A stretch of DNA of 64,000 nt from Larkinella rosea (lineage in GTDB: Bacteria; Bacteroidota; Bacteroidia; Cytophagales; Spirosomataceae). Both the position numbers and the translations under genes were made by a program. The notes beneath the pieces were generated by a model, which was not told the DNA's origin, ran no database searches, and saw only the letters and a program-made list of their open reading frames with translations. The stretch is taken from assembly GCF_003858635.1 (NCBI RefSeq), contig NZ_RQJO01000017.1, positions 62,001 to 126,000 of the forward strand, written 5' to 3'. This document shows positions 1 through 64,000 of the stretch, one piece after another. Within the stretch, counting starts at the first letter, position 1; each line of letters starts with the position of its first letter.

Positions 1-873
1 CATCAAACCGGCAATGCCGAGCACTTCCCCGGCATGCACTTCAAAAGTGATATCGGAGAATTTCCCCGCCCGGCTCAGGTTTTTAACTGACAGAATCTCA
101 GCACCTTTGTGACCGGTCGGTTCCGGAAATAGGCTGTCAATTTCCCGGCCCACCATCAGCTGAATCAGCGAATTGATCGTCAGGTCGGCGGCCGGTCTGG
201 TGTCGATGTATTTGCCATCCCGCAAGACCGTAATGGTGTCGGAGATTTCAAATATTTCGTCCATTTTGTGGGAAATGTAAATGATCGCGACGCCTTTCTG
301 CTTCAAATCTTTGATAATGCTGAACAGCGTGGCGACTTCTTTGTCGGACAGCGCGGAAGTCGGCTCATCCATGATAATGACCCGGGCGTCGTTGGAAAGG
401 GCTTTGGCAATTTCCACCATCTGCATTTCGGCCACGCTCAGATACTTCATTTTGGCCGTTGGCGAAATGCTGACGCCCATTTGTTCCAGCAAAACCGCAG
501 CCTGCTGATTCAGCTTTTTTTCATCGATCCAGCCGAATAAACCGCCGTTGGTTTCCCGGCCCAGAAAGATATTCTGCGCTACGGTCAGCTCGGGAACAAT
601 CAGGATTTCCTGGTGAATCATGGAAATGCCTTTCTTTAGCATTTCACTGACGTGACTGGCCTTCAATTCGCTTCCTTCAAAGAAAATCTCCCCCGAATCG
701 GGTGTATGAAGACCGATCAGAATCTTCATGAACGTGGATTTCCCGGCGCCGTTTTCACCCATGAGCGCGTGAACTTCCCCTTTACGGAGGTTCAACTGAA
801 CCTGATCGAGCGCCTTTACGCCCGAAAACGATTTGGTTAATCCATGAACGGTCAGAATGTAATCCGGATTCAT
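1..873 (-). CDS. Sugar ABC transporter ATP-binding protein, RbsA/MglA-like (partial, runs off left edge)
   Basis: This is the N-terminal 291 residues of a cytoplasmic ATPase that powers a ribose/galactose-type sugar importer. The first ATPase domain is complete: Walker A GENGAGKST at about residues 39-47, a signature-like LSVAEMQ segment near 140, Walker B VIIMDEPTSAL near 165, and a switch histidine in ISHKMDE. The second half, expected in RbsA-type tandem ATPases of about 500 residues, begins (EILSVKNLSRAGKF) and is cut by the window edge. The start is the ATG at 871-873. It is the most downstream gene of the minus-strand sugar cluster, separated from the Gfo/Idh gene by a nested inverted repeat. 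Permease and binding protein are presumably beyond the edge. Such importers are less usual in Bacteroidota than SusCD, so the exact sugar is unknown. Confidence 0.88.
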   Translation of the reverse strand, partial: MNPDYILTVHGLTKSFSGVKALDQVQLNLRKGEVHALMGENGAGKSTFMKILIGLHTPDSGEIFFEGSELKASHVSEMLKKGISMIHQEILIVPELTVAQNIFLGRETNGGLFGWIDEKKLNQQAAVLLEQMGVSISPTAKMKYLSVAEMQMVEIAKALSNDARVIIMDEPTSALSDKEVATLFSIIKDLKQKGVAIIYISHKMDEIFEISDTITVLRDGKYIDTRPAADLTINSLIQLMVGREIDSLFPEPTGHKGAEILSVKNLSRAGKFSDITFEVHAGEVLGIAGLM

Positions 874-907
874 TATTGATGAAAACACAATGGGTTGGGA
901 GAATTAT

Positions 908-1063
908 CAGCCCACGCACGGTTCGAACCGTGGGAACAAAGAATAAATATTGGCTAAATCAAAACCGTTTTAACGGTTTCCGGGGCTCGGAAACCGTTAA
1001 AACGGTTTTGATAAAATCAAATATGATTCTGTCCCCGAAACCACGGTTCAGACCGTGGGCTGG
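908..1063. repeat. Nested REPIN-like inverted repeat
   Basis: An inner perfect 25-bp inverted repeat (958-982 with 988-1012) has a 5-nt centre, and each arm is itself self-complementary (AACCGTT/AACGGTT). It is enclosed by an outer pair (908-934 with 1041-1063) built on CCCACGGTTC...CCGTGGG, again with each arm palindromic. It fills the gap between the Gfo/Idh gene and the ABC ATPase. It could act as an mRNA stabiliser or attenuator inside the operon, or be a pair of nested mobile palindromes; the sequence alone does not decide. Confidence 0.85.
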
Positions 1064-1076
1064 TAATTACCTAAAA

Positions 1077-2240
<1,164 letters not shown>

Positions 2241-2253
2241 TTTTTAAGTTAAG

Positions 2254-2385
2254 GTTTACAGTTTTCGATATACGGTTTTCGGCGTACCCATGGACTTTAG
2301 TCCGTGTTTTCCATATTGACCATGACTTAGCCCTGAAGAAAGAACACGGACTCAAGTCCGTGGGTACGTTAAAAACTGTATACTA
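2254..2385. repeat. Nested inverted repeat: CCCACGGACT hairpin pair inside a TACAGTTTT pair
   Basis: The inner arms 2283-2308 and 2343-2368 match at 24 of 26 positions; each contains the self-complementary unit CACGGACTTTAGTCCGTG or a close variant. The outer arms (GTTTACAGTTTT at 2254 and AAAACTGTATAC at 2372-2383) belong to the second repeat family seen elsewhere in the window. The element reaches the stop codon of the upstream isomerase gene and fills the gap to the Gfo/Idh gene. Confidence 0.85.
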
Positions 2386-3414
2386 TTCACTCCATCCGTG
2401 CTGGTCGCGGACTTTGATGAGGGCTGCCAGGATGTCGTTCCAGGTTTGCTGTTTATACATGACCTCGTTCGGGAACATACAGCCATCCCAGCAAATGTGT
2501 TTGAAGGCTTTGGTGAGGTTGCCGTTTTCATCGCGGAGCCAGTAGCCCGCATCTTTGGCAATATCGAGTTTACCGTTCGGGTCGGTGGCCAGGCAGTGGC
2601 GACCGGTTTTGTCGTGCGAGCCGGTTCCGTGAACGGTTCCGTCATTCTGAGCCACGTGGAAATCGATGGTCCAGGGGCGCAGGGCTGCCGTCATTTTTTT
2701 CAGGCCTTCTTCCAGTGCAGCGCGGTCGCTCCAGTCGAAGTCGGCGGGCAGAATGCGGTCTTCGGGGCTGTTGTAACCCAGCATGTACAGCAAGGTGTGC
2801 GACATATCGGCCTGGAAGCCCATGTTCGGACGGTCGACAGCCGCCAGCGTATCGATCATCGTTTTCCAACTGTGCATACCACCCCAGCAGATTTCGCCTT
2901 CAGCGGCCAGTTTTTCGCCGTATTCAGCGGCTACATCGCAGGCTTCGCGGAAGGTTTCAGCAATCAGTTTGGTGTTGCCCGCCGGATCTTTCGCCCAGGT
3001 TTCGGGGGAACTGGCCGAGTCGATGCGAATGACACCGTACGTCCGAATGCCGATTTCTTTCAGGTATTGACCGTATTGACAGGCTTTCCGAACCATGTCG
3101 ACAAAAACCGCCCGGTCTTCCTTACTACCCAGAACCGGTCCGCCCCAGATCGGAGCCACCAGCGAACCGATGACTAACCCGTGGGCGGCCACTTTATCGG
3201 CCAATTTCTTAGCCCCTTCTTTCGGGTCATTGATGTCGATGCTGGGATCGAACAGACCGACATCGACGCCGTCGAACTTCACACCGTCTACTTCCGCAGC
3301 CGCCGTCAGTTCCAGCATGGTATCGATCGGAATCAGCGGTTCAGAATCTGGACCTTTTCCCACCACACCCGGCCAGGTGGCGTTGTGGAGCTTGGGGAAA
3401 CTATTTGTGCTCAT
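2383..3414 (-). CDS. Sugar phosphate isomerase/epimerase-like TIM-barrel protein
   Basis: This 343-residue cytoplasmic protein belongs to the xylose-isomerase-like/AP endonuclease 2 superfamily. Visible metal-site candidates are [12 protein letters not shown] (about 185), the FQADMSHT segment (about 215) and the histidine cluster in [18 protein letters not shown] (about 265). No signal peptide is present. Family members isomerise, epimerise or dehydrate sugars; in keto-sugar pathways relatives act as lyases or hydratases. It follows the cupin gene in the same strand, with a REPIN-like hairpin on each side, and probably belongs to the same transcription unit as the Gfo/Idh enzyme. The actual reaction is an inference. 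Confidence 0.85.
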
Positions 3415-3446
3415 GATGAAATGTTGGTTTAAGGTTTTAGAAAATC

Positions 3447-3525
3447 GTACCCACGGACTTTAGTCCGTGTTTTTTGAGCTATTTATTTGGTTACCTCGAA
3501 AACACGGACTAAAGTCCGTGGGTAC
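3447..3525. repeat. REPIN-like perfect inverted repeat, CCCACGGACT family
   Basis: Two 27-bp arms (3447-3473 and 3499-3525) are perfect inverted copies with a 25-nt centre. Each arm contains the self-complementary CACGGACTTTAGTCCGTG. It ends one base before the stop codon of the cupin gene and lies 32 bases upstream of the next start, so any transcript through the operon would fold a strong hairpin here. Confidence 0.9.
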
Positions 3526-3526
3526 A

Positions 3527-4732
3527 TTACAATACTAAATCCGGATTAGCCGGGCCGAAGTGTTTCAGCATGACAATCGGATCGGTCGTCGACGGGTTGA
3601 CGATGGTAACACCTTCCACGGCGGATTTTTCACTGATGAAAAATTCGTCGTTGGTCAGTTGGCCATAGCGAATCAGGGCCGGGGTTTCGATGTCCCAAAC
3701 GCCCATTTTGCCGTGTCCCTGCATCACGATGATTCCGTAGGCGGCACTGTCTTTGATGGTAACGGTTTGACCCGGGAAAACCGTCAGTTCCTTGGCGCTG
3801 AACGCGTCGGATTTGTAGCAAACCCAGACTTCGCTGTAACCTTCGGCGGCCATTTCGGCGGAATCCTTCACCGGTTTCGGCACCATGTAGCGGTTGGCCA
3901 TCATCTGCGGATCGACGTTCAGGTCCCAGTCAATGGCTTCCATCAGCTGGTCGTAGTCACCGATGCGGTCTTTCGGCGTGCCGTTCCAGAGCAATTCTTC
4001 CGGAATAATGGCCTCATTGACAAGGGATTGGTACATCGCAAAAACGTCAGACGCTTTTTGCGGTTCGTACGTACACAAACTACCCGGCGCGTGGAGCAGC
4101 CCCGGCGGAACATCCCAGCCCGTTCCCGGTTCCAGGCGATAGGCCATCGAGTAGTTGGTGATCTTGTTATCGCCTTTCGTGAAATTCTGCAGGCATTCCT
4201 TGATCTGTTCTTTGCTCGTTCCCGGCGCAATGCCGATGAACGTATAGGGGAAATCACCGCCGTGATTGTTCAGTTGCGGAGGGAAATAATAAGCCTCCGG
4301 TTTGCCCAACTGGCCGATCAGGGCTGCCTGCTCGTCGTTGTGGTGGAGGTGGTGGGGGAGTGGCCCCATGTTGTCGAAAAACTTGGAATACATCGGCCAC
4401 GCACCGTATTCATTCCACAAGCGGTCGCCAATCAGTTCGCCTTTCAGCTCGTCGATGGCGTCTTTCAATAAAATTTTTTCTTCCGTTGTGCCGTCCGAAT
4501 AAACGACTGCACTCAAGCCTTCGTTTTCGCCGGTCAGCGGACCATTTTTTGCGGGCGTTGTCGACGACAACCAGCGTTCGTCGATGCCACCGCGCTCACC
4601 GCCCAGGACGTAATAATCATCAGGATGTAACTTAATTCTCCGTCCGGGAACACAGAATGACCGGGGCACCCAGGTCGGAGCCAAACGCAAAATTCCTTTT
4701 CCCTGTTCCAGGGCTTTTTCTGCTAAACTCAT
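3527..4732 (-). CDS. Mannose-6-phosphate isomerase-like cupin protein
   Basis: This 401-residue cytoplasmic protein has a central cupin-like metal site: HHLHHNDEQA at about residues 127-136 supplies clustered histidines and a glutamate, followed by the HAPGSLCTYEP segment near 215 and a second beta-rich half after about 300 (FPGQTVTIKDSAAYGIIVMQG). This bicupin plan resembles class I phosphomannose isomerases, but I cannot see enough family-specific motif to call a true ManA. It is followed by the TIM-barrel gene and preceded by the DUF4432 gene 14 bases away, implying co-transcription. A role in sugar isomerisation is inferred from fold and neighbours. Confidence 0.7.
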   Translation of the reverse strand: MSLAEKALEQGKGILRLAPTWVPRSFCVPGRRIKLHPDDYYVLGGERGGIDERWLSSTTPAKNGPLTGENEGLSAVVYSDGTTEEKILLKDAIDELKGELIGDRLWNEYGAWPMYSKFFDNMGPLPHHLHHNDEQAALIGQLGKPEAYYFPPQLNNHGGDFPYTFIGIAPGTSKEQIKECLQNFTKGDNKITNYSMAYRLEPGTGWDVPPGLLHAPGSLCTYEPQKASDVFAMYQSLVNEAIIPEELLWNGTPKDRIGDYDQLMEAIDWDLNVDPQMMANRYMVPKPVKDSAEMAAEGYSEVWVCYKSDAFSAKELTVFPGQTVTIKDSAAYGIIVMQGHGKMGVWDIETPALIRYGQLTNDEFFISEKSAVEGVTIVNPSTTDPIVMLKHFGPANPDLVL

Positions 4733-4746
4733 TTTTCTCGTTGTTT

Positions 4747-5808
4747 TTAGTCAGCCAAATTTAAAAAATGTTCGATTTTATCGGTGGTATTCAGGATTTC
4801 AAGTTCCACATTGTAACTGCGGCTTTCGCCCGGCGCCAGAAAAATCAGTTCGTTCAACTCCCGGGCTTTGGCCTGTCCCATCGGTGGATGGGTGCCGGGT
4901 TCGATGCCCGTCACGTATTCGCCCGCGCCCCAGTGCTGCCAGTTGGTCAGCCAGGGAAGCTGCGATTTCTGAAACCGCATCGCCAGCGCAAAACCGAGCT
5001 GGGCGTTGTACAAACCGGCCGTACAGGTTCCGCTGTCGTCCGGGGTGGCGTCGATAATGGCGACTTCTTCCCCAAAACCGCTGTGGCTTTCCAGCGGAGC
5101 CGGGCATTTCCGGAAGTTATTCCCTTCCACAAAAATAAAATTCTCCTGATCGGGATGCCGGGGTTGCCAGGGGCCTTTCCAGATCAGATCAGTTCCTTCG
5201 TCGACCAGCGGCCAGCCAAAATTGAAATGGTACAGCAGCATGTGCGGAGCGGGCGTGTTGGCCCGGTTGATCACCTCGTCGTGAATCCGGATGGTCGGCT
5301 GCCCAAGCGTGCCGGAAATCGTCCGTCGTAATTCCAGACTCGGACCGAAAACCCGCGTCTGGCGAATTATCCCGGTGATGCTCATGTCCATCTTGCCGAT
5401 GGCCGGATCAGGCTGAATGATGGATTCGATTTCGGCCGGAATGTTGCTGATTTCACCGTGCAAACCGCGCTCGCCGTAGGCATCCGATTCAGGACCGCCC
5501 ACGTGCGTGAGGCCACAGGTAACCAGCAAACCGCCGTTGAACGTACGAAGCCAGTCGATTCCTTTATCCGAAAACGGCTGCGGAGGGGTAATGCCGGAAT
5601 GGCTCAGCCAGGCCAAACCGTATTGGTTATAAAACGCATCGGCGATGTCCATCGCCCGGTCGATCACCACTTTGTAACGCAATCCGGTACCGGTATTGAT
5701 CCAGGCAATGCGTGTACCGCGTCCGGCGCCGTTGTCCAGCACAGCGGTTTCGATTCCGCCCCATTGCGCCGGGTGAGAAAGTTTGGTATGCCAGTTTGGT
5801 TGTGTCAA
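4747..5808 (-). CDS. DUF4432 family protein, aldose 1-epimerase-like
   Basis: This 353-residue protein has the hallmarks of DUF4432, a galactose-mutarotase-fold family: VIDRAMDIADAFYN near 50, GGLLVTCGLTHVGGPESD near 95-110, and GLHGEISNIPAEIES near 115-130. The central HMLLYHFNFGWPLVDEG carries the conserved histidine and acidic residues expected in the sugar-binding cleft. There is no signal peptide. Members are predicted to interconvert anomers or bind sugars. The gene ends 14 bases before the cupin gene and is preceded by a long inverted repeat that separates it from the DUF1080 gene. Mutarotation of the pathway sugar is the likely role; substrate unknown. Confidence 0.85.
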   Translation of the reverse strand: MTQPNWHTKLSHPAQWGGIETAVLDNGAGRGTRIAWINTGTGLRYKVVIDRAMDIADAFYNQYGLAWLSHSGITPPQPFSDKGIDWLRTFNGGLLVTCGLTHVGGPESDAYGERGLHGEISNIPAEIESIIQPDPAIGKMDMSITGIIRQTRVFGPSLELRRTISGTLGQPTIRIHDEVINRANTPAPHMLLYHFNFGWPLVDEGTDLIWKGPWQPRHPDQENFIFVEGNNFRKCPAPLESHSGFGEEVAIIDATPDDSGTCTAGLYNAQLGFALAMRFQKSQLPWLTNWQHWGAGEYVTGIEPGTHPPMGQAKARELNELIFLAPGESRSYNVELEILNTTDKIEHFLNLAD

Positions 5809-5819
5809 ATCTGTTTAAA

Positions 5820-5905
5820 GTTTACGGTTTACCGTTTTCAGTTTTCGGGAGCTGACGCATTTCTGTTCATGCGTCAGCTCCCGAAAACCGTAAACGGTAA
5901 ACCGG
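5820..5905. repeat. Long hairpin, TACGGTTTTCGG repeat family
   Basis: A perfect 19-bp stem (5842-5860 with 5869-5887, loop TTCTGTTC) is extended by an outer 13-bp pairing (5827-5839 with 5891-5903). The loop-proximal part contains GACGCAT...ATGCGTCAGC, related to the GCTGGCGCA core of the other copies of this family (19.5, 36.0 and 37.0 kb). It lies between the DUF1080 and DUF4432 genes within the presumed operon. Confidence 0.9.
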
Positions 5906-5915
5906 ACACCGTAAC

Positions 5916-6707
5916 TTATTTTATTTCTTTCAGCAACAGATTGCGGTATTGCACCTTCATCGGCGGGCCGACGTGCACCTGAACGCCCAGCATTCCTTTG
6001 GCGGCTCCGTTAACCGTGTCTTCGTCGGTTACTTCACTCATCAGGATACCGTTGATGTAATGCTGCAGTTTGTTGCCTTTCACGATCAGGTGGAACGTGT
6101 TCCAGTCGTCGCTTTTAATAAAAGCCTTCAACGAGTCCGAACTACCCAATGAACCGGTTACGGTCAGGCCATTCCAGGCATTCCGGCTGACGTTGGCCCG
6201 AATGCCTTCCGGAGTTGCCGGACCCGTGTAGGGCTTGATGGTGGTTTTCTGCCCCCGGTACGCCAGCGTCGTCCGCTTGCGTTCCTCGTAATTCTGACCC
6301 GTGTAGTTTTTCTTGCCGTCGATGTCAGCCTGATAGCCCCGGAGTGCGAAGGGAATGTCGGTCAGTTGTTCACTGCGGTAATTGATACCGGAGTTACCAC
6401 TTTCAGTAATGTTAAATTCACCTTTGAGCTCGAAATCAGCCGGTTGGCCGCCTTTCCAGATGATAAAATTGTTGGTTTTGAGGAGGGTTGTTGGGGTAAT
6501 TTCACCGACCAGATTACCGTTTTCGGCCCGCCAGTACGTCGGGTCGGCGTCCCAGCCTTTCAGGGATTTTCCGTCAAATATTTTTACGTAGCCTTCTTTT
6601 TTTTCCTGCTTCGTCTGACCCACCGAAACCGTCGCTAAACCGCCGGTTAACAATGTTGTCAATGCCAGTCCGGTGGCAAGAAATTTAACATCTGATTTTT
6701 TCAGCAT
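5916..6707 (-). CDS. DUF1080 secreted protein (3-keto-disaccharide hydrolase domain)
   Basis: This secreted protein of 263 residues has an N-terminal signal peptide (MLKKSDVKFLATGLALTTLL) and one DUF1080 concanavalin-like domain starting at GYVKIFDGKSLKGWDAD near residue 40. Typical markers are WKGGQPADFELKGEF and SGNSGINYRSE, plus DDWNTFHLIVKGNKLQHYINGI near the C-terminus. Family members hydrolyse 3-keto-glycosides or bind glycans in the periplasm. I chose the ATG at 6707 because the 21-base upstream extension begins with GTG and spoils the signal peptide. It lies between the haem dehydrogenase gene (across a terminator-like hairpin) and the DUF4432 gene, which supports a keto-glycoside cleavage role. 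Confidence 0.88.
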   Translation of the reverse strand: MLKKSDVKFLATGLALTTLLTGGLATVSVGQTKQEKKEGYVKIFDGKSLKGWDADPTYWRAENGNLVGEITPTTLLKTNNFIIWKGGQPADFELKGEFNITESGNSGINYRSEQLTDIPFALRGYQADIDGKKNYTGQNYEERKRTTLAYRGQKTTIKPYTGPATPEGIRANVSRNAWNGLTVTGSLGSSDSLKAFIKSDDWNTFHLIVKGNKLQHYINGILMSEVTDEDTVNGAAKGMLGVQVHVGPPMKVQYRNLLLKEIK

Positions 6708-6752
6708 GGCATTTTCGATTTTTAACACTTGGACTATTTTCTACCAAAACGC

Positions 6753-6794
6753 AAAATCCCTGATTCCTCATGTAACGGAAGAACCAGGGATTTT
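6753..6794 (-). terminator. Rho-independent terminator-like hairpin after the haem dehydrogenase gene
   Basis: A 14-bp stem with one mismatch (6753-6766 with 6781-6794) encloses a 14-nt loop and, read on the minus strand, ends in ATTTTGCGTTTTGG. It lies 8 bases after the stop of the haem dehydrogenase gene. It would at least partly insulate the DUF1080 gene downstream. Confidence 0.65.
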
Positions 6795-6801
6795 GGTCAA
6801 T

Positions 6802-9495
6802 TTATTTATCGCCTTTTGATGCTCCGCTACCGCCTTTGTACACAGCGTTATCCGGGTTTCCGCCCGCTTTCAGGAATGCCATCAGATCTTTCAATTCCTC
6901 CGGATTCAGCGAGTTGATCAGGCCCGGCAGCATGATCGATTCCGTCGAAAACTTGGTAGAAGTTACATCTTTCTTCGGAAGTTTCCGGGTTTGATCCGTA
7001 GCAAACGGGTTCTGGGAAATCGTATAATTCACTTTATCCTCAGAAAGCTGGCGACCGACAACCGATTGCCCGTTTTTCAGGTAGTAAATGGTGGACGCAT
7101 ACTGGTCCGAAACCGCTTTGTTCGGGTTGATGATGGCGTCCAGAATATCTTTGTTTGAAAACCGGGTACCGAGTTGCGTCAAATCCGGACCTACATCACC
7201 TCCTGAGCCCTGAACGGAGTGACAACGACTACAGAGAATGGCACCATAGATTTTTTTGCCTTCCTCAAAATTACGTCCTTTCAGATCTTCACCAACGGCA
7301 GCAACGGCATCGTCTAACTGCCAGCGCCGACCGGGGCCTTTGGGCGCATAGCCCATCGACAGGTCATTACCTGACGATGTGAGCAATTCGGCACCAGACA
7401 TTTTGTTATACTTGTCAAACTGGTCTTTAGGAACATGGGCCAATGCCAGTTTGCGGGCGCGGTCAATAAAACCAACGTAACTACGGCCACCCTGGTATTT
7501 GAACGCATTTCCGAACCAGGTGAAGTATTTGTTCCGCAGTTCGGGCGTCCAGCCGGTTTCTTCGCGGCTCAGCATCACGGCGTAGTAGGTCTGTTGCAGT
7601 GGCGGTACTTTTTCCAGCATTTTGGCAATGTCCAGACCATACTGCGGGTTGCGCAGAATCAAATCGGAAGATGCCGTTGAAGGTGTCAGATTAAGATCGG
7701 CCATGCCCGGTTCTTCTTTCTTTTCCATCAATGCCAGTGTTTTGGACACAACACCCGGCGCTTCCAGGTAGATCAGCACTTTACTCAGTCCCCGGTTCAA
7801 CAAGGCGGTTTTGGCCGGATAATACGGATTCAAATAAGCAATTACTTTGGCTTTGTCGGCGTCGGCAGGGGCGCCCATCCGAAGGAAAATCAGCTCAAAA
7901 GCCCGCAGCACATCGAATTGCTGCGATTCCGGCAGTTGAGCAAAGTTAATTTTCAACAGCGTATTGATGGCTCCGCTTTTTACGGATTCGCTGCCTTGCC
8001 GGGCCAGGGCTACGATGGCCTGCGTTGCGCGCTGCGGATTGGTTTCGGCCAGTGCCTTATCTTGCCACTGAGCGACCGGCTGATGTTCCACAGCAATCCG
8101 GGCCGCGTAACGGACAAACCGGTCGGGGTGGTTCAAATTCGGCCAGGCAGCGGCTAAAGCCGCCGGATTGGGCTCCAGGTGGTATTGTTCCAGACTGGTC
8201 CGCAGTTTATGCTCGGCTGTGATGTTGGGCGTCAAAGGTGCGGTTGACGTCGACTCGGAACCGTTGTAATAAACCCGGTACAGATCCGATTCCAGTCGAC
8301 GACCACCGACCAGGAAGTACATGGCACCGTCGGGACCGATCGAACCGTCCGTCAGCGGCAGGGGAGAGCCCGAAATAAATTCTTCGCGTTCGCCTTCGTA
8401 GGTCGCGCCTTTTGGTTTGAGGTGAATCGAGTAAATAATCCCGAAACTCCAGTCAAACGCGTACAGCGACTGGCGGTATTTTTGGGGAAACTTCGCATTT
8501 GAGCCGTAAAAAACGTTGGTCGGGGAGCCCTGGCCAATGTTCACCAGGGGAGGTAAATTGTCCGGATTGCCGGGCAACCATTTGCTGTTCCCCGTGCGCC
8601 AGCCAAATTCGGCTCCGCTCGGAACGTGGCAAATGCGGGTCGGACGATACCAGGGGGTACCAAAATCCCACTCCATGTCGGAATCGTAGGTGAACATGTC
8701 CCCGTTTTCGTTAAAAGCCACGTCGAACTCGTTCCGGAAACCGGCTCCGATCAGTTCCCAGCGTTTTCCTTCGGGGTCGATATTGGCGACCCAGCCACCC
8801 GGCGCCATCCGGTCGTTGGCATGGCCACGAGGATCTTTGATCAACGGAAACAGGTTGTCTTCTTTCCAGTTAGAGGGCAACCGGTAAGCATCCATCTGGG
8901 GAACGTCCGTGTGGTTACCGGCAACCACATAAAGCGATTTTTTATCCGGGGACAACACAACGCTGTGTGGTCCGTGTTCTCCTTCGCCTTTCAATTCCCG
9001 GAGCAAGGTAACCTTATCGTATTGGTCGTCACCGTCCGAATCCTGCAGGCGGTATAAACCGCTGGACTTCGGAAAACGGGGATTAGACCGGTTATTGACC
9101 ATTACATAAAGGCTATTGAATGCATAGAGCAATCCCTGGGCATAGCCCATTCCCAACGTATCCTTGCCAACGCTCAATTTCTCAACGGTGGGTTTGGTCG
9201 AGCCGGAACCGATCTTCGGAATAGTCAGTCGGAATAGACCGCCGTATTGATCGGAGCAAATCATACGACCTTTGTCGTCAAACGTCATCGAAACCCAGGA
9301 ACCCTGGTTATTTTCGGAGGGACTGTACAAATGTTCTGCCTTAAAACCGGGCAGCAGTTTTAGCTTGTCGACTTTCGGACTTTCGGCCCCCTGGCGGTTC
9401 GTTTCCGGATACCGTAAGGTCACCCAGGATGCTCCGACCAAAACAAGAGCCGAGACCGATAACACGAGTTTGGCTGCGTTGAAGCGTGAAAACAT
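6802..9495 (-). CDS. Membrane-bound dehydrogenase-like propeller protein with C-terminal haem c
   Basis: This 897-residue exported protein combines an N-terminal signal/anchor (residues about 7-25), a sugar-dehydrogenase-like beta-propeller (KLLPGFKAEHLY to about 420, with GHANDRMAPGGWVANIDPEGKRW and the FRNEFDVAFNENGDMFTYD motif), a helical HEAT-like middle, and a C-terminal cytochrome c domain with CSRCH near 770 and a likely distal methionine in MLPGL. This order is typical of putative membrane-bound dehydrogenases found in Planctomycetes and some Bacteroidota. It probably oxidises a sugar in the periplasm and passes electrons to the haem. It follows a SusC/SusD pair and precedes the DUF1080 gene, which fits oxidation of a glycoside before cleavage. 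Confidence 0.88.
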   Translation of the reverse strand: MFSRFNAAKLVLSVSALVLVGASWVTLRYPETNRQGAESPKVDKLKLLPGFKAEHLYSPSENNQGSWVSMTFDDKGRMICSDQYGGLFRLTIPKIGSGSTKPTVEKLSVGKDTLGMGYAQGLLYAFNSLYVMVNNRSNPRFPKSSGLYRLQDSDGDDQYDKVTLLRELKGEGEHGPHSVVLSPDKKSLYVVAGNHTDVPQMDAYRLPSNWKEDNLFPLIKDPRGHANDRMAPGGWVANIDPEGKRWELIGAGFRNEFDVAFNENGDMFTYDSDMEWDFGTPWYRPTRICHVPSGAEFGWRTGNSKWLPGNPDNLPPLVNIGQGSPTNVFYGSNAKFPQKYRQSLYAFDWSFGIIYSIHLKPKGATYEGEREEFISGSPLPLTDGSIGPDGAMYFLVGGRRLESDLYRVYYNGSESTSTAPLTPNITAEHKLRTSLEQYHLEPNPAALAAAWPNLNHPDRFVRYAARIAVEHQPVAQWQDKALAETNPQRATQAIVALARQGSESVKSGAINTLLKINFAQLPESQQFDVLRAFELIFLRMGAPADADKAKVIAYLNPYYPAKTALLNRGLSKVLIYLEAPGVVSKTLALMEKKEEPGMADLNLTPSTASSDLILRNPQYGLDIAKMLEKVPPLQQTYYAVMLSREETGWTPELRNKYFTWFGNAFKYQGGRSYVGFIDRARKLALAHVPKDQFDKYNKMSGAELLTSSGNDLSMGYAPKGPGRRWQLDDAVAAVGEDLKGRNFEEGKKIYGAILCSRCHSVQGSGGDVGPDLTQLGTRFSNKDILDAIINPNKAVSDQYASTIYYLKNGQSVVGRQLSEDKVNYTISQNPFATDQTRKLPKKDVTSTKFSTESIMLPGLINSLNPEELKDLMAFLKAGGNPDNAVYKGGSGASKGDK

Positions 9496-9514
9496 AAGAA
9501 AATTAGATAAAGGT

Positions 9515-10483
9515 TTAATTAAGTACTGTTACTATTTGTCCGAAGACCACCGGTAACGATCCGGTTTTTATCTTAAAATCGTTTTGGCTGACTGTCCCGA
9601 CTGATTCCCGGAATACGAACCGGTTCGGCCAGTCCGGCCGGAAGTAATGTATTTTCTTCCCCCTGAACTGCGCATACTTTTCATTTCTTCGTACAGCCTC
9701 GCCAATAAAGCCATTTCGGCGGGATGTCGTAACCTGTACTGTCAGGGTATTTTCACCCGGTTTCGGGAATTTGGTCACATCAAGTTGATAAGGCGCAAAG
9801 AGCCTTTTTCCTACTGACTTGCCATAAACGGATACATTCGCTGTAAAAAATACTTTGCCCAAAGCCACGCCGTAATGCATCGCCGGATCAACGGTTTTCT
9901 GGGTGAAAGAAGCCGAATAAACGCTTTCGTCGGACTTGTATGTCCGTTGATCGTTTCCGGACGCATACCGCTCCATCCAACCGTAAGGTGATACTTCGTA
10001 GCTGTCGTTTCCGGTTGCGGTCTTTATGTTATCGTTTTCGGGAAGGAGGTAATCGTAGGTTTTGTCAACGATCATCGGATCGAGGTGATCGATGACGTAG
10101 TTTGTTTTGGATGAAGCAATGAACGACGGATTTCCGACGGTCGGAATCGACCCGGCGACAACAATCCGCCCATTTATGTCGGCAGGAGCCTGCCAGCGAG
10201 CTTTCGGGTTCGTACCTATCGTGAGGGGTTGCACTTCAACACCGGCAAAACCGTTGTCGGCCAGTACTTTAATTGTGCGCCGGAGTTCCTCGCTCGTGAT
10301 GGCGTTGCCGGGTAACCACCAGCGGGTAAAGGGGCCAAATGCCCGGGGCGCTTTTTGAAACGTGGCGGCATCGAAGTCAAAATACGGAAACCATTCGCTG
10401 GACTCAGCCGACGCGTTCGGTTCCGGCCCGCAGGCTAAACCGGCCAGACTGACCAACCTAATGACTAACGTACGTTTCTTCAT
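9515..10483 (-). CDS. Internally shortened GH106-like secreted protein
   Basis: This 322-residue protein begins like a GH106/alpha-L-rhamnosidase-type hydrolase: signal peptide, then FGPFTRWWLPGNAITSEELRRTIKVL and GFAGVEVQPLT at residues 48-88. From about 190 it resembles the C-terminal beta-sandwich of the same family (KRLFAPYQLDVTKFPKPGENTLTVQVTTSRRN). The long catalytic middle, several hundred residues in full-length relatives such as the 947-residue protein at 54.8-57.7 kb, is missing, while the frame stays open. It is therefore probably an in-frame deletion product, either inactive or reduced to a binding protein. It sits between SusD and the haem dehydrogenase gene in the same direction. 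Confidence 0.6.
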   Translation of the reverse strand: MKKRTLVIRLVSLAGLACGPEPNASAESSEWFPYFDFDAATFQKAPRAFGPFTRWWLPGNAITSEELRRTIKVLADNGFAGVEVQPLTIGTNPKARWQAPADINGRIVVAGSIPTVGNPSFIASSKTNYVIDHLDPMIVDKTYDYLLPENDNIKTATGNDSYEVSPYGWMERYASGNDQRTYKSDESVYSASFTQKTVDPAMHYGVALGKVFFTANVSVYGKSVGKRLFAPYQLDVTKFPKPGENTLTVQVTTSRRNGFIGEAVRRNEKYAQFRGKKIHYFRPDWPNRFVFRESVGTVSQNDFKIKTGSLPVVFGQIVTVLN

Positions 10484-10540
10484 AAAACCAGGTGAGCAAC
10501 TCGAAATCGTATTTGTCAGCGCTACGCAAAGCGGCTAAAA

Positions 10541-10580
10541 AGAATAAAAACCCGACCGGTTTTCGGAAAAACCGGTCGGG
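10541..10580 (-). terminator. Rho-independent terminator after the SusC/SusD pair
   Basis: A perfect 13-bp GC-rich stem (10551-10563 with 10568-10580, 4-nt loop) is followed on the minus strand by TTTTTATTCT. It lies 10 bases after the SusD stop, so the GH106-like gene downstream probably depends on read-through or its own promoter. Confidence 0.85.
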
Positions 10581-10589
10581 GTAAGGTCA

Positions 10590-12095
10590 TTAAAAATTAG
10601 GCGTCAAAGCCGCTTCAACGGCTGGCAGACCATAGTAGTCGTCCAGAACCGTAAAGGCGTTTGGTGGCGGAACCGCCCCTTTCGGGAAATAGTAGTCCAG
10701 CGGATTGGCCTTCACTTTCGCACCGTACGCACCGATGATTTCCTTCACACGGCCCGTCCGGGTCAAATCAAACCAGCGTTTGTTTTCGAAAGCCAGTTCA
10801 ACGCGTCTTTCCTTAAAGATGGCTTCCCGCATGGTAGCCTGCGACGTAGCCGTGGTAGCGGCCAGACCGGCCCGGGCCCGTACCTGATTCAGATAGGTAG
10901 CTGCGTCGGCGGTTTTTCCCTGCTCGTTCAAGGCTTCTGCCAGGAACAGCAGTACTTCCGCATAGCGGTAAACCGGCCAGTTCTGGCCCGTGTTGTTGTG
11001 CAGCGAGTGCGGCCGAACGTATTTTTTGATGTACGGATACACCTTGTTGTCCCGCAGACTCTGGCTGAGGGTTACGTAACCAATGGAGATATCCTTCCGT
11101 TTATCGCCGGTTTCATAGGCCGCAATCAGGTCCGGTGTCGGAATGTTGTTACTCTCCTGCGAGGTAGGCTGCGCATTCGAAGTTCCGGTAAACGGTTGCA
11201 ACTCAGCCGCGGTGATCGGCGAAGGCATGAAGCGGTACATCTGGTTACCGTTGTAGCCCGCAGATCCTTCCATATACTGAATTTCAAAAATCGACTCCTG
11301 GTTGTTCTTGTTGGTAGCCGTGAACGAAAAGGCATTGTTGTAATCAGGCATCAACATATAACCGTCGTTAGCCACAACATCCTTCAGCACGGTTTCTGCC
11401 TGAGCCCATTTTTTCTGGGTGATGTATAGGTTTGCCAGCAGCGTTTTAGCCGCACCCGAGGTGGCGCGTCCGGCTTCCTGTTTCGCTTTATTCAACAGGC
11501 CTTTGCTAGCGTCTGTCGCGTCTTTTTCAATTTGCGCGTAGACCTGATCGGCCGTTGCCAGCGGTGAAGCCGCATCTTCGCGACTGGTAACCGGCGTTAA
11601 GTGCAGTGGAACTTTACCAAACAGGCGGATCAGATCAAAATAAGCAAAGGCCCGCAGGAACTGAGCCTGTCCTTTCAAATTGTTTTTGGAGTCAGCTCCA
11701 AAATTGACTGCGTCAATGGTCGTTAGAATCTGATTGGCTCGCGCAATGATCTGGTAATTAAGGCGATACTGCACCAGCACGTTATCGTTGGCCGTTACAC
11801 CGTTAGCCGTTGGAACCGCAAAATCGGCAACGTTCTCCGTGGCATCAACGGCACCATACAGTGTGTTCCGACCATAGTAGGTATTATCGGAGTGCATCTC
11901 CTCCAACACCCAGGCCCGCTCGTTAAACATCTGCCGAAGCGGTGCATAGGCCGCATTGACAGCCTGCTGGAAGTCAGCTTCCTTGCTGAAAAAAGTGGCC
12001 GAACTCAGAGCGGTTTCGGGCACAACGACTAAGAAATCCTTGCAACTGCTTAAGACAAAAGCCATAAGCCCGGCTGCGATGTATTTTGTTTTCAT
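10590..12095 (-). CDS. SusD/RagB family nutrient-binding outer-membrane lipoprotein
   Basis: This 501-residue lipoprotein is exported to the outer-membrane surface, where SusD proteins cap the SusC channel and bind glycan. The lipobox is LSSC at about residues 15-18. SusD-family markers follow: tetratricopeptide-type helices (GQAQFLRAFAYFDLIRLFGKVPL near 145), YAEVLLFLAEALNEQGKTADAATYLNQVRARAGL near 385, and FKERRVELAFENKRWFDLTRTGR near 430. Length is normal. It lies 38 bases after the SusC gene at 12.1-15.3 kb and is followed by a strong terminator. The ligand is unknown; the neighbours suggest an oxidisable glycoside. Confidence 0.96.
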   Translation of the reverse strand: MKTKYIAAGLMAFVLSSCKDFLVVVPETALSSATFFSKEADFQQAVNAAYAPLRQMFNERAWVLEEMHSDNTYYGRNTLYGAVDATENVADFAVPTANGVTANDNVLVQYRLNYQIIARANQILTTIDAVNFGADSKNNLKGQAQFLRAFAYFDLIRLFGKVPLHLTPVTSREDAASPLATADQVYAQIEKDATDASKGLLNKAKQEAGRATSGAAKTLLANLYITQKKWAQAETVLKDVVANDGYMLMPDYNNAFSFTATNKNNQESIFEIQYMEGSAGYNGNQMYRFMPSPITAAELQPFTGTSNAQPTSQESNNIPTPDLIAAYETGDKRKDISIGYVTLSQSLRDNKVYPYIKKYVRPHSLHNNTGQNWPVYRYAEVLLFLAEALNEQGKTADAATYLNQVRARAGLAATTATSQATMREAIFKERRVELAFENKRWFDLTRTGRVKEIIGAYGAKVKANPLDYYFPKGAVPPPNAFTVLDDYYGLPAVEAALTPNF

Positions 12096-12133
12096 TCCTG
12101 ATCAGAATTAAATAGTTTAAAAATCGGCCAGAC

Positions 12134-15100
12134 TTAGAAATTCAGGTTGATGCCCAGCGTGTAGGTACGTGGAACCGGGTAGCTGGAGAAGTCAACCCCC
12201 TGGCTCAGGTTACCACCATCGCCATTTCCATCACCTTGTGCACTGGTTTCCGGGTTTGGTCCACCGGTGTATTTCGTGAATACATACACCTGTTGGATGG
12301 AAGCGTAGAGACGAGCCGATTTAAAGAATTTGTTGATCGCACCGATGTTGTAACCCAGCGTGATGTTTTTGATCGTGAAGAACGAGGCATCGGCCAGGAA
12401 TTGCGTACTGTTCCAGTCGCGTTCGATACCGGTAAAGTTACCGCCGTTATTGGTGGCGCCAAACATGCCGGCACCCGGCGTGATGACGGTCGTAGCCACG
12501 CCCGCTGCGTTGTTTTGGACCCGGAAACGATCTTTCACACCTGCAACCATGTTGAAAACCGCATCGAGGTTGGCCGTGCTGTAGAGGTGGCGAACCCAGA
12601 GTTGGTTACCGTATGAACCCGATCCTACGACGGAGAAATCCCAGTTTCCGTACGTCAGGGTGTTGGTAATCCCGTAAAGGAATTTCGGGAAGGGCGTGCC
12701 AATGATGGTGCGGTCATCGGCATCACCACCGTACGTAATTACGCCGTCGCCGTTCACATCTTTCATTTTGATCGTACCAATGGCCGAGCGACCCGGAATG
12801 ATCGGTGAGTTTTTCAGCTCTTCCGCGTTTTGGTAGTACCCTTCCTTGATCAAACCGTAGAACTGGCCGAACGGCTGACCCACCTGCGTAATGTGGAACG
12901 AACCGTATACGCGGTCGATGCCCGGAGCCAGCGAAACCACCTTGTTCCGGTTGAACGAAATGTTGGCGTTGGTCGTCCATTTCAGTTTGCCTTCCGTGTT
13001 ACGGGTTGTCAGAGCGAATTCGTGGCCCCAGAATTTAATCTCACCGATGTTATCGTTGAAGTTACCAAAACCGGCTTCCTGTGGAATCTGTACGGCGTAC
13101 AACAGGTTGGTAGTCCGTTTCGAATAGTAGTCATACGTGAACTGAATCCGGTCGTTGAGAATACCCAGGTCTAAGCCTAAGTCAAGCTGTTTGGTCGTTT
13201 CCCAACCCAGGTTGTTGTTCGCCAGGGAGGTTACCGCGGCACCCGTGGCTACGGTACTACCAAAAACCGAGTTGACGGTGTTGTTCACCAGCGCGTATTG
13301 GGTGTAGTTACCGATGTTGTTGTTACCGATTACCCCGTAGCTGGCCCGCAGTTTAGCAAAAGACACCTGTGAGATACTTTTTACGAAATCTTCATCCGAA
13401 ATAACCCAGCCAGCGGATACCGACGGGAACGTACCCCAGCGGTTGGCCGAACCGAACCGCGAAGAACCGTCCGTCCGGATTGCGGCCGTCAGCAGGTATT
13501 TTCCTTTGTAGTTATACGACAAACGCGACAGATACGACGTCAGTGTCCATTCGTTCACGCCATTGGTCGTACCACCCCGGTTGATGTTCAGCGCGCCCTG
13601 GATTGTTGGCAGCCGGTCGTCGGCGTAGGTGTCGGCCTGAATTCGGGAGAATTCCTGGTGGTACCGCTGGTTCGTAAAACCGCCCAGCAATTCGAAGTTG
13701 TGCTCGCCGAAAGACCGCGAGTAGGTAGCCGTATTTTCGTTCAGCCAACCTACGTTCTCCAGACTTTGACGGATCGAAACGGCCGTGGTTGGAATCGGAA
13801 CGTTGATTGCGCTCGTAGCCGTCGACGGGTTGAAGAAGAAAAACTTGTTGTTTTCAAACTCGACGTTGATTGTCGATTTCAGGTTCAGACCTTTGATCGG
13901 GCTATATTGAATGTACGCATTGCTCAGGATCTTGGTCTGTTTGGTTTCGTTGACCAGTTCCTTGGCGGCCCGTACCCAGTTCGGATAAGCAAAGATGTTC
14001 CCCGTACTGCCCGGGAACTGGTTAAACTTGGTCAATTCACCGTTTGCATCGTAAATCGGCATCACCGGCCAGGTGTGCAAAGCGTTGAAAAGAATACCGG
14101 TTCCGCGGTCACCGTCGGTACGGGGCGTGTTATCGAAAACATATTGCGGAGCCACGTTAAAGCCAACCCGGACTTTTTCAGAGATGTCGTAATCCGTATT
14201 CATCCGAAGGGAATAGCGGTTGTATTTGGTATTCAAAACCACCCCTTCCTGATTGAAGACCCCGGCAACAATCGACGTTCTGGATTTTTCCGTGTTCGAT
14301 GAAATACTCAGGTTGTAGCTCTGAATGGGAGCTTTCCGCAGCAGGGCGCCATACCAGTCGTTGTTTTTTCCTTCGTATTGTGAAGGATTCTGGAATTCGA
14401 CCGGAACCGCCTGGCCCTGATCTTCGTAGTATTCTTTTTTGAACTGCGCAAATTCAACGGCGTTCAGCATTTTAACCCGGCCTTTTTCCGGAACCTGCTG
14501 CATGCCGTAATAGGCGTTGAAACTGACGCTGGTCTGACCCGCTTTTCCGCGCTTGGTCGTCACCAGCACAACGCCGTTGGCAGCCCGTGAACCGTACAGC
14601 GAGGTTGAAGAGGCATCTTTCAATACCGTAATTTCCTCAATTTCATCGGGGTTGATGGCACCAATGCTACCGGTAATCGGAAAACCATCGACTACGTACA
14701 GCGGATCGCTACCGGCCGAAACCGATAACTGGCCCCGAATCCGGACCGACATCCCCTGACCGGGTTTCCCCGTCGTCTGGTTGATTTGAACCCCCGCCAG
14801 ACGCCCCTGTAATTTCTGAGTCACCTGCGAAACCGGAATGTCTTTCAGTTCCTTTGCGGATACGGTTTGAACGGCACCGGTTACTTCTTTTTTCAACTGG
14901 CTACCGTAACCGACCACGACCACTTCCGACAGCGTCTGGTCATCGGGCTTCATTTTGATCGTCAGGTTGGTTTGCGAGCCAACGGTAATTTCCTGTTTCA
15001 GGTAACCCACGGAGCTGAAAACCAAAACCGCCCGTTCGCTGGTAACAGAAATTTTGAATTTACCCTGGGCATCGGTCGTGGTTCCCTGGCTGGAGCCTTT

Positions 15101-15325
15101 CACAACGACGTTGACACCGGGCAGGCCGGAACCGGATTCGTCGGTTACTGTTCCGGTAACATCGGCCAGAACGGCCGGGGCATTGGTTGTTGGCTTGTTC
15201 TTACTGACATCACCATCGGTATTGGCCCAAACGGTGCTGGTTACTAAACTCACTAACAGACACGGAACCAGCATCTGTTTTACATAAAATCGGGGATCAC
15301 CCAATGGAGTAATACATCTTTTCAT
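12134..15325 (-). CDS. SusC/RagA family TonB-dependent outer-membrane transporter
   Basis: This protein of 1,063 residues forms the TonB-dependent outer-membrane channel paired with the downstream SusD. A signal segment precedes a carboxypeptidase-D-like regulatory domain (VTGTVTDESGSGLPGVNVV), a TonB-box-like stretch and the SusC signature SEVVVVGYGSQLKKEVTGAV. The plug contains YVVDGFPI and DASSTSLYGSRAANGVVLVTT, and the barrel ends in LGINLNF with terminal Phe. I chose the ATG at 15325 because it gives a plausible signal peptide; the frame is open to an ATG at 15418, but that extension is not signal-like. Substrate specificity is unknown. Confidence 0.95.
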   Translation of the reverse strand: MKRCITPLGDPRFYVKQMLVPCLLVSLVTSTVWANTDGDVSKNKPTTNAPAVLADVTGTVTDESGSGLPGVNVVVKGSSQGTTTDAQGKFKISVTSERAVLVFSSVGYLKQEITVGSQTNLTIKMKPDDQTLSEVVVVGYGSQLKKEVTGAVQTVSAKELKDIPVSQVTQKLQGRLAGVQINQTTGKPGQGMSVRIRGQLSVSAGSDPLYVVDGFPITGSIGAINPDEIEEITVLKDASSTSLYGSRAANGVVLVTTKRGKAGQTSVSFNAYYGMQQVPEKGRVKMLNAVEFAQFKKEYYEDQGQAVPVEFQNPSQYEGKNNDWYGALLRKAPIQSYNLSISSNTEKSRTSIVAGVFNQEGVVLNTKYNRYSLRMNTDYDISEKVRVGFNVAPQYVFDNTPRTDGDRGTGILFNALHTWPVMPIYDANGELTKFNQFPGSTGNIFAYPNWVRAAKELVNETKQTKILSNAYIQYSPIKGLNLKSTINVEFENNKFFFFNPSTATSAINVPIPTTAVSIRQSLENVGWLNENTATYSRSFGEHNFELLGGFTNQRYHQEFSRIQADTYADDRLPTIQGALNINRGGTTNGVNEWTLTSYLSRLSYNYKGKYLLTAAIRTDGSSRFGSANRWGTFPSVSAGWVISDEDFVKSISQVSFAKLRASYGVIGNNNIGNYTQYALVNNTVNSVFGSTVATGAAVTSLANNNLGWETTKQLDLGLDLGILNDRIQFTYDYYSKRTTNLLYAVQIPQEAGFGNFNDNIGEIKFWGHEFALTTRNTEGKLKWTTNANISFNRNKVVSLAPGIDRVYGSFHITQVGQPFGQFYGLIKEGYYQNAEELKNSPIIPGRSAIGTIKMKDVNGDGVITYGGDADDRTIIGTPFPKFLYGITNTLTYGNWDFSVVGSGSYGNQLWVRHLYSTANLDAVFNMVAGVKDRFRVQNNAAGVATTVITPGAGMFGATNNGGNFTGIERDWNSTQFLADASFFTIKNITLGYNIGAINKFFKSARLYASIQQVYVFTKYTGGPNPETSAQGDGNGDGGNLSQGVDFSSYPVPRTYTLGINLNF

Positions 15326-15633
15326 AATCGAGAAGGTAAATAGTTTAAGAAAATGAACGCCCCACGTTGACGTGGAGGTGAGGCCCTGACGATTCTGACA
15401 TCCTGGACTCGTTTTCATTGTTTTGACTTAGAGCATGTTTGAGATTTGGTTAAGTTTCACTTACGACGTTAAGGTGGTGCTTTTAGGAATAATAAAAATC
15501 AAACCTGAAGCTTGCACGGATGCATTAAATGCATGAGCAAACTACAAGTTATTATCAAATTAGTTCAATTTACGGAGAGGTAAGGCAATAACTATCCTTT
15601 ACTCTGCTGTTTTTTGCAAAAAAGAGCGTTTTT
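15326..15633. other. Intergenic region between DUF1501 and second SusC, with a 15-bp palindrome
   Basis: No gene is supported in this 308-base gap. It contains a perfect short palindrome ATGCATTAAATGCAT at 15520-15534, about 195 bases upstream of the SusC start and possibly an operator, and a T-rich stretch on the minus strand just after the DUF1501 stop (15600-15640) that may help termination. I could not assign a convincing -33/-7 promoter pair. Confidence 0.4.
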
Positions 15634-17067
15634 TTAGGATAATAAGTCCATAACGGCTTTTCCCTTGCCGTCAGGCGTCGTGTAGAAGGGGCGTTTTTCG
15701 ATTTCGTATTGGGTGTCCGGCGCAATGCCCAGCGCGTGGTAGATGGTCTGGTGGATGCCGTCGATTTTTACCGGATTTTCGATGGATTTACACGGGCGTT
15801 CGTCAGCGGTTTTTCCGTACACAAACCCGCGCTTGATCCCCCCGCCAAACATCAGCACCGAGGCACCGTCGGTAAAGTGACGGTGCATTCCGTAAAACTT
15901 CATGTCCGACAGAATGTCCGGCTGGTTCACCTGTTCTTTTACTTTCTCGCCCGGACGACCTTCGACCATCATGTCGCGGCTGAATTCGCTGGCGAGAATG
16001 ATCATCGTCCGATCCAGGTGACCGGTTTTGTCCAGATCCGCCACGAGTTGGGCCACCGGGCCGTCGATCAGTTTCTTCATGTCCACCATCCGCGTATGGC
16101 CGTTTTCGTGGGTGTCAAACCCTTTGAACGGTTCGTATTCGGTGGTCACACTGATAAACCGCGCGCCCTGTTCGGTCAACCGGCGGGCCAGCAGACAGCC
16201 CAGGCCAAACTTACCGGTATTGTAGATATCGTAGCTTTCTTTCGGCTCCGTACTCAGGTCAAAGACCTTTGCTTCGGGCGAATTTAGAAGCATATAGGCC
16301 TGCTCCATCGAACGTTTGAGCGATTCTTTCTGGTAGTCGCTGCCAAACTCACCGATCGGGCTGTTGCTCACCAGGTCGTTGTATAGCTGGTTCCGACGTT
16401 CAAACCGGCTCGAATTCATCCCCACCGGCGGACGCACGCTTTCCAGTCCCTGACTGGGGTCGGGGATAAAGAAAGGACCAAATTCATTGCCCAGAAAACC
16501 GGCGGTGTGGAAGGCCTTCAACTCTTCGGCTTCGCCCACCGTAAACCGCTGACCAATGTCGATAAACGCCGGAATAACCGGGTTTTTCGGCCCGAGTTCC
16601 TTGGCAATCCAGGAGCCAATGTGCGGAGCGGCAACGGTTTGAGGTGGTTCGTAACAGGTATGCCAGTGGTATTGGTGCCGCGAATGCAGAATAAAGCCCA
16701 GATCGGCCGAAACATACGACCGGATCAGCGTTCCCTTGTCCATCACTTTCCCGATGGACTGAAGTCCTTCCGAAAAATGAATGCCGTCCAAAACCGTTGG
16801 AGCCGATTTGAACGTACTCAGAACCCGGTTTCCTTCCATACCGGTTTCGAAAGGGGTATACCGCTTCGGATCGAAGGTTTCGGTATGGGCCATGCCCCCG
16901 GCCATCCAGAGCAGAATAACCGTGTCGGCAGTACCGTCGGTCTGACCGATTTTCTTGGTTTTACAGCCTGACAGGAGACTGGCCATGGGAGCGCTCGCTG
17001 CTAAAGCCGCCATCGTGGCGGCACTTGTTTTTTGCAGAAATTCCCGTCTGTTCCAGGTGCTTTTCAT
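15634..17067 (-). CDS. DUF1501 domain protein with Tat-type signal
   Basis: This 477-residue protein begins with a twin-arginine signal (NRREFLQKTSAATMAALAAS) ending in a lipobox-like LLSGC, so it is probably exported folded and perhaps lipid-anchored. The mature part is a DUF1501 domain, related to alkaline phosphatase/sulfatase folds: VILLWMAGGMAHTETFDPK near residue 50, HSRHQYHWHTCYEP near 130 and DTHENGHTRMVDMKKLIDG near 315. The reaction of DUF1501 proteins is not established. It starts 20 bases after the DUF1549/DUF1553 gene; the two families are habitual partners in Planctomycetes and occur together in some Bacteroidota. Confidence 0.92.
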   Translation of the reverse strand: MKSTWNRREFLQKTSAATMAALAASAPMASLLSGCKTKKIGQTDGTADTVILLWMAGGMAHTETFDPKRYTPFETGMEGNRVLSTFKSAPTVLDGIHFSEGLQSIGKVMDKGTLIRSYVSADLGFILHSRHQYHWHTCYEPPQTVAAPHIGSWIAKELGPKNPVIPAFIDIGQRFTVGEAEELKAFHTAGFLGNEFGPFFIPDPSQGLESVRPPVGMNSSRFERRNQLYNDLVSNSPIGEFGSDYQKESLKRSMEQAYMLLNSPEAKVFDLSTEPKESYDIYNTGKFGLGCLLARRLTEQGARFISVTTEYEPFKGFDTHENGHTRMVDMKKLIDGPVAQLVADLDKTGHLDRTMIILASEFSRDMMVEGRPGEKVKEQVNQPDILSDMKFYGMHRHFTDGASVLMFGGGIKRGFVYGKTADERPCKSIENPVKIDGIHQTIYHALGIAPDTQYEIEKRPFYTTPDGKGKAVMDLLS

Positions 17068-17087
17068 GGTTGTATTATCTTGAATAA

Positions 17088-19448
17088 TTAATTAATCAAT
17101 TGAAATTCAGGGTGCAGGCTGATGGCCCACACCAGATCCTGGATGCCTTCAATGCTCGGCTTCTTGCCGACAATTTTCTCGGCAACGGCCAGTTCCTTGG
17201 GTTGCGGCTCGCGTCCCAGGGCTTTTCGATACAACTCCTTCACGATCAGATCCGAAGTCGGGTACTTGGCTTTCCAGATGATGGCCCCATTTTTCAGCGC
17301 GGTGTTAAACTTGGCCCCGTTGGTCAGTTCGAGCGCTTGCAGGAGGTTGGCCTGGGAAGTCCGGCTGGTACTGACGGTTTCACGATTCGGACGACCCAGA
17401 GCGGTCAGGAACGGGTCGTTTTTCACGAGCGATGCCCGTGGGAACGGAATTTCCTGCTTGATGGTTTCGGGCAGGAGTTTGGTCGCCAGCGACGTATCGC
17501 CATAAACCGGGTTAAAGACAATGCTGACGGCGTCGGCAAACTGTTCGGCCGACAACCGACGGCGCACCATGCCTTCAAACACGTAGGTCGGAGCCGTCAG
17601 CAAGGCTGGGTCTTTCACGCTGATCGAGGGTAACTGATACGTTTTCGACGTCAGGATGGTTGTCATCAATCGCTTGATGTTGTAGCCATTGGCCGTGAAA
17701 TCGGATGCCAGCCAGTCGAGCAGATCCTGGCTCCAGGGTTCGTTGTCCATCATATCGACGGGCTCGACCAGGCCACGGCCCAGCAATTGTGCCCAGATGC
17801 GGTTTACGAGCGTCCGGTAAAGCCGTCCATCTTTCGGTTGTACCATGAACTCCGCCAGTTGGCGAAGCCGTTCGGGCGTCGGTGCTTCGCCGTTGATTGT
17901 TCCCAGTTCCTTGAACAGAATCCGGCGTCCGGCCATTTTGCCGGTCGGTTTGTCGCAACGGTGAATTTCCAGCGTCGTATCGGAAAATACGTTGGCAAAG
18001 GCGTAGGAGTCGGCCAGTTTCCAGTCGCTGATGAAACTGTCGTGGCAGGATGCACATTTCAGGTTCAGTCCTAACAAGACCTGCGCCACGTTCTGAGCGG
18101 CCTGCATTTCAGTACTTTGGCTCGAATTAATGGTTCCGCGCCACTTGATGCCTTTGATAAATCCGGCCGATTCTTCGGTCGGGCTCACCAGCTCGCGTAC
18201 AAACTGGTTGTACGGTTTATTATTTTTCAGTGACGCATACAGCCACTTCGTGATGTCGAACCGGCCTTTGGTGATGTAACCGGTGCCGGAATAATCATTG
18301 CGCAGCGCGTCATTCCAGAACGTGAGCCAGTGCTGGGCGTAATCTTCGTTGCGATTCAGCAATTCAGTTACCAGAATTTCGCGTTTGTTCGGGCGCGGAT
18401 CGGCCGTAAAAGCCTGAATCTGTTCGGGAGTCGGCAACAATCCTATCACGTCCAGGTACACCCGACGAATGTAGGTATGATCGTTCACCACGGTTTTCCA
18501 GGCAATTTTATTCTTCTGGAAGTATACGTTAACAAACCGGTCGATCGGGTTGGTCAGGTCGCCGGTTGCCGCCGGAATTGCGGGCAGACGAGGTTCCAGA
18601 GCGGCTACGCGGTAAATGCTTTTTTCGGCACCACTGGGCCAGGGGGCACCTTGTTTGATCCAGAATTCGAGCACGGCGATTTCTTTTTCCGTGAGCCGTT
18701 TGCCTTTTGTCGGCATGGCGTCGTCGTGACCCGCCGGGAGTTTAACCCGCCGAATCATATCACTGTCTTCGGGGTGACCGGCTTTCAGAATCGGGCCGTT
18801 TTCACCCCCTTTGAAAAGGAGTTCTTTCTTGTCCAGCCGCAGTTCGCCCTTCGTTTTGGTGGCGCTGTGGCAACTGTAGCAGTTGTGGGCCAGAATGGAC
18901 CGGACTTCCAGGTTCAGGTCCTCAATCTGCTTGGGATTCAGGGGTTGATTCGTAGTACTGATGAAGGCAAGGTTAGGATTGGGTGCCGAAGGCGATTCCT
19001 TTTCGCTCCCAAATGGCAAAACACTGGTCAGGTAATCTTCGCCGTGCGTTAACAAAGCGCCGTAATGACCGGCAATGGTTACGCCAAAAACCGTCAGAAA
19101 AAGCAGCGTCCGATACAACGCCTGACGACCGGAGCGCAGTGCAAAAACCGTAATCAGGGCGAGCGCCATGGTGGCAAGTCCTGACCACTGGTGGACAGTT
19201 ACGGTTTGGCCGCCGTATTCCTCCTGGTTAATCAAAATAAGTCCGAAGGCTGCGGCAATCACCGAACTGATGGCGCCGATCCAGACCAGGGCGGTAATAC
19301 CGGCCCGCATATCGTTCGATTTCCGGGACCAGCCGATGATTTCAAGCAACAGAGCCACACAAAGCAGACCGACCGGAAAATGGACGATCAGCGGATGCAG
19401 ACGACCCAAAAACTGCCAAAGCCAAAAAGATTCTGTTAAAACGGTCAC
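17088..19448 (-). CDS. Cytochrome-like DUF1549/DUF1553 protein with N-terminal membrane domain
   Basis: This 786-residue protein has about four transmembrane helices at the N-terminus (LHPLIVHFPVGLLCVALLLEI is typical of DUF2231-like domains), then a planctomycete-type cytochrome segment with CYSCH near residue 190 and HDDAMPTKGKRLTEKEIAVLEFWIKQGAPWP. DUF1549 follows (about 300-500, including CASCHDSF, a second haem-like motif), then DUF1553 (about 530-770). It probably works with the DUF1501 protein in the cell envelope, but the substrate is unknown. The start is a GTG at 19446-19448; no better ATG precedes the first helix. A family hairpin separates it from the SusD gene upstream. Confidence 0.9.
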   Translation of the reverse strand: MTVLTESFWLWQFLGRLHPLIVHFPVGLLCVALLLEIIGWSRKSNDMRAGITALVWIGAISSVIAAAFGLILINQEEYGGQTVTVHQWSGLATMALALITVFALRSGRQALYRTLLFLTVFGVTIAGHYGALLTHGEDYLTSVLPFGSEKESPSAPNPNLAFISTTNQPLNPKQIEDLNLEVRSILAHNCYSCHSATKTKGELRLDKKELLFKGGENGPILKAGHPEDSDMIRRVKLPAGHDDAMPTKGKRLTEKEIAVLEFWIKQGAPWPSGAEKSIYRVAALEPRLPAIPAATGDLTNPIDRFVNVYFQKNKIAWKTVVNDHTYIRRVYLDVIGLLPTPEQIQAFTADPRPNKREILVTELLNRNEDYAQHWLTFWNDALRNDYSGTGYITKGRFDITKWLYASLKNNKPYNQFVRELVSPTEESAGFIKGIKWRGTINSSQSTEMQAAQNVAQVLLGLNLKCASCHDSFISDWKLADSYAFANVFSDTTLEIHRCDKPTGKMAGRRILFKELGTINGEAPTPERLRQLAEFMVQPKDGRLYRTLVNRIWAQLLGRGLVEPVDMMDNEPWSQDLLDWLASDFTANGYNIKRLMTTILTSKTYQLPSISVKDPALLTAPTYVFEGMVRRRLSAEQFADAVSIVFNPVYGDTSLATKLLPETIKQEIPFPRASLVKNDPFLTALGRPNRETVSTSRTSQANLLQALELTNGAKFNTALKNGAIIWKAKYPTSDLIVKELYRKALGREPQPKELAVAEKIVGKKPSIEGIQDLVWAISLHPEFQLIN

Positions 19449-19481
19449 TGGTTATGTTGGGTTGTATGGGGTTGAAAAAAG

Positions 19482-19572
19482 GGTTACGGTTTGCGGTATT
19501 CAGTTTACGGTGGTGGAAGCATTCTGTTCCTGCGCCAGCCAACCGTAAACCAAAAACCGCATACCGTAAACT
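19482..19572. repeat. Inverted repeat, TACGGTTTTCGG family
   Basis: Inner arms GTTTACGGT (19503-19511) and ACCGTAAAC (19542-19550) enclose GCATTCTGTTCCTGCGCCAGCC, a conserved core also seen in the copies at 5.8, 36.1 and 37.0 kb. Outer arms around TACGGTTTGCGGTAT (from 19485) pair with ACCGCATACCGTAAAC (19557-19571). It sits in the gap between SusD and the DUF1549/DUF1553 gene. Confidence 0.8.
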
Positions 19573-19604
19573 ACTCTTTAAATTAAACGAACCAACACCG
19601 GTTT

Positions 19605-21098
19605 TTAGTAGCCCGGATTTTGGGTTAATTTACTACTGATCAGGATTTGTGGGGCCGGAATTGGAAGGTAATACTCGTTGTCCGTATACACATAATCCAG
19701 TGCGTTGAAGGCAATTCCTCCCCGGTCGACAGTCGGTTTCGCTTTTTCTTTCGCACCATACGCATTCATGAAAGCCGTTAGCTCGGCGGGCGTTTTGGTT
19801 CTGCGCAAATCGAACCAGCGGTGGTTTTCAAAAGCCAGTTCCACTCGGCGTTCTTTCATAATGGCATCGCGAAGGGCCACTTTGTCCAGCCCCGCAACGG
19901 CTGCCAGACCGGCCCGTTTCCGAACCTGATTCAGGTAATCAAAAACCTCAGCCGATGGGCCGGTCGCTTCATTGATCGATTCCGCCAGCATCAGCAAGAC
20001 GTCGGCATACCGCAACACCGGCCAGTTGTTATCCGTCCGACCGGTAATGGTGTGCGGATACGTAAACTTGATGATATACGGAATATTAACGACCGTTCCG
20101 TTCAAGGTATAGCTGGTTTTCAGAGAAACATCTTTGCGCAGGTCGCCCGGTTCATAAGCCGCAATCATGTCGTTGGTTGGAATGTTCCGTCCGCCCGGCG
20201 TGGTGTTGGCAAAACCGGTAACGGCTCCGGCCGACAACCGGGGTGCAAAGGTGTAGGCAAAAGAACTCCACTCGCCAAGGTCATTACCGCCCTGAAACTG
20301 AATTTCAAAGATGGATTCGGGACCATTCTTTTTCGCCGGATTGAAGTTGTCGGCATACAGCGGGTTCAGCGTATAACCGGTAACCTGCTTCAGCGTGGTG
20401 ACGGCATCGGCGTATTTCTTCTGCGTCAGATAGGTTTTACCCAATAAACTCAACGCAGCCCCTTTGGTCACCCGTCCGGCCTGAGATGTCGGGTAGGAAG
20501 CGGGAAGCACTGCTACAGCTTCTTTCAGATCTTTTTCAATCTGGGCCCACACTTCGGTTTGTGGAGAACGCGTCAGGTCAAAAGCCGCATCCGGTTTGTC
20601 GAGGGTTTTGGTCACCAGCACAACGTCGCCAAAGTATTGGACCAGATTAAAGTAGGCATACGCTCTGATAAACTTCAGCTGACCTTCGATGGGGGCTTTT
20701 ACAGCCGCGTCGACCGAACTTCCCGCCATTTTCTCCAGCGTATAGTTGATGTTGTACATCATGGAATAATACTGATTCCAGACGTTGGCAATCTCCCCAT
20801 TTCCCTGGTTGACGGTCGAAAATTCGAACGCTTCCCAACCGGCCGCACCCCCGCGGTCGAGCGGGTTGAAATCGAGGGTCGTGTTGTCCGACGGAAACTC
20901 CTGAAAGATGTAAGCCGATGTCGTAATGGTCTGTAATTGACCATATACCCCGTTCAAAGCCTGCAACAATTGGGTTTCAGTTTTGTAAAAGAGGTCGGAG
21001 CCGATCCGGGTTGGGTCGGTCGTCACCAGCATATCATCTTTGCACGAAAACTGAGCAAGACAAAAAAGAATTGTACCTATTGCGGTTATTTTTTTCAT
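19605..21098 (-). CDS. SusD/RagB family nutrient-binding outer-membrane lipoprotein
   Basis: This 497-residue lipoprotein has a signal peptide and lipobox around FSC at residues 17-19. SusD markers include EGQLKFIRAYAYFNLVQYFGDVVLVTK near 140, RYADVLLMLAESINEATG near 375 and MKERRVELAFENHRWFDLRRTKTP near 420. It lies 11 bases after its SusC partner and clearly forms a glycan-uptake pair with it. It differs substantially from the SusD at 10.6-12.1 kb, so the two pairs probably bind different ligands or different fragments of one substrate. Confidence 0.96.
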   Translation of the reverse strand: MKKITAIGTILFCLAQFSCKDDMLVTTDPTRIGSDLFYKTETQLLQALNGVYGQLQTITTSAYIFQEFPSDNTTLDFNPLDRGGAAGWEAFEFSTVNQGNGEIANVWNQYYSMMYNINYTLEKMAGSSVDAAVKAPIEGQLKFIRAYAYFNLVQYFGDVVLVTKTLDKPDAAFDLTRSPQTEVWAQIEKDLKEAVAVLPASYPTSQAGRVTKGAALSLLGKTYLTQKKYADAVTTLKQVTGYTLNPLYADNFNPAKKNGPESIFEIQFQGGNDLGEWSSFAYTFAPRLSAGAVTGFANTTPGGRNIPTNDMIAAYEPGDLRKDVSLKTSYTLNGTVVNIPYIIKFTYPHTITGRTDNNWPVLRYADVLLMLAESINEATGPSAEVFDYLNQVRKRAGLAAVAGLDKVALRDAIMKERRVELAFENHRWFDLRRTKTPAELTAFMNAYGAKEKAKPTVDRGGIAFNALDYVYTDNEYYLPIPAPQILISSKLTQNPGY

Positions 21099-21109
21099 GT
21101 CTGATTCGA

Positions 21110-24100
21110 TTAGAAGTTTAATTTGATACCCGCAGCGAATGTTCTCGGAATGGGATACGACTCGTCGTCGTTGTTTAGTTCGGTTCCACCGCGCACCCCG
21201 GCATCCGGGTTGTTACCCGGGTATTTCGTGAACATGAGCAAGTTGTTACCCGTTATGAAAATCCGTGCATCGCTCAGGATGGATTTCACTTTCGGCAGGT
21301 TGTAACCGATGGTGACGGTTTTCAGCCACATGTAGCTACCATCATAGACATACCGTTCGCTGCTTTCGCGTGACCATTTAAAGTAGCTGGTACCCCCCTG
21401 CGAGTTTTTCGCGTTTGGATTCGAGCCTGGATTTTCCGGTGACCGCCAGCGGTCTTTGGCTTTGTCCAACACGTTGAACACACCGTCCATGTTCATCGTC
21501 GATGCCTCGATGTTCCGATACACGTCGAAGTTCTGCGCACCCACGAACATCACGTTCAGGTCAAACCGCTTGTAATCGGCGGCAAAAGTCCAGGCCCAGG
21601 TAAAGGCCGGATTCGGATTGCCGATTTCCACCATGTCCTGCGTATCGTAGGTAATCACGCCGTCGCCGTTGGTATCCGCGAATTTCATGGCACCCGGAAT
21701 GGCTCCGTCCTGCTTCGGCCAGGCATCGATTTCGGCCTGGGTATTGAAAATGCCCATCTTCTTGTAGCCGTAGATCATCCCGATCGGGCGTCCCACTTTC
21801 TGAACGTTGTAACCGCCGTAGAAACTACCGTAGTACAGCATGTCATTGGCTCCTTTGATGGCCAGGATTTTACTGCGGTTGAAGGTAATGTTGGCGTTGG
21901 TCCGGAAGTTGACCGGCCCGATGTTGGTGCGGAAATCAGCCCCGATTTCAAGCCCTTTGTTTTGCACTTTTCCGATGTTGGCCAAGCTGGTCGTAAAACC
22001 GGATACGGCTGGAATCGAAATCGGCAGCAGCATGTCGTTGGTAATCTTTTTGTAGTACTCCAGGTTCAGCGTCAGCTTGTTGTTGAACAAAGCCAGGTCC
22101 ATACCGATATCCAACTGGTTCGATTTTTCCCATTTCAGCTCCGAGTTGGCAAACGAGCTAACGACTTTGCCGGCGGCAAACGCATTGCCCAGGATGTAGT
22201 TGTTGGCACCTACGAACGCCAAACTCGGGTAGTTACCGATGTCGTTGTTCCCCGTCACCCCGAAGCTGGCGCGGAGTTTCAGGTCGGAGAGCCAGTTCGT
22301 TTTGGGCATGAACGACTCTTCCGAAATCCGCCAGCCCACCGAGGCCGCCGGGAAATTACCGTATTTGTTTTTAGCCCCAAACCGCGAGCTGCCTTCGCGA
22401 CGGAACGAAGCCGACAGCAGGTATTTGTCCTTGTACGAGTAGTTGGCCCGGGCCAGGGCGGCCAGGTTAACCCAACCAAATTCGTAAGATGTCGACGAAC
22501 GAATGGAAGCGGATCCTAAGAAGGGAACCAGATCATCAGGGAATGTATTACCTGAACCGGTAAATCCGCGCACGCGCTCCTGCTGAGCCGTGTAACCCAC
22601 CAGGAAATCCAGGTTGTGCTGATCACCGATTTTTGGATTGTACGTCAACAACTGATCCAACGAATAATTGACCAGTTCTTCCGTATTATCCGTTTCAGTC
22701 GCAATCCGCGGAGGAGCACCCGCTGTACCTGACGCTACCGACAAACCGATCGTCGACGGGACGTATTCCTTGTACGTATTGTTGTTCAGCTTGATGTTGG
22801 CCGACGTTCTGAACTTGAAATCTTTCAGGAACGAGACTTCGACAAACGCATTGGTCAACAGATCGGCGATGCTTCTTCTGCGCAGCACATTTTCCAGAAC
22901 GTACAGGGGGTTCGGGAAACCGAATACGCCGTCGACCCCATTGCTATACGGCTTCAGGCTTCCGTCTGCATTGTAAGGCGTATCCCGTGGATCCATCAAT
23001 AACGCACCACCCAGCAACGCACTCCGGCCGTCGGTATTGGCCAGATTTTGACGGGTATAGGTGCCGTTGATATTCAAACCCACATTGATGAACTTGTTGA
23101 CCTGACCACCGAGGTTGGAACGAATCGAAAACCGGTCATAATTCGTTTTCTTGACGGTTCCGTTTTCCTTGTAATACCCTGCCGAAATCATGGCTTTCAG
23201 CGGCCCCTGACCGGAGGTAATGTTCAGGTTAGCGTCGGTATACGGAGCATTATCGTTTAGAATCAATCCGTACCAGTCGGTCGAATACTTGGTTTGCTCC
23301 GGATAGCGAAAACCGATGGGCACTTCGTCGAGTGTCGGCTCCCGTTTTTGCAAAATACGGATCTGATCTTCAAAAATCTCTTTCTTAAACTGGGCAAATT
23401 CCACCCCGTTCAGCATTTTCACCCGTCGGGTCATGGGCAGCGACTGAATACCGTAATCCAGCGAAAAACCTACATTGGTTTTACCTTCCTTCGCATTTTT
23501 GGTCGTAATCAAAACGACCCCGTTAGAACCTCTGGCTCCGTAAATAGCCGTCGAAGCGGCATCTTTCAACACCGAGATGCTTTCGATGTCATTCGGGTTC
23601 AGGTTCTGGCCGACGGATGTTCCTACGGCAAAACCGTCGATAACGTACAATGGGTTACTACCGGCACCCAGCGAACCGACACCCCGCACGCGCACTTCAA
23701 AGGCACCACCTGGCGTACCACTTTTCGTTTTGACAACGACCCCCGCAGCGCGACCCTGCAACATCTGGTTCATGTTGTTGGCCGGTTGCTCGCCGATGTC
23801 TTTCATGTTGATAACCGAAACCGCGGAGGTAATATCCTGTTTCCGTTGCGAACCGTACCCCACAACGACCACTTCTTCGAGGGCTTTGTTGTCGGCGGCT
23901 AACTGAACATCGATCCGGGTCTGGTTGCCCACAATCACTTCTTTAGAGACATAGCCCACGAACGAAAAAATCAGGGTGGCATTGTTTTCCGGTACATCCA
24001 TCCGGTACGTTCCTTCGGCATTGGTCGACGTTCCCCGGGTGGTCCCTTTCAGAACCACGCTGACACCGGGCAGACCTTCTCCTTTTTCGTCTTTGACACT

Positions 24101-24238
24101 GCCGGTAATCGTCCGGTCGAGGGGGGCATTTTCGCGGGCATACAGGCTCGTGGCAGCCAGTATGGACAGGCAGAGCAGCAGGAGCGATGCTCGGATGAAG
24201 CTACCCGGGATGGGTATGAGTTGTAAGGGTTTTTTCAT
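21110..24238 (-). CDS. SusC/RagA family TonB-dependent outer-membrane transporter
   Basis: This 1,042-residue protein has a signal peptide, a carboxypeptidase-D-like domain (ITGSVKDEKGEGLPGVSVV near 45), the signature EEVVVVGYGSQRKQDITSAV near 125, plug motifs YVIDGFAVG and DAASTAIYGARGSNGVVLITT, and a barrel ending in GIKLNF. No N-terminal STN signalling domain is seen, so it is unlikely to transduce to the nearby ECF sigma factor in the usual FecA manner. It is the first large gene of the minus-strand cluster, 205 bases after the FecR-like fragment, and is followed by its SusD, the DUF1549/DUF1553 gene and the DUF1501 gene. Confidence 0.95.
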   Translation of the reverse strand: MKKPLQLIPIPGSFIRASLLLLCLSILAATSLYARENAPLDRTITGSVKDEKGEGLPGVSVVLKGTTRGTSTNAEGTYRMDVPENNATLIFSFVGYVSKEVIVGNQTRIDVQLAADNKALEEVVVVGYGSQRKQDITSAVSVINMKDIGEQPANNMNQMLQGRAAGVVVKTKSGTPGGAFEVRVRGVGSLGAGSNPLYVIDGFAVGTSVGQNLNPNDIESISVLKDAASTAIYGARGSNGVVLITTKNAKEGKTNVGFSLDYGIQSLPMTRRVKMLNGVEFAQFKKEIFEDQIRILQKREPTLDEVPIGFRYPEQTKYSTDWYGLILNDNAPYTDANLNITSGQGPLKAMISAGYYKENGTVKKTNYDRFSIRSNLGGQVNKFINVGLNINGTYTRQNLANTDGRSALLGGALLMDPRDTPYNADGSLKPYSNGVDGVFGFPNPLYVLENVLRRRSIADLLTNAFVEVSFLKDFKFRTSANIKLNNNTYKEYVPSTIGLSVASGTAGAPPRIATETDNTEELVNYSLDQLLTYNPKIGDQHNLDFLVGYTAQQERVRGFTGSGNTFPDDLVPFLGSASIRSSTSYEFGWVNLAALARANYSYKDKYLLSASFRREGSSRFGAKNKYGNFPAASVGWRISEESFMPKTNWLSDLKLRASFGVTGNNDIGNYPSLAFVGANNYILGNAFAAGKVVSSFANSELKWEKSNQLDIGMDLALFNNKLTLNLEYYKKITNDMLLPISIPAVSGFTTSLANIGKVQNKGLEIGADFRTNIGPVNFRTNANITFNRSKILAIKGANDMLYYGSFYGGYNVQKVGRPIGMIYGYKKMGIFNTQAEIDAWPKQDGAIPGAMKFADTNGDGVITYDTQDMVEIGNPNPAFTWAWTFAADYKRFDLNVMFVGAQNFDVYRNIEASTMNMDGVFNVLDKAKDRWRSPENPGSNPNAKNSQGGTSYFKWSRESSERYVYDGSYMWLKTVTIGYNLPKVKSILSDARIFITGNNLLMFTKYPGNNPDAGVRGGTELNNDDESYPIPRTFAAGIKLNF

Positions 24239-24443
24239 TGTTTTTTAGTTAAACGATAGAATAACGGTTATTTTTCCAGTTTGTCAATGGACACTTTGAA
24301 AGGCCGATTGAGCGAAATAGGGTACTGCCGATTAAGATGGGGAATTACCGTGTGGCTGGCCCTGAAAAGGCGCGGGAGTAAAGGGCTTTTAGCATAGTCG
24401 TTGGGTTTAGTGAAAAAATAAAGGGCGGTTTGGTGTCGGCAAC

Positions 24444-24695
24444 CTATTTGTCATGCTGCCACCATTTTAGGTTGATCGTCTGATTATCGGTTGCTTTTTC
24501 GGCCTGTGTTCGGTGTTGAATTTTGGCCCAGAGTAGTTCTTCCAAGTGATTTCTGGGCAGGTTTTCGGTTTTTTCTTCGTGTTCCTGATCCAGTAAATCA
24601 TACCAGTAATCTAGCATCTGTTTTTCGTCAGATGTGCAACTGCCATCCATGTAGCGTTGAAGCAGTCTTAAAAAATCGCTACGATTCGTGTGCAT
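24444..24695 (-). CDS. FecR N-terminal-like small protein (truncated anti-sigma factor)
   Basis: This 83-residue protein resembles only the cytoplasmic N-terminal segment of FecR anti-sigma regulators: FLRLLQRYMDGSCTSDEKQMLDYWYDLLD at residues 8-36. Full FecR proteins have about 300-350 residues with a membrane helix and periplasmic domain; here the frame stops after KWWQHDK with no membrane segment, and the 200 bases downstream show no continuation. It lies between a divergent ECF sigma gene and a SusC gene, where a FecR gene would be expected. It could still bind sigma in the cytoplasm, or be a remnant. Confidence 0.6.
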   Translation of the reverse strand: MHTNRSDFLRLLQRYMDGSCTSDEKQMLDYWYDLLDQEHEEKTENLPRNHLEELLWAKIQHRTQAEKATDNQTINLKWWQHDK

Positions 24696-25073
24696 TCTCA
24701 GTGTAAAACCGGAATAATCAGTTCAGGGAAGGAATAGCCTATACAACTACGTCAATCCTGAAGAAAAAAACCGCAAATCGTTCTGTAAAATAGCGGAATA
24801 TTTATATTATCATAAGGCTACTTACTAAAAGTTCTTAGTTTTATCACATCATTAGCCGCAAAGCGGACGAATTAGCCACGCAGTTATTATACTAAGTGAA
24901 AATTGAAATAAACCAAGCCGTTTGAATTATTAAATTTTTTCAAAAAAAGAAGGAAACAGGTAAGTACAGGATAGGGCGTAGGGCTAAAATGGAAATCTTA
25001 GAATATAATTTTAGTCTTTTCGGGGAATACTCTCCGCAAAAACGCACAGGCAGACCCACTATAGCGATCTTCT
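24696..25073. other. AT-rich divergent regulatory region
   Basis: This 378-base stretch separates the FecR-like gene (minus) from the ECF sigma gene (plus) and encodes nothing I can support. It is clearly richer in A and T than the flanking genes, with a run of A/T around 24920-24955, and must hold both promoters. I found no exact match to the Bacteroidota TTTG/TAnnTTTG promoter pair. Confidence 0.5.
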
Positions 25074-25631
25074 ATGGAATATTCGGTTTTAAATGATGTC
25101 GTATTGGTAAAACTTCTCCAGACAGGTGATGAAGAGGCTTTTCAGGCGATTTATCGCAAATACTGGCATCCTCTTTTTGTCGTAGCCCGGAAGAAATTGT
25201 ACTCGCAGGAGAACGCTGAAGAATTGATTCAGGACCTTTTTGTGGACTTGTGGGAACGGCGGGAAACGATTCAGATTGACGAACTGAAGAAGTATTTATT
25301 CGGTGCGGTGAAATACAAAATCCTGAACCACATCAAAGCCCTGATCATTCGGCAGAAATACGAAAATTTCAAGATTGCTGATCTACCCGAATCCGATTAC
25401 CAAACCGAAAACCTGCTGGCTTACGAGGATTTGAACAAAGCCCTCGAGTTGGGCATTGCCCATCTGCCCGATAAAACCCGGCAAATCTTCCGCTTAAACC
25501 GTCTGGAAAACCACTCGGTCCGGCAAATATCCCTGCTGCTGCGCATCCCCGAACGGACGGTCGAATACCACATTATGCAATCGCTGCGAACCCTTCGGTT
25601 CCACCTGAAAGAATACGTGGGAGCGGTTTGA
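25074..25631 (+). CDS. ECF-type RNA polymerase sigma factor
   Basis: This 185-residue protein is an extracytoplasmic-function sigma factor of the Bacteroidota FecI-like kind. Region 2 is visible as FQAIYRKYWHPLFVVARKKL and ENAEELIQDLFVDLWERRETI (residues 22-65), and region 4 as LPDKTRQIFRLNRLENHSVRQISLLLRIPERTVEYHI (about 130-168). Length is typical. It is divergent from the FecR-like fragment and the SusC gene, an inversion of the usual sigma-FecR-SusC order. It probably directs transcription of the SusC cluster, although the SusC lacks the STN domain used for signal relay, so the input is unclear. Confidence 0.93.
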   Translation: MEYSVLNDVVLVKLLQTGDEEAFQAIYRKYWHPLFVVARKKLYSQENAEELIQDLFVDLWERRETIQIDELKKYLFGAVKYKILNHIKALIIRQKYENFKIADLPESDYQTENLLAYEDLNKALELGIAHLPDKTRQIFRLNRLENHSVRQISLLLRIPERTVEYHIMQSLRTLRFHLKEYVGAV

Positions 25632-25654
25632 CGGTTTAGCCGAAGCGGTTTTGG

Positions 25655-25927
25655 TTATTCTTTATACTTCTTATCCAGAATCAACTTAATTCCGTTCAAC
25701 TCATCCACTGCAAAGACATTTTCCGGTGGTACGATGCCGCGTGCAATCCAGTTGCTTACAACCATTGTACTTTTCAGATTATGTCGCTTCGTATACTCTT
25801 GAAGTGTAATCCATTCAGTCAGGTCGAGCACTTTCCCTTCCGACACTAAAAACCGTTTTCCTTCCTCAATTAGCTTATCCGATTCGGCCAGTAGTTCCTG
25901 TATGCTCTTTTTTTGCGTAGTTTCCAT
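25655..25927 (-). CDS. Small helix-turn-helix-like DNA-binding protein
   Basis: This 90-residue protein has a charged helical N-terminus (SIQELLAESDKLIEEGKRFLV) followed by WITLQEYTKRHNLKSTMVVSNWIARGIVP (residues 39-67), which has the shape of an excisionase/MerR-type helix-turn-helix where a wing follows the recognition helix, then ENVFAVDELNGIKLILDKKYK. I do not recognise a named family. It converges on the ECF sigma gene (23 bases apart) and follows a possible 38-residue ORF. A perfect palindrome lies upstream at 26134-26172 and could be its operator. Regulator is the likely role. Confidence 0.6.
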   Translation of the reverse strand: METTQKKSIQELLAESDKLIEEGKRFLVSEGKVLDLTEWITLQEYTKRHNLKSTMVVSNWIARGIVPPENVFAVDELNGIKLILDKKYKE

Positions 25928-25998
25928 AGAGGTTATTGTTAAAAGATACCGCTCGCATTACGCTTCTTCGAGACCCCGAATAATTTTCAAAAATTCGG

Positions 25999-26115
25999 CT
26001 ATCCGGTCAAGCAGTTGATTTTTTCAGTTAATTCGTCACTTTGGTCTCGTAATGCTTGCTTAAGCGTTGCGAGTTGCATCCGAAGGTGTAAAATCAATTG
26101 TTGTTTTTGGGTCAT
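25999..26115 (-). CDS. Possible 38-residue helical small protein
   Basis: An ATG at 26113-26115 opens a 38-codon frame ending in TAG (25999-26001). The product starts MTQKQQLILHLRMQLATL and is rich in Gln, Leu, Lys and Glu, consistent with one amphipathic or coiled-coil helix. It lies just upstream of the small HTH-like gene in the same direction, between it and the 39-bp palindrome. The length and composition alone do not prove expression; similar short coiled-coil partners of HTH proteins exist, but I recognise no family. Confidence 0.35.
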   Translation of the reverse strand: MTQKQQLILHLRMQLATLKQALRDQSDELTEKINCLTG

Positions 26116-26133
26116 AGGGTAAAGTTGCCAAGT

Positions 26134-26172
26134 AATATACCTCTTGTTTTGTTACAAAACAAGAGGTATATT
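26134..26172. promoter_or_regulatory. Perfect 39-bp palindrome
   Basis: Arms 26134-26152 and 26154-26172 are perfect 19-bp inverted copies around a single T, with core CCTCTTGTTTTGT/ACAAAACAAGAGG. It lies in the divergent gap between the small HTH-like genes (minus) and the GH9 gene (plus, start at 26271). It may be an operator for a dimeric regulator. On the plus strand it is followed by TTTTT, so it could also serve as a terminator, but no plus-strand gene ends immediately before it. Confidence 0.6.
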
Positions 26173-26270
26173 TTTCATTAGTTCTATTTGCTCAACTTTA
26201 ATGAGACTGTTTTTACCAGAAAGTGTCACATTTTTCAAATACCTTCAATGGAACTTCACGAAAGAACGGA

Positions 26271-28049
26271 ATGCAACTCCCTAAACCCGTCCGAATTCAA
26301 ATCGTTACCGCTCTACTTTGGGTCTTGACTGTTTTTGCGGTTCAGGCTCAGCAACTTTCGCCCGCCATCCGCTTGAATCAGGTCGGTTTTTATCCGAAAG
26401 CCACCAAAATTGCCATCGTTGTTGGCGAGTCTCCGGCCGATTTTCAGGTGACGACGCCGGATTTGAAGAAAGTCGTTTTTAAAGGGCAGCTCAGTGAGCC
26501 GCGTCAAAACAGCATTTCCGGCAAAACCGCCCGAACCGCCGACTTCTCGGCCCTGAAAACCGCCGGAACTTTCGTCGTACTGATTCCCGGTTTGGGTCAT
26601 TCGCAGCCGTTCGAAATCAAAACCGATGTGCACCGCGCCGTGGCAATCGGTTCGCTGAAAGGCTTTTATTACCAGCGCGTTTCCGTTGATCTACCGGAAA
26701 AATATGCGGGCCGCTGGAGCCGCCCGGCCGGGCATGTGAAGGAAGACGGGCAGGTGCTGGTGCACCCGTCGGCGGTTTCGCCGGGGCGTCCGGCGGGTAC
26801 GGTTTTGTCGTCACCGAGGGGCTGGTACGATGCGGGCGATTACAACAAATACATTGTTAATTCGGGTATTACAACCGGGACATTGCTGTCGCTGTACGAA
26901 GACTTTCCGCCGTTTTGCCAGAAATTTCAGACGAACATTCCCGAAAGCGGTAACCAATTACCGGACGTTCTGGACGAATCGCTCTGGAACCTGCGCTGGA
27001 TGCTGACGATGCAGGACCCGGCCGACGGTGGGGTTTATCACAAGCTGACCAACGCCCGGTTCGACGGGATGGTGATGCCGGATAAGGCCACGAAAGAACG
27101 GTATGTCGTACAGAAAAGCGTAACGGCGGCTCTCGACTTTGCCGCCGTGATGGCGCAGGCCAGCCGGATTTTCAAGTCTTTTGCCCGGAATTTGCCCGGT
27201 TTAAGCGATTCCTGCCGGACGGCTGCTGTTCGGGCGTGGAAGTGGGCCCGTAAAAATCCGGATCAGTTGTACCGCCAGAATGCCCTAAATGAGCAATTCG
27301 ACCCGGATGTGGTTACCGGCGAATACGGCGACCGCGACGCCAGCGACGAATGGATCTGGGCCGCGGCTGAATTGTACGTGACGACGAAGGATGATGCGTA
27401 TTATAAAGCCGTCAACCTGTTTCCGGACACTAAAATGCCACTGCCTTCCTGGGCGCAGGTCCGGTTGCTGGGGTATTATACGTTACTGCGGTTCGAAAAA
27501 ACGCTGACGCCAGTTGGGAAACAGGATTTACCCCGTTTGAAGCACCAACTGACCGGTTTTGCCGATGAGTTAATTCAAGATGTGGATAAACAGGCTTACC
27601 AGACCGTGATGGGAAAAACCGCCCGGGATTATATCTGGGGCAGCAGCGCCGTTGCGGCCAATCAGGGCGTCGCGCTCATTCAGGCGTATCGGTTGACGAA
27701 CGACAAAAAATACCTGCGGGCTGCGCTAACGAACCTCGATTACCTGCTGGGCCGGAACGCGACGGGCTATTGTTTCGTCACCGGTTTTGGTGATAAACCG
27801 GTCATGAATCCACACCACCGTCCATCGGTGGCCGATGGTGTCGAAGCGCCGGTGCCCGGTTTGTTGTCGGGCGGGCCCAACGGCAATGCGCCCAAACAGG
27901 ATAAATGCGAGGGCTACACGGCGACCTCGGCGGACGAGATGTTTATCGACGCGTCGTGTTCCTACGCGTCCAACGAAATTGCCATCAACTGGAACGCTCC
28001 GCTGGTTTATGTAGCCGCTGCATTGGAAGCGTTACAAACCAGCTTGTGA
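26271..28049 (+). CDS. Glycoside hydrolase family 9 endoglucanase-like protein
   Basis: This secreted protein of 592 residues has a signal peptide (MQLPKPVRIQIVTALLWVL, cleavage near AQA/Q), an N-terminal immunoglobulin-like CelD_N domain (IRLNQVGFYPKATKIAIVV) and a GH9 catalytic (alpha/alpha)6 domain. Diagnostic motifs are WYDAGDYNKYIVNSG (catalytic base Asp pair), NPHHRPS near the C-terminus, and SNEIAINWNAPLVY holding the probable proton-donor Glu. It should cleave beta-1,4-glucans or related oligosaccharides in the periplasm or outside the cell. I chose ATG 26271 over an upstream GTG at 26223 because it starts the signal peptide. It is monocistronic, ending in a strong terminator. Confidence 0.93.
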   Translation: MQLPKPVRIQIVTALLWVLTVFAVQAQQLSPAIRLNQVGFYPKATKIAIVVGESPADFQVTTPDLKKVVFKGQLSEPRQNSISGKTARTADFSALKTAGTFVVLIPGLGHSQPFEIKTDVHRAVAIGSLKGFYYQRVSVDLPEKYAGRWSRPAGHVKEDGQVLVHPSAVSPGRPAGTVLSSPRGWYDAGDYNKYIVNSGITTGTLLSLYEDFPPFCQKFQTNIPESGNQLPDVLDESLWNLRWMLTMQDPADGGVYHKLTNARFDGMVMPDKATKERYVVQKSVTAALDFAAVMAQASRIFKSFARNLPGLSDSCRTAAVRAWKWARKNPDQLYRQNALNEQFDPDVVTGEYGDRDASDEWIWAAAELYVTTKDDAYYKAVNLFPDTKMPLPSWAQVRLLGYYTLLRFEKTLTPVGKQDLPRLKHQLTGFADELIQDVDKQAYQTVMGKTARDYIWGSSAVAANQGVALIQAYRLTNDKKYLRAALTNLDYLLGRNATGYCFVTGFGDKPVMNPHHRPSVADGVEAPVPGLLSGGPNGNAPKQDKCEGYTATSADEMFIDASCSYASNEIAINWNAPLVYVAAALEALQTSL

Positions 28050-28072
28050 AACCGGTTTTCGAAAAAAGAGCA

Positions 28073-28115
28073 GGAGGTTTGCCAACCTGTTGCGGTTGAC
28101 AAACCTCCCTTTTTA
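28073..28115 (+). terminator. Rho-independent terminator after the GH9 gene
   Basis: Stem GGAGGTTTG (28073-28081) pairs with CAAACCTCC (28100-28108), with an inner CAACC/GGTTG pairing, followed by CTTTTT. It starts 23 bases after the GH9 stop and lies before the convergent end of the propeller gene. Confidence 0.88.
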
Positions 28116-28133
28116 TAAACCGGGTTAGTGTAC

Positions 28134-30371
28134 TTAATTCGCTTTCAGAAGTTTAATGGTCTGTGCCTGGCGAAGACTCGAAACCCGCAACAGAAGAATA
28201 CCTGAAGCCGAATTCGGAACCGATAACCGCTGAGGTTCGGTGGCAGCCGCCTGTTCGATGTGTCGTTCGGCGATAGTCCGGCCCTGCAAATCGGTTAGTA
28301 AAACCCGCAGCGGTTCACCTTCGGCACCCCGGACTTCAAACTCCACCTGATTATTCTGAATCGGATTTCCCAGCACCACTACCTCGAGCGTTTTTTGATT
28401 TTCCGCCGATTCAGTCGCCACTCGGCTACCACTTGGACAACTCAGGGTTTTAGGTGCCCATTTCAGGACGTAATTGCTGTTATAAACCTTTGCGCTGATC
28501 GTATACGTCTGCCCGTTTTTGATACTGGCCGGGGTCGGGAAGCTGTACGCGTGCTCGCCGTTGCCTTTTCCCTGATCTTTTAGATCCTGCCGAAAAATGT
28601 TGGCGTCGATGGTGCCGATGGAATTACCGTTGGCGAAAAACTCCAGTTTCATCACCGTATTCGGTTTGTCTTTGTCCCAGACCCAACCCCGGATACTCAC
28701 ACATTCCACTTTGTCGAGGTATCCTTCAAAATTACCGGTAACGACCGGACCCGGATTGGGATTATTGACAACGGGCTGCACAATCACCGTGGCACTCGAT
28801 GTCGCACTTACGCAGCCGCTCACGTTGCAGGTGGCCGAATAGACAAAGGTGCCGGTGACGGAAGTCGGTACGGTGATGGTGCCGGTTCCGGAGGTATTGC
28901 CGGGACCGGTCCAGTTGAGCGTGCCGGTGCAGTTCGAAACCGTCAGGACCACCGCCGGCGCATTTTGTGTCACGGTAACGCTAGTCTGACCATTCGATGC
29001 CAGGTTTGGCGCGGGTGGAGCCACGCAGGGATTCAGGCGGAACAGTTGTTTCGATCCGTTGGAACCCGTTGCGGCAAAGTACAGCACGCCGTTGATCGGG
29101 GTTAATTCATAGGGCGAAGAATCGGCAGCACCGGGGTTCACATCGGCGACCAAAACCGTTCCTGCTTCGGTGCCGTTGCTTTTCCAAAGTTCAAAGCCCT
29201 GGGATGCGGTTTTAGCGCTCATGTATAAAACGCCCCCCATATCCGCAAAGCTCGTGGGTTCGGAGGCATCCTGTCCAGGGTTGATGTCTTTGACCAAAAC
29301 CGTTCCTCCACTGGTGCCATCGGTTTTCCACAATTCGCGGCCGGTGCCGTAGTAATTGGCCGTAAAGAAAATCTGGTTATTGACCACGGTCAGAAAACCG
29401 GGTATGCCGTTCGCGTCAGCTATGCCGGGCCAAATATCTTTTAGCAGCGTCGTTCCGGCCGCTGTGCCGTTACTCTTCCAAAGTTCGGTTCCGGCGGTTG
29501 GATCATAAGCTTTGAAATAGGCGGTTCCGTTCAGGTTGGTAATGAAAGACACCTCAGAAGGAAAAGGGCCGGGATAAATGTCTTTCACCAGCACGGTTCC
29601 GGCGGATGTGCCGTCGCTTTTCCAGAGTTCACTGCCTGTCGCTGATTGCCAGGCTACAAAGTAGAGTGTGCCGTTGATATTGGCCGGATAGGCAATACTG
29701 GACCCGTTGATGCCAGGATTGATGTCTTTCACCATCACTGTTCCAACGGATGTGCCGTCGGTTTTCCAGAGTTCCGACCCATTGGCCCCGTTGTTCGCTT
29801 TAAAAAAGAGCGTCCCATTGACGTTGGTCAGGTACTGCGGATCGCCGTGGGCCGAGCCGTAGTTAATATCCTTCACCAGGGTAGTTCCGGCTTCGGTGCC
29901 GTTGCTTTTCCATATCTCAGAACCGTTAGTGCCATTATCGGCCCGAAAAAAGAGCGTCCCGTTGACGTCCGTCATCCAGCCCGGGGTGGAGTCGTAACCA
30001 CCCGGGCGAATGTCTTTTACCAAAACCGTACCGGCCGCCGAACCATCGGTTTTCCAGAGTTCGATGCCGGTCGAACCGTTGTTGGCGGCAAAGAAGACGG
30101 TATTGTTGATCACAATCAGACGGGCTGGCGACGAACTGGCCGCACCGGGGTTAATGTCTTTCAGTAAAACCGTCCCACCGGCTGTGCCGTCGCTTTTCCA
30201 AATCTCCAGGCCCGTTGAACCGTCGTTGGCGCTGAAAATCAGCGTACCATTCAGGCTGACGATTTCGGTAATTCCGCCGGAAAAACTTTTGAGGGATATC
30301 GGTTGGGCCTTCGCCGAAAGAAAGGGAAGCCAACAAGCCAGCAAATGCGTGAGAAACGTAAATTTCTTCAT
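28134..30371 (-). CDS. Secreted eight-repeat ELWKTDGT propeller protein with type IX secretion tail
   Basis: This protein of 745 residues begins with a signal peptide (MKKFTFLTHLLACWLPFLSA) followed by eight consecutive repeats of about 45-48 residues, each carrying a variant of GxELWKTDGTxxGTVLVKDINPG, the pattern of a beta-propeller-like domain. A region with paired cysteines (VTGTFVYSATCNVSGC, SCPSGSR) and a carbohydrate-binding-like segment follow, and the last 80 residues form a type A T9SS sorting domain (LEVVVLGNPIQNNQVEFEVRG ... GILLLRVSSLRQAQTIKLLK). It is therefore exported by the Por system to the cell surface. The start at 30371 was chosen because 59 upstream in-frame codons are not signal-like. 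Function is unknown; adhesion or glycan binding is possible. Confidence 0.88.
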   Translation of the reverse strand: MKKFTFLTHLLACWLPFLSAKAQPISLKSFSGGITEIVSLNGTLIFSANDGSTGLEIWKSDGTAGGTVLLKDINPGAASSSPARLIVINNTVFFAANNGSTGIELWKTDGSAAGTVLVKDIRPGGYDSTPGWMTDVNGTLFFRADNGTNGSEIWKSNGTEAGTTLVKDINYGSAHGDPQYLTNVNGTLFFKANNGANGSELWKTDGTSVGTVMVKDINPGINGSSIAYPANINGTLYFVAWQSATGSELWKSDGTSAGTVLVKDIYPGPFPSEVSFITNLNGTAYFKAYDPTAGTELWKSNGTAAGTTLLKDIWPGIADANGIPGFLTVVNNQIFFTANYYGTGRELWKTDGTSGGTVLVKDINPGQDASEPTSFADMGGVLYMSAKTASQGFELWKSNGTEAGTVLVADVNPGAADSSPYELTPINGVLYFAATGSNGSKQLFRLNPCVAPPAPNLASNGQTSVTVTQNAPAVVLTVSNCTGTLNWTGPGNTSGTGTITVPTSVTGTFVYSATCNVSGCVSATSSATVIVQPVVNNPNPGPVVTGNFEGYLDKVECVSIRGWVWDKDKPNTVMKLEFFANGNSIGTIDANIFRQDLKDQGKGNGEHAYSFPTPASIKNGQTYTISAKVYNSNYVLKWAPKTLSCPSGSRVATESAENQKTLEVVVLGNPIQNNQVEFEVRGAEGEPLRVLLTDLQGRTIAERHIEQAAATEPQRLSVPNSASGILLLRVSSLRQAQTIKLLKAN

Positions 30372-30544
30372 GATGTTCAGTAGTAAATGGTGTGGATTCG
30401 TGACGAATGATGCAAAAGTAGAACTGGGAAGTAACCAGATGCCAGTCAGAATAAACAACCGGTCAGTCTGACCCAATAACCGGCGGCATTCGGGAATACC
30501 TGACGCATCCGGTTTGGTACCAGGCGGACGAACGGAAGGATGTA

Positions 30545-30599
30545 TCACAAAAAAGGGATAGGATCGCCGAAAACCGGTGATCCTATCCCTTTTTTGTGA
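30545..30599. terminator. Bidirectional terminator hairpin
   Basis: A perfect 21-bp stem (30545-30565 with 30579-30599) containing GGGATAGGATC is flanked internally by A/T runs, giving TTTTTT on either strand. It follows the alcohol dehydrogenase stop by about 65 bases on the minus strand and insulates the propeller gene. Confidence 0.85.
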
Positions 30600-30637
30600 A
30601 TGAGAACTTAACTAATTGACTTATTGTCAGCTTTATA

Positions 30638-30657
30638 GCTGGCGCATCGAAAACCGC
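30638..30657. repeat. Half copy of the TACGGTTTTCGG/GCTGGCGCA repeat family
   Basis: The stretch GCTGGCGCATCGAAAACCGC combines the conserved GCTGGCGCA core and the GAAAACCG arm of the family, but no opposite arm is present. It lies just after the alcohol dehydrogenase stop codon and looks like a degraded copy. Confidence 0.5.
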
Positions 30658-30664
30658 TTTCCGG

Positions 30665-31678
30665 TTACATTTCAACCATCGCTTTAATAACGCCGTTGGC
30701 CGGATTCAGAAAACTGGCAAACTGGTCTTTCACCTGACCAAACGACACCCGATGGGTAATGTAGGTAACCGGGTCGATCAATCCTTGTTTCAGGGAGTTC
30801 AGAACGTGTTCGAAATCCTGCCGTGTGGCATTCCGGCTGCTCATCAGCGTGGCCTCCCGCTTGTGAAATTCCGGATGGCTCAAGGTGATTTCTCCGCGCT
30901 GGAGCCCCACCAGCACATACCGCGCGCCGTGGGCCATGTAGTGAAACGCGTTGTTGATAGCCGCCTGATTGCCGGTTGCATCGATTACCACCGTCGGCAT
31001 GTCGCCGTTGGTGATTTCGCGCAGTTGCTCCGTTACATCGGCAGAACGGGCGTTGATCGTGTAGGGTACCTGCAATTTTTCCCGGCAAAACGCCAGTCGG
31101 GACTCGTTGACGTCCATCGCAATGACCTGACCGCCCGCAATCCGGGCAAACTCCATGACGCCCAGGCCGATAGGTCCGGCGCCAATGACCAGCACAAATT
31201 CGCCCGGTTGCACAGCCGCCCGTCGGATGCCGTGCGCCCCAATGGCCAGCGGTTCGGCCAGCGCCAGCTCGTCCAGACTCAGGCCGTCGCCGTGCACCAG
31301 CGAATAGGACGGCACTTTCAGGTATTCGACCATGCCGCCGTCCATGTGAACGCCCGACACCTTGAGCTGAACGCAGCAGTTGGTTTTTCCGGCGCGGCAG
31401 GCCACGCAGGTTCCGCAGTAGAAATAAGGAAGAATGGTCACTTTTTCGCCTTTCTCAAAACCGGATGCACCGTCGAACTCGACCAGCTCGCCCGCCAGTT
31501 CATGCCCCAGGATGCGGGGATATTCAAAAAAAGGCTGCGTTCCCTGAAACGAGTGCAGGTCGGTACCGCAAATCCCGATGCGTTTCATTTTGATGATGGC
31601 GTGGTCCGAACTCAGTTCCGGTTGTACACCGGGCCGGTATTCAAACTGGCCGGGTGTTGTGCATACTAAAGTTTCCAT
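30665..31678 (-). CDS. Zinc-dependent alcohol/polyol dehydrogenase (MDR family)
   Basis: This 337-residue cytoplasmic enzyme is a medium-chain zinc dehydrogenase of the sorbitol/threonine dehydrogenase type. Catalytic zinc ligands are visible as C37 in GICGTDLH and the GHE motif at 58-60; structural zinc is bound by the CGTCVACRAGKTNCC cluster near 90. The nucleotide-binding fold appears at VLVIGAGPIGLGVMEFARI near 165. It probably oxidises a sugar, polyol or related secondary alcohol with NAD(P). It is a single gene with a promoter region upstream and a strong terminator downstream. Galactitol, L-fuconate and L-threonine dehydrogenases share these motifs, so the substrate is open. Confidence 0.92.
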   Translation of the reverse strand: METLVCTTPGQFEYRPGVQPELSSDHAIIKMKRIGICGTDLHSFQGTQPFFEYPRILGHELAGELVEFDGASGFEKGEKVTILPYFYCGTCVACRAGKTNCCVQLKVSGVHMDGGMVEYLKVPSYSLVHGDGLSLDELALAEPLAIGAHGIRRAAVQPGEFVLVIGAGPIGLGVMEFARIAGGQVIAMDVNESRLAFCREKLQVPYTINARSADVTEQLREITNGDMPTVVIDATGNQAAINNAFHYMAHGARYVLVGLQRGEITLSHPEFHKREATLMSSRNATRQDFEHVLNSLKQGLIDPVTYITHRVSFGQVKDQFASFLNPANGVIKAMVEM

Positions 31679-32014
31679 GGTCGATCAATGCCCGACTTTC
31701 CTGATGTGTTGAATCGGTTTTACAAAGGAAAGACAAGTGACTGAAGATTTTTTCTATTTTATTATCAGTATAGTAGGATATTTTAACATTCTTTCAATAC
31801 GGGCTCCCAACCCGTTTTAAAAACAAGCCTCTGCTGCCTATTTAAGCGGTATTAATATATTTATTTTATAGAGACAGTATAAAATGTGGTTTTCTTCGTT
31901 ATAAGATTTACATTGTCCAACGGTGGATCAATAGCACAATTTAGAATCAGGGGAGCGAATACGGTCGTCAGTAATAATTGGTTGACAGGTGCCTTGTAAC
32001 CCGGCAGGTGAAAT
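31679..32014. other. Divergent promoter region without genes
   Basis: This 336-base region separates the alcohol dehydrogenase gene (minus) and the desaturase gene (plus). It is AT-rich around 31740-31900 and encodes no supported gene. It must hold promoters for both neighbours; I saw no strong inverted repeat or riboswitch-like structure. Confidence 0.5.
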
Positions 32015-33169
32015 ATGACGACGACAAACGTAAAGTTCCTTAACAAGGACAAGTCAACTTTTTTTCCGGTGCTCCGGACGCGAATTGAGCGGTATTTTCA
32101 GGAAAATGAAATCTGCAAATCCGGCGGCTCTCCCATGCTTGGCAAGGCCATTTTCATGCTGAGCCTTTATCTGGTGCCTTACGTGCTCATTCTGACGAAT
32201 GTATTCCCCGCCTGGGCCATGCTTGTCATGTCAGGAATGATGGGAATTGGTATTGCCGGCGTCGGCATGTCGGTGATGCACGATGCCAACCACGGTTCTT
32301 TTTCGACCTCGCCCTGGGTTAACAATCTGTTCAGTGGCAGTTTGTATTTGCTGGGTGGGAATGTCTACAACTGGAAAGTGCAACACAATACGCTGCACCA
32401 CACCTACACCAACATCGACCAGCTGGACAGTGATATAACGGGCAAACCGTTTCTTCGGCTTTGCGATCAGCAGCGGTTGCACAAAATGCACCGCTACCAA
32501 CACCTCTACGCGTTTGTGCTGTACGGCCTGATGACGTTTTCTTTCCTGGTGAAAGATTTTCGGCAGGTGGGCGAATTCAACCGGAAAGCGAAACAGAAAT
32601 TAACCAAATCGTTCTCTGCGCGCGAAATCGGTATTTTGTTGGTAAGCAAGCTAATGTATGTCTTTTTTGTTTGTGTTTTACCTTTGCTGATGACGGACAT
32701 CACGTTCGGGCAGTGGGCAATCGGTTTTTTGCTCATGAACTTTGTCGCCGGTTTTGTATTGAGCGTCATCTTTCAACTGGCTCACATTATTGAAGAAGTC
32801 CATTCGCCGATTCGGAATGATCAGGGAAATATCGAAAATGCCTGGGCCATTCACCAACTGGAAAGCACGGCCAATTTTTCGGGTCACTGGCTCATGTCGT
32901 GGTGCATTGGCGGACTAAATTACCAGATTGAACACCATTTGTTTCCATCCATCAGCCACGTTCATTACCCGGCCATTGCGCCGATTGTTCAGGAAACCGC
33001 CCGGCAATTTGGCCTGCCTTATTACCAGAAAACATCGATTTTCGACGCCCTCGGTTCTCACATTAATATGCTGAAAAAACTGGGACGACACGCCGAGCAA
33101 ACCGTAACCGCCCAACGTGTCGTGTGCACTCCCCAGCCGGTTATCAGCAGTTCCCAACCGATTGGATAA
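32015..33169 (+). CDS. Membrane fatty acid (acyl-CoA) desaturase
   Basis: This 384-residue integral membrane di-iron desaturase has several hydrophobic helices (about 45-90 and 210-255) and the three histidine boxes of the family: HDANH at 89-93, HNTLHH at 124-129 and EHHLFP near 306. The QIEHHLFPSISH form of box three, with Gln replacing the first His, is typical of front-end (delta-5/6-like) desaturases and linoleoyl-CoA desaturase-like proteins of bacteria. It introduces a double bond into membrane acyl chains using reduced electron carriers. Start ATG at 32015 is the first in frame. It is apparently monocistronic; regulation by temperature is common in the family but not visible here. Confidence 0.93.
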   Translation: MTTTNVKFLNKDKSTFFPVLRTRIERYFQENEICKSGGSPMLGKAIFMLSLYLVPYVLILTNVFPAWAMLVMSGMMGIGIAGVGMSVMHDANHGSFSTSPWVNNLFSGSLYLLGGNVYNWKVQHNTLHHTYTNIDQLDSDITGKPFLRLCDQQRLHKMHRYQHLYAFVLYGLMTFSFLVKDFRQVGEFNRKAKQKLTKSFSAREIGILLVSKLMYVFFVCVLPLLMTDITFGQWAIGFLLMNFVAGFVLSVIFQLAHIIEEVHSPIRNDQGNIENAWAIHQLESTANFSGHWLMSWCIGGLNYQIEHHLFPSISHVHYPAIAPIVQETARQFGLPYYQKTSIFDALGSHINMLKKLGRHAEQTVTAQRVVCTPQPVISSSQPIG

Positions 33170-33175
33170 ATCGGA

Positions 33176-33400
33176 TTATCCCCGTTTTACTCTTTTTACC
33201 GTCTGAATCTGATCACGACCGGCAACGCACAGCAGATCCATGCCCACCGGATGATTGGCAAACGGCAAATGGTTTTGCTTAACTTCCAGCTGGCTTTCGG
33301 AGATGAGATGCCCGTTCAAATCGGTCTGAACCGGCAACCGGGCGGTTGGCAAAACCGTACAGCTGCGCCAGAATAAGGAATAAGAGTAAACAAGTTGTTT
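33176..33400 (-). pseudogene. Possible degraded secreted-protein gene (C-terminal fragment)
   Basis: The 400-base gap between the desaturase and M20 peptidase genes contains a minus-strand frame of 74 codons with no start codon, ending in TAA at 33176. It reads like coding sequence (LPTARLPVQTDLNGHLISES ... GMDLLCVAGRDQIQTVKRVK). A different frame just upstream encodes a signal-peptide-like hydrophobic run (LLKTTCLLLLFLILAQLYGFA). Together they suggest a gene broken by a frameshift and a large deletion. I do not recognise the parent family, and chance cannot be excluded. Confidence 0.3.
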
Positions 33401-33574
33401 TCAGTAGTGTGTAGTTGTAATGTTCAGAATCTAAAATTACCGCGTCGGCTGAACACCCCGTCTATGCCCGACCAAAGGTGCCGATCAGGTGAATAAGTGA
33501 ACCGTTTTGGCAGGGAATGCGCGATTTGTGCCCGATCCTTCTTAATTTGAGTTCCAACCTGATGACATCGCGAC

Positions 33575-34858
33575 ATGACTAAATTGGTACTGACTGCTTT
33601 TGCCCTGCTTGGTTTTGCCTTCGCAACGCGCTCTCAATCCCTTTCGCCCGACGAGAAAAAAGTTATTGCGACGGCCCGGCAGTTGCAACCCGAAACGGAG
33701 AAGTTTCTGGAAAAAACCGTGAACATCAACAGCGGAACGCTCAATCTGGAGGGGGTTCGGGAAAACGGGAAATTGCTGGCCGGTGAGTTCGAAAAGCTGG
33801 GGTTCAAAACCGAGTGGGTTTCGTTGCCCGACTCGCTCAACCGCGCCGGTCATCTGGTAGCCACCCGGCAGGGCAAGCGCGGTAAAAAGCTGTTTTTGAT
33901 TGGACACCTGGATACGGTTTTTGAAAAAAGCCTGCCGTTTGATCCTTACAAGCGGGTCAATGATTCGACGGCGACGGGTCAGGGAACCAACGACATCAAA
34001 GGCGGTAATGTGATGATCATTGCTGCATTGAAAGCACTGCACACCCACGGTTTGCTGGACGATGTATCGATTACGGCTTATTTTACCGGTGACGAAGAAA
34101 GCAGTGGCGGACCCGAAAGTCGGCGGGATTTCATCGAACGGGCCAAAAAATGTGACATTGCGCTGGCGTTTGAAGGGGCGCAGGGACTTTCGCAGGTTAC
34201 GACCGGTCGGCGCGGTTCCAGTAGCTGGACGCTCAACGTGGCCGCCCGAACGGGTCATTCATCCCGGATTTTCAGCGATTTAGGGTACGGAGCCATTTTT
34301 GAAACCGCCCGGATTCTGAACGAATTCCGGCGCGTGCTGGGGCAGGAACAATACCTGACGTTCAACCCCGGCCTGATCGTGGGTGGTTCGGAAGTGAAAT
34401 ACGATGATAATGCGGCCAAGGCCGAAACCACCGGCAAAACCAACATCGTGGCACCGGCGGCCCTGGTGAAAGGCGATTTGCGGTTTATTTCGGAGAAACA
34501 AAAGGAGAGCGCCCGCGTCCGGATGCGTGAAATTGTGGAAAAAAGCCTGCCGCTGACCAAAGCCAGCATTACATTTTCCGACGGTATTCCGGCAATGGAA
34601 CCGTCGGAAAAGAATGAAAACCTGCGCAAAGTGGTCGATCAGATTAGCCGCGACATGGGGCTGGAGCCCGTTAAATCGGGTGATCCGGGGTCGCGGGGCG
34701 CGGGCGACGTTTCGTATGTGGCCGAATACCTGCCGTGTCTGGACGGTTTGGGTGCGTCGGGCAGAGGGGCGCACAGCATCGAAGAAGACATCAATCTGAA
34801 ACACTATCCGCTGCTGATTCAGCGGACGGCCGTGTTGATTTACCGCCTGACGCGGTAG
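33575..34858 (+). CDS. Secreted M20 family metallopeptidase
   Basis: This 427-residue protein has a signal peptide (MTKLVLTAFALLGFAFA, then TRSQS) and an M20 peptidase/carboxypeptidase G2-like fold. The di-zinc site is visible: GHLDTVFE near 108-115, bridging Asp in GTNDIKGG near 138, the DEESSGG pair with the catalytic Glu near 172, and DPGSRGAGDVSYV near 368. The dimerisation domain occupies about 205-320. It likely removes C-terminal or acyl-linked residues from peptides in the periplasm. It is 38 bases upstream of the flavoprotein gene on the same strand; a shared transcript is possible but no functional link is obvious. Confidence 0.93.
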   Translation: MTKLVLTAFALLGFAFATRSQSLSPDEKKVIATARQLQPETEKFLEKTVNINSGTLNLEGVRENGKLLAGEFEKLGFKTEWVSLPDSLNRAGHLVATRQGKRGKKLFLIGHLDTVFEKSLPFDPYKRVNDSTATGQGTNDIKGGNVMIIAALKALHTHGLLDDVSITAYFTGDEESSGGPESRRDFIERAKKCDIALAFEGAQGLSQVTTGRRGSSSWTLNVAARTGHSSRIFSDLGYGAIFETARILNEFRRVLGQEQYLTFNPGLIVGGSEVKYDDNAAKAETTGKTNIVAPAALVKGDLRFISEKQKESARVRMREIVEKSLPLTKASITFSDGIPAMEPSEKNENLRKVVDQISRDMGLEPVKSGDPGSRGAGDVSYVAEYLPCLDGLGASGRGAHSIEEDINLKHYPLLIQRTAVLIYRLTR

Positions 34859-34896
34859 TAAACGGAAACCATACACCCAAACTCTTTTGATTTTTC

Positions 34897-36039
34897 ATGG
34901 ATCAAGATTCGGAAACCCTGATCATTGGCGCCGGTCCCTTCGGACTGGGCCTGGCGACCTATCTTCAAAAACGGCAACATGATTTCCGACTGGTCGGGCA
35001 TCCAATGGCGTTCTGGAAGCGGCACATGCCCGCCGGAATGCTGCTGCGGTCGGGGGTAGAATGGCACCTTGATCCTGATAATCAGTGGACCATCGAGCGG
35101 TTTCTGACTGAACGCGGGGAATCAGCCGAACAGGCTGAACCGCTGGCGCTGGAATGGTATCTGGCTTATTGTGAGTGGTTCATTCGCCAGGCAGAGCTTC
35201 CGGTACAGGAAACCTACGTAGCACAGCTCAGTCGAAACGAGACCGGCTTTCGGGCAACGCTGGCGGATGGTTCCAGCGTACAGGCCCGGCAGGTGGTGAT
35301 CGCGACCGGTTTTTATTCGTATGCCCATGTGCCCGCGTTGTTATCGGAACTGATTCCGTCCGCCCGATTGCGGCACACCCGCGATGCCATCGATCTGGCG
35401 GCTTATCGGGGCAAACGGGTACTCATTGTTGGCGGTCGCCAGAGCGCATTTGAGTGGGCGGCCTTGATACGGGAAGCCGGAGCCGCCCGCGTCGATCTGA
35501 GTTACCGACACGATACGCCCCAATTTACGGTTTCGGACTGGTCGTGGGTGGAAGCGCTGGTGGCCGGGATGGTCGCTCAGCCCGGCTGGTTCCGGCAATT
35601 ACCGCCCGAAGAAAAGGAAGTTCATCGTCTGCGGCTTTGGACGGAAGGCCGGTTGAAGCTGGAGCCCTGGCTTGCCGACCGGATTTTTCAGCCGGAAGTG
35701 GGCCTTCATCCCCGAACACAAGTAAGGGCGGTTACCGAAAAACCGGGTGGATTGTCCGTGACGCTGGATTCGGGCGAAGAACTGGAGGTCGATGACGTGA
35801 TTGCTGCCACGGGGTATCAGGTCGATATTCGACGGCTGCCGTTTCTGAGTGAGTCGTTGTTGACCGACTTGGAAATTACGAACGGTTTTCCGGTTTTGGA
35901 CGAGGGGTTTCAGAGTAACGTGCCGGGTTTGTATTTCAGTAGTTTTCCGGCGGGGCAGGCCTTTGGGCCGTTCTTTGGCTTTACCATCGGCGTTCGGGCA
36001 GCCTCCCGGATTTTGGGAGCGGTTCTGAATCGGCAATAG
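34897..36039 (+). CDS. FAD-dependent NAD(P)H oxidoreductase, flavin monooxygenase-like
   Basis: This 380-residue cytoplasmic protein has two dinucleotide-binding folds: an FAD motif LIIGAGPFGLGLATYL at residues 8-23 and a second one in VLIVGGRQSAFEWAALI near 170, as in flavin-containing monooxygenases and Baeyer-Villiger-like enzymes. A late DVIAATGYQVDIRRLPFL segment near 298-315 matches the ATG-type motif of this group, and GLYFSSFPAGQAFGPFFGF is near the end. Substrate cannot be inferred. It follows the M20 peptidase gene by 38 bases. Length is slightly shorter than classical FMOs, so simple NAD(P)/FAD oxidoreductase is an alternative. Confidence 0.88.
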   Translation: MDQDSETLIIGAGPFGLGLATYLQKRQHDFRLVGHPMAFWKRHMPAGMLLRSGVEWHLDPDNQWTIERFLTERGESAEQAEPLALEWYLAYCEWFIRQAELPVQETYVAQLSRNETGFRATLADGSSVQARQVVIATGFYSYAHVPALLSELIPSARLRHTRDAIDLAAYRGKRVLIVGGRQSAFEWAALIREAGAARVDLSYRHDTPQFTVSDWSWVEALVAGMVAQPGWFRQLPPEEKEVHRLRLWTEGRLKLEPWLADRIFQPEVGLHPRTQVRAVTEKPGGLSVTLDSGEELEVDDVIAATGYQVDIRRLPFLSESLLTDLEITNGFPVLDEGFQSNVPGLYFSSFPAGQAFGPFFGFTIGVRAASRILGAVLNRQ

Positions 36040-36135
36040 GTTTTCGGTTTACGGTGGGCTGGCGCATTCATTTACAGGCGTTAACCGCCGAAACGACAAC
36101 CCGCCGAAAACCGTATACTGTAAATCGAAAACCGC
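36039..36135. repeat. Inverted repeat, TACGGTTTTCGG family
   Basis: The left arm GGTTTTCGGTTTACGGTG followed by GCTGGCGCATTC faces the right arm CGCCGAAAACCGTATACTGT. It is immediately after the flavoprotein stop codon and upstream of the outer-membrane protein gene. Compared with the copy at 5.8 kb the stem is less perfect and the central part (CATTTACAGGCG) is altered. Confidence 0.75.
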
Positions 36136-36192
36136 CTATCGAAAACCATTCACGAAATAACGCGTTTATTCGATGTCCACACGCTACATCGT

Positions 36193-36942
36193 ATGAATCG
36201 TATCACTGTTTCGCGGGCGCTTGCGCCGGTTTTGTTGTTTCTGCTGGCATTGCCGCTACAGGCCCAGTTTAAGCTCGATCTCGAATCGGGGGTTGTCCTC
36301 GGAACGCCGTATACCGAGGTTCGAATTCCGAATCGGGGCGGCACGCTGGTTGATCTGGCCAAAGAGTTGAGCGTAAATCCTAAAGTATTTTACCGGGCCC
36401 GCCTGGGGTATACGATTGGTAACCGGCATACCATCTCGGCTTTGTACGCTCCCCTGACGGTTCGGTACCAGGGAAGTTTCGACCGGGATATCAATTACAA
36501 TACCATCGTATTTCCGGCCAACCAGCCTACGACGGTTTTTTACAAATTCAACTCCTATCGGCTGACGTATCGTTACGATTTTGTGGTGCGCGAAAACTGG
36601 CGGGTCGGTGCCGGTTTTACGGCCAAAATCCGGGATGCCAACGTGCGGTTTGAAGGGGAATCCAATCAGACGGGCTATGATAACGTCGGGTTTGTGCCGC
36701 TGCTGAATTTCTACGCGGCCTATTCGCCCACCGATCGCTGGACGGTTTTGTTGGAAGGCGATGCGCTGGGCGCGAAGGTGGGCCGGGCGGAGGATATTTT
36801 TGTGGGTGCGGCTTACCACGTCAGTCCCCGGTTGGGTATTAAACTGGGGTATCGTGTGGTTGAAGGAGGAGCCGATTCGGATGAAATCTATACGTTTACC
36901 TGGATCAATTATGCCTCGGCGGGTTTGCTGCTGACGTTTTAA
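36193..36942 (+). CDS. Outer-membrane beta-barrel protein
   Basis: This 249-residue protein has a signal peptide (MNRITVSRALAPVLLFLLAL, cleavage near QAQ) and alternating hydrophobic/aromatic strands throughout, ending in INYASAGLLLTF with a C-terminal Phe typical of outer-membrane barrels. Strand-like blocks include FYRARLGYTIGNRHTISALY and YRLTYRYDFVVRENWRVGAGF. The size suits an eight-stranded barrel. No enzymatic motif is present, so function is unknown. It is flanked on both sides by copies of the same inverted repeat family and faces the ScyD-like gene convergently. Confidence 0.8.
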   Translation: MNRITVSRALAPVLLFLLALPLQAQFKLDLESGVVLGTPYTEVRIPNRGGTLVDLAKELSVNPKVFYRARLGYTIGNRHTISALYAPLTVRYQGSFDRDINYNTIVFPANQPTTVFYKFNSYRLTYRYDFVVRENWRVGAGFTAKIRDANVRFEGESNQTGYDNVGFVPLLNFYAAYSPTDRWTVLLEGDALGAKVGRAEDIFVGAAYHVSPRLGIKLGYRVVEGGADSDEIYTFTWINYASAGLLLTF

Positions 36943-36955
36943 CTCGCTAAAACAA

Positions 36956-37020
36956 TATACGGTTTTCAGTAACTGCGCGCAGGAACGCATCAGTCACCGA
37001 AAACCGTATACCGAAAACTG
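36956..37020. repeat. Inverted repeat, TACGGTTTTCGG family (convergent intergenic)
   Basis: Left arm TATACGGTTTTCAGTAACTG and right arm CAGTCACCGAAAACCGTATA surround CGCGCAGGAACGCAT, the inverse of the GCATTCTGTTCCTGCGCC core at 19.5 kb. It sits between two convergent genes and may act as a bidirectional terminator, although no long U-run follows. Confidence 0.8.
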
Positions 37021-37028
37021 CTAACCGA

Positions 37029-38105
37029 TTAGATACCAGTTCCTTTCAGCTTCAGAATGGTGCCATAACCATAGTCAAGCAGGTAATACGTATCGCCCTC
37101 AGTCTCGCTCAATTCGATGTCAATCGCATGGCTAATGGGGTAGTTAGGGGTAATTGACAACGTGCCTGCGTTCTCATTCGCTATCCGGGAAGGATTGCTG
37201 GGATTAAAGGGCCAGCCATATTCCGTTACGATAGGCTTTCCGCCGGGTGTTAATACGATGTCAGTACCTGACGTAAAGCCGGTTTTATAATCTGAAACAG
37301 CAGGTACAGCCCCGGGAGTTATCTGGAGAATTCGCGAAGCTCCAGGGAAGAAAGGTCCTCCGGTTAGGGTAGAGATCAAAAATTTAGAGCCATCGTAAAC
37401 AATACCGGTCGGCACCGCATCCGGGGAGCCACCGGGAGGGGTAAATGGACCTACTTTGGCGTAAACAGTGAATACTTTTGTGTTTTTGTTTCGGCAAAGA
37501 ATAAGGTTAGCGGCCGCATCGGCGATGAATAAGTTTCCATCCGGACCCCAGGTCATGTTGTACGGGTCAGATTCGCCCGGCGTTTTACCGCTTTCAGGTT
37601 TGCTAATGGCGCCAATGTCTTCTCCTACCAAGGTACTGGCAGCCACGGGTGCGGTTGTACCCGGAACAAAACCCGAAACATCGTAAACGAAGAGTTTCGC
37701 ATCGATTCCGTGCAGGATATACAGTTTTCCTTCTTTATACTTTAGGTGGGCCAACCCTTCTGCAAACCCTGATTCCTGAGTCGTGTACGAGTTGAAGCCG
37801 GTAATGACCGGATATTTAACTCCTGCCTGGGTGATAGCTGATACACTACCATCATTATTCCCCGTTCCATTTTCGGTAACGAAAATCACATCGCCTTTTC
37901 CAATCGTCAATCCAATGGGTGATTTCAGATTCTCAACGGTTGTGCGGGCTGTAGGGGGAGCTCCGTAAAAGAATGAAGCCGTAAAACCGGCGGGGCTTGG
38001 TACCTTGTGATCTTCTAACGTACCGCAACTATTGGCGGCAAAAAGTAAGCTGCCGATAACCAAAATGGTCAGCAGAAATTGACTTGTAGAACGAATTGTA
38101 TTCAT
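37029..38105 (-). CDS. ScyD/ScyE-like secreted beta-propeller lipoprotein
   Basis: This 358-residue protein begins with a signal peptide and lipobox FAANSC (Cys near residue 27). The mature part is an NHL/SMP-30-like beta-propeller of the ScyD/ScyE family: NLKSPIGLTIGKGDVIFVTENGTGNNDGSVSAIT near 60-95, ESDPYNMTWGPDGNLFIADAAANLI near 185, and YDGSKFLISTLTGGPFFPGASRIL near 245. Such proteins are envelope-located and of unknown reaction in this phylum; the name comes from scytonemin clusters in cyanobacteria and does not imply that pathway here. It converges with the outer-membrane protein gene across a repeat hairpin. Confidence 0.8.
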   Translation of the reverse strand: MNTIRSTSQFLLTILVIGSLLFAANSCGTLEDHKVPSPAGFTASFFYGAPPTARTTVENLKSPIGLTIGKGDVIFVTENGTGNNDGSVSAITQAGVKYPVITGFNSYTTQESGFAEGLAHLKYKEGKLYILHGIDAKLFVYDVSGFVPGTTAPVAASTLVGEDIGAISKPESGKTPGESDPYNMTWGPDGNLFIADAAANLILCRNKNTKVFTVYAKVGPFTPPGGSPDAVPTGIVYDGSKFLISTLTGGPFFPGASRILQITPGAVPAVSDYKTGFTSGTDIVLTPGGKPIVTEYGWPFNPSNPSRIANENAGTLSITPNYPISHAIDIELSETEGDTYYLLDYGYGTILKLKGTGI

Positions 38106-38835
38106 AATTGGAATTGTTAGGGTAAAATAGAATTAAACTTATTGTAGGGCACTAACTAAACGGAACGCGGTAACCGGAAAAGAAAAGACTGGAAATCAAT
38201 GGGGGCGACTACGTGCTTATCGGATAAAATTAACCTCCAGTACATTATCGTAATGATATTTTTTGCAACGAGCTGAAATGCCATTTTAAGAATGAAATTG
38301 TAGGCTTGCTTACGAATACGGTACGAATTTAAGGTGAATCCTGTCCGATTTACTGCCGGAGACGGCTTCAATCAGAAACGATCGGATCCCCTAAATGGCT
38401 CTAATAACTTACGTAAAACGTAATGGTTTCAAATGTATAAACCTTTGCTCATCCATCAGGCGATAATTTATTATGTGGTGACATTTTCCCGGATTGAAAC
38501 CGCATTTAAAGTCGACTAAGCGGTTTTAGGCAGATAGCCTTAGCCCGGCAAACGATCTTTAACGAGATTGCTTTTCGCTCTAAAATCCACTTCTTCCAGA
38601 AACCAACAAAATGTCTCGGGAAGTCAATAAATATGTATAGGAATGTTGCAAAATAGACAATACAAATCCAAAGAAAAATTTTTCCTAAGACCGGTATTCT
38701 GAACGAGGGGAAACAGAGGAGGTTACGGCAAGTCCGCACACTTTATCCGTTTAATAACAGACTGCCAAATGTAGGGTATTGAGAATGATTTTTCCAACTC
38801 AACCGCATTTATTTTTATTTTAAGGCACATTCTGA
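38106..38835. other. 730-base gap without a supported gene
   Basis: The region between the ScyD-like gene and gluconokinase is AT-rich compared with its surroundings. The only frames are two short minus-strand ones: 71 codons at 38156-38371, and 77 codons at 38506-38739 that would encode one hydrophobic segment (GKIFLWICIVYFATFLYIFI). Neither has family resemblance or a convincing ribosome site. No repeat of the families seen elsewhere is present. It probably holds the promoter of the ScyD-like gene and decayed sequence. Confidence 0.45.
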
Positions 38836-40308
38836 TCAAGGCAGTGTCTTCTCAAATTGTTCATAAACCTGTCGGTAACGCCGGTGACGGTCGGCATCCG
38901 GTTCGAACGTCTGACCAAAACCGACCTGGTGGGCGGCTTCCACCAGCGACGAAACCCGTCCGGTCGCTTTCATCGTCAGTAAAATGGCGCCAATGGCTCC
39001 GCTTTCGTTGCTTTCGTTCAGCCGAACCGGTACGCCAAAAATATCCGCCATCATCTGCACCCAGAACTCCGATTGGGCAAAACCGCCGTTGGCGTGAATC
39101 ACTTTGGTTGGACCGGTATGGCGTGATAAAATCCGCTCGATCCGCAGTAAATTAAACAAAACACCTTCCAGGGCCGCCCGCACAAAATGCGCCCGTCCGT
39201 GCTGCCAGTCCACGTTCAGGTATGACCCGCGCACGGCCGCATCCCACAAAGGTGCGCGTTCGCCCTGCAAGTAGGGCAAAAACAGCAAGCCGTCGGAACC
39301 GGGGGGAACGGTGGCGGCTTCGGTCAGCACAGCCGCAGTTTCAGATTGCGTCAGTTTCTCCGAAACCCATTGCAGCACATTCGCTCCGTTGTTGGTCGGC
39401 CCGCCGACAACATAGTAATTCTTGTCGGTTGGGTCATTTACGTTCAGGATGTAGCTGAACAAACGGCCCTGTTCGTCGCGTAATGGCCGTTGCGAGGTTC
39501 GCCGAATGGCACCGCTCGTTCCAATGGTGATGGTGGTAATTCCCGCTTCAATCGCGCCCGCACCCAGGTTTGCCAGACAGCCATCCGACGCCCCAATGTA
39601 TAATTTAGCCTCCGCCAGTTCGTCGGAAATGACTTTCGGTACATTCGAATTCTGCAACGGAACGGCGTAGGTTGTGGGCACCGGTTCCGCCAATTGTTCG
39701 ATGCGCACCCCGGCAAACTCGAGCGCAGGCGCGTACCATTCCCGCCGGGCACTATCGAACAAACCGGTTGCGGTAGCAATCGAATAGTCGATCTGGTAGC
39801 GCCCGGTCAGTTTGTGCCAGATGAATTCTTTCAACGAAATCCAGCCGGTTGCCCGTCGCAAAAGCCGGAGGTTGTGATCGCGAAACCAGGCTAGTTTGCA
39901 CAGCGGAATCATCGGGTGCAGGGGCGTACCGGTTTTTTGGTAGATGTCTTTGCCAAGTGGAGTTTGACGGAGCGCTGCCGCCTGCTTTTCCGCGCGGTTG
40001 TCCGACCACAAAATGGCGTTGGTAAGCGGTTTCCCCTGGTCATCGACGCCCAGAATGCTGTGCATGGCCGAACTGAATCCAACGGCTTCGATATGCCCCT
40101 TTTGCTGATTAACCTCCCGGCAAACTTCTGCCAGCACGCTGGTTAGATTCGTCCAGACGTCAACCGGGTCCTGCTCCGCGTAACCCGGTTTGGGGTTCAG
40201 CGTGGTCAGAGGAGCGGAGGCATGGGCGATAACCTGCCCGGTTTCGGGTTGAAAAGCGAGGGCTTTAACGTTTGTTGTGCCGATATCGACACCAAGGATG
40301 CAATTCAT
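38836..40308 (-). CDS. gntK: Gluconokinase (FGGY family)
   Basis: This 490-residue cytoplasmic kinase phosphorylates a sugar acid or sugar, most likely gluconate to 6-phosphogluconate, feeding the pentose phosphate or Entner-Doudoroff route. The FGGY fold is clear: phosphate-1 motif ILGVDIGTTNVKALAF at residues 4-19, the family GFSSAMHSILGVD near 80, the RTGTPLHPMIPLCKL-like segment KTGTPLHPMIPLCKLAW near 125 that is typical of gluconokinases, and the adenosine motif HANGGFAQSEFWVQM near 415. The start ATG 40308 was preferred to a frame opening at 40356 because it begins the conserved fold. It is divergent from the FG-GAP lipoprotein gene. Xylulokinase is an alternative. Confidence 0.88.
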   Translation of the reverse strand: MNCILGVDIGTTNVKALAFQPETGQVIAHASAPLTTLNPKPGYAEQDPVDVWTNLTSVLAEVCREVNQQKGHIEAVGFSSAMHSILGVDDQGKPLTNAILWSDNRAEKQAAALRQTPLGKDIYQKTGTPLHPMIPLCKLAWFRDHNLRLLRRATGWISLKEFIWHKLTGRYQIDYSIATATGLFDSARREWYAPALEFAGVRIEQLAEPVPTTYAVPLQNSNVPKVISDELAEAKLYIGASDGCLANLGAGAIEAGITTITIGTSGAIRRTSQRPLRDEQGRLFSYILNVNDPTDKNYYVVGGPTNNGANVLQWVSEKLTQSETAAVLTEAATVPPGSDGLLFLPYLQGERAPLWDAAVRGSYLNVDWQHGRAHFVRAALEGVLFNLLRIERILSRHTGPTKVIHANGGFAQSEFWVQMMADIFGVPVRLNESNESGAIGAILLTMKATGRVSSLVEAAHQVGFGQTFEPDADRHRRYRQVYEQFEKTLP

Positions 40309-40446
40309 GAGTAAAGGAATGCGGCTTTTATCGTGCAAAGAAATGATAAAAACCAATAGCGATGACGGAAAAGGTCAGGTCACGTTATGGCGTCGGTTGA
40401 AAAACAGGCGGTTTTTTGATAAATTTGTTGTGTCTTTTTTCATACT

Positions 40447-42015
40447 ATGTCTTTCCATAAATCAATTTCGGCGATTGTTTTTTTGCTTTTTGCGGGCTTA
40501 CTCCTGGCCTGCAATTCAAAACAGAAGTCAGCCACACCCACTGAACCGTCTGGCCTGAGTGGTCAGGAACTGGCCCAAACCTATTGCAAAAGTTGCCACG
40601 CCTTTCCGTCCCCGGATTTGTTGGAGAAACACATTTGGAAACAGAAGGTTTTGCCGCAGATGGCCCTGCGGATGGGGTTTTCGGCCGATTCACTGTCGCC
40701 TTTTCGACAAATGAGCGACCCGGAAGAAATTCAGCGGGTGCTGGTTTCCGGCAGTTTTGCCAATTCACCCATGATACATCCCGACGATTGGGCGAAAATC
40801 ACGGCGTATTACCTAGAAAAAGCACCCGAAAAACCGCTGCCCCAGGCACCGAAACCACCGGTTTCCTACGATTTACCTCTTTTCAAACTCCGCCAGCCCG
40901 CGCAATCGGTCGATAATCTGGTCACGTTGCTGCACTATGAACCGGAAAACCGGCGGATTGCCGTGGGAAGCCGACGCGGGAACTTATTTTTCCTGAACAA
41001 TGAACTTCAAAAAGTCGACTCGGTCGTCACGTTCAGTGCGCCGTCGAGCCTGCGTACCCGAAAAGACGGAAGCCTGGATGTGCTGACGATGGGAACGATG
41101 GACCCAAACGACCTGCAGAACGGTGAACTTCTGCACATTAACCGAAACCCGGGGACGCAGAAAATTGAACGATCGGTTTTATTGAAACGGCTCCAGCGCC
41201 CGGTTGAAGCGACCTATGCTGACCTGAACGGCGATGGCAAAGAGGATATTCTGGTTTGTCAGTTCGGCTTTTACGTCGGCCAGTTGACCTGGTTTGAAAA
41301 TGCCGGCTCGACCTACATTGAACACATTCTGGAGCCCGTGCCGGGAGCCATTCGCGCAACTGTAACCGATATGAACGGCGACGGCCGGGCCGAAATTGTC
41401 GTTTTGCTTTCCCAGAGCGACGAGCAGGTGGCCATTTTCAACAACGAAGGCGGGGGGCGGTTCTGGAAAAAAACCGTGTTGCGGTTTCCACCGGCTTTTG
41501 GCTCCAGTTACCTGGATATTGTCGATTTTGACCAGGATGGTGACATGGATTTCCTTTACACCAACGGCGACAACGCCGATTTTTCAAACTCGCTGAAGCG
41601 TTACCACGGCATTCGGCTGTTTCGGAACGATGGTAACTTCAGGTTTAAACAACAGTGGTTTTATCCCATGCACGGAGCGACGAAAGCCCTGGCGCGGGAC
41701 TTCGACGGTGACGGTGATCTGGACGTCGCCGGCATTGCCTTTTACCCGGATTTTTCGCGCCGGCGCCCCGAGGGTTTTGTGTACCTGGAAAACCGGGGAA
41801 ATAACCGGTTTCGGCCTAAATCGTTCCCGGAGTCGGCAATGGGGTCCTGGCTGACGATGGATGCCGCCGACGTCGATCAGGATGGGGACGAGGATATTCT
41901 GCTCGGTTCGTTTGCCTTTCGGGTGACTCCCACACCGAAGGAATTAATGGATCGCTGGCGAAAATCAAAAGCGGGCGTTATCCTGCTGGAGAATCAGACA
42001 AAAAACCGGGAGTGA
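40447..42015 (+). CDS. FG-GAP/VCBS repeat lipoprotein with haem c motif
   Basis: This 522-residue lipoprotein has a signal peptide with lipobox LLLAC near residue 20. A short cytochrome-like segment follows (QTYCKSCHAFPSPDLL near 45-60, a CxxCH haem c site with HIWKQKVLPQMALRMG), and then a seven-bladed propeller of FG-GAP repeats with calcium-binding loops such as DLNGDGKED, DMNGDGRAE, DFDQDGDMD, DFDGDGDLD and DVDQDGDED. It is probably anchored in the outer membrane or periplasm and may transfer electrons or bind ligand. The haem-plus-propeller layout is frequent in Bacteroidota but uncharacterised. Its promoter lies in the 138-base gap to gluconokinase. Confidence 0.85.
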   Translation: MSFHKSISAIVFLLFAGLLLACNSKQKSATPTEPSGLSGQELAQTYCKSCHAFPSPDLLEKHIWKQKVLPQMALRMGFSADSLSPFRQMSDPEEIQRVLVSGSFANSPMIHPDDWAKITAYYLEKAPEKPLPQAPKPPVSYDLPLFKLRQPAQSVDNLVTLLHYEPENRRIAVGSRRGNLFFLNNELQKVDSVVTFSAPSSLRTRKDGSLDVLTMGTMDPNDLQNGELLHINRNPGTQKIERSVLLKRLQRPVEATYADLNGDGKEDILVCQFGFYVGQLTWFENAGSTYIEHILEPVPGAIRATVTDMNGDGRAEIVVLLSQSDEQVAIFNNEGGGRFWKKTVLRFPPAFGSSYLDIVDFDQDGDMDFLYTNGDNADFSNSLKRYHGIRLFRNDGNFRFKQQWFYPMHGATKALARDFDGDGDLDVAGIAFYPDFSRRRPEGFVYLENRGNNRFRPKSFPESAMGSWLTMDAADVDQDGDEDILLGSFAFRVTPTPKELMDRWRKSKAGVILLENQTKNRE

Positions 42016-42150
42016 CATTCGGATTTGATTTGTAACTGGATTGTTATATTTATTTCCTTTAAGTAAAAATACTGTCTGAAAATAGGTCAATTACTCTTGC
42101 TTTGATTTTAGATTTAATTTAATTTCAAGCCGTTGACCAATCTCTGCCCC

Positions 42151-42798
42151 GTGAAAACCTCCATCGTAATTGCCGACAATCATCACGTACAGGCTCAGGC
42201 CCTCGTTGATCAGATTCAGAAGTTTGAGAATTATGTGGTGTGTTTTGTAGCCAAGAGCGGGCGTGATTTGATCCGGTATCTGAGCCGTGGCACGAAAACT
42301 GATATTGTATTGCTGGACGTCAGCCGGACTGAAACAGATGCGTTCGAAACGGCGGCTTACCTGAAAGATCATTTCCCGGGCGTTAAAGTGGTTGCCTTGT
42401 CGGGCGCCGAACAGGATGAAAATCTGCTGCGGATGTTCCTGAATGGCGTGCGGGGGTATTTACCCAAAGATTGTCGCCCCGCCGAACTGCGCCGGGCGCT
42501 GGACGAGCTGCGGGGCAAGGGCTACTATTACTCCGAATTTTCGACGGACCGGTTTTTCAGAAGCCTGCATTCCACGGCAAACCAGCCGCCAAAACCGTAT
42601 TATAATTTCAGTCTTCAGGAGCACGTTTTTCTGAAAATGGCGTGCAGCGACCTCACCTACGCCGAAATTGCCGATAAGATGTGTGTCAGTACCCGCACCG
42701 TCGATGGCTACCGGGAGGCTTTATTCCAGAAAATGAACGTAAAAAGCCGGGTTGGTATGGCGCTGGAAGCCGTTCGCTGGGGTCTGGTCCAGTTATAA
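42151..42798 (+). CDS. NarL/FixJ-type response regulator
   Basis: This 215-residue regulator has an N-terminal receiver domain (SIVIADNHHVQAQALVD; phospho-acceptor Asp in DIVLLDVSRTE near 56; LPKDCRPAEL near 111 with the conserved Lys) and a C-terminal LuxR-type HTH (YAEIADKMCVSTRTVDGYREALFQKM, about 170-198). It should bind DNA as a dimer after phosphorylation. I chose the GTG at 42151 because the receiver begins there; an in-frame TTG lies at 42133. No histidine kinase is adjacent, so it is an orphan. A possible Bacteroidota-type promoter, TTTG at 42024 with TATATTTA 17 bases later, lies upstream. Confidence 0.9.
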   Translation: MKTSIVIADNHHVQAQALVDQIQKFENYVVCFVAKSGRDLIRYLSRGTKTDIVLLDVSRTETDAFETAAYLKDHFPGVKVVALSGAEQDENLLRMFLNGVRGYLPKDCRPAELRRALDELRGKGYYYSEFSTDRFFRSLHSTANQPPKPYYNFSLQEHVFLKMACSDLTYAEIADKMCVSTRTVDGYREALFQKMNVKSRVGMALEAVRWGLVQL

Positions 42799-42822
42799 GC
42801 CGATTATCTGCAATTTTTCCAG

Positions 42823-42926
42823 TATTTTTGCGGTTGAGTAAGGCTGGGTGGTAACTACAGCTTTACGTTTCCTAGTTTCCGCTTCGGTACAGGTTACCTG
42901 TGCCGTTTACTGTTCCAAAATACCAC
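42823..42926 (+). promoter_or_regulatory. Structured metF leader with two mutually exclusive stems
   Basis: A TATTTTTG at 42823-42830 matches the Bacteroidota -7 consensus TAnnTTTG, although no clear -33 TTTG precedes it. The following leader of roughly 90 nt can form either GGTAAC (42850-42855) with GTTACC (42893-42898), or the strong hairpin CGGTACAGG (42885-42893) with CCTGTGCCG (42897-42905). The two use the same bases, so only one can form. The second ends 21 bases before the metF ATG. This is the layout of a riboswitch or attenuator; I do not recognise a known SAM or cobalamin class. Confidence 0.4.
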
Positions 42927-43886
42927 ATGGCTAAAGTTTCTGATCACATCCGTCAGGCAAACGGAAAAACGATCTTTTCAATTGAAGTTATTCCCCCCAT
43001 TAAAGGCGACAATCTCAAAAACCTGTTAGATAATATTGAGCCGCTGATGGAGTTCAGGCCGCCCTTCATCGACGTTACCTACCACCGCGAAGAATATATC
43101 GAACGGCCCGAACCCGACGGTACGATCAAAAAAATCGTTACCCGAAAACGACCCGGAACGGTGGGCATTTGCGCGGCAATTCTGCACAGATTCGGCGTTG
43201 ATCCGGTGCCGCACGTTTTATGTGGCGGTTTTACGAAGGACGAAACCGAAGATTTTTTGATCGACCTGAATTACTTAGGCATCGATAATGTGCTGGTGTT
43301 GCGGGGTGATCCGGCCAAACCGTTCGATACGTTCAAACCCAAGACCAACGGCTATTCCTACGCCAGTGAGCTGGTTAGGCAGGTCGCCAACATGAACCGG
43401 GGCATTTACCTGCACGAAGGCGAAACCCCGATGACGCCCAGTAATTTCTGCATCGGCGTGGCGGCTTATCCCGAAAAACATTTTGAAGCAATCGATCACG
43501 ATACTGATTTCAACTACCTGAAACTGAAAATCGAAAATGGCGCCGATTACATCGTAACCCAGATGTTTTTCGATAATCGGAAGTACTTTGATTTCGTGAA
43601 GCGGTGCCGTCAGGAGGGCATTACGGTGCCGATTATTCCGGGATTGAAACCGCTCACTACACGCAGGCAATTGCAGGTGCTGCCCCGGCTTTTTCACCTC
43701 GAAATGCCGTCTGATTTCGTTAAAGCGGTGGAAGCCTGTGAGAACGACACCCAGGCACGGCAGGTCGGCATCGAATGGTGTATCCAGCAGAGCCGCGAAC
43801 TGACCAAAGCCGGTGTGCCGGGGCTTCATTTTTACACGATGGGGAAATCGGATAATATTGTGAAAATTGCCCAGGCGGTTTTTTGA
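42927..43886 (+). CDS. metF: 5,10-methylenetetrahydrofolate reductase
   Basis: This flavoprotein of 319 residues reduces 5,10-methylene-THF to 5-methyl-THF for methionine synthesis in the cytoplasm. The TIM barrel begins with TIFSIEVIPPIKGDN (conserved Glu near residue 20), with DVTYHREEYIERPEPDG near 52, VPHVLCGGFTKDETEDFL near 100, NVLVLRGDPAKP near 122 and GADYIVTQMFFDNRKYFDF near 210, all characteristic of MetF. I preferred the ATG at 42927 over an upstream GTG at 42900 because the GTG lies within the leader hairpin. Downstream, a long inverted repeat separates it from a DUF4440-type gene. Regulation through the leader RNA is plausible. Confidence 0.96.
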   Translation: MAKVSDHIRQANGKTIFSIEVIPPIKGDNLKNLLDNIEPLMEFRPPFIDVTYHREEYIERPEPDGTIKKIVTRKRPGTVGICAAILHRFGVDPVPHVLCGGFTKDETEDFLIDLNYLGIDNVLVLRGDPAKPFDTFKPKTNGYSYASELVRQVANMNRGIYLHEGETPMTPSNFCIGVAAYPEKHFEAIDHDTDFNYLKLKIENGADYIVTQMFFDNRKYFDFVKRCRQEGITVPIIPGLKPLTTRRQLQVLPRLFHLEMPSDFVKAVEACENDTQARQVGIEWCIQQSRELTKAGVPGLHFYTMGKSDNIVKIAQAVF

Positions 43887-43901
43887 TCGCGTCAGCTAAA
43901 A

Positions 43902-43998
43902 TCTGAACTGGGATTACGCCGATTAAAAGATTAACTGGATTAAATAATAAGTAAAGTCATGCCAGTTAATCCTTTAATCGGTGTAATCCCAGTTCAGA
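43902..43998. repeat. Long inverted repeat, GGGATTACACCGATTAAAGG family
   Basis: Arms 43902-43938 and 43962-43998 (37 bp) pair with two or three mismatches; the unit reads CTGAACTGGGATTACACCGA then TTAAAGGATTAACTGG. The right arm is followed by CTCCTTTTTC, so it may also terminate metF. It ends 12 bases before the next ATG. A single related arm occurs at 46237-46270. Confidence 0.85.
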
Positions 43999-44010
43999 CT
44001 CCTTTTTCTT

Positions 44011-44442
44011 ATGAAACCCTTCCTTCTTTTTGTTAGCCTATTCATTAGCTCATTCGCTTTTGCCCAAAATTCTGCCGCTGAAAAAGCTGTTCTGGAAGTT
44101 GAAAAACAGCGCTTCGATGCCCAGGTGACCCGGAATTATGCGGTTTTGGAAAAAACCTTGGGTGATGAGCTGCTCTACAATCATTCCAACGGCAACCAGG
44201 ATACGAAGCAGTCCTATATCCAATCGCTCAAAGACGGCAAACAGTCGTACGAATCTATTGGCGTGCAGGAACAGACGGTTCACGTCTACGGCAACACGGC
44301 GGTGATTACCGGAATTTGCCTGGTCAAAGCAACCAATAACGGGCAGAGCATCAATTCAAAACTGCGCTACACGGACGTCTACGTGAAGAAAGGGGCGCAG
44401 TGGCAAATGGTGGCCTGGCAGTCGCTGAAATTGGCTAACTGA
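44011..44442 (+). CDS. Secreted SnoaL/NTF2-like (DUF4440) protein
   Basis: This 143-residue protein has a signal peptide (MKPFLLFVSLFISSFAFAQ) and a single NTF2-like domain: EKAVLEVEKQRFDAQVTRNYAVLEKTL, then LGDELLYNHSNGN near 50 and KLRYTDVYVKKGAQWQMVAWQS at the end, which is the DUF4440 signature. Members serve as small enzymes, binding proteins or immunity-like modules; no catalytic residues can be assigned. The periplasm is its likely location. It is flanked by two different inverted repeats, one ending 12 bases upstream and another starting at its stop codon, so its mRNA is boxed by hairpins. Confidence 0.85.
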   Translation: MKPFLLFVSLFISSFAFAQNSAAEKAVLEVEKQRFDAQVTRNYAVLEKTLGDELLYNHSNGNQDTKQSYIQSLKDGKQSYESIGVQEQTVHVYGNTAVITGICLVKATNNGQSINSKLRYTDVYVKKGAQWQMVAWQSLKLAN

Positions 44443-44542
44443 ACTATGATTACGGTGATTTTGATGCTGGAAATGATCATTAGATTCCGGTGAAGTGATT
44501 AGTAAAATCACTTTTTATCATCAAAATCACCGTAATCATAGT
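44443..44542. repeat. Inverted repeat, TGATTACGGTGATTTTGATG family
   Basis: Arms 44443-44466 and 44519-44542 are perfect 24-bp inverted copies. The 52-nt centre contains a second hairpin (AAGTGATT/AATCACTT). The left arm begins with the final A of the TGA stop codon of the DUF4440 gene, and the right arm is translated as the C-terminal DYDYGDFDDKK of the thioesterase. Confidence 0.9.
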
Positions 44543-45083
44543 CCACGACGCACCGTTCTTTCTTCAGCAATTCCAGCCCGCCGTCTTCGAGTCGCATGCG
44601 GGATTTTTCGTTGTCGAAATCTTCCTTGTAGGCTTCTTTCAGTTCTTTCCGTTTCATGGCTTCCAGAAACCGCCGGGTTTCGTCGGGCGTTTCGAGCAAC
44701 AGGGGCGGCACTTCGGTCGTTTTGTGGTCGTCGTCGGTGGCTACCATCGTGAAATACGAGGTATTGGTGTGTTTGATGGTTCCGGTACGGACGTTCTCGG
44801 CAATGACTTTGATGCCGATCACCATCGACGTCCGGCCGACATAATTGACCGACGCCATCAGCGAAACCAGTTCACCGACTTCCACGGCCTGCCGGAAATT
44901 GACGCCATCGACTGAAACCGTCACGCAATAAGCCCCCGAATGTTTGGACGCGCAGGCAAAAGCGACTTTGTCCATCAACGACAGCAGAATACCGCCGTGA
45001 ATTTTGCCGCCGAAATTGGCGTAGGAAGGAATCATCAGCTCAGTGAGCGTGGTGCGGGAGGAAGCGACGGATTTGGGGGCCAT
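44508..45083 (-). CDS. Acyl-CoA thioesterase, hotdog fold
   Basis: This protein of 191 residues hydrolyses acyl-CoA thioesters in the cytoplasm (YciA/BFIT-like family). The hotdog domain shows MIPSYANFGGKIHGGILLSLMDKVAFACASKHSG at residues 17-50, with HGG on the central helix, and VTVSVDGVNFRQAVEVGELVSLMASVNYVGRTSM after it. The last 11 residues are encoded by a repeat arm and are probably acquired. The ATG at 45083 begins the domain; an upstream open extension to 45221 is made of repeat sequence and is discarded. Both ends of the gene are bounded by copies of the same inverted repeat family. Confidence 0.9.
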   Translation of the reverse strand: MAPKSVASSRTTLTELMIPSYANFGGKIHGGILLSLMDKVAFACASKHSGAYCVTVSVDGVNFRQAVEVGELVSLMASVNYVGRTSMVIGIKVIAENVRTGTIKHTNTSYFTMVATDDDHKTTEVPPLLLETPDETRRFLEAMKRKELKEAYKEDFDNEKSRMRLEDGGLELLKKERCVVDYDYGDFDDKK

Positions 45084-45088
45084 GAACT

Positions 45089-45178
45089 GACTATGATTAC
45101 GGTGATGGTTATGATGATAATGATAAATCAATTTTTCAAAATAATCATAAGCATCATTGAAATCACCGTAATCAAAGC
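45089..45178. repeat. Inverted repeat, TGATTACGGTGAT family, upstream of thioesterase
   Basis: TGATTACGGTGAT at 45094-45106 pairs with ATCACCGTAATCA at 45162-45174, and the flanks (ATGATGATAATGAT, GCATCATTGA) extend the match imperfectly. It lies directly upstream of the thioesterase ATG; the same family follows the gene at 44443-44542. Confidence 0.8.
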
Positions 45179-45180
45179 CC

Positions 45181-45216
45181 AAAAAAAGGCACCGCGTGGA
45201 AGCCGACGGTGCCTTT
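45181..45216 (-). terminator. Rho-independent terminator after the A-type Fe-S carrier gene
   Basis: AAAGGCACCG (45185-45194) pairs with CGGTGCCTTT (45207-45216); on the minus strand the stem is followed by TTTTTTT. It ends transcripts of the HesB/IscA-like gene, whose stop is about 115 bases upstream, before the thioesterase repeat. Confidence 0.85.
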
Positions 45217-45330
45217 AACAAACCTAATCAAGAAATATTTTTTACAGGAAGAAGGGAGGAAAGGGCGAAAGGAGAAAAGTATTGTTACCGCTCTTTTTCT
45301 CTTCCTTCTCTCTTCCCTCCTCCTTTTTTC

Positions 45331-45657
45331 TTAGACCGAAAAACTCTCTCCGCAGCCGCAGGTCCGGCTGGCGTTGGGGTTTTTAAACTGAAATCCTTTG
45401 CCGTTCAGGCCGTCGGAAAAATCCAGTTCGGTGCCCGCCAGGTAGAGCAGGCTCTTGCGGTCGACGTAAATTTTAATGCCTTTGTCCTCCACAATGTGGT
45501 CATTGGGTTGCTGAGCCGTATCGAATTGCAGATCATACATCAGACCGGAACACCCTCCGCCCTGCACTGCGACGCGAATGGCATAGTTGTCGTTCAGACC
45601 ATCTTTCTGGCGAAGTTCGACAATTTTATCTTTGGCTTTATCCGTTACCGAAACCAT
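45331..45657 (-). CDS. A-type iron-sulfur cluster carrier (HesB/IscA/SufA family)
   Basis: This 108-residue cytoplasmic protein binds and delivers Fe-S clusters to target enzymes. The three family cysteines are present: C36 in GGGCSGLMYDLQFD, and C100 and C102 in the C-terminal TCGCGESFSV. Length and motif spacing are standard for SufA/IscA/ErpA. No other suf or isc gene is adjacent, so which subtype it is cannot be told. A terminator lies about 115 bases downstream on its strand, and the upstream side carries the inward-facing repeat pair that also overlaps the start of the divergent methylmalonyl-CoA epimerase gene. Confidence 0.95.
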   Translation of the reverse strand: MVSVTDKAKDKIVELRQKDGLNDNYAIRVAVQGGGCSGLMYDLQFDTAQQPNDHIVEDKGIKIYVDRKSLLYLAGTELDFSDGLNGKGFQFKNPNASRTCGCGESFSV

Positions 45658-45720
45658 GTTAGTACGTAATAGTTAGACGCTAAGGTAAAAACCGCTTCCC
45701 GAAAAGAAAAGTTTCTTCAA

Positions 45721-45829
45721 AAACTCTGCGTAACTCTGCGGTTCTCTGCTCAACTCTGCGAAATAACTTTATAACTTGAAAGCGGTTTCGCGGAGTTAAG
45801 CAGAGAACATTAGAGATTAGCGGAGAAAT
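45721..45829. repeat. Inward-facing pair of GTTTCGCGGAG-family repeats
   Basis: A left copy (45721-45766, ending CTCTGCGAAATAAC) and a right copy (from 45782, GCGGTTTCGCGGAGTTAAG) lie head to head, with the TTTCG ends facing each other across about 15 nt. This is opposite to the outward-facing copies at 49.7-50.2 kb and 60.2 kb. The right copy ends GCGGAGAA directly before the ATG of the methylmalonyl-CoA epimerase gene. Confidence 0.85.
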
Positions 45830-46238
45830 GTTGACGAATGTAGAGCATATTGGGATTGCGGTGAAGAGCCTGGCGGTTTCCAATGACTTGTTTACGAAGC
45901 TGTTGGGCTGTAACCCCTACAAGTCCGAAGCTGTGAAATCGGAGGGCGTGACCACCTCATTTTTCAAGATCAATCAGACGAAAATCGAATTGCTGGAAGC
46001 CACCAACCCCGACAGCCCGATTGCGAAGTTTCTGGAAAAAAAGGGCGAAGGCATCCACCACATCGCCTTTGAAGTCCCGGATATTTACGCCGAAATCGAC
46101 CGACTAAAAACCGAAGGATTTACCCCGCTCAACGAAACCCCCAAACGGGGTGCGGACAACAAACTGGTTTGCTTCCTGCACCCGAAAGAAACGAACGGCG
46201 TGCTGGTGGAGTTGTGTCAGGAGATAAAACCGTCTTGA
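45828..46238 (+). CDS. mce: Methylmalonyl-CoA epimerase (VOC superfamily)
   Basis: This 136-residue metalloenzyme interconverts R- and S-methylmalonyl-CoA in the propionate pathway. It has the two-module vicinal-oxygen-chelate fold: NVEHIGIAVKSLAVSNDLFTKLLG with metal ligand His7, then EGIHHIAFEVPDIYAEIDRLKTEG near 77-100 with a second His, and NGVLVELCQ near the end with a ligand Glu. Length is typical. The start codon lies just after a repeat copy whose GGAG may serve as a Shine-Dalgarno sequence, though spacing of only two bases is short. A B12-dependent mutase is expected elsewhere in the genome. Confidence 0.93.
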   Translation: MLTNVEHIGIAVKSLAVSNDLFTKLLGCNPYKSEAVKSEGVTTSFFKINQTKIELLEATNPDSPIAKFLEKKGEGIHHIAFEVPDIYAEIDRLKTEGFTPLNETPKRGADNKLVCFLHPKETNGVLVELCQEIKPS

Positions 46239-46270
46239 ACCAGGATTACACGGATTAAAGGATTTACAGG
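46237..46270. repeat. Single arm of the GGATTACACCGATTAAAGG repeat family
   Basis: GAACCAGGATTACACGGATT then AAAGGATTTACAGG at 46237-46270 matches one arm of the repeat at 43.9 kb, without an opposite arm. It begins at the stop codon of the methylmalonyl-CoA epimerase gene and borders a truncated coding fragment. Confidence 0.65.
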
Positions 46271-46271
46271 A

Positions 46272-46376
46272 GAGTTCGACTTAAATGATGGACAGGACTT
46301 CGACGAACTCGCGAAACAATCCCGTTCCTTCAAGCATTTTCATGAGCAAGTCGTTACCTTTCTGGCGAAATACTAA
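46272..46376 (+). pseudogene. Possible 3' remnant of a hydrolase-like gene
   Basis: Between the repeat arm and the cystathionine synthase gene, a plus-strand frame of 34 codons without a start reads EFDLNDGQDFDELAKQSRSF then KHFHEQVVTFLAKY and ends in TAA (46374-46376). Its composition and the VVTFLAKY ending are like the C-terminus of an alpha/beta hydrolase. It may be the tail of a gene lost by repeat-associated deletion. The fragment is too short for a firm assignment. Confidence 0.3.
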
Positions 46377-46388
46377 AACCACAGACCT

Positions 46389-47765
46389 ATGAAATACTAC
46401 CATTCCATCATAGATACCATCGGCGATACGCCCCTGGTGAAGCTGAATAAAGTGACCAAAGGCATCCGGGGGACGGTTTTGGCGAAGGTCGAATATTTCA
46501 ACCCCGGCAACTCGGTGAAGGACCGCATCGCCGTTCGGATGATCGAGGACGCGGAGAAAGCCGGTACCCTCCAGCCCGGCGGCACCATCATCGAAGGGAC
46601 GAGCGGCAATACCGGTTTTGGGCTGGCGCTGGCGGCCATTGCGAAAGGCTACAAGTGCATTTTCACGATGGCGGATAAACAGTCGAAGGAGAAAATCGAC
46701 ATTCTGCGGGCGGTGGGCGCCGATGTAGTGGTGTGCCCGACCAACGTGGAACCCGACGATCCGCGCTCGTATTACTCCGTCGCGAAACGCCTGAACCGCG
46801 AAATTCCGAATTCGATTTACCCCAATCAATACGATAATCTCTCCAATACGGCGGCTCATTACGACACGACCGGCCCCGAAATCTGGCGCGATACCGAAGG
46901 CAAAATTACGCACTTTGCTGCGGGCGTCGGAACGGGCGGAACGATTTGCGGAACGGCCAAATTCCTGAAAGAGCAAAATCCTAACGTTGTTACCGTCGGG
47001 ATCGATACGTACGGTTCGGTGTTCAAAAAATACAAAGAAACTGGTATTTTCGACCAGCGTGAGGTCTATCCGTACCTGACGGAAGGAATTGGCGAAGACA
47101 TTTTGCCGCAGAACGTCGATTTCAGCCTGATCGATCATTTTGTGAAAGTAACCGACAAAGATGCGGCCATTATGGCCCGGCGGTTATCGAAGGAGGAAGG
47201 GCTTTTTGTGGGGTGGTCGACGGGTTCGGCGGTGCATGGCGCGCTGGAGTGGGCGCGGGAAAACCTGAACGACGACGATGTGATGATCATTCTGTTGCCC
47301 GACCACGGCACGCGCTACCTCGCGAAAATTTACAACGACACCTGGATGAAGGACCACGGTTTTCTGGAATCCCGCGAGTTTTCGACGGCCCGCGACATTG
47401 TTCGCAGCAAAAATGGAAGTGGGGCACTAACGACCGTTGACAAGAGCCTGAAAGTAGGCGACGCCATCCGGTTGCTTAATCAGCACAGCATTTCCCAGAT
47501 TCCGGTGACGGAAACCAACGGCGATATCGTCGGCAGCCTGACCGACTCGACCATCCTCAGCAAATTGATCGAAGACCCCGCTGTCAAAGACCTGACCGTT
47601 GGCGAAGTGATGGACAAACCGTTCAAATTTGTTGCACTCGACAACACCGTCGATGTGCTGTCGTCATTGATCGACCGCGACAACAAGGCGTTGCTGGTTC
47701 GCGATGAGAATCAGCAGGTTCACATCATCACGCAGGCGGATTTGCTGGCAGCGATCACCAATTAA
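46389..47765 (+). CDS. Cystathionine beta-synthase-like PLP enzyme with CBS domains
   Basis: This 458-residue cytoplasmic enzyme has a fold type II PLP domain followed by two CBS domains. The PLP lysine is K44 in NPGNSVKDR; the substrate loop GTSGNTGFGLA is near 78, and the phosphate-binding GVGTGGTICGTAKFL near 178. The CBS pair occupies about 335-458 (INGS-like DKSLKVGDAIRLL to HIITQADLLAAI), where adenosyl ligands may regulate activity. It condenses serine (or O-acetylserine) with homocysteine or sulfide. No N-terminal haem domain is seen. Bacterial cysteine synthases with CBS tails are the alternative. The TIM-barrel gene starts 7 bases downstream. Confidence 0.9.
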   Translation: MKYYHSIIDTIGDTPLVKLNKVTKGIRGTVLAKVEYFNPGNSVKDRIAVRMIEDAEKAGTLQPGGTIIEGTSGNTGFGLALAAIAKGYKCIFTMADKQSKEKIDILRAVGADVVVCPTNVEPDDPRSYYSVAKRLNREIPNSIYPNQYDNLSNTAAHYDTTGPEIWRDTEGKITHFAAGVGTGGTICGTAKFLKEQNPNVVTVGIDTYGSVFKKYKETGIFDQREVYPYLTEGIGEDILPQNVDFSLIDHFVKVTDKDAAIMARRLSKEEGLFVGWSTGSAVHGALEWARENLNDDDVMIILLPDHGTRYLAKIYNDTWMKDHGFLESREFSTARDIVRSKNGSGALTTVDKSLKVGDAIRLLNQHSISQIPVTETNGDIVGSLTDSTILSKLIEDPAVKDLTVGEVMDKPFKFVALDNTVDVLSSLIDRDNKALLVRDENQQVHIITQADLLAAITN

Positions 47766-47772
47766 ATGATGA

Positions 47773-48714
47773 ATGATGAATGATGAACGATGGATTGAAA
47801 AACCGCAATCAAGTCGCAGGGATTTTCTCAAAACCGCCTTGGCGAGCGGGCCGCTGTTGGCAACTGTGCCGTTGGTCGGGCAGTCCGGTGCGCTGACTGA
47901 ACGGGCGGATTGGAAGAATGTGCGGCTGAGTTGCAATCTCTATTCATTCAACGAACCGCTGACGAAAGGCCAGATGACGCTGGAACAGGTGCTGGAATTT
48001 TGTGCCGACCTGGGTTTCGATGCGGTTGATCCGACCGGCTATTACTTCCCGAATTACCCGGTTCTGCCCGACGACAGTTACGTTTACCAGATCAAACGGA
48101 AAGCGTTTCGGCTGGGGCTCGACATCAGCGGCACCGGCGTTCGGAATGATTTCACCCTGCCCGACCCAAGTCGCCGAAAAGCGGAAATTGAGCTGGTTCG
48201 GAAATGGATTGGCGTTGCGGCCCGTCTGGGAGCACCGGTTTTGCGAATTTTCTCCGGAATCGGCAAGGAACTGAAACCGGGCTATCACCGCGATGAAGTG
48301 ACGACCTGGGTGGTCGATGCGATCCGGGAATGCACCGAACACGCAGCCCGTCAGGGCGTTATTATTGTGCTGCAAAACCACGCGGATTTTATCCAGACGG
48401 CGGACCACGTGCTCGACATTGTCAAACGGGTTGATTCGGAATGGCTGGCGGTTAATCTGGACATTGGTAGCTTCAAGATCGGCGATCCGTACGCGCAAAT
48501 CGCCCGCGTTGCGCCGTTTGCCGCGACCTGGCAGATTAAGGAAAACCTCTTCGTCGACGGACAGGAAACCGTAACGGATTTAGCCAAAATTATGGAAATT
48601 GTCCGCCATTCCGGTTATCGTGGGTACCTTCCCATCGAAACCCTCGGCAAAGGCGATCCCAAACAGAAAGTCCCCGTCTTCTACGAAAAAGTCAAAAAAG
48701 CGCTAAAGAGTTAA
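47773..48714 (+). CDS. Exported sugar phosphate isomerase/epimerase-like TIM-barrel protein
   Basis: This 313-residue protein begins with a Tat-like signal (SRRDFLKTALASGPLLA at residues 14-30), so it is probably periplasmic. The remainder is a xylose-isomerase-like TIM barrel: CNLYSFNEPLTKGQMTLEQVLEFCADLGFDAVD near 55-90, metal-site candidates in VLQNHADFIQTADH near 195, NLDIGSFKIGDPY near 220 and YLPIETLGKGDP near 280. Exported members of this family are common in Bacteroidota keto-sugar loci. It starts 7 bases after the cystathionine synthase gene, suggesting co-transcription without clear functional relation. The stretch ATGATGAATGATGAATGATG around the start is a short direct repeat, so the exact start is uncertain. 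Confidence 0.85.
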   Translation: MMNDERWIEKPQSSRRDFLKTALASGPLLATVPLVGQSGALTERADWKNVRLSCNLYSFNEPLTKGQMTLEQVLEFCADLGFDAVDPTGYYFPNYPVLPDDSYVYQIKRKAFRLGLDISGTGVRNDFTLPDPSRRKAEIELVRKWIGVAARLGAPVLRIFSGIGKELKPGYHRDEVTTWVVDAIRECTEHAARQGVIIVLQNHADFIQTADHVLDIVKRVDSEWLAVNLDIGSFKIGDPYAQIARVAPFAATWQIKENLFVDGQETVTDLAKIMEIVRHSGYRGYLPIETLGKGDPKQKVPVFYEKVKKALKS

Positions 48715-48747
48715 GGATAAAAAAGAACGCGTCAGCCAATTCATAAT

Positions 48748-49674
48748 TCATTTCCGGTTGTCTTCGCCCGAAACCATCCCAATGTAACTCCAGTAGCGGC
48801 TTTCGGCGATTTCCTCGTTGCCGACAGCGTCTTTGATGGCGCAACCGGGCTCGTTGATGTGCAGGCAGTTGTGAAACCGGCATTGGTTCAGGCGGTCGCG
48901 CATTTCGGGGAAATAGTGACTGATTTCTTCCTTTGCCATGTCGGCTAAACCTAATTCTTTGATACCGGGCGTGTCGATAATGTACGTATCGGGCGCAATT
49001 TCAAACATTTCGGCGAAGGTCGTCGTGTGAACGCCTTTGTTGGCGAAGGTCGAAACTTCACTCGTGCGGAGTTGCAGGTCGGGCGCGACGGCATTGACCA
49101 GCGACGATTTTCCGACGCCCGAATGCCCCGCTAACAGACTGATTTTGTGATCCAGTAAGTTTCGGAAAACGTCGACGTTGGCGCCTTCGGTGGCCGATGT
49201 TTCCAGACAGTTGTACCCAATGCTCTCGTAGAGATCAATGATTTCGCGCTGGTAGTCGAGGGCTTCGTCTTTCAGAATATCGGCTTTGTTGAAAACCAGC
49301 GTGGTCGGGATGCGGAACGATTCGGAGGTCACTAAAAACCGGTCGATGAAACCGAGTGACGTTCGCGGAAATGCCAGCGTCACGATCAAAACCGCCTGGT
49401 CGAGGTTGGCGGCCAGAATGTGTCCGTGGCCGGTTTTATGGACGGATTTTCGGATGATGTAATTCTCGCGGGGCTCGATGTCGGTGATGACCACGGTATT
49501 TTCGAGTTCGTCTTCCAGTTCGAACTGCACGCGGTCGCCCACGGCAATCGGATTGGTGACCTTCAGGCCCTGAATCTTGAATTTGCCTTTCAACCGGGCG
49601 CGGTAAATGTGTCCGTCGTCGTTGCGGACTTCGTACCAGGAACCGGTGGAGCGTATGATTAAGCCAGTTTGCAA
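48748..49674 (-). CDS. rsgA: Ribosome small subunit-dependent GTPase A
   Basis: This 308-residue circularly permuted GTPase helps mature the 30S subunit. An OB-fold occupies residues 1-70 (TGLIIRSTGSWYEVRNDDG), G4 appears first as VFNKADIL near 125, then G1 GHSGVGKSSLVNAV near 185, G3 DTPGIKELGL near 237, and the C-terminal zinc-binding C-x-H pattern CRFHNCLHINEPGCAIKD near 275. It starts with TTG (49672-49674); no ATG precedes it in frame because the GxxExxY gene and its repeat begin four bases upstream. The repeat insertion may have replaced the native upstream region. It converges with the exported TIM-barrel gene. Confidence 0.96.
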   Translation of the reverse strand: MQTGLIIRSTGSWYEVRNDDGHIYRARLKGKFKIQGLKVTNPIAVGDRVQFELEDELENTVVITDIEPRENYIIRKSVHKTGHGHILAANLDQAVLIVTLAFPRTSLGFIDRFLVTSESFRIPTTLVFNKADILKDEALDYQREIIDLYESIGYNCLETSATEGANVDVFRNLLDHKISLLAGHSGVGKSSLVNAVAPDLQLRTSEVSTFANKGVHTTTFAEMFEIAPDTYIIDTPGIKELGLADMAKEEISHYFPEMRDRLNQCRFHNCLHINEPGCAIKDAVGNEEIAESRYWSYIGMVSGEDNRK

Positions 49675-49678
49675 TGCT

Positions 49679-50110
49679 TTACGTGTTGTTTCGCGGAGTT
49701 GAGCGGAGTAAAATAGAGTTAAGCGGAGTTTTTAGATCGGGATTGAGAACTCGGCTTATACCTTCTTTTAACAAGGTTACGTGAAAATTGATTAATAAAC
49801 CTAATCGAAATTGGCCTAACTTTAGATAGGTGAGCAGTTGGGCAAAATGAACATCCGTTAAGGCCTCAACTGTTTTTGTTTCCACCACGATTCGCCCTTC
49901 CACCAATAAATCCATTCGATAACCGTGATTCAACCGAACTTCTTTATAAACAATTGGCATTGGCTTCTCCCGCTCCACATACAACCCATATTCCGATAGT
50001 TCATACTGTAAGCACTCCTGATAAGCGGATTCCAGCAAACCCGGCCCCAGCGCCCGATGAACCTCAATCGCTCCTCTAATAATCTGATACGACAACTTAC
50101 TATCCTCCAT
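49679..50110 (-). CDS. GxxExxY protein, PD-(D/E)XK nuclease-like
   Basis: This 143-residue protein carries the family motif GLLESAY (G24, E27, Y30) in GPGLLESAYQECL and a nuclease-like core D67 (YRMDLLV) with E77-x-K79 (VVETK), the PD-(D/E)XK pattern. Nothing is known firmly of its reaction. It is the only gene inside an element bounded by inverted repeats (49685-49733 and 50114-50158). Its last 17 residues (KTPLNSILLRSTPRNNT) are read from the left repeat, and GGAGG of the right repeat lies three bases before its ATG. It separates rsgA and waaA, genes that are not usually related to it. A mobile-element nuclease role is inferred. Confidence 0.85.
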   Translation of the reverse strand: MEDSKLSYQIIRGAIEVHRALGPGLLESAYQECLQYELSEYGLYVEREKPMPIVYKEVRLNHGYRMDLLVEGRIVVETKTVEALTDVHFAQLLTYLKLGQFRLGLLINFHVTLLKEGISRVLNPDLKTPLNSILLRSTPRNNT

Positions 50111-50158
50111 ATACCTCCGCTAAACTCAGTGAAACTCTGCTTATCTCCGCGAAACAAC
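49685..50158. mobile_element. Candidate GxxExxY element with inverted terminal repeats
   Basis: The two ends, GTTGTTTCGCGGAGTTGAGC (from 49685, about 48 bp) and the inverse of GTTGTTTCGCGGAGATAAGC (ending 50158, about 45 bp), point outward and share GTTGTTTCGCGGAG plus internal GCGGAG units. Between them lies only the GxxExxY gene. The right end supplies the last codons and stop of waaA (VVSRR). I could not identify a flanking target-site duplication. The same end sequences occur without a gene at 60.2 kb, as expected for a non-autonomous derivative. Confidence 0.65.
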
Positions 50159-51388
50159 CGTGCCCCTCACGATTTCCATCACTTTAGACGTAGCACCCGT
50201 ATTCAGAGTAACGTAATCACCGGAAATCGCTGAAGCCTTCGATGGGTCTGCATAAATCCGCCGGAAAACCGTATTGAGTTGATCGGAGTCGGAAACCGGA
50301 AAAGCCGCCCCGGCCTTCACCAGATCGACCGCTTCCTGAAACTTGCCGTAGTTTGGCCCGAAAAACAGCGGCATCCGAAACGTGGCCGCTTCCAGAATAT
50401 TATGAAGCCCTTTCCCAAACGCGCCACCGATGTAGGCAAATTCGCCGTATTGATACAGCGACGATAGCATGCCGACGTTGTCGATGATCAACGTGCGAAA
50501 GGGGTGGAGGGTTGAATGGTTTCCTGCCTCCGAAAACCGCACGGTTTGGCCGGGGAGCTGGCTGCGCCAGCGCTCAATTTCGTCGTCGTGGATTTCGTGG
50601 GGCGCAATGATGACTTTCAACGGCTGGTCGAATTGCTTCAGGAACGGAATCAGCACGTCCATGTCAGCCTGCCACGCGCTGCCGACCACCAGCAGGGGCG
50701 TGTCGGCTTTAAAATTCCGGGCAATCGGAATGATTTTTTTAGCGTCGGCTACCTGCTTCACCCGGTCAAACCGTGTATCACCGGCCAGTGTCACGTTGGT
50801 CACGCCAATGCTTCTCAGCAGATCGACCGATTCCTGATTTTGCACCAGAATGTGATTGAAAAACCGCAGGAAATTTCGATAAAAACCGCCATACGGTTTG
50901 AAAAAGATCTGATCGGGGCGGAAAATGGCCGAAAACGAAAAAACCGGGATGTGCCGGGCGTTGAGTTCGCGCAGGTAGTGATACCAGAATTCGTACTTGA
51001 TAAAAAACGCAACTGCCGGTTTAACACAATCGATAAATTGGCGGGCGTTGGCGGGCGTATCGAACGGCAGATAGAAAATATAATCCGCACCGGCGTAGTT
51101 TTTCCGGACTTCGTAGCCCGAGGGCGAGAAGAACGTCAGCAGAATTTTATAACCGGGATACTGTTGCCGAAAAGCCTCCATGACCGGTCGTCCCTGTTCA
51201 AATTCGCCCAATGAAGCGGCATGAAACCAGGCAATTGGTGCTGCATTATCAGCCAATTTTGCGTTAATTTGTTGTAACCATCCATCCCGTCCCCGAATCG
51301 CCAGTCGGGCTTTGGGGTGAAAGAAAGCCGCAACCTGGAGGGTGGCCTGATAAAGTCGGATGGACGTTGTATAGAGTGCGGAAAGCAA
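50141..51388 (-). CDS. waaA: 3-deoxy-D-manno-octulosonic acid transferase
   Basis: This 415-residue inner-membrane-associated glycosyltransferase adds Kdo to lipid A precursor. Motifs are WFHAASLGEFEQGRPVMEAF near 55-75 (catalytic Glu in SLGE), KYEFWYHYLRELN near 130, VVGSAWQADMDVLIPFL near 235, APHEIHDDEIERW near 265, and the nucleotide-sugar site GGAFGKGLHNILEAATF near 325. The start appears to be TTG (51386-51388), since no ATG lies close upstream. The last residues VVSRR and the stop codon come from the GxxExxY element end, so the native C-terminus was probably altered by insertion, with the catalytic part intact. Confidence 0.95.
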   Translation of the reverse strand: MLSALYTTSIRLYQATLQVAAFFHPKARLAIRGRDGWLQQINAKLADNAAPIAWFHAASLGEFEQGRPVMEAFRQQYPGYKILLTFFSPSGYEVRKNYAGADYIFYLPFDTPANARQFIDCVKPAVAFFIKYEFWYHYLRELNARHIPVFSFSAIFRPDQIFFKPYGGFYRNFLRFFNHILVQNQESVDLLRSIGVTNVTLAGDTRFDRVKQVADAKKIIPIARNFKADTPLLVVGSAWQADMDVLIPFLKQFDQPLKVIIAPHEIHDDEIERWRSQLPGQTVRFSEAGNHSTLHPFRTLIIDNVGMLSSLYQYGEFAYIGGAFGKGLHNILEAATFRMPLFFGPNYGKFQEAVDLVKAGAAFPVSDSDQLNTVFRRIYADPSKASAISGDYVTLNTGATSKVMEIVRGTVVSRR

Positions 51389-51456
51389 GCGGGTGGTTCG
51401 TTGGTTCGAATCCGTAAAATTACAAACTCAATCGGTATCTTTTAACTCATAAGCCC

Positions 51457-51756
51457 ATGCAATCGTATGATACACTCGTCGAAGCCCTCGACGACCTGAA
51501 AAAGAAGGGGTACACGCTCGATTTCAATCTGGCTAATGACGGCCTTTTTTGCCGGGATAAAGACCTGCAACTCAGCCCCCGACAGTTTCACATCGTGGAT
51601 TATTACCGCTTCGAAGGCATGAGCGATCCGGACGACAACACGGTTTTGTACACCATCGAGTCGATCGACGGTCACAAGGGGACACTGATCAGTGCGTATG
51701 GGCCTTACGCGGATGAAATGTCGGGCGAAATGGTGGAAAAATTAAAAATTGCCTGA
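51457..51756 (+). CDS. Conserved small protein of unknown function
   Basis: This 99-residue acidic protein belongs to a small Bacteroidota family that databases often label phosphoribosylpyrophosphate synthetase, although it has none of the PRPP synthetase motifs. Recognisable conserved parts are YDTLVEALDDLKKKGYTLDFNL at the start, FHIVDYYRFEGMSDPDDNTVLYTIES in the middle and KGTLISAYGPYAD before the end. No signal peptide or membrane segment is present. It is followed after 65 bases by ytxJ on the same strand. I cannot propose a function. Confidence 0.8.
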   Translation: MQSYDTLVEALDDLKKKGYTLDFNLANDGLFCRDKDLQLSPRQFHIVDYYRFEGMSDPDDNTVLYTIESIDGHKGTLISAYGPYADEMSGEMVEKLKIA

Positions 51757-51820
51757 TCCGGTGCGAAACTTTTCTAACCCAATATGGCTTATATGCACGT
51801 AGTTACGTGTGAACAAGCAT

Positions 51821-52159
51821 ATGAACTGGAACAAACTGCAGGATAACGCCCAAATTGCCCAAATCAAAGAAGAGTCGGCTGAACAGCCGGTTTTGATTTT
51901 CAAACACAGCACCCGCTGCTCCATCAGTTCGACGGCTTTAAGCCGTTTAGAGCGCAACTGGAGCGATTCGGCCGGAATTAAACCGTATTTTTTAGATCTG
52001 ATTTCGTACCGTCCGGTGTCGGGCGAGGTGGCCGACACGTTCGGCGTTGATCACCAGTCTCCGCAGGTTCTGCTGATTCAGAACGGCGAATGCATTTACG
52101 ATGCCTCTCATTTTGAGATTTCGTTCGATGAGCTGAAACAACAGGTTGTCACGGTATAA
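51821..52159 (+). CDS. ytxJ: Bacillithiol-system redox-active protein YtxJ
   Basis: This 112-residue thioredoxin-fold protein is a monothiol bacilliredoxin-like factor: PVLIFKHSTRCSISSTALSRLERNW has the single active-site Cys in TRCSIS near residue 33, and the cis-Pro-like segment SPQVLLIQNGECIYDASH is near 82. Such proteins remove or sense bacillithiol mixed disulfides, so the host probably makes bacillithiol, as many Bacteroidota do. I chose ATG 51821 rather than the GTG four codons earlier, because the domain begins MNWNKLQD. A strong terminator follows. Confidence 0.92.
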   Translation: MNWNKLQDNAQIAQIKEESAEQPVLIFKHSTRCSISSTALSRLERNWSDSAGIKPYFLDLISYRPVSGEVADTFGVDHQSPQVLLIQNGECIYDASHFEISFDELKQQVVTV

Positions 52160-52183
52160 TTCAATAATCGAATTTGATAGAAG

Positions 52184-52217
52184 CACCCGTATCTTGGTAA
52201 AGACCGGGTGTTTTTTT
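52184..52217 (+). terminator. Rho-independent terminator after ytxJ
   Basis: CACCCG (52184-52189) pairs with CGGGTG (52205-52210), with an inner TCTT/AAGA pairing, and is followed by TTTTTTT. It lies 25 bases after the ytxJ stop. Confidence 0.85.
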
Positions 52218-52385
52218 GTGTGCGAAACCTGTCAGCGCCGGGCCGTTGATACGGTTGCAGACAGGGTTTCATCCTTACATTTGGCACTTTGCGCAAGACT
52301 GTTGTAATTTCGTTTGTAATCGCTATCGCAGGAGGTCTTCTGATCGGAATCGGGCGGTAATGACCTTTACTCGTTCTCAGCAAAA

Positions 52386-53150
52386 ATGACATCAAAATTC
52401 ATTTCGATCAGTGATAGCATTATTGAGCAGATCAAAACCGGCGAATTGCAGCCGGGTGATCAGATTCCGTCCGAAAATGAGCTGATTAAACATTTTAAAA
52501 TCAGCAATACGACGGCGCGTAAAGCGCTGCTTGAAATTGAATCGAAAGGCTGGGCCAAGCGTATAAAAGGGAAGGGAACGTATGTTTTAAACCGGACCGA
52601 CGATCATCATTTAATCCGAACATTGGGTTCGATTTACGCGACGCGACGCGGTTTTCACGATAGCCTGATTGCCGAAGGATTTACGCCCAAAAATATCGTT
52701 CTGGAAAAAACCATTCTCGAAGATGGCATTTCATCCGAAATAAATGGCCGGCATTTTATCATCGAAGGGCCGGTTTTAAAACTGCATCAACTTCGCTACG
52801 CCGATGATTTACTGATCAAAGACGAAGTCAAATACATTTCACTAACGCTGTGCCCGAAGATCAATAAAATGCCGACAGAAATCTCGTATTTTAAAGTCTA
52901 CGAGAATAGTTATCACCTGAAAATCAATGAGGTGCAGCAGACGTTGGGCGTAACGATCATGCAGCCCAATACCAATAATTTCGAACTGACCAAAGCCACT
53001 CCGGCCTTCGTATTAGACAGCGCAGTCATCTGTACGGGTGAGAAAGTAGTCGAAATTGAACGGTCTTATTACCACGGCGATAAATACAAGTTTGCCGTCA
53101 TTGCCAGTCCTGAACATGATTACCGCCCCGCCAAACCGATTACTTCGTAA
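52386..53150 (+). CDS. GntR/HutC-type transcriptional regulator with UTRA domain
   Basis: This 254-residue regulator has an N-terminal winged HTH (IIEQIKTGELQPGDQIPSENELIKHFKISNTTARKALLEIESKGW at residues 10-55, with KGKGTYVL as wing) and a C-terminal UTRA ligand-binding domain (about 85-250, ending in YYHGDKYKFAVIASP). Such proteins bind operator DNA and release it on binding a small sugar or phosphate ligand. Its 3' end overlaps the convergent SGNH hydrolase gene by 11 bases. It is the only regulator near the polysaccharide locus at 53-64 kb and probably controls it, although most SusCD loci use other regulators. Confidence 0.92.
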   Translation: MTSKFISISDSIIEQIKTGELQPGDQIPSENELIKHFKISNTTARKALLEIESKGWAKRIKGKGTYVLNRTDDHHLIRTLGSIYATRRGFHDSLIAEGFTPKNIVLEKTILEDGISSEINGRHFIIEGPVLKLHQLRYADDLLIKDEVKYISLTLCPKINKMPTEISYFKVYENSYHLKINEVQQTLGVTIMQPNTNNFELTKATPAFVLDSAVICTGEKVVEIERSYYHGDKYKFAVIASPEHDYRPAKPITS

Positions 53151-53847
53151 ACCACTTGACCAACTCGTTCGCAATCAATTGGTGCCCGGCCAGATTGGGG
53201 TGATTGACGGATGCCATATACTTCACTAAATCGCCCCGAATCGCTATTTTTTTGAATTGAGCGTACGAATCGACCAGGCCGATATGGTGCGTTTCGGCTA
53301 GTTTTATAATCTGGTTGGTGTGCAATTCCAGATCATTTCCGGCGGTTTTTATATCGACCCGCTGATCGGGTGATGGCGTCAGTAAAATGATTTTTATATT
53401 TTTTGAAAGCGCCGATTGAATCATTTTCTCCCAGGCTTCTTTCGCTTTCTCAAGCCCGGCACCGCGATCGTTCAGTGCATAATCGATGAATAAAACATCC
53501 GGTTTATGAACGAGCACTTCCTGTTCGAACCGCTTCTGGCCGCTCAATGAATTTTCTCCCCCAATCGCCGTAACGATCACATTAATAACCGCATACGGAT
53601 ATTTTTCTTTCAATTTTGCCAGCACCAGATTCGGGTACGATTCCAGCGTATGGACTTCATGATTCTCCCAATACCCCGCCGGAACCGAATGGCCGTGAAA
53701 TACCAGATTGATCGTGCGATTTTTCGGCCATTCGATGACTAATTCCTTTTTTAGATCGGACAAATACGTCTCAGAATCAGCAATTTGGGCTCTAATTTTA
53801 AACGTCAATCCCAGAAACAGGGCAAAAAACAGCGTAATTTTATTCAT
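53140..53847 (-). CDS. Secreted SGNH/GDSL hydrolase
   Basis: This 235-residue protein has a signal peptide (MNKITLFFALFLGLTFKIRA) and an SGNH hydrolase fold. Block I is HGHSVPAGYW (Ser nucleophile, with GHS in place of GDS), block III is DYALNDRGAG (Asn), and block V is NHPNLAGHQLI (His), where the usual Asp three residues earlier is replaced by Ser. Related proteins deacetylate plant polysaccharides such as rhamnogalacturonan. I chose the ATG at 53847; a longer open frame to 54015 covers the neighbouring gene's end and is not signal-like. It is the last gene of the polysaccharide locus, 19 bases after the esterase gene. Confidence 0.85.
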   Translation of the reverse strand: MNKITLFFALFLGLTFKIRAQIADSETYLSDLKKELVIEWPKNRTINLVFHGHSVPAGYWENHEVHTLESYPNLVLAKLKEKYPYAVINVIVTAIGGENSLSGQKRFEQEVLVHKPDVLFIDYALNDRGAGLEKAKEAWEKMIQSALSKNIKIILLTPSPDQRVDIKTAGNDLELHTNQIIKLAETHHIGLVDSYAQFKKIAIRGDLVKYMASVNHPNLAGHQLIANELVKWFTK

Positions 53848-53866
53848 TGAAAAACTGGTTTTAGGG

Positions 53867-54811
53867 TCAATTTTTACTTTTTGGATCGGGCATGTATTTC
53901 TCAAACCAGTCGGCCAGCACGCCCAGATCGGTCTCCCAGGTTTCATCCCAGCCGTGCGCACCGCCCTGGTGAATAATGAGTTGCGCCGGAACACCCTGCG
54001 ATTTGAGTTTGGCAATAAACCGCTCCGACTGTTCGAGCGGCACCAGCGGATCGACGGTCCCGTGAAGGATGAGGGTCGGGGCCGAGTCTTTGGAAATCGC
54101 GTGAAAAGGCGACAGATCCTGCATCACTTTCCATTTTTCCTCCCGCGATTTACCTTCGACGCCAAACTGCGGCCAAAACCGCCGAACGGTGTCGCATTCG
54201 ACAAATAACCGCCCGGTATTCCCGTAATTGGTCAGATCGGCGGGCGGAAAAAAACACGCAACAGCCTGAACCTGGCTGGAAACCTGATCGATGGGGTTAA
54301 CGCTTTGTCCGTTTGCGGCAGTAGCTATCGGAGGCCGAGCCACGCCCGTGCCGATGGCCGTGGACAAATGACCGCCGGAACTCATGCCCGAAATGCCCAG
54401 CCGGTTGGGGTTTACGCCGTATTCTTCCGCGTGGTAGCGAATAAACCGGACGGCCCGGTGAATATCCTGCACCGCTTCACTCACCAGAAACCGGGGCGCC
54501 GAACCGTGGTACACCAGAAAAACCGTTTGCCCGCGATCCGTAAAGTAGTGAAACTGAGCCATCCGCTTTTCGAGCATGTTCAGGTCGGAATGCCAGCCGC
54601 CACTGGCCATAAAAATAACGCCAATGCCGTTGGGTTTGGCAGGTTTCAGCACGTCCAGCGTAAGCGCCATTCCGAACTTGGTGCCGTATACGACGTGGCG
54701 AATGCGAACCGGTTCGTCAACGCCAATCCACAGCCGCTCCCGAAGGCCGGGAACAGCCGCATGGCTAATTCCATAAAAGCCCAGGAGTACGATTAAAAGG
54801 ATATGTTTCAT
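53867..54811 (-). CDS. Secreted alpha/beta hydrolase, carbohydrate esterase-like
   Basis: This 314-residue protein has a signal peptide (MKHILLIVLLGFYGISHAA) and an alpha/beta hydrolase fold similar to BD-FAE and acetyl esterases. The nucleophile elbow GMSSGGHLS is near residue 133, an oxyanion-type HGS pattern sits near 102 (VYHGSAPRF), the acid is probably Asp in HGTVDPLVPLEQSE near 250, and the His lies in GGAHGWDE near 285. It likely removes acetyl, methyl or feruloyl groups from the polysaccharide. It starts 7 bases after the GH106-like gene and ends 19 bases before the SGNH gene, so the three form one unit. Confidence 0.87.
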   Translation of the reverse strand: MKHILLIVLLGFYGISHAAVPGLRERLWIGVDEPVRIRHVVYGTKFGMALTLDVLKPAKPNGIGVIFMASGGWHSDLNMLEKRMAQFHYFTDRGQTVFLVYHGSAPRFLVSEAVQDIHRAVRFIRYHAEEYGVNPNRLGISGMSSGGHLSTAIGTGVARPPIATAANGQSVNPIDQVSSQVQAVACFFPPADLTNYGNTGRLFVECDTVRRFWPQFGVEGKSREEKWKVMQDLSPFHAISKDSAPTLILHGTVDPLVPLEQSERFIAKLKSQGVPAQLIIHQGGAHGWDETWETDLGVLADWFEKYMPDPKSKN

Positions 54812-54818
54812 AAGCCTG

Positions 54819-57662
54819 TCAGCGAATGGTTTTTACGGTTTTAATCGTCACCGGCCCCAATAAACCAGATTCGATCAGGGGCAATTCACCCCAGGGAACG
54901 AAGTTTTTGTTGGCTTTTGTAATGTTGGTTTTGGTGAATTTTTCACCGGTAAGGGCGTCACCGGTGAGCCGGTTCGACCACGTATTGGCGACTTCTACTT
55001 TTAACGTATTGTTTCCGGTTTTGACAACATCGGTAATATCAACCCGATACGGCGGTGTCCAGACGATTCCCAGCGGCTGAGTGTTCAGCCAGACTTCACC
55101 GACTTTCGATACATTCCCGAGATCGAGATAAACCCGCTGATTTTGCGCTGAACCGGAGGTTGGGTTGTACTCAAAAGACGTTTGGTAGGCGGCTATACCC
55201 GAAAAATAACGAATACCTTGCTGCTCCGATTGGGTCCAGGAAATCAGCTTCGGAAAGGTGGCCGACTCGGGAGCGCCCCAACCCTTCGGAAAAGTGAGCT
55301 GCCACGGTCCAGCCAGTGTTACGTCGAACAAGGAATTATCAACCTGCTCAAAACCAGCTTCTTTTTTTAACTCAAAGGCACCGGCCTGAAAAAGGGTCAA
55401 CCCGTTGGGCGTAAATGCCAGATGCGGTGGATTTTCGCCGGAACCGGTTAGTTCGGTATGGTGAGCCGGAGCAGTTTCTTTCGAAAAAACCACGAAATAA
55501 GAACCGTAAGGCGGCAGCGAAACTGGGAGTTGCGTGCGTCCATCGGCCTGATAATACACCGTAACCGGAGCGGTTTCGCCCGTTTGTGGGTTCCAGATTT
55601 CGGGGGTTTTATCCGCCTGACGGAAGGAACAATTCCGCGAAATCCATTGATTGGTCGTGTTTCGGATCAGGTAAAAATCTAATTCGCCGTTTCGGTGGTG
55701 AATGTAATCCAGGGGTGTTTCGCGTTGATCCACTTTTTGATCGCTATAACTGAAATCGGGCAAAATTCTCAGTTCTTTCAAAACCGGTAAAGCCGGTTTT
55801 TGATCCACCAGACGACCACCTTGATCCACCAGTTTTTTTAATTTGTTCCGAACTTCCGACGGAATAATACCTTCATTACCAATGCTTAGTACTTTATATC
55901 GCCCGACTCCCGGCAACACCCATTCACCGTTTTCAACGGTCAGATCACGCAGGAGAACTTCTGTATTGACAACCTCGTAATCATATCCCGGCCCGACTGA
56001 AAACCGGGTGTTTTTGGGCGGAATCAGGTTCGGAATGGCGTCGCCGTAATAGTGCAGCACATCAGCGACGAACACGGTTTTTTGCAAAATGTACGACACC
56101 CGGCTGAGGTAATCGTTGAACGGTTTTACCTTCGGCCACCAGGTGGTCCGGTCGTTGTAATGCGTACCGGCAAAATAGGCAATTCCGGGATGCCCCATAA
56201 CCGCCGGATTGTGCGGAAAACCGTGAATGACCAGCCGGTTCATGCCTTCACAGAACGCCCGGTCGGCAATCACTTTCAGGTCGGAGGGACCTTCCTGCCA
56301 GTCCCAGTAACTCGTAAACGATTCTTCCTCGACGATGCCACGCTTGTAAATGTGCGACGCAGCCGCGATTTCCTTCACCAGCCAGATCATGTCGACCAGG
56401 CTATCTTTGTCGTTTTCCAGAAAAAACTCCCGGTTATACCAGTATTCCCCGCGCGGAACGTCCAATGAACCCAATGCCTTTAGCGTTTCGACCGGAATGT
56501 GGTGCAAATGACCCGGCCCGCCCGATTCGGAAATGATCTGCAACCCGTAACTATTGCAGATTTCCTTGGCTTTCCGGTAATGGTTATTGATCATCAGTTC
56601 GGACAGCGTTTTGTCAAAATCGAACTGGAAATTTTCCGCCACCTCCGGCCGATACCAGTCTTTGTTGTAAATGGCCGGCAGAAATTTGTAGAGATCGTAG
56701 CCATTCAGTTTTTTAAAAGCCGCCGGTAGGGAGGGCGTCCAGGTAAATTCTTTCGCTTCGTAACTGGCTAGATACAAGTTCTTTAGCGCGCTTTTGCTGA
56801 AATCGCCGAGCACCGGTTTTAACCGATCGATGAAATACATCACGTGCATCCGCGTGGCTGTCGAATCAAAATGATCGATGATCGGGCCGAGCGAATTGGG
56901 CGTAGGGCGGATCAACTGCTCACCCGAATTGGAACAAACGTAGCGGTAAACATCCCACGCACCCGCCGGCGCTTTCCAGTTGAGCTTTTCGGTTTTGGGG
57001 TCGAAAAAAGCCGTCACGTTGATGACTTTTGTCGTATCGAGCTGCGAGGTTTGACCGGCAGGCAGGGCAATCACGGCCACTTCTTCATGGTACGCCGGTT
57101 TGCCGTCGGCTCCGTAAACGATGGGCCGGGGCTGGCCTTTTTTGTCGGGTGTAATGGTCGGAAACGGTAATTTAATAGTCTGATCACCAGCGGTTTTTAA
57201 TGTTGTTTTGGAATAATAAATGGTTTTGGCCGCGTGCTGCGGTTTTACCCAACTTCCCCCGGCGTTCCAACTGCTGGCGAGGTTCAGGCCCACTTCCAGG
57301 TCGAGTTTTCCGGCTTCCCGAATCGCCATCGCAATGTTTTTGACCGACTCTTCACTCATGAAAGCCGGACCCGCCGGAATGAGCTGATTCGGGTCGCTGG
57401 CCGGTGGCAGACCGATCTCGAACAAATCGACGCCACCTAATCCGGCGTTTTTAATCGCGACCAGTTCTTCCTTCAGCCGGAGCGTATCGACATACCCGTT
57501 CAGCCACCACCAATAGACTTTCGGTCGGGCCGGAATCGGCGGATTTTTGAAACCTTCTTTCAAGGTTGAGTAACTTAACGTTTCGGTTTCGGGGGCGGTT
57601 TTCTGGCACGAAACCATTGAAACGATGAGTCCTATTCCCAACAGGCAGGAGTTGAATTTCAT
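54819..57662 (-). CDS. GH106-like glycoside hydrolase (alpha-L-rhamnosidase type), lipoprotein
   Basis: This 947-residue protein has a signal peptide with lipobox MVSC near residue 18. The N-terminal part shows PARPKVYWWWLNGYVDTLRLKEELVAIKNAGLGGVDLFEIGLPP at about 42-85, as in GH106 alpha-L-rhamnosidases, followed by a long TIM-barrel-like region with acidic clusters (GIVEEESFTSYWDWQEGPSDLKVIADRAF near 450) and a C-terminal beta-sandwich (VWLNTQPLGIVWTPPYRVDITDVVKTGNNTLKVEV). It probably removes rhamnose from pectin side chains at the outer membrane. The neighbouring esterases support a rhamnose-containing acetylated substrate. The catalytic pair cannot be assigned with certainty by eye. Confidence 0.8.
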   Translation of the reverse strand: MKFNSCLLGIGLIVSMVSCQKTAPETETLSYSTLKEGFKNPPIPARPKVYWWWLNGYVDTLRLKEELVAIKNAGLGGVDLFEIGLPPASDPNQLIPAGPAFMSEESVKNIAMAIREAGKLDLEVGLNLASSWNAGGSWVKPQHAAKTIYYSKTTLKTAGDQTIKLPFPTITPDKKGQPRPIVYGADGKPAYHEEVAVIALPAGQTSQLDTTKVINVTAFFDPKTEKLNWKAPAGAWDVYRYVCSNSGEQLIRPTPNSLGPIIDHFDSTATRMHVMYFIDRLKPVLGDFSKSALKNLYLASYEAKEFTWTPSLPAAFKKLNGYDLYKFLPAIYNKDWYRPEVAENFQFDFDKTLSELMINNHYRKAKEICNSYGLQIISESGGPGHLHHIPVETLKALGSLDVPRGEYWYNREFFLENDKDSLVDMIWLVKEIAAASHIYKRGIVEEESFTSYWDWQEGPSDLKVIADRAFCEGMNRLVIHGFPHNPAVMGHPGIAYFAGTHYNDRTTWWPKVKPFNDYLSRVSYILQKTVFVADVLHYYGDAIPNLIPPKNTRFSVGPGYDYEVVNTEVLLRDLTVENGEWVLPGVGRYKVLSIGNEGIIPSEVRNKLKKLVDQGGRLVDQKPALPVLKELRILPDFSYSDQKVDQRETPLDYIHHRNGELDFYLIRNTTNQWISRNCSFRQADKTPEIWNPQTGETAPVTVYYQADGRTQLPVSLPPYGSYFVVFSKETAPAHHTELTGSGENPPHLAFTPNGLTLFQAGAFELKKEAGFEQVDNSLFDVTLAGPWQLTFPKGWGAPESATFPKLISWTQSEQQGIRYFSGIAAYQTSFEYNPTSGSAQNQRVYLDLGNVSKVGEVWLNTQPLGIVWTPPYRVDITDVVKTGNNTLKVEVANTWSNRLTGDALTGEKFTKTNITKANKNFVPWGELPLIESGLLGPVTIKTVKTIR

Positions 57663-57692
57663 CGGAAGGGGAAAGTTAAGGGTTAGGAAATC

Positions 57693-60215
57693 TTACCAGA
57701 ATGCCACCAGATCACCGGTTACATTCTCGACGACATAATGTTTGCCGTACTTTTTATCGCCGGTTTTAAAGGCGGTTTTGCCTTTTTTCCACGGATAACT
57801 CGCGTTGGTATAGACGTTTAAGCCTTGCTCCGTGACTGCATCGTCCGGGTAAATCCGCACGGTGGCATTTTTCAGGCCCGTCAGTCGAACGCAACGTTTC
57901 ATCCGTTGAACCCCCGAGGTCATTTCCTGACAGGAAACCATCCCTTCCGGTTGATCGATGAAAAACCGGCTTTCGCGGTGCCAGGCTTTGGGCAGGGAAT
58001 AAACTGAAAAGCCGTCGGCCAGTTCGGTTTCGTAGCCCGTCAGAATAGGCGCGCCCTGCGGCAGTTTGAACCGGTGGGTGAGGGTGGTGTTGGGACAATA
58101 GCCGGAAAACAGAAAACCGTTGCTGCTGCGGGAAATGGTCAAAACCGGGTTTTTGACCGATGGGTTCTTTTTATCGACCCGGTAATCGACGCCGAATTCC
58201 TTCAAAACATACCGCATCAGCAGCGGTCCGGTGAACAGTTCTTCCGGATTGTCGGGCGTCAATAGTTTGCCACCGGTGAACCTGCTCGAATTGGTGCCGC
58301 GCACATAAGCGACTTTTCCGCCTTTCCACTCCGGTTTTGCCCGAACCCACACTACGTCGCGTTCGTTGCCGGATTGCGTCATTCTGGCCAGGATTTCTGT
58401 TCCGTGGTCGGCTTTGTTTTTCACCTGCGTTGCAACACCGCCCCCGGAAAAGAGGGCCTGATGAATCAGTTTGTCGGGATATGGTTTGGCCAGTTTGTCG
58501 AGCGTAATCGATGAATTGACCTGAAATTCGCCTTCGAGAGCCGTGGTATTCTGCAGGTTCAGGAGGTTCAGAAAAGCGGTTCCTGCGTGATCGGCAGGGC
58601 CGTAAACCAGCAATTTGCCGCCGTTCTGAACGAAATCGATCAGCTTTTTTTCGAGTGACGAACCGGCTTCCGGCACAATCGAAACCAGAATCGACTCGTT
58701 GAAAAAAGCCGGTTTTTCGGTAATCACTTTCTGGAATGAACCGGTCGAAAGGATGGTATTCAGCGGAAAACCGTTGTTGATGGCTTGTCGGATGAGCCAG
58801 TCGCCGTAGTAAATTTCCGGCAGTCGATCGGGTTGTTTGTACGCCCAGCTGTGGTATTCCTCGAACGGATACACCCAGACAAGCGGCCCCGGCGCCGTCG
58901 GCGAATCGTAACGGGCTTTCAGAATGTGCGGAATCACCTCGTCGGGAACCTGCGCGGGCAGCTCGCCGTACGAATTGTCGGCGGTCAGAAAATTCAGGTG
59001 CGTCGGAAGCCGGATTTCGCCTTTCGCGTTGATGCGGGCTACGGCCATCGGCAGGTAAATATCGTGCGGTTCCTGCCCGTAGCGATCCAGCCACGGACTG
59101 TTGACCCACCACGGATCGTGGGTGTAATACCGAAACAGATACCGCTCGTCGGGCAGTTCGGCCATGCGCGACATGTATCCCACCATTTCCAGCCCGAAAT
59201 CGCCGTCCAGAGCCGCCCAGGGCGAATTCGGTGGTGGCAATATATTGTATTTTCCACCGTAAATCTGCATTAAATCGACGCCGTCGCGCGCCAGATCCGC
59301 GCCAGTGGAGAGGTTCGTGCCGCGCGTCTGGATCTGAAATTTCGGGCATTCCTTGCGGAACAGATTCCAGAAGCCGGCAATCAGTTCTTTCGTGTTCGCC
59401 AGTTTTTCCGGCAGAAACGCTTTTCCGGTGAACGTCGCGCCCGTCGACGACCAGCCTTCGACGCCGAAGCCAAAACCGTTGCTGAGCCAGATGTAATCAT
59501 AGCCCAAATCCGTTAGAAAATGCTGGCTCTGGCGACCCAGAAAGGTGCCGAACGGCGTATTGGCCGGGATGCCTTTCGGAAAACCGGCGTAGGATTCTTT
59601 GTCGGCGTTCAGGGTCGAATAGCAACTGACCATCGTTTTGTGGCCCATGGCGTTGCCGCCGAGGATTTCGGGGTGTTTTTTGTACTTGAACTCCGATTTG
59701 GCAAACTCCGGGCCGGGGTCGAAGGTCGCGCCGATCCGAACCGGTTTTCCGGTGATTTTTTGCCCGGTCGTTTTCAACGTCTGAATGATGAATTTCAGAT
59801 CGCCGTAGGTAAACTTAGGTGGGTTTTCCAGGTATAAGTAAGCGCGTTCGTGCAGCGATAATTCCTTCGGCCCCGACCCCACTTCGTGTTCCGTATTCGG
59901 GTTGCCGATGTAGCGCGCCCATTCCAGCGGCTGATTCAGATTACCCTTGTAGTCCAGAATCTCCGATCCGTCGGAGGTCCAGAGCATGACGGAAACCGTA
60001 TCGGTGTGGCGCAGCAGCGACTGCCACTGGGTGAATAACTCGGTGGCAACCTGCTGAATATAAGCCTTGTCGTTTTTCTTGAACGGCTTGAGCGAGGCTT
60101 CCAGCGTGATGTTGTGAAACGGTTTTCCTTTCAAGGTCGAGTCATCCAGATTCGGCGTTTCGACCGGATTTGTAAAACCGGTTAGGAGCAGGGTTAGTAA
60201 GATAGCTAGGCGCAT
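57693..60215 (-). CDS. Uncharacterised secreted TIM-barrel/GATase-like protein, candidate glycoside hydrolase
   Basis: This 840-residue protein has a signal peptide (MRLAILLTLLLTGFTNP). Residues 35-480 look like a TIM barrel with many Trp and Tyr (PFHNITLEASLKPF, YDYIWLSNGFGFGVEGWS, DERYLFRYYTHDPWWVNSPW), and residues about 500-640 resemble the class I glutamine amidotransferase-like domain found after the barrel in GH42 beta-galactosidases (SILVSIVPEAGSSLEKKLIDFVQNGGKLLVYGP). I recognise no named GH family. It lies 30 bases upstream of the GH106-like gene and downstream of SusD in one polysaccharide locus, which strongly suggests glycan cleavage. Catalytic residues are unknown. Confidence 0.65.
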   Translation of the reverse strand: MRLAILLTLLLTGFTNPVETPNLDDSTLKGKPFHNITLEASLKPFKKNDKAYIQQVATELFTQWQSLLRHTDTVSVMLWTSDGSEILDYKGNLNQPLEWARYIGNPNTEHEVGSGPKELSLHERAYLYLENPPKFTYGDLKFIIQTLKTTGQKITGKPVRIGATFDPGPEFAKSEFKYKKHPEILGGNAMGHKTMVSCYSTLNADKESYAGFPKGIPANTPFGTFLGRQSQHFLTDLGYDYIWLSNGFGFGVEGWSSTGATFTGKAFLPEKLANTKELIAGFWNLFRKECPKFQIQTRGTNLSTGADLARDGVDLMQIYGGKYNILPPPNSPWAALDGDFGLEMVGYMSRMAELPDERYLFRYYTHDPWWVNSPWLDRYGQEPHDIYLPMAVARINAKGEIRLPTHLNFLTADNSYGELPAQVPDEVIPHILKARYDSPTAPGPLVWVYPFEEYHSWAYKQPDRLPEIYYGDWLIRQAINNGFPLNTILSTGSFQKVITEKPAFFNESILVSIVPEAGSSLEKKLIDFVQNGGKLLVYGPADHAGTAFLNLLNLQNTTALEGEFQVNSSITLDKLAKPYPDKLIHQALFSGGGVATQVKNKADHGTEILARMTQSGNERDVVWVRAKPEWKGGKVAYVRGTNSSRFTGGKLLTPDNPEELFTGPLLMRYVLKEFGVDYRVDKKNPSVKNPVLTISRSSNGFLFSGYCPNTTLTHRFKLPQGAPILTGYETELADGFSVYSLPKAWHRESRFFIDQPEGMVSCQEMTSGVQRMKRCVRLTGLKNATVRIYPDDAVTEQGLNVYTNASYPWKKGKTAFKTGDKKYGKHYVVENVTGDLVAFW

Positions 60216-60234
60216 GTTAAAAAGGTTGTTTCGC

Positions 60235-60322
60235 GGAGTTAAGCGGAGTAAAAAGAGTTACGCAGAGGTTTTATTTATCTCCGCTCAACTCTTTTTAACT
60301 CCGCTTAACTCCGCGAAATAGT
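60235..60322. repeat. Gene-less GTTGTTTCGCGGAG element (outward-facing repeat pair)
   Basis: The left arm from 60235 (GTTGTTTCGCGGAGTTAAGC, about 48 bp) matches the left end of the GxxExxY element with about five mismatches, and the right arm (60278-60322) is its inverse with CTCCGCGAAATAG at the outer end. A few bases separate the arms. It lies between SusD and the 840-residue protein gene in the polysaccharide locus. It resembles a miniature, non-autonomous form of the element at 49.7 kb. Confidence 0.85.
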
Positions 60323-60329
60323 TTAGTCC

Positions 60330-61769
60330 TCAATACCCAGGATTTTGCTTGATGACCGTCGGATTCAGGTCGACTTCGTTCTGCGGAATCGGGAAGATCA
60401 GCTCGAAATCATCCACTTTAAACGTCAGTTTCAGGCTGGCATAATGGGCATTCATCACGGTTTGCACCCGTCCGGTCCGCACCAGATCGAACCAGCGCTG
60501 CCCTTCAAATAAAAACTCGAGTTGGCGTTCTTTTTCAATGGCCAGCCGCAAACCGGCCTGGGTGGTTTCGGTTACATTCGCCAGTTTGGCCCGATTCCGC
60601 ACCTGATTGATAAAGGGCAGTGCGTCGGCGGTTTTACCCTGTTCGTTCAACACTTCGGCGTACATCAGCAGCACGTCGGCGTAGCGGAGTTCCGTAAACG
60701 TAACGCTGCCGTCGGAAAGATCGATGGCTTTGAAATCGACAAATTTCAAGCCGTAGCGGCTGTACGATTTCTTGCCGCCGATCAGTAAAACCGAATCGTT
60801 GACCGAAACCGCCTTGCGGGCGTCGCCGGGTTCGTAGGCCTTAAGCACATCCAGCGTCGGTACGATCCGGCCGGAACCCTGCAGGTTGCCCGTAAAAATC
60901 GCCATGCTGGTAATGGCCGGGGTAAACAGCGCCGAATAATTGTTACCCATACTCCGGCCCGACACGTATTCAATCTCGAAAATGGACTCGCTCAGGTTGT
61001 TGTTTCCGTTGGTAAACAGCGTTTTATAATCGGCAACGAGTGAGTACGTTTTGGCATCGATGACTTCTTTCAACTTAGCCGCAGCCTGTTCGTAGTTTTT
61101 CATCGTCAGATACACTTTGCCTAAAACCGCTTTGACGGTCGGGCGCGAGGCCCGGGTGCGGTCGGTGTTGAGCGCAACTGGCAGCAACGTTTCGGCGCTT
61201 GTCAGATCCGCCAGAATCACCTGATACACCTGCGCGGCCGGTTTCGGCGCCAGATCGGCCGCGGCCACTTCTTCCGGACTGCCGAATTCCTTATCAACAA
61301 TGGGTACATTTCCAAACAAACGAACCAGGTAAAAATAGCTGTAGGCCCGCAGGAATTTGGCTTCACCTTTGATGCGGTCTTTGGTCGCCTGGTCGAACGA
61401 AACCCCGTCGATGCGGTTGATGATCGCGTTGCTGCGTGAAATCGTATACAAACAGGTATTCCAGGCTCCCTGGATGTTACTGTTCGTCGAAACCACCGCA
61501 TTCTGATCCAGCTGCATCTCGTTTACCGAGGGCGATGACCACTGAATTTCGGCGTTATCGGTCGTCAAATCACCCAGGTATTGCACGTTGGCGGTGCTGA
61601 ACAAACCGCGAAACGTGCTGTAAACGCCCGTCAATGCTGTCTCAAAATCGTTTTGATTTTTGTAAAAAGTCTGGTCACTGATCTGGTATTCAGGGCTCAG
61701 GGCCAGAAAATCCTTGCAGGACGAGGCCGTAACGAGCAGAATGAGTAAAAGGAATAGGTTCTTTTTCAT
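60330..61769 (-). CDS. SusD/RagB family nutrient-binding outer-membrane lipoprotein
   Basis: This lipoprotein of 479 residues has a signal peptide (MKKNLFLLLILLVTASSC, lipobox ASSC). SusD markers are GEAKFLRAYSYFYLVRLFGNVPIVDKE near 135, ELRYADVLLMYAEVLNEQGKTADALPFINQVRNRAKL near 360 and EKERQLEFLFEGQRWFDLVRTGR near 410. Start ATG 61769 was chosen over a TTG four codons earlier. It is 32 bases after the SusC stop and is followed by the gene-less repeat element. Together with SusC it should import oligosaccharides released by the GH106-like and 840-residue proteins. Confidence 0.96.
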   Translation of the reverse strand: MKKNLFLLLILLVTASSCKDFLALSPEYQISDQTFYKNQNDFETALTGVYSTFRGLFSTANVQYLGDLTTDNAEIQWSSPSVNEMQLDQNAVVSTNSNIQGAWNTCLYTISRSNAIINRIDGVSFDQATKDRIKGEAKFLRAYSYFYLVRLFGNVPIVDKEFGSPEEVAAADLAPKPAAQVYQVILADLTSAETLLPVALNTDRTRASRPTVKAVLGKVYLTMKNYEQAAAKLKEVIDAKTYSLVADYKTLFTNGNNNLSESIFEIEYVSGRSMGNNYSALFTPAITSMAIFTGNLQGSGRIVPTLDVLKAYEPGDARKAVSVNDSVLLIGGKKSYSRYGLKFVDFKAIDLSDGSVTFTELRYADVLLMYAEVLNEQGKTADALPFINQVRNRAKLANVTETTQAGLRLAIEKERQLEFLFEGQRWFDLVRTGRVQTVMNAHYASLKLTFKVDDFELIFPIPQNEVDLNPTVIKQNPGY

Positions 61770-61801
61770 GGCAGTATCCAATTGATTGTCCTATGGCTGG
61801 A

Positions 61802-64000
61802 TTAGAAGGTGACCCGAAGTCCAAGTGTGTACGTCCGCGGATTGGGATAGGCGAAAAAGTCGATGCCGCTCCGGGCAATGTTGTCGCCCGTGGTGCTGCC
61901 TTCGGGGTCGTAACCGGGGTATTTCGTGAACGTGTAGAGGTTGGTTGCGTCGGCGTAAACCGATAAAGCCTGTAATTTTAGTTTCGTCACCAATTCCTGC
62001 GGAAACGCATAATTGAGGTTGACATTCCGGATCCGGACGTACGAACCGTCGAACAAATACTTCGTGGTACCGGCGCTGAAACCGAACGCGTAGTCGTTCC
62101 GGATGGCTCTCGAATAGTCACCTTTACCCGGATTGGCTTCCGACTTCCAGCGGTCGGCCATGATTCCCAACTGGTTTTGAACACCGGCGCCATTCAGTGA
62201 AACTTCTCCTCCCTGAAAGTAAATTTCATTTCCCTGCGAACCGTTAATGCTGATATTCAGGGAGAATGATTTGTACGAAAACCGGTTGCCCATTCCCCAC
62301 GTAAAATCCGGCCAGGGATTACCCACAATCGTGCGGTCGTTTTGGGTGATGGTTCCGTTTCCGTCGGCATCCTGATACTTATAGTCACCCGGCTGCACGC
62401 GTGGATGCTGTTTCGGGCTGGCGTTCACTTCCTCCTGCGTCTGGAAAACGCCCAGAATGTTCAGCAAACGGAAGCTGGAAATCGGATAGCCAACCTGAGC
62501 GACCTGGTAATCCGAGGTGGCGATGCGGGCCGTTGCGGAGTTAAGCGCCAGCACTTTGTTGCGGTTCCAGCTGATGTTAAAATCCGTATTCCACTGAAAA
62601 CCGCCTTTGCGGATATTCTCCGAATTGATCGTCAGTTCAAGCCCTTTGTTTTCGACTTCGCCGATGTTCTGGAGCGAACTGCTGAAACCAGATGCTGCGG
62701 GCAGAATCACATTCAGCAACAGGTCTTTTTTGTGGGTACGATACGCATCGACCGTAACGCTCAGGCGGTTCTGGAATAACGCCAGATCAATTCCGACATT
62801 GGTTTGTACCGATTGCTCCCAGGTCAGCACGTTGTTGGCTAAACTACTGGGAACCACGCCCGAAACTACCTGCCCATTCGACACATTCCGCGAGATGCCC
62901 AATAACCCCTGACTGGCGTAATTCGGAATCAGGTTGTTTCCGGAAATACCGTAGCTCGCCCGGATTTTCAGGTCGCTGATAAAGCTGACCGGTTTCATGA
63001 ACGACTCGTCGGTAAGCCGGTAAGCGGCTGAAAACGAGGGGAAGGTTCCCCAGCGGTTCTCGCGTCCAAACCGGGAACTGCCGTCTTGCCGGATGGTGGC
63101 TGTAAACAGATATTTGCCGGCCAGGGTGTAATTGACGCGGGCCAGCCACGACAGCATCGACCACTCACTTTTGAAATTGGTCCCGGACGTAACGGCTCCG
63201 GCGGCCAGGTAATGCACGTCGTCGGTCGGAAAATCGGAGGCTCCGGCCTGCACCACTTCGTCGGTATTTTTCTGGATTGTATAACCAATCAGGGCATCGA
63301 GATCGTGCTTTTCGCCAAATCGGTGCCGGTAATTCAGGGTGTTCTCGTTCAGCCAGTTCAGACTTTTGCCTTCCGTAACGCCCGCCGTGGCCGCGCCCGT
63401 CCGGCTGGTGGCCAGACCTACTTTTGAGGACTTCCACAGGCGGGTGATGTTGTTGGAATAGTTGACCCCAACCGACGTTTTGAAAACGAGTCCGTTTGCG
63501 ATTTCGTATTGTAAATAGTTGTTGGTGAACACGTTGGTGTTATTCCGTTTGTCCGAAAACTCGGCCGCAATAATCAGCGGGTGTTCGACCGGAATGCCCG
63601 TTGGGTCCGAAAATTCGGAGTAATAATTGCCGTTGGCATCGTAAATCGGAATGGTAGGATCGCTGGCCAAAGCCGCCGAAATCAATCCCCGGTATTGCAG
63701 GTGACCTTCGGCGCGGGCAAAATCACCGTACGAATGCGCCCCGGAGAACGATGCCCCCAGTTTCAGTCGCGGAGTCAGTTGAGCGTCGACGTTCGTACGG
63801 AGTGTGAACTTCTTGAAATTAGAGCCAATGATGATGCCTTTCTGGTCGAAAAAACCGCCCGAAACGTAGTAGCTGACGTCTTTGCTGGTGCCACTGGCGG
63901 CCAGTTGGTAGTTCTGAACAAAGCCCTGCTGGAAAATAACGTCCTGCCAGTCGGTGCCATAGCCGGAATTCGCAAACTGATCGGGTGTCCGAAAACCCGG
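61802..64000 (-). CDS. SusC/RagA family TonB-dependent transporter (partial, runs off right edge)
   Basis: The frame is open from the stop at 61802 to the window edge, giving about 732 C-terminal residues. It contains the end of the plug and nearly the whole barrel: NYQLAASGTSKDVSYYVSGGFFDQKG near the visible start, KYLFTATIRQDGSSRFGRENRWGTFPS, FISDLKIRASYGISGNNLIPNY, and a C-terminus LGLRVTF with terminal Phe. These are typical of SusC proteins. The N-terminus with signal peptide, CarboxypepD-like domain and TonB box lies outside the window. It is the first visible gene of the polysaccharide locus and is followed 32 bases later by SusD. Confidence 0.95.
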   Translation of the reverse strand, partial: PGFRTPDQFANSGYGTDWQDVIFQQGFVQNYQLAASGTSKDVSYYVSGGFFDQKGIIIGSNFKKFTLRTNVDAQLTPRLKLGASFSGAHSYGDFARAEGHLQYRGLISAALASDPTIPIYDANGNYYSEFSDPTGIPVEHPLIIAAEFSDKRNNTNVFTNNYLQYEIANGLVFKTSVGVNYSNNITRLWKSSKVGLATSRTGAATAGVTEGKSLNWLNENTLNYRHRFGEKHDLDALIGYTIQKNTDEVVQAGASDFPTDDVHYLAAGAVTSGTNFKSEWSMLSWLARVNYTLAGKYLFTATIRQDGSSRFGRENRWGTFPSFSAAYRLTDESFMKPVSFISDLKIRASYGISGNNLIPNYASQGLLGISRNVSNGQVVSGVVPSSLANNVLTWEQSVQTNVGIDLALFQNRLSVTVDAYRTHKKDLLLNVILPAASGFSSSLQNIGEVENKGLELTINSENIRKGGFQWNTDFNISWNRNKVLALNSATARIATSDYQVAQVGYPISSFRLLNILGVFQTQEEVNASPKQHPRVQPGDYKYQDADGNGTITQNDRTIVGNPWPDFTWGMGNRFSYKSFSLNISINGSQGNEIYFQGGEVSLNGAGVQNQLGIMADRWKSEANPGKGDYSRAIRNDYAFGFSAGTTKYLFDGSYVRIRNVNLNYAFPQELVTKLKLQALSVYADATNLYTFTKYPGYDPEGSTTGDNIARSGIDFFAYPNPRTYTLGLRVTF

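Follow-up and report, generated by a model that had tools for sequence, protein, structure and literature searches.

A GxxExxY gene of Larkinella rosea between inverted arms, and the probable partnership of its family with dispersed hairpin repeats

The GxxExxY gene of the window and the hairpins around it

The window, i.e., the whole analysed stretch of 64,000 nucleotides of Larkinella rosea DNA, carries a small gene between two inverted arms, together with hairpins of the same and of other repeat families (as shown in Table 1). The initial annotation had described a lone GxxExxY gene with E27, D67 and E77-x-K79, and the gene was found as such: its product is a full match to TIGR04256 "GxxExxY protein" (E 1.7e-43, 147.7 bits against a cut-off of 35) and PF13366 PDDEXK_3 (E 1.8e-40, 138.4 bits against a cut-off of 22), and E27, D67, E77 and K79 are unchanged across 19 diverse relatives, with D67, E77 and K79 also invariant in a set of 75 sequences. 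The AlphaFold model has a pLDDT of 90.1, and its predicted alpha/beta core matches PD-(D/E)XK folds, lying, among the families listed, near Cas4, lambda exonuclease and Hjc; a Foldseek search with this model gave no match at E ≤ 0.001, and a sequence search of the PDB gave no relative at E ≤ 1. By Pfam and NCBIfam, PDDEXK_3 and GxxExxY are the only assignments of the protein and no transposase match was obtained. From these family matches and residues, it is classed as a member of the PD-(D/E)XK superfamily and a putative nuclease. The family is large, with at least 8000 significant matches (8000 of the 8000 candidates scored). In four genomes (G174, G186, G202 and G311), GxxExxY-like matches lie within open frames of 883–896 residues, which may represent fusions of the domain with a long protein. 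Viral contigs, scanned once with the window protein alone, gave 11 pattern matches with no relative among them, and a virus link of the gene was dropped.

Table 1. Positions of genes, arms and hairpins in the window.
Feature	Position	Strand	Remarks
Left neighbour ORF	48748..49674	(-)	putative rsgA (label of the initial annotation)
GxxExxY protein gene	49679..50110	(-)	143 aa; PD-(D/E)XK residues D67, E77, K79, with E27 and Y30
Left inverted arm, class 1 type A	49685..49728	(+)	GCGGAG units at a spacing of about 10 bp; shares sequence with the 3′ end of the gene
Right inverted arm, class 1 type A	50115..50158	(-)	inner end GGAGG; outer end in the next ORF
Right neighbour ORF	50141..51388	(-)	putative waaA (label of the initial annotation); stop inside the repeat
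Gene-less hairpin, repeat family of the window gene	60225..60322	.	ssDNA fold -36 kcal/mol, z -10.2
Tail-to-tail pair of arms, same family (outer ends towards each other)	45724..45825	.	
Class-2 hairpin (TCTGAAC, GATT units)	43902..43998	.	class that flanks the other GxxExxY gene of the genome, L002
Class-2-like hairpin	44440..44545	.	TGAACTATGATTACGGTGATTTTGATG; by eye
Class-2-like hairpin	45089..45177	.	GACTATGATTACGGTGATGGTTATGATG; by eye
Solitary class-2 arm	46236..46270	(+)	

The enclosure of the gene by inverted repeats, proposed earlier, is confirmed by two arms of 44 nt that are 80% complementary and 386 nt apart, and the window ORF list holds no second gene between them, in agreement with the earlier reading that nothing else lies inside. 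Both arms are shared with coding sequence. The downstream arm encodes about 15 C-terminal residues of the window protein, and the outer part of the upstream arm supplies the final five codons (VVSRR) and the stop of the putative waaA; in the element-free genome G016, the counterpart of this neighbour protein has a different C-terminal end. The GGAGG at the inner end of the upstream arm lies three bases 5′ of the ATG and is a possible ribosome-binding site.

The 14-mer GTTGTTTCGCGGAG has three exact copies in the window, i.e., in both flanks of the gene and at 60225. When three mismatches are allowed, it is found 13 times against a chance mean of 10.06, which is no excess, and this loose consensus was discarded. 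Since the 14-mer count at three mismatches equals chance, significance rests on the longer arm end TTTCGCRGAGTTNAGCRGAG. The two further occurrences of these ends claimed at the outset were both recovered: the gene-less copy at 60.2 kb is a complete hairpin, and the other arrangement at 45.7 kb consists of two arms placed tail to tail.

Class-2 repeats also occur in the window. A 24-base class-2 string has three window matches at up to three mismatches (expected 0), belonging to the class-2 hairpin and to the solitary arm of Table 1. Two other hairpins, at 2269–2382 and 3447–3525, have GGACTTTAGTCCGTG in common and form another family with no partner identified; those at 5815–5914 and 19484–19569 are built from TTTACGGT-like units and are possibly a third class with phased units. 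A scan of 43000–64000 for RNA families gave 22 matches at E ≤ 10, all far under the gathering scores, the best being MIR774 (E 0.0024) on the class-2-like hairpin at 44443–44542. These sub-gathering matches were taken for chance hits of hairpins, and an RNA-family identity of the hairpins in this part of the window was rejected. In the same kind of scan of 12 loci, a single match reached the gathering score, namely Flavo-1 RNA (RF01705, 74.6 bits) at 3508–3583 of L131 from Flavobacterium phragmitis, which by eye is unrelated to the repeats.

Repeat classes in the host genome and beside GxxExxY genes of other bacteria

In the host genome (8.17 Mb in 18 contigs), the 20-base arm end TTTCGCRGAGTTNAGCRGAG was found in 82 + 83 copies on the two strands (165 in total) at up to two mismatches, and its reversed sequence in 0 + 0; the consensus of the arm end is GTTGTTTCGCGG. 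Protein similarity, at 94–95% to proteins of three Larkinella species, places the host in this genus or close to it. Among 64 own-genome loci, which are 24 distinct ones plus 40 taken from the listed hits and thus not a random sample, facing arm pairs are present in 56, and the eight without them include two tail-to-tail loci. The gene-less copies are often hairpins of about 95 bp, with 49 of the 56 facing pairs spanning 79–100 bp. The other GxxExxY gene of the host (L002) lies between inverted copies of another repeat, GGGATTACACGGATTGAAGGATTAAGAGGA. A GC-rich near-palindrome, CGGGGCCGCCCGGC, breaks an arm in L305 and L322 of the own genome and in L400 of G108, and is perhaps a small insertion targeting the repeats.

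TIGR04256 is matched in 106 of 150 genomes of the host's family. For the survey of flanks, the contigs of the best 80 of 582 confirmed relatives, mostly Bacteroidota and obtained via an 11-member alignment, were used; 79 loci could be scored (L121 is too short), and an inverted-repeat score of at least 16 was taken as the criterion. The check on many Bacteroidota genomes proposed with the original claim came out in its favour: inverted flanks at this score enclose 57 of the 79 GxxExxY loci, as against 1 of 79 with a reversed flank, 1.0% of 13,378 positions drawn at random from the same contigs, and 33 of the 760 other ORFs there with a length of 300 bp or more. The score was missed by 22 of the 79 genes, and when 31 own and same-family loci were viewed by eye, several (e.g., L043, L044, L047 and L051) showed no clear inverted repeat. 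Direct repeats also reached 16 at 22 of the 79 loci, which we ascribe in part to gene duplicates or to arms in tandem. Beyond Bacteroidota, the score is reached at L085, L096, L097, L118, L125 and L126, of which L085, L096, L097, L125 and L126 include Melioribacter-like, Planctomycetota, Anaerolineae and one Acidobacteria loci, and lies below 16 at L116, L122 and L130. It is also reached at L106, to which no phylum is assigned, and at L139 on a "Rhizobium" MAG contig, which is perhaps a mis-binned Flavobacterium piece. Chance and composition as the source of the repeats were rejected by the reversed, random-placement and other-ORF controls.

Two arm plans recur. Class-1 arms begin with TTAACC, followed by CRCARAG-like units 2–6 bases apart. 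Class-2 arms begin with GTCTGAAC, followed by units with GATT ends, and were met among Bacteroidota relatives of the L002 gene, where 30 loci were sampled and 27 parsed (the L002 gene itself included); here, the inverted score is reached in 16 of 27 (reversed, 1 of 27) and missed in 11 of 27. The common layout is a leader and about four units, 9–13 bp apart, i.e., near one turn of DNA. In plasmid records, the genes of Gemmatirosa, Bacteroides and Bernardetia have class-1 arms, the Treponema gene has only a short match at the level of the control, and the Sphingomonas gene has a repeat on one side only. Beside a gene from Fusobacteria, which by eye resembles clade C, the AATCCGTG-type repeat is direct, and no inverted one exceeds the control.

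The class of the repeat was then set against the clade of the protein, each protein being assigned by its best BLAST score to three references (the window gene for A, L051 for B and L002 for C). From 212 genes parsed, with 21 loci dropped, 196 are distinct, and in 192 of these the flanks reach 120 bases or more, giving a test set of 141 clade A/B and 51 clade C genes, mostly from Bacteroidota. With no mismatch, class 1 adjoins 85 of 141 A/B and 0 of 51 C genes, and class 2 adjoins 0 of 141 and 26 of 51, respectively; the reversed controls give 1 of 141 and 0 of 51 for class 1, and 0 of 141 and 0 of 51 for class 2. With one mismatch, class 1 rises to 115 of 141 A/B and 0 of 51 C genes (reversed, 12 and 3), and class 2 to 3 of 141 and 37 of 51 (reversed, 3 and 2), which still leaves 14 of the 51 clade C genes with no class 2. 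An earlier class-1 pattern, used with two mismatches, had matched 58 of 132 clade A genes when reversed; it was judged too loose and was tightened. In 26 genomes that hold clade C together with another clade, 49 genes have the expected class only, 17 neither, one both, and none the wrong class only, by the one-mismatch patterns. Since the pairing holds inside these 26 genomes, it is not explained by host composition. The class patterns were written after inspection of L068–L147 and L178–L203, so the class-2 pattern is drawn from part of its own test data (L178–L203); within the two-clade genomes, the A/B genes were fetched after the patterns had been set, and the C genes are partly the source of class 2. 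In this mostly Bacteroidota sample, then, the repeat class follows the protein clade.

Gene and repeats also go together between genomes. In 296 Bacteroidota genomes surveyed with the class-1 pattern only, 154 with and 142 without a TIGR04256 match, at least one copy is present in 82 of 154 and 7 of 142, respectively (89 of 296 overall), and the odds ratio stratified by family is 11.6 (p 5e-6); the reversed pattern has three hits in all 296 genomes. At three or more copies, the counts are 47 of 154 and 1 of 142 (OR 62), which bears out for class 1 the expectation that gene-less genomes rarely carry the repeats. The 72 gene-bearing genomes without the class-1 pattern include that of the window itself, which has a variant arm. 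TIGR04256 matches number up to 12 per Bacteroidota genome, a count in which copies of one kind and different kinds are pooled. In 15 further genomes or records with GxxExxY genes, mostly outside Bacteroidota and scanned at up to one mismatch, the Anaerolineae genome of L126 has 129 copies (control 2), a Gemmatirosa plasmid 67 (control 1), and the next richest 42 (control 1) and 25 (control 3); three plasmid records have none, and the L130 genome has one against two in the control. That is to say, genomes without the gene seldom hold dispersed gene-less copies, and genomes with the gene do.

It is therefore very probable that the GxxExxY gene and the repeats are partners in one system, and the clade-matched repeats offer a testable substrate for the GxxExxY family and a candidate source for orphan repeats. 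The reading that the flanks are merely terminators or regulatory hairpins around a small stand-alone gene, with no functional link, can point to elements occupying spots where element-free orthologues have terminator-like hairpins (see below). It is hard to hold and scarcely credible in view of the flanked 57 of 79 genes against 33 of 760 other ORFs, the agreement of class with clade, and the co-occurrence of gene and repeats between genomes. It is also conceivable that another enzyme spreads or keeps the repeats, and that GxxExxY is a control or surveillance protein which is seated in an element and cuts or restrains the hairpins of its own class. The predicted fold, near Cas4, lambda exonuclease and Hjc, would suit the clearing of DNA structures, and the window has other hairpin families with no partner identified; against this, the gene sits between the arms with no second gene there in the window, and both classes track the protein clade, so that this role is regarded as quite improbable.

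Orthologous sites in Larkinella and a proposed mechanism

For the statistics of the arms, 44 standard elements of the host genome were used, five irregular ones of the 49 having been set aside. The two arms of an element are more similar to each other than arms of different elements (28.2 vs 25.1; 0 of 5000 permutations), and the own partner is the best or tied best match in 14 of 44 elements. Change on both sides was found in 9 of 29 arm pairs, against a shuffled mean of 5.8 (reached in 5 of 500 shuffles). The covariation between arms amounts to 41 double-changed cells against 19.9 in shuffles, which related copies can inflate, and 1 to 6 in slid controls. A preference for pairing at the RNA level was not found, with 52 G.U and 44 A.C cells (counted by eye), i.e., G.U is not favoured. 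In the 44 elements, no target-site duplication was detected at end offsets of -6 to 6 and lengths of 2–9, and the inverted similarity of the outer flanks past the element ends is not over chance (p 0.80); in L020 and L024, the inverted symmetry extends further outwards, with local scores of 10 and 15. Beside the elements, runs of at least four A or T are mildly enriched (39% and 32%, against 19% each in shuffles). The gene-orientation context of the elements was set aside, its longest-open-frame basis conflicting with single-site readings.

At the rsgA-waaA junction of nine Larkinella genomes, six have an intact-looking gene and two a damaged one (an in-frame stop in G058 and an internal loss in G108). 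The idea of a gene that moves by itself is not supported by this distribution, eight of the nine genomes having the gene or its damaged form at the same junction. The search for an empty junction proposed earlier found one in G016, a genome with no TIGR04256 match and without both local repeat types: type-A ends number 66–175 and type-B ends 7–91 in the eight other genomes, and 0 and 0 in G016. Hybrid arms may be counted under both patterns, and the gene-free comparison consists of this one genome. The junction arms are of type A on both sides in five genomes and of type B on both sides in G058, G100 and G108. The type of the gene does not predict the commoner repeat type of the genome, as G100 with a B gene has 77 A and 12 B ends, and G043 with an A gene has 66 A and 71 B ends; this was counted against a tight A/B specificity.

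Nine type-A elements of the own genome were traced across the genus by fetching 60 stretches, of which 51 were tabulated at eight sites; site L028 (eight stretches, mostly cut off-centre) and one G016 stretch of L020 with uncertain orthology were left out. The type of an arm was taken from the closeness of its 20-base end to the A or B pattern. The 42 occupied orthologous places in other species, among which the eight type-A reference elements of G000 are not counted, comprise 31 AA, 11 BB and no mixed ones, and at six of the eight sites the type, A or B, differs between species. Nine orthologous places are empty, six of them in G016. Eight of the nine element-free places were folded, and all form strong hairpins of -17 to -35 kcal/mol, values that stand without a shuffled control; by eye, several have A- and T-runs like those of intrinsic terminators. 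At the L011 site, three genomes (G091, C15:339854-349518; G082, C12; G108, C266) have about 9 kb between the flanks, and in G091 this stretch is bordered by an element on either side. Elements may mediate deletions, because G000 has a single element where the others hold these 9 kb.

We infer that the window protein acts on the repeats. It is proposed that a GxxExxY protein binds those phased units that belong to its own class, where the spacing of the units near one turn suggests several protomers along a single face of the DNA, and that it would cut the hairpin or cruciform formed by two facing arms. The break would be repaired by copying another element, so that elements could replace one another in place and could spread to spots already holding a hairpin, e.g., transcription terminators. 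A homing-endonuclease gene protects its own target site; in a similar manner, the gene copy in the loop separates the arms by about 390 bp and may thereby escape cutting. Cutting and repair from another copy would account for the missing target duplications, the joint change of the arms, the in-place switching of types and the terminator-like spots. A partnership in which the nuclease drives the turnover of the repeats by cutting and copying in some form is judged rather probable, and the homing-like detail as told above falls a little short of an even chance. The in-place switching could instead result from elements inserting again and again at the same hot spots.

The main rival to cutting and repair is a RAYT-like transposition, in which the protein would cut out the two-arm hairpin, perhaps in single-stranded form at the replication fork, and place it at another site; the gene at its fixed locus would then be the domesticated source enzyme and the hairpins its non-autonomous offspring. 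The arrangement is that of REPIN/RAYT (inverted doublets, a single Larkinella locus and cognate classes), and species differ in the presence of elements (L013 is absent from G100 and G043, and L011 from G071), but the enzyme does not belong to the tyrosine HUH transposases, a target duplication was not found, and the switching of both arms in place is unexpected from insertion alone. This transposition is considered unlikely, and cutting and repair is the reading kept here. In its widest form, it would make the GxxExxY proteins the engines of widespread, unnamed selfish hairpins of bacteria, which recognise their arms clade by clade, cut them, overwrite them by repair, spread them onto host terminators and leave the host with terminator service; this generalisation is tentative and still somewhat more doubtful than the homing-like detail. 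The matched clades and classes make the specificity directly testable, and the system points to an undescribed way for bacterial repeats to arise and persist.

Comparison with known systems

In the literature searched, outside of which lay most subscription papers and all preprints, GxxExxY appears as an annotation only and a function was not found. PF13366 occurs only in listings, no mention of the names PDDEXK_3 and TIGR04256 was found, and the repeat strings turned up only in an incidental PCR primer in Bacteroides fragilis. An earlier description of the partnership of gene and repeat was not found in this literature.

The window protein differs from the nucleases of the Cas4, RecB and lambda-exonuclease families: it has 143 residues against about 200, is without a sequence relative in the PDB at E ≤ 1, and has one cysteine, which is why it does not possess the four-cysteine iron–sulphur cluster of Cas4. 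As to homing, the homing endonuclease gene is a stand-alone nuclease gene inside its target, which spreads by repair copying. The GxxExxY gene is likewise a nuclease-like gene inside a presumed target, with spread by repair copying proposed; however, its presumed target is a dispersed hairpin and not one conserved gene. The MITEs of DNA transposons are also short, non-autonomous elements whose terminal inverted repeats are shared with a gene-bearing copy, whereas the GxxExxY elements are without target-site duplication and the enclosed gene is not a transposase by Pfam and NCBIfam.

A close parallel is REPIN/RAYT, for which the published accounts (PMC3116915, PMC3733652, PMC8266576) describe dispersed palindromic doublets whose repeats also flank the partner gene, and several partner–repeat types. 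In the same way, the GxxExxY partner gene is flanked by its repeat, and the repeats are mainly inverted doublets (56 of 64, at loci not randomly chosen). The parallel drawn in the initial annotation thus stands for the arrangement and fails for the enzyme, the GxxExxY partner being by its family matches a putative PD-(D/E)XK protein and not a Y1 HUH tyrosine transposase. The arms differ as well: the GxxExxY-linked arm has about 40 bp with roughly four phased units, and by eye its ends GTTGTTTCGCGG, TTAACC and GTCTGAAC carry no GTAG or CGTC tag. If the proposed partnership is true, the question raised by REPIN/RAYT, i.e., how short palindromes persist in compact genomes, would have a second answer that is unrelated to the first.
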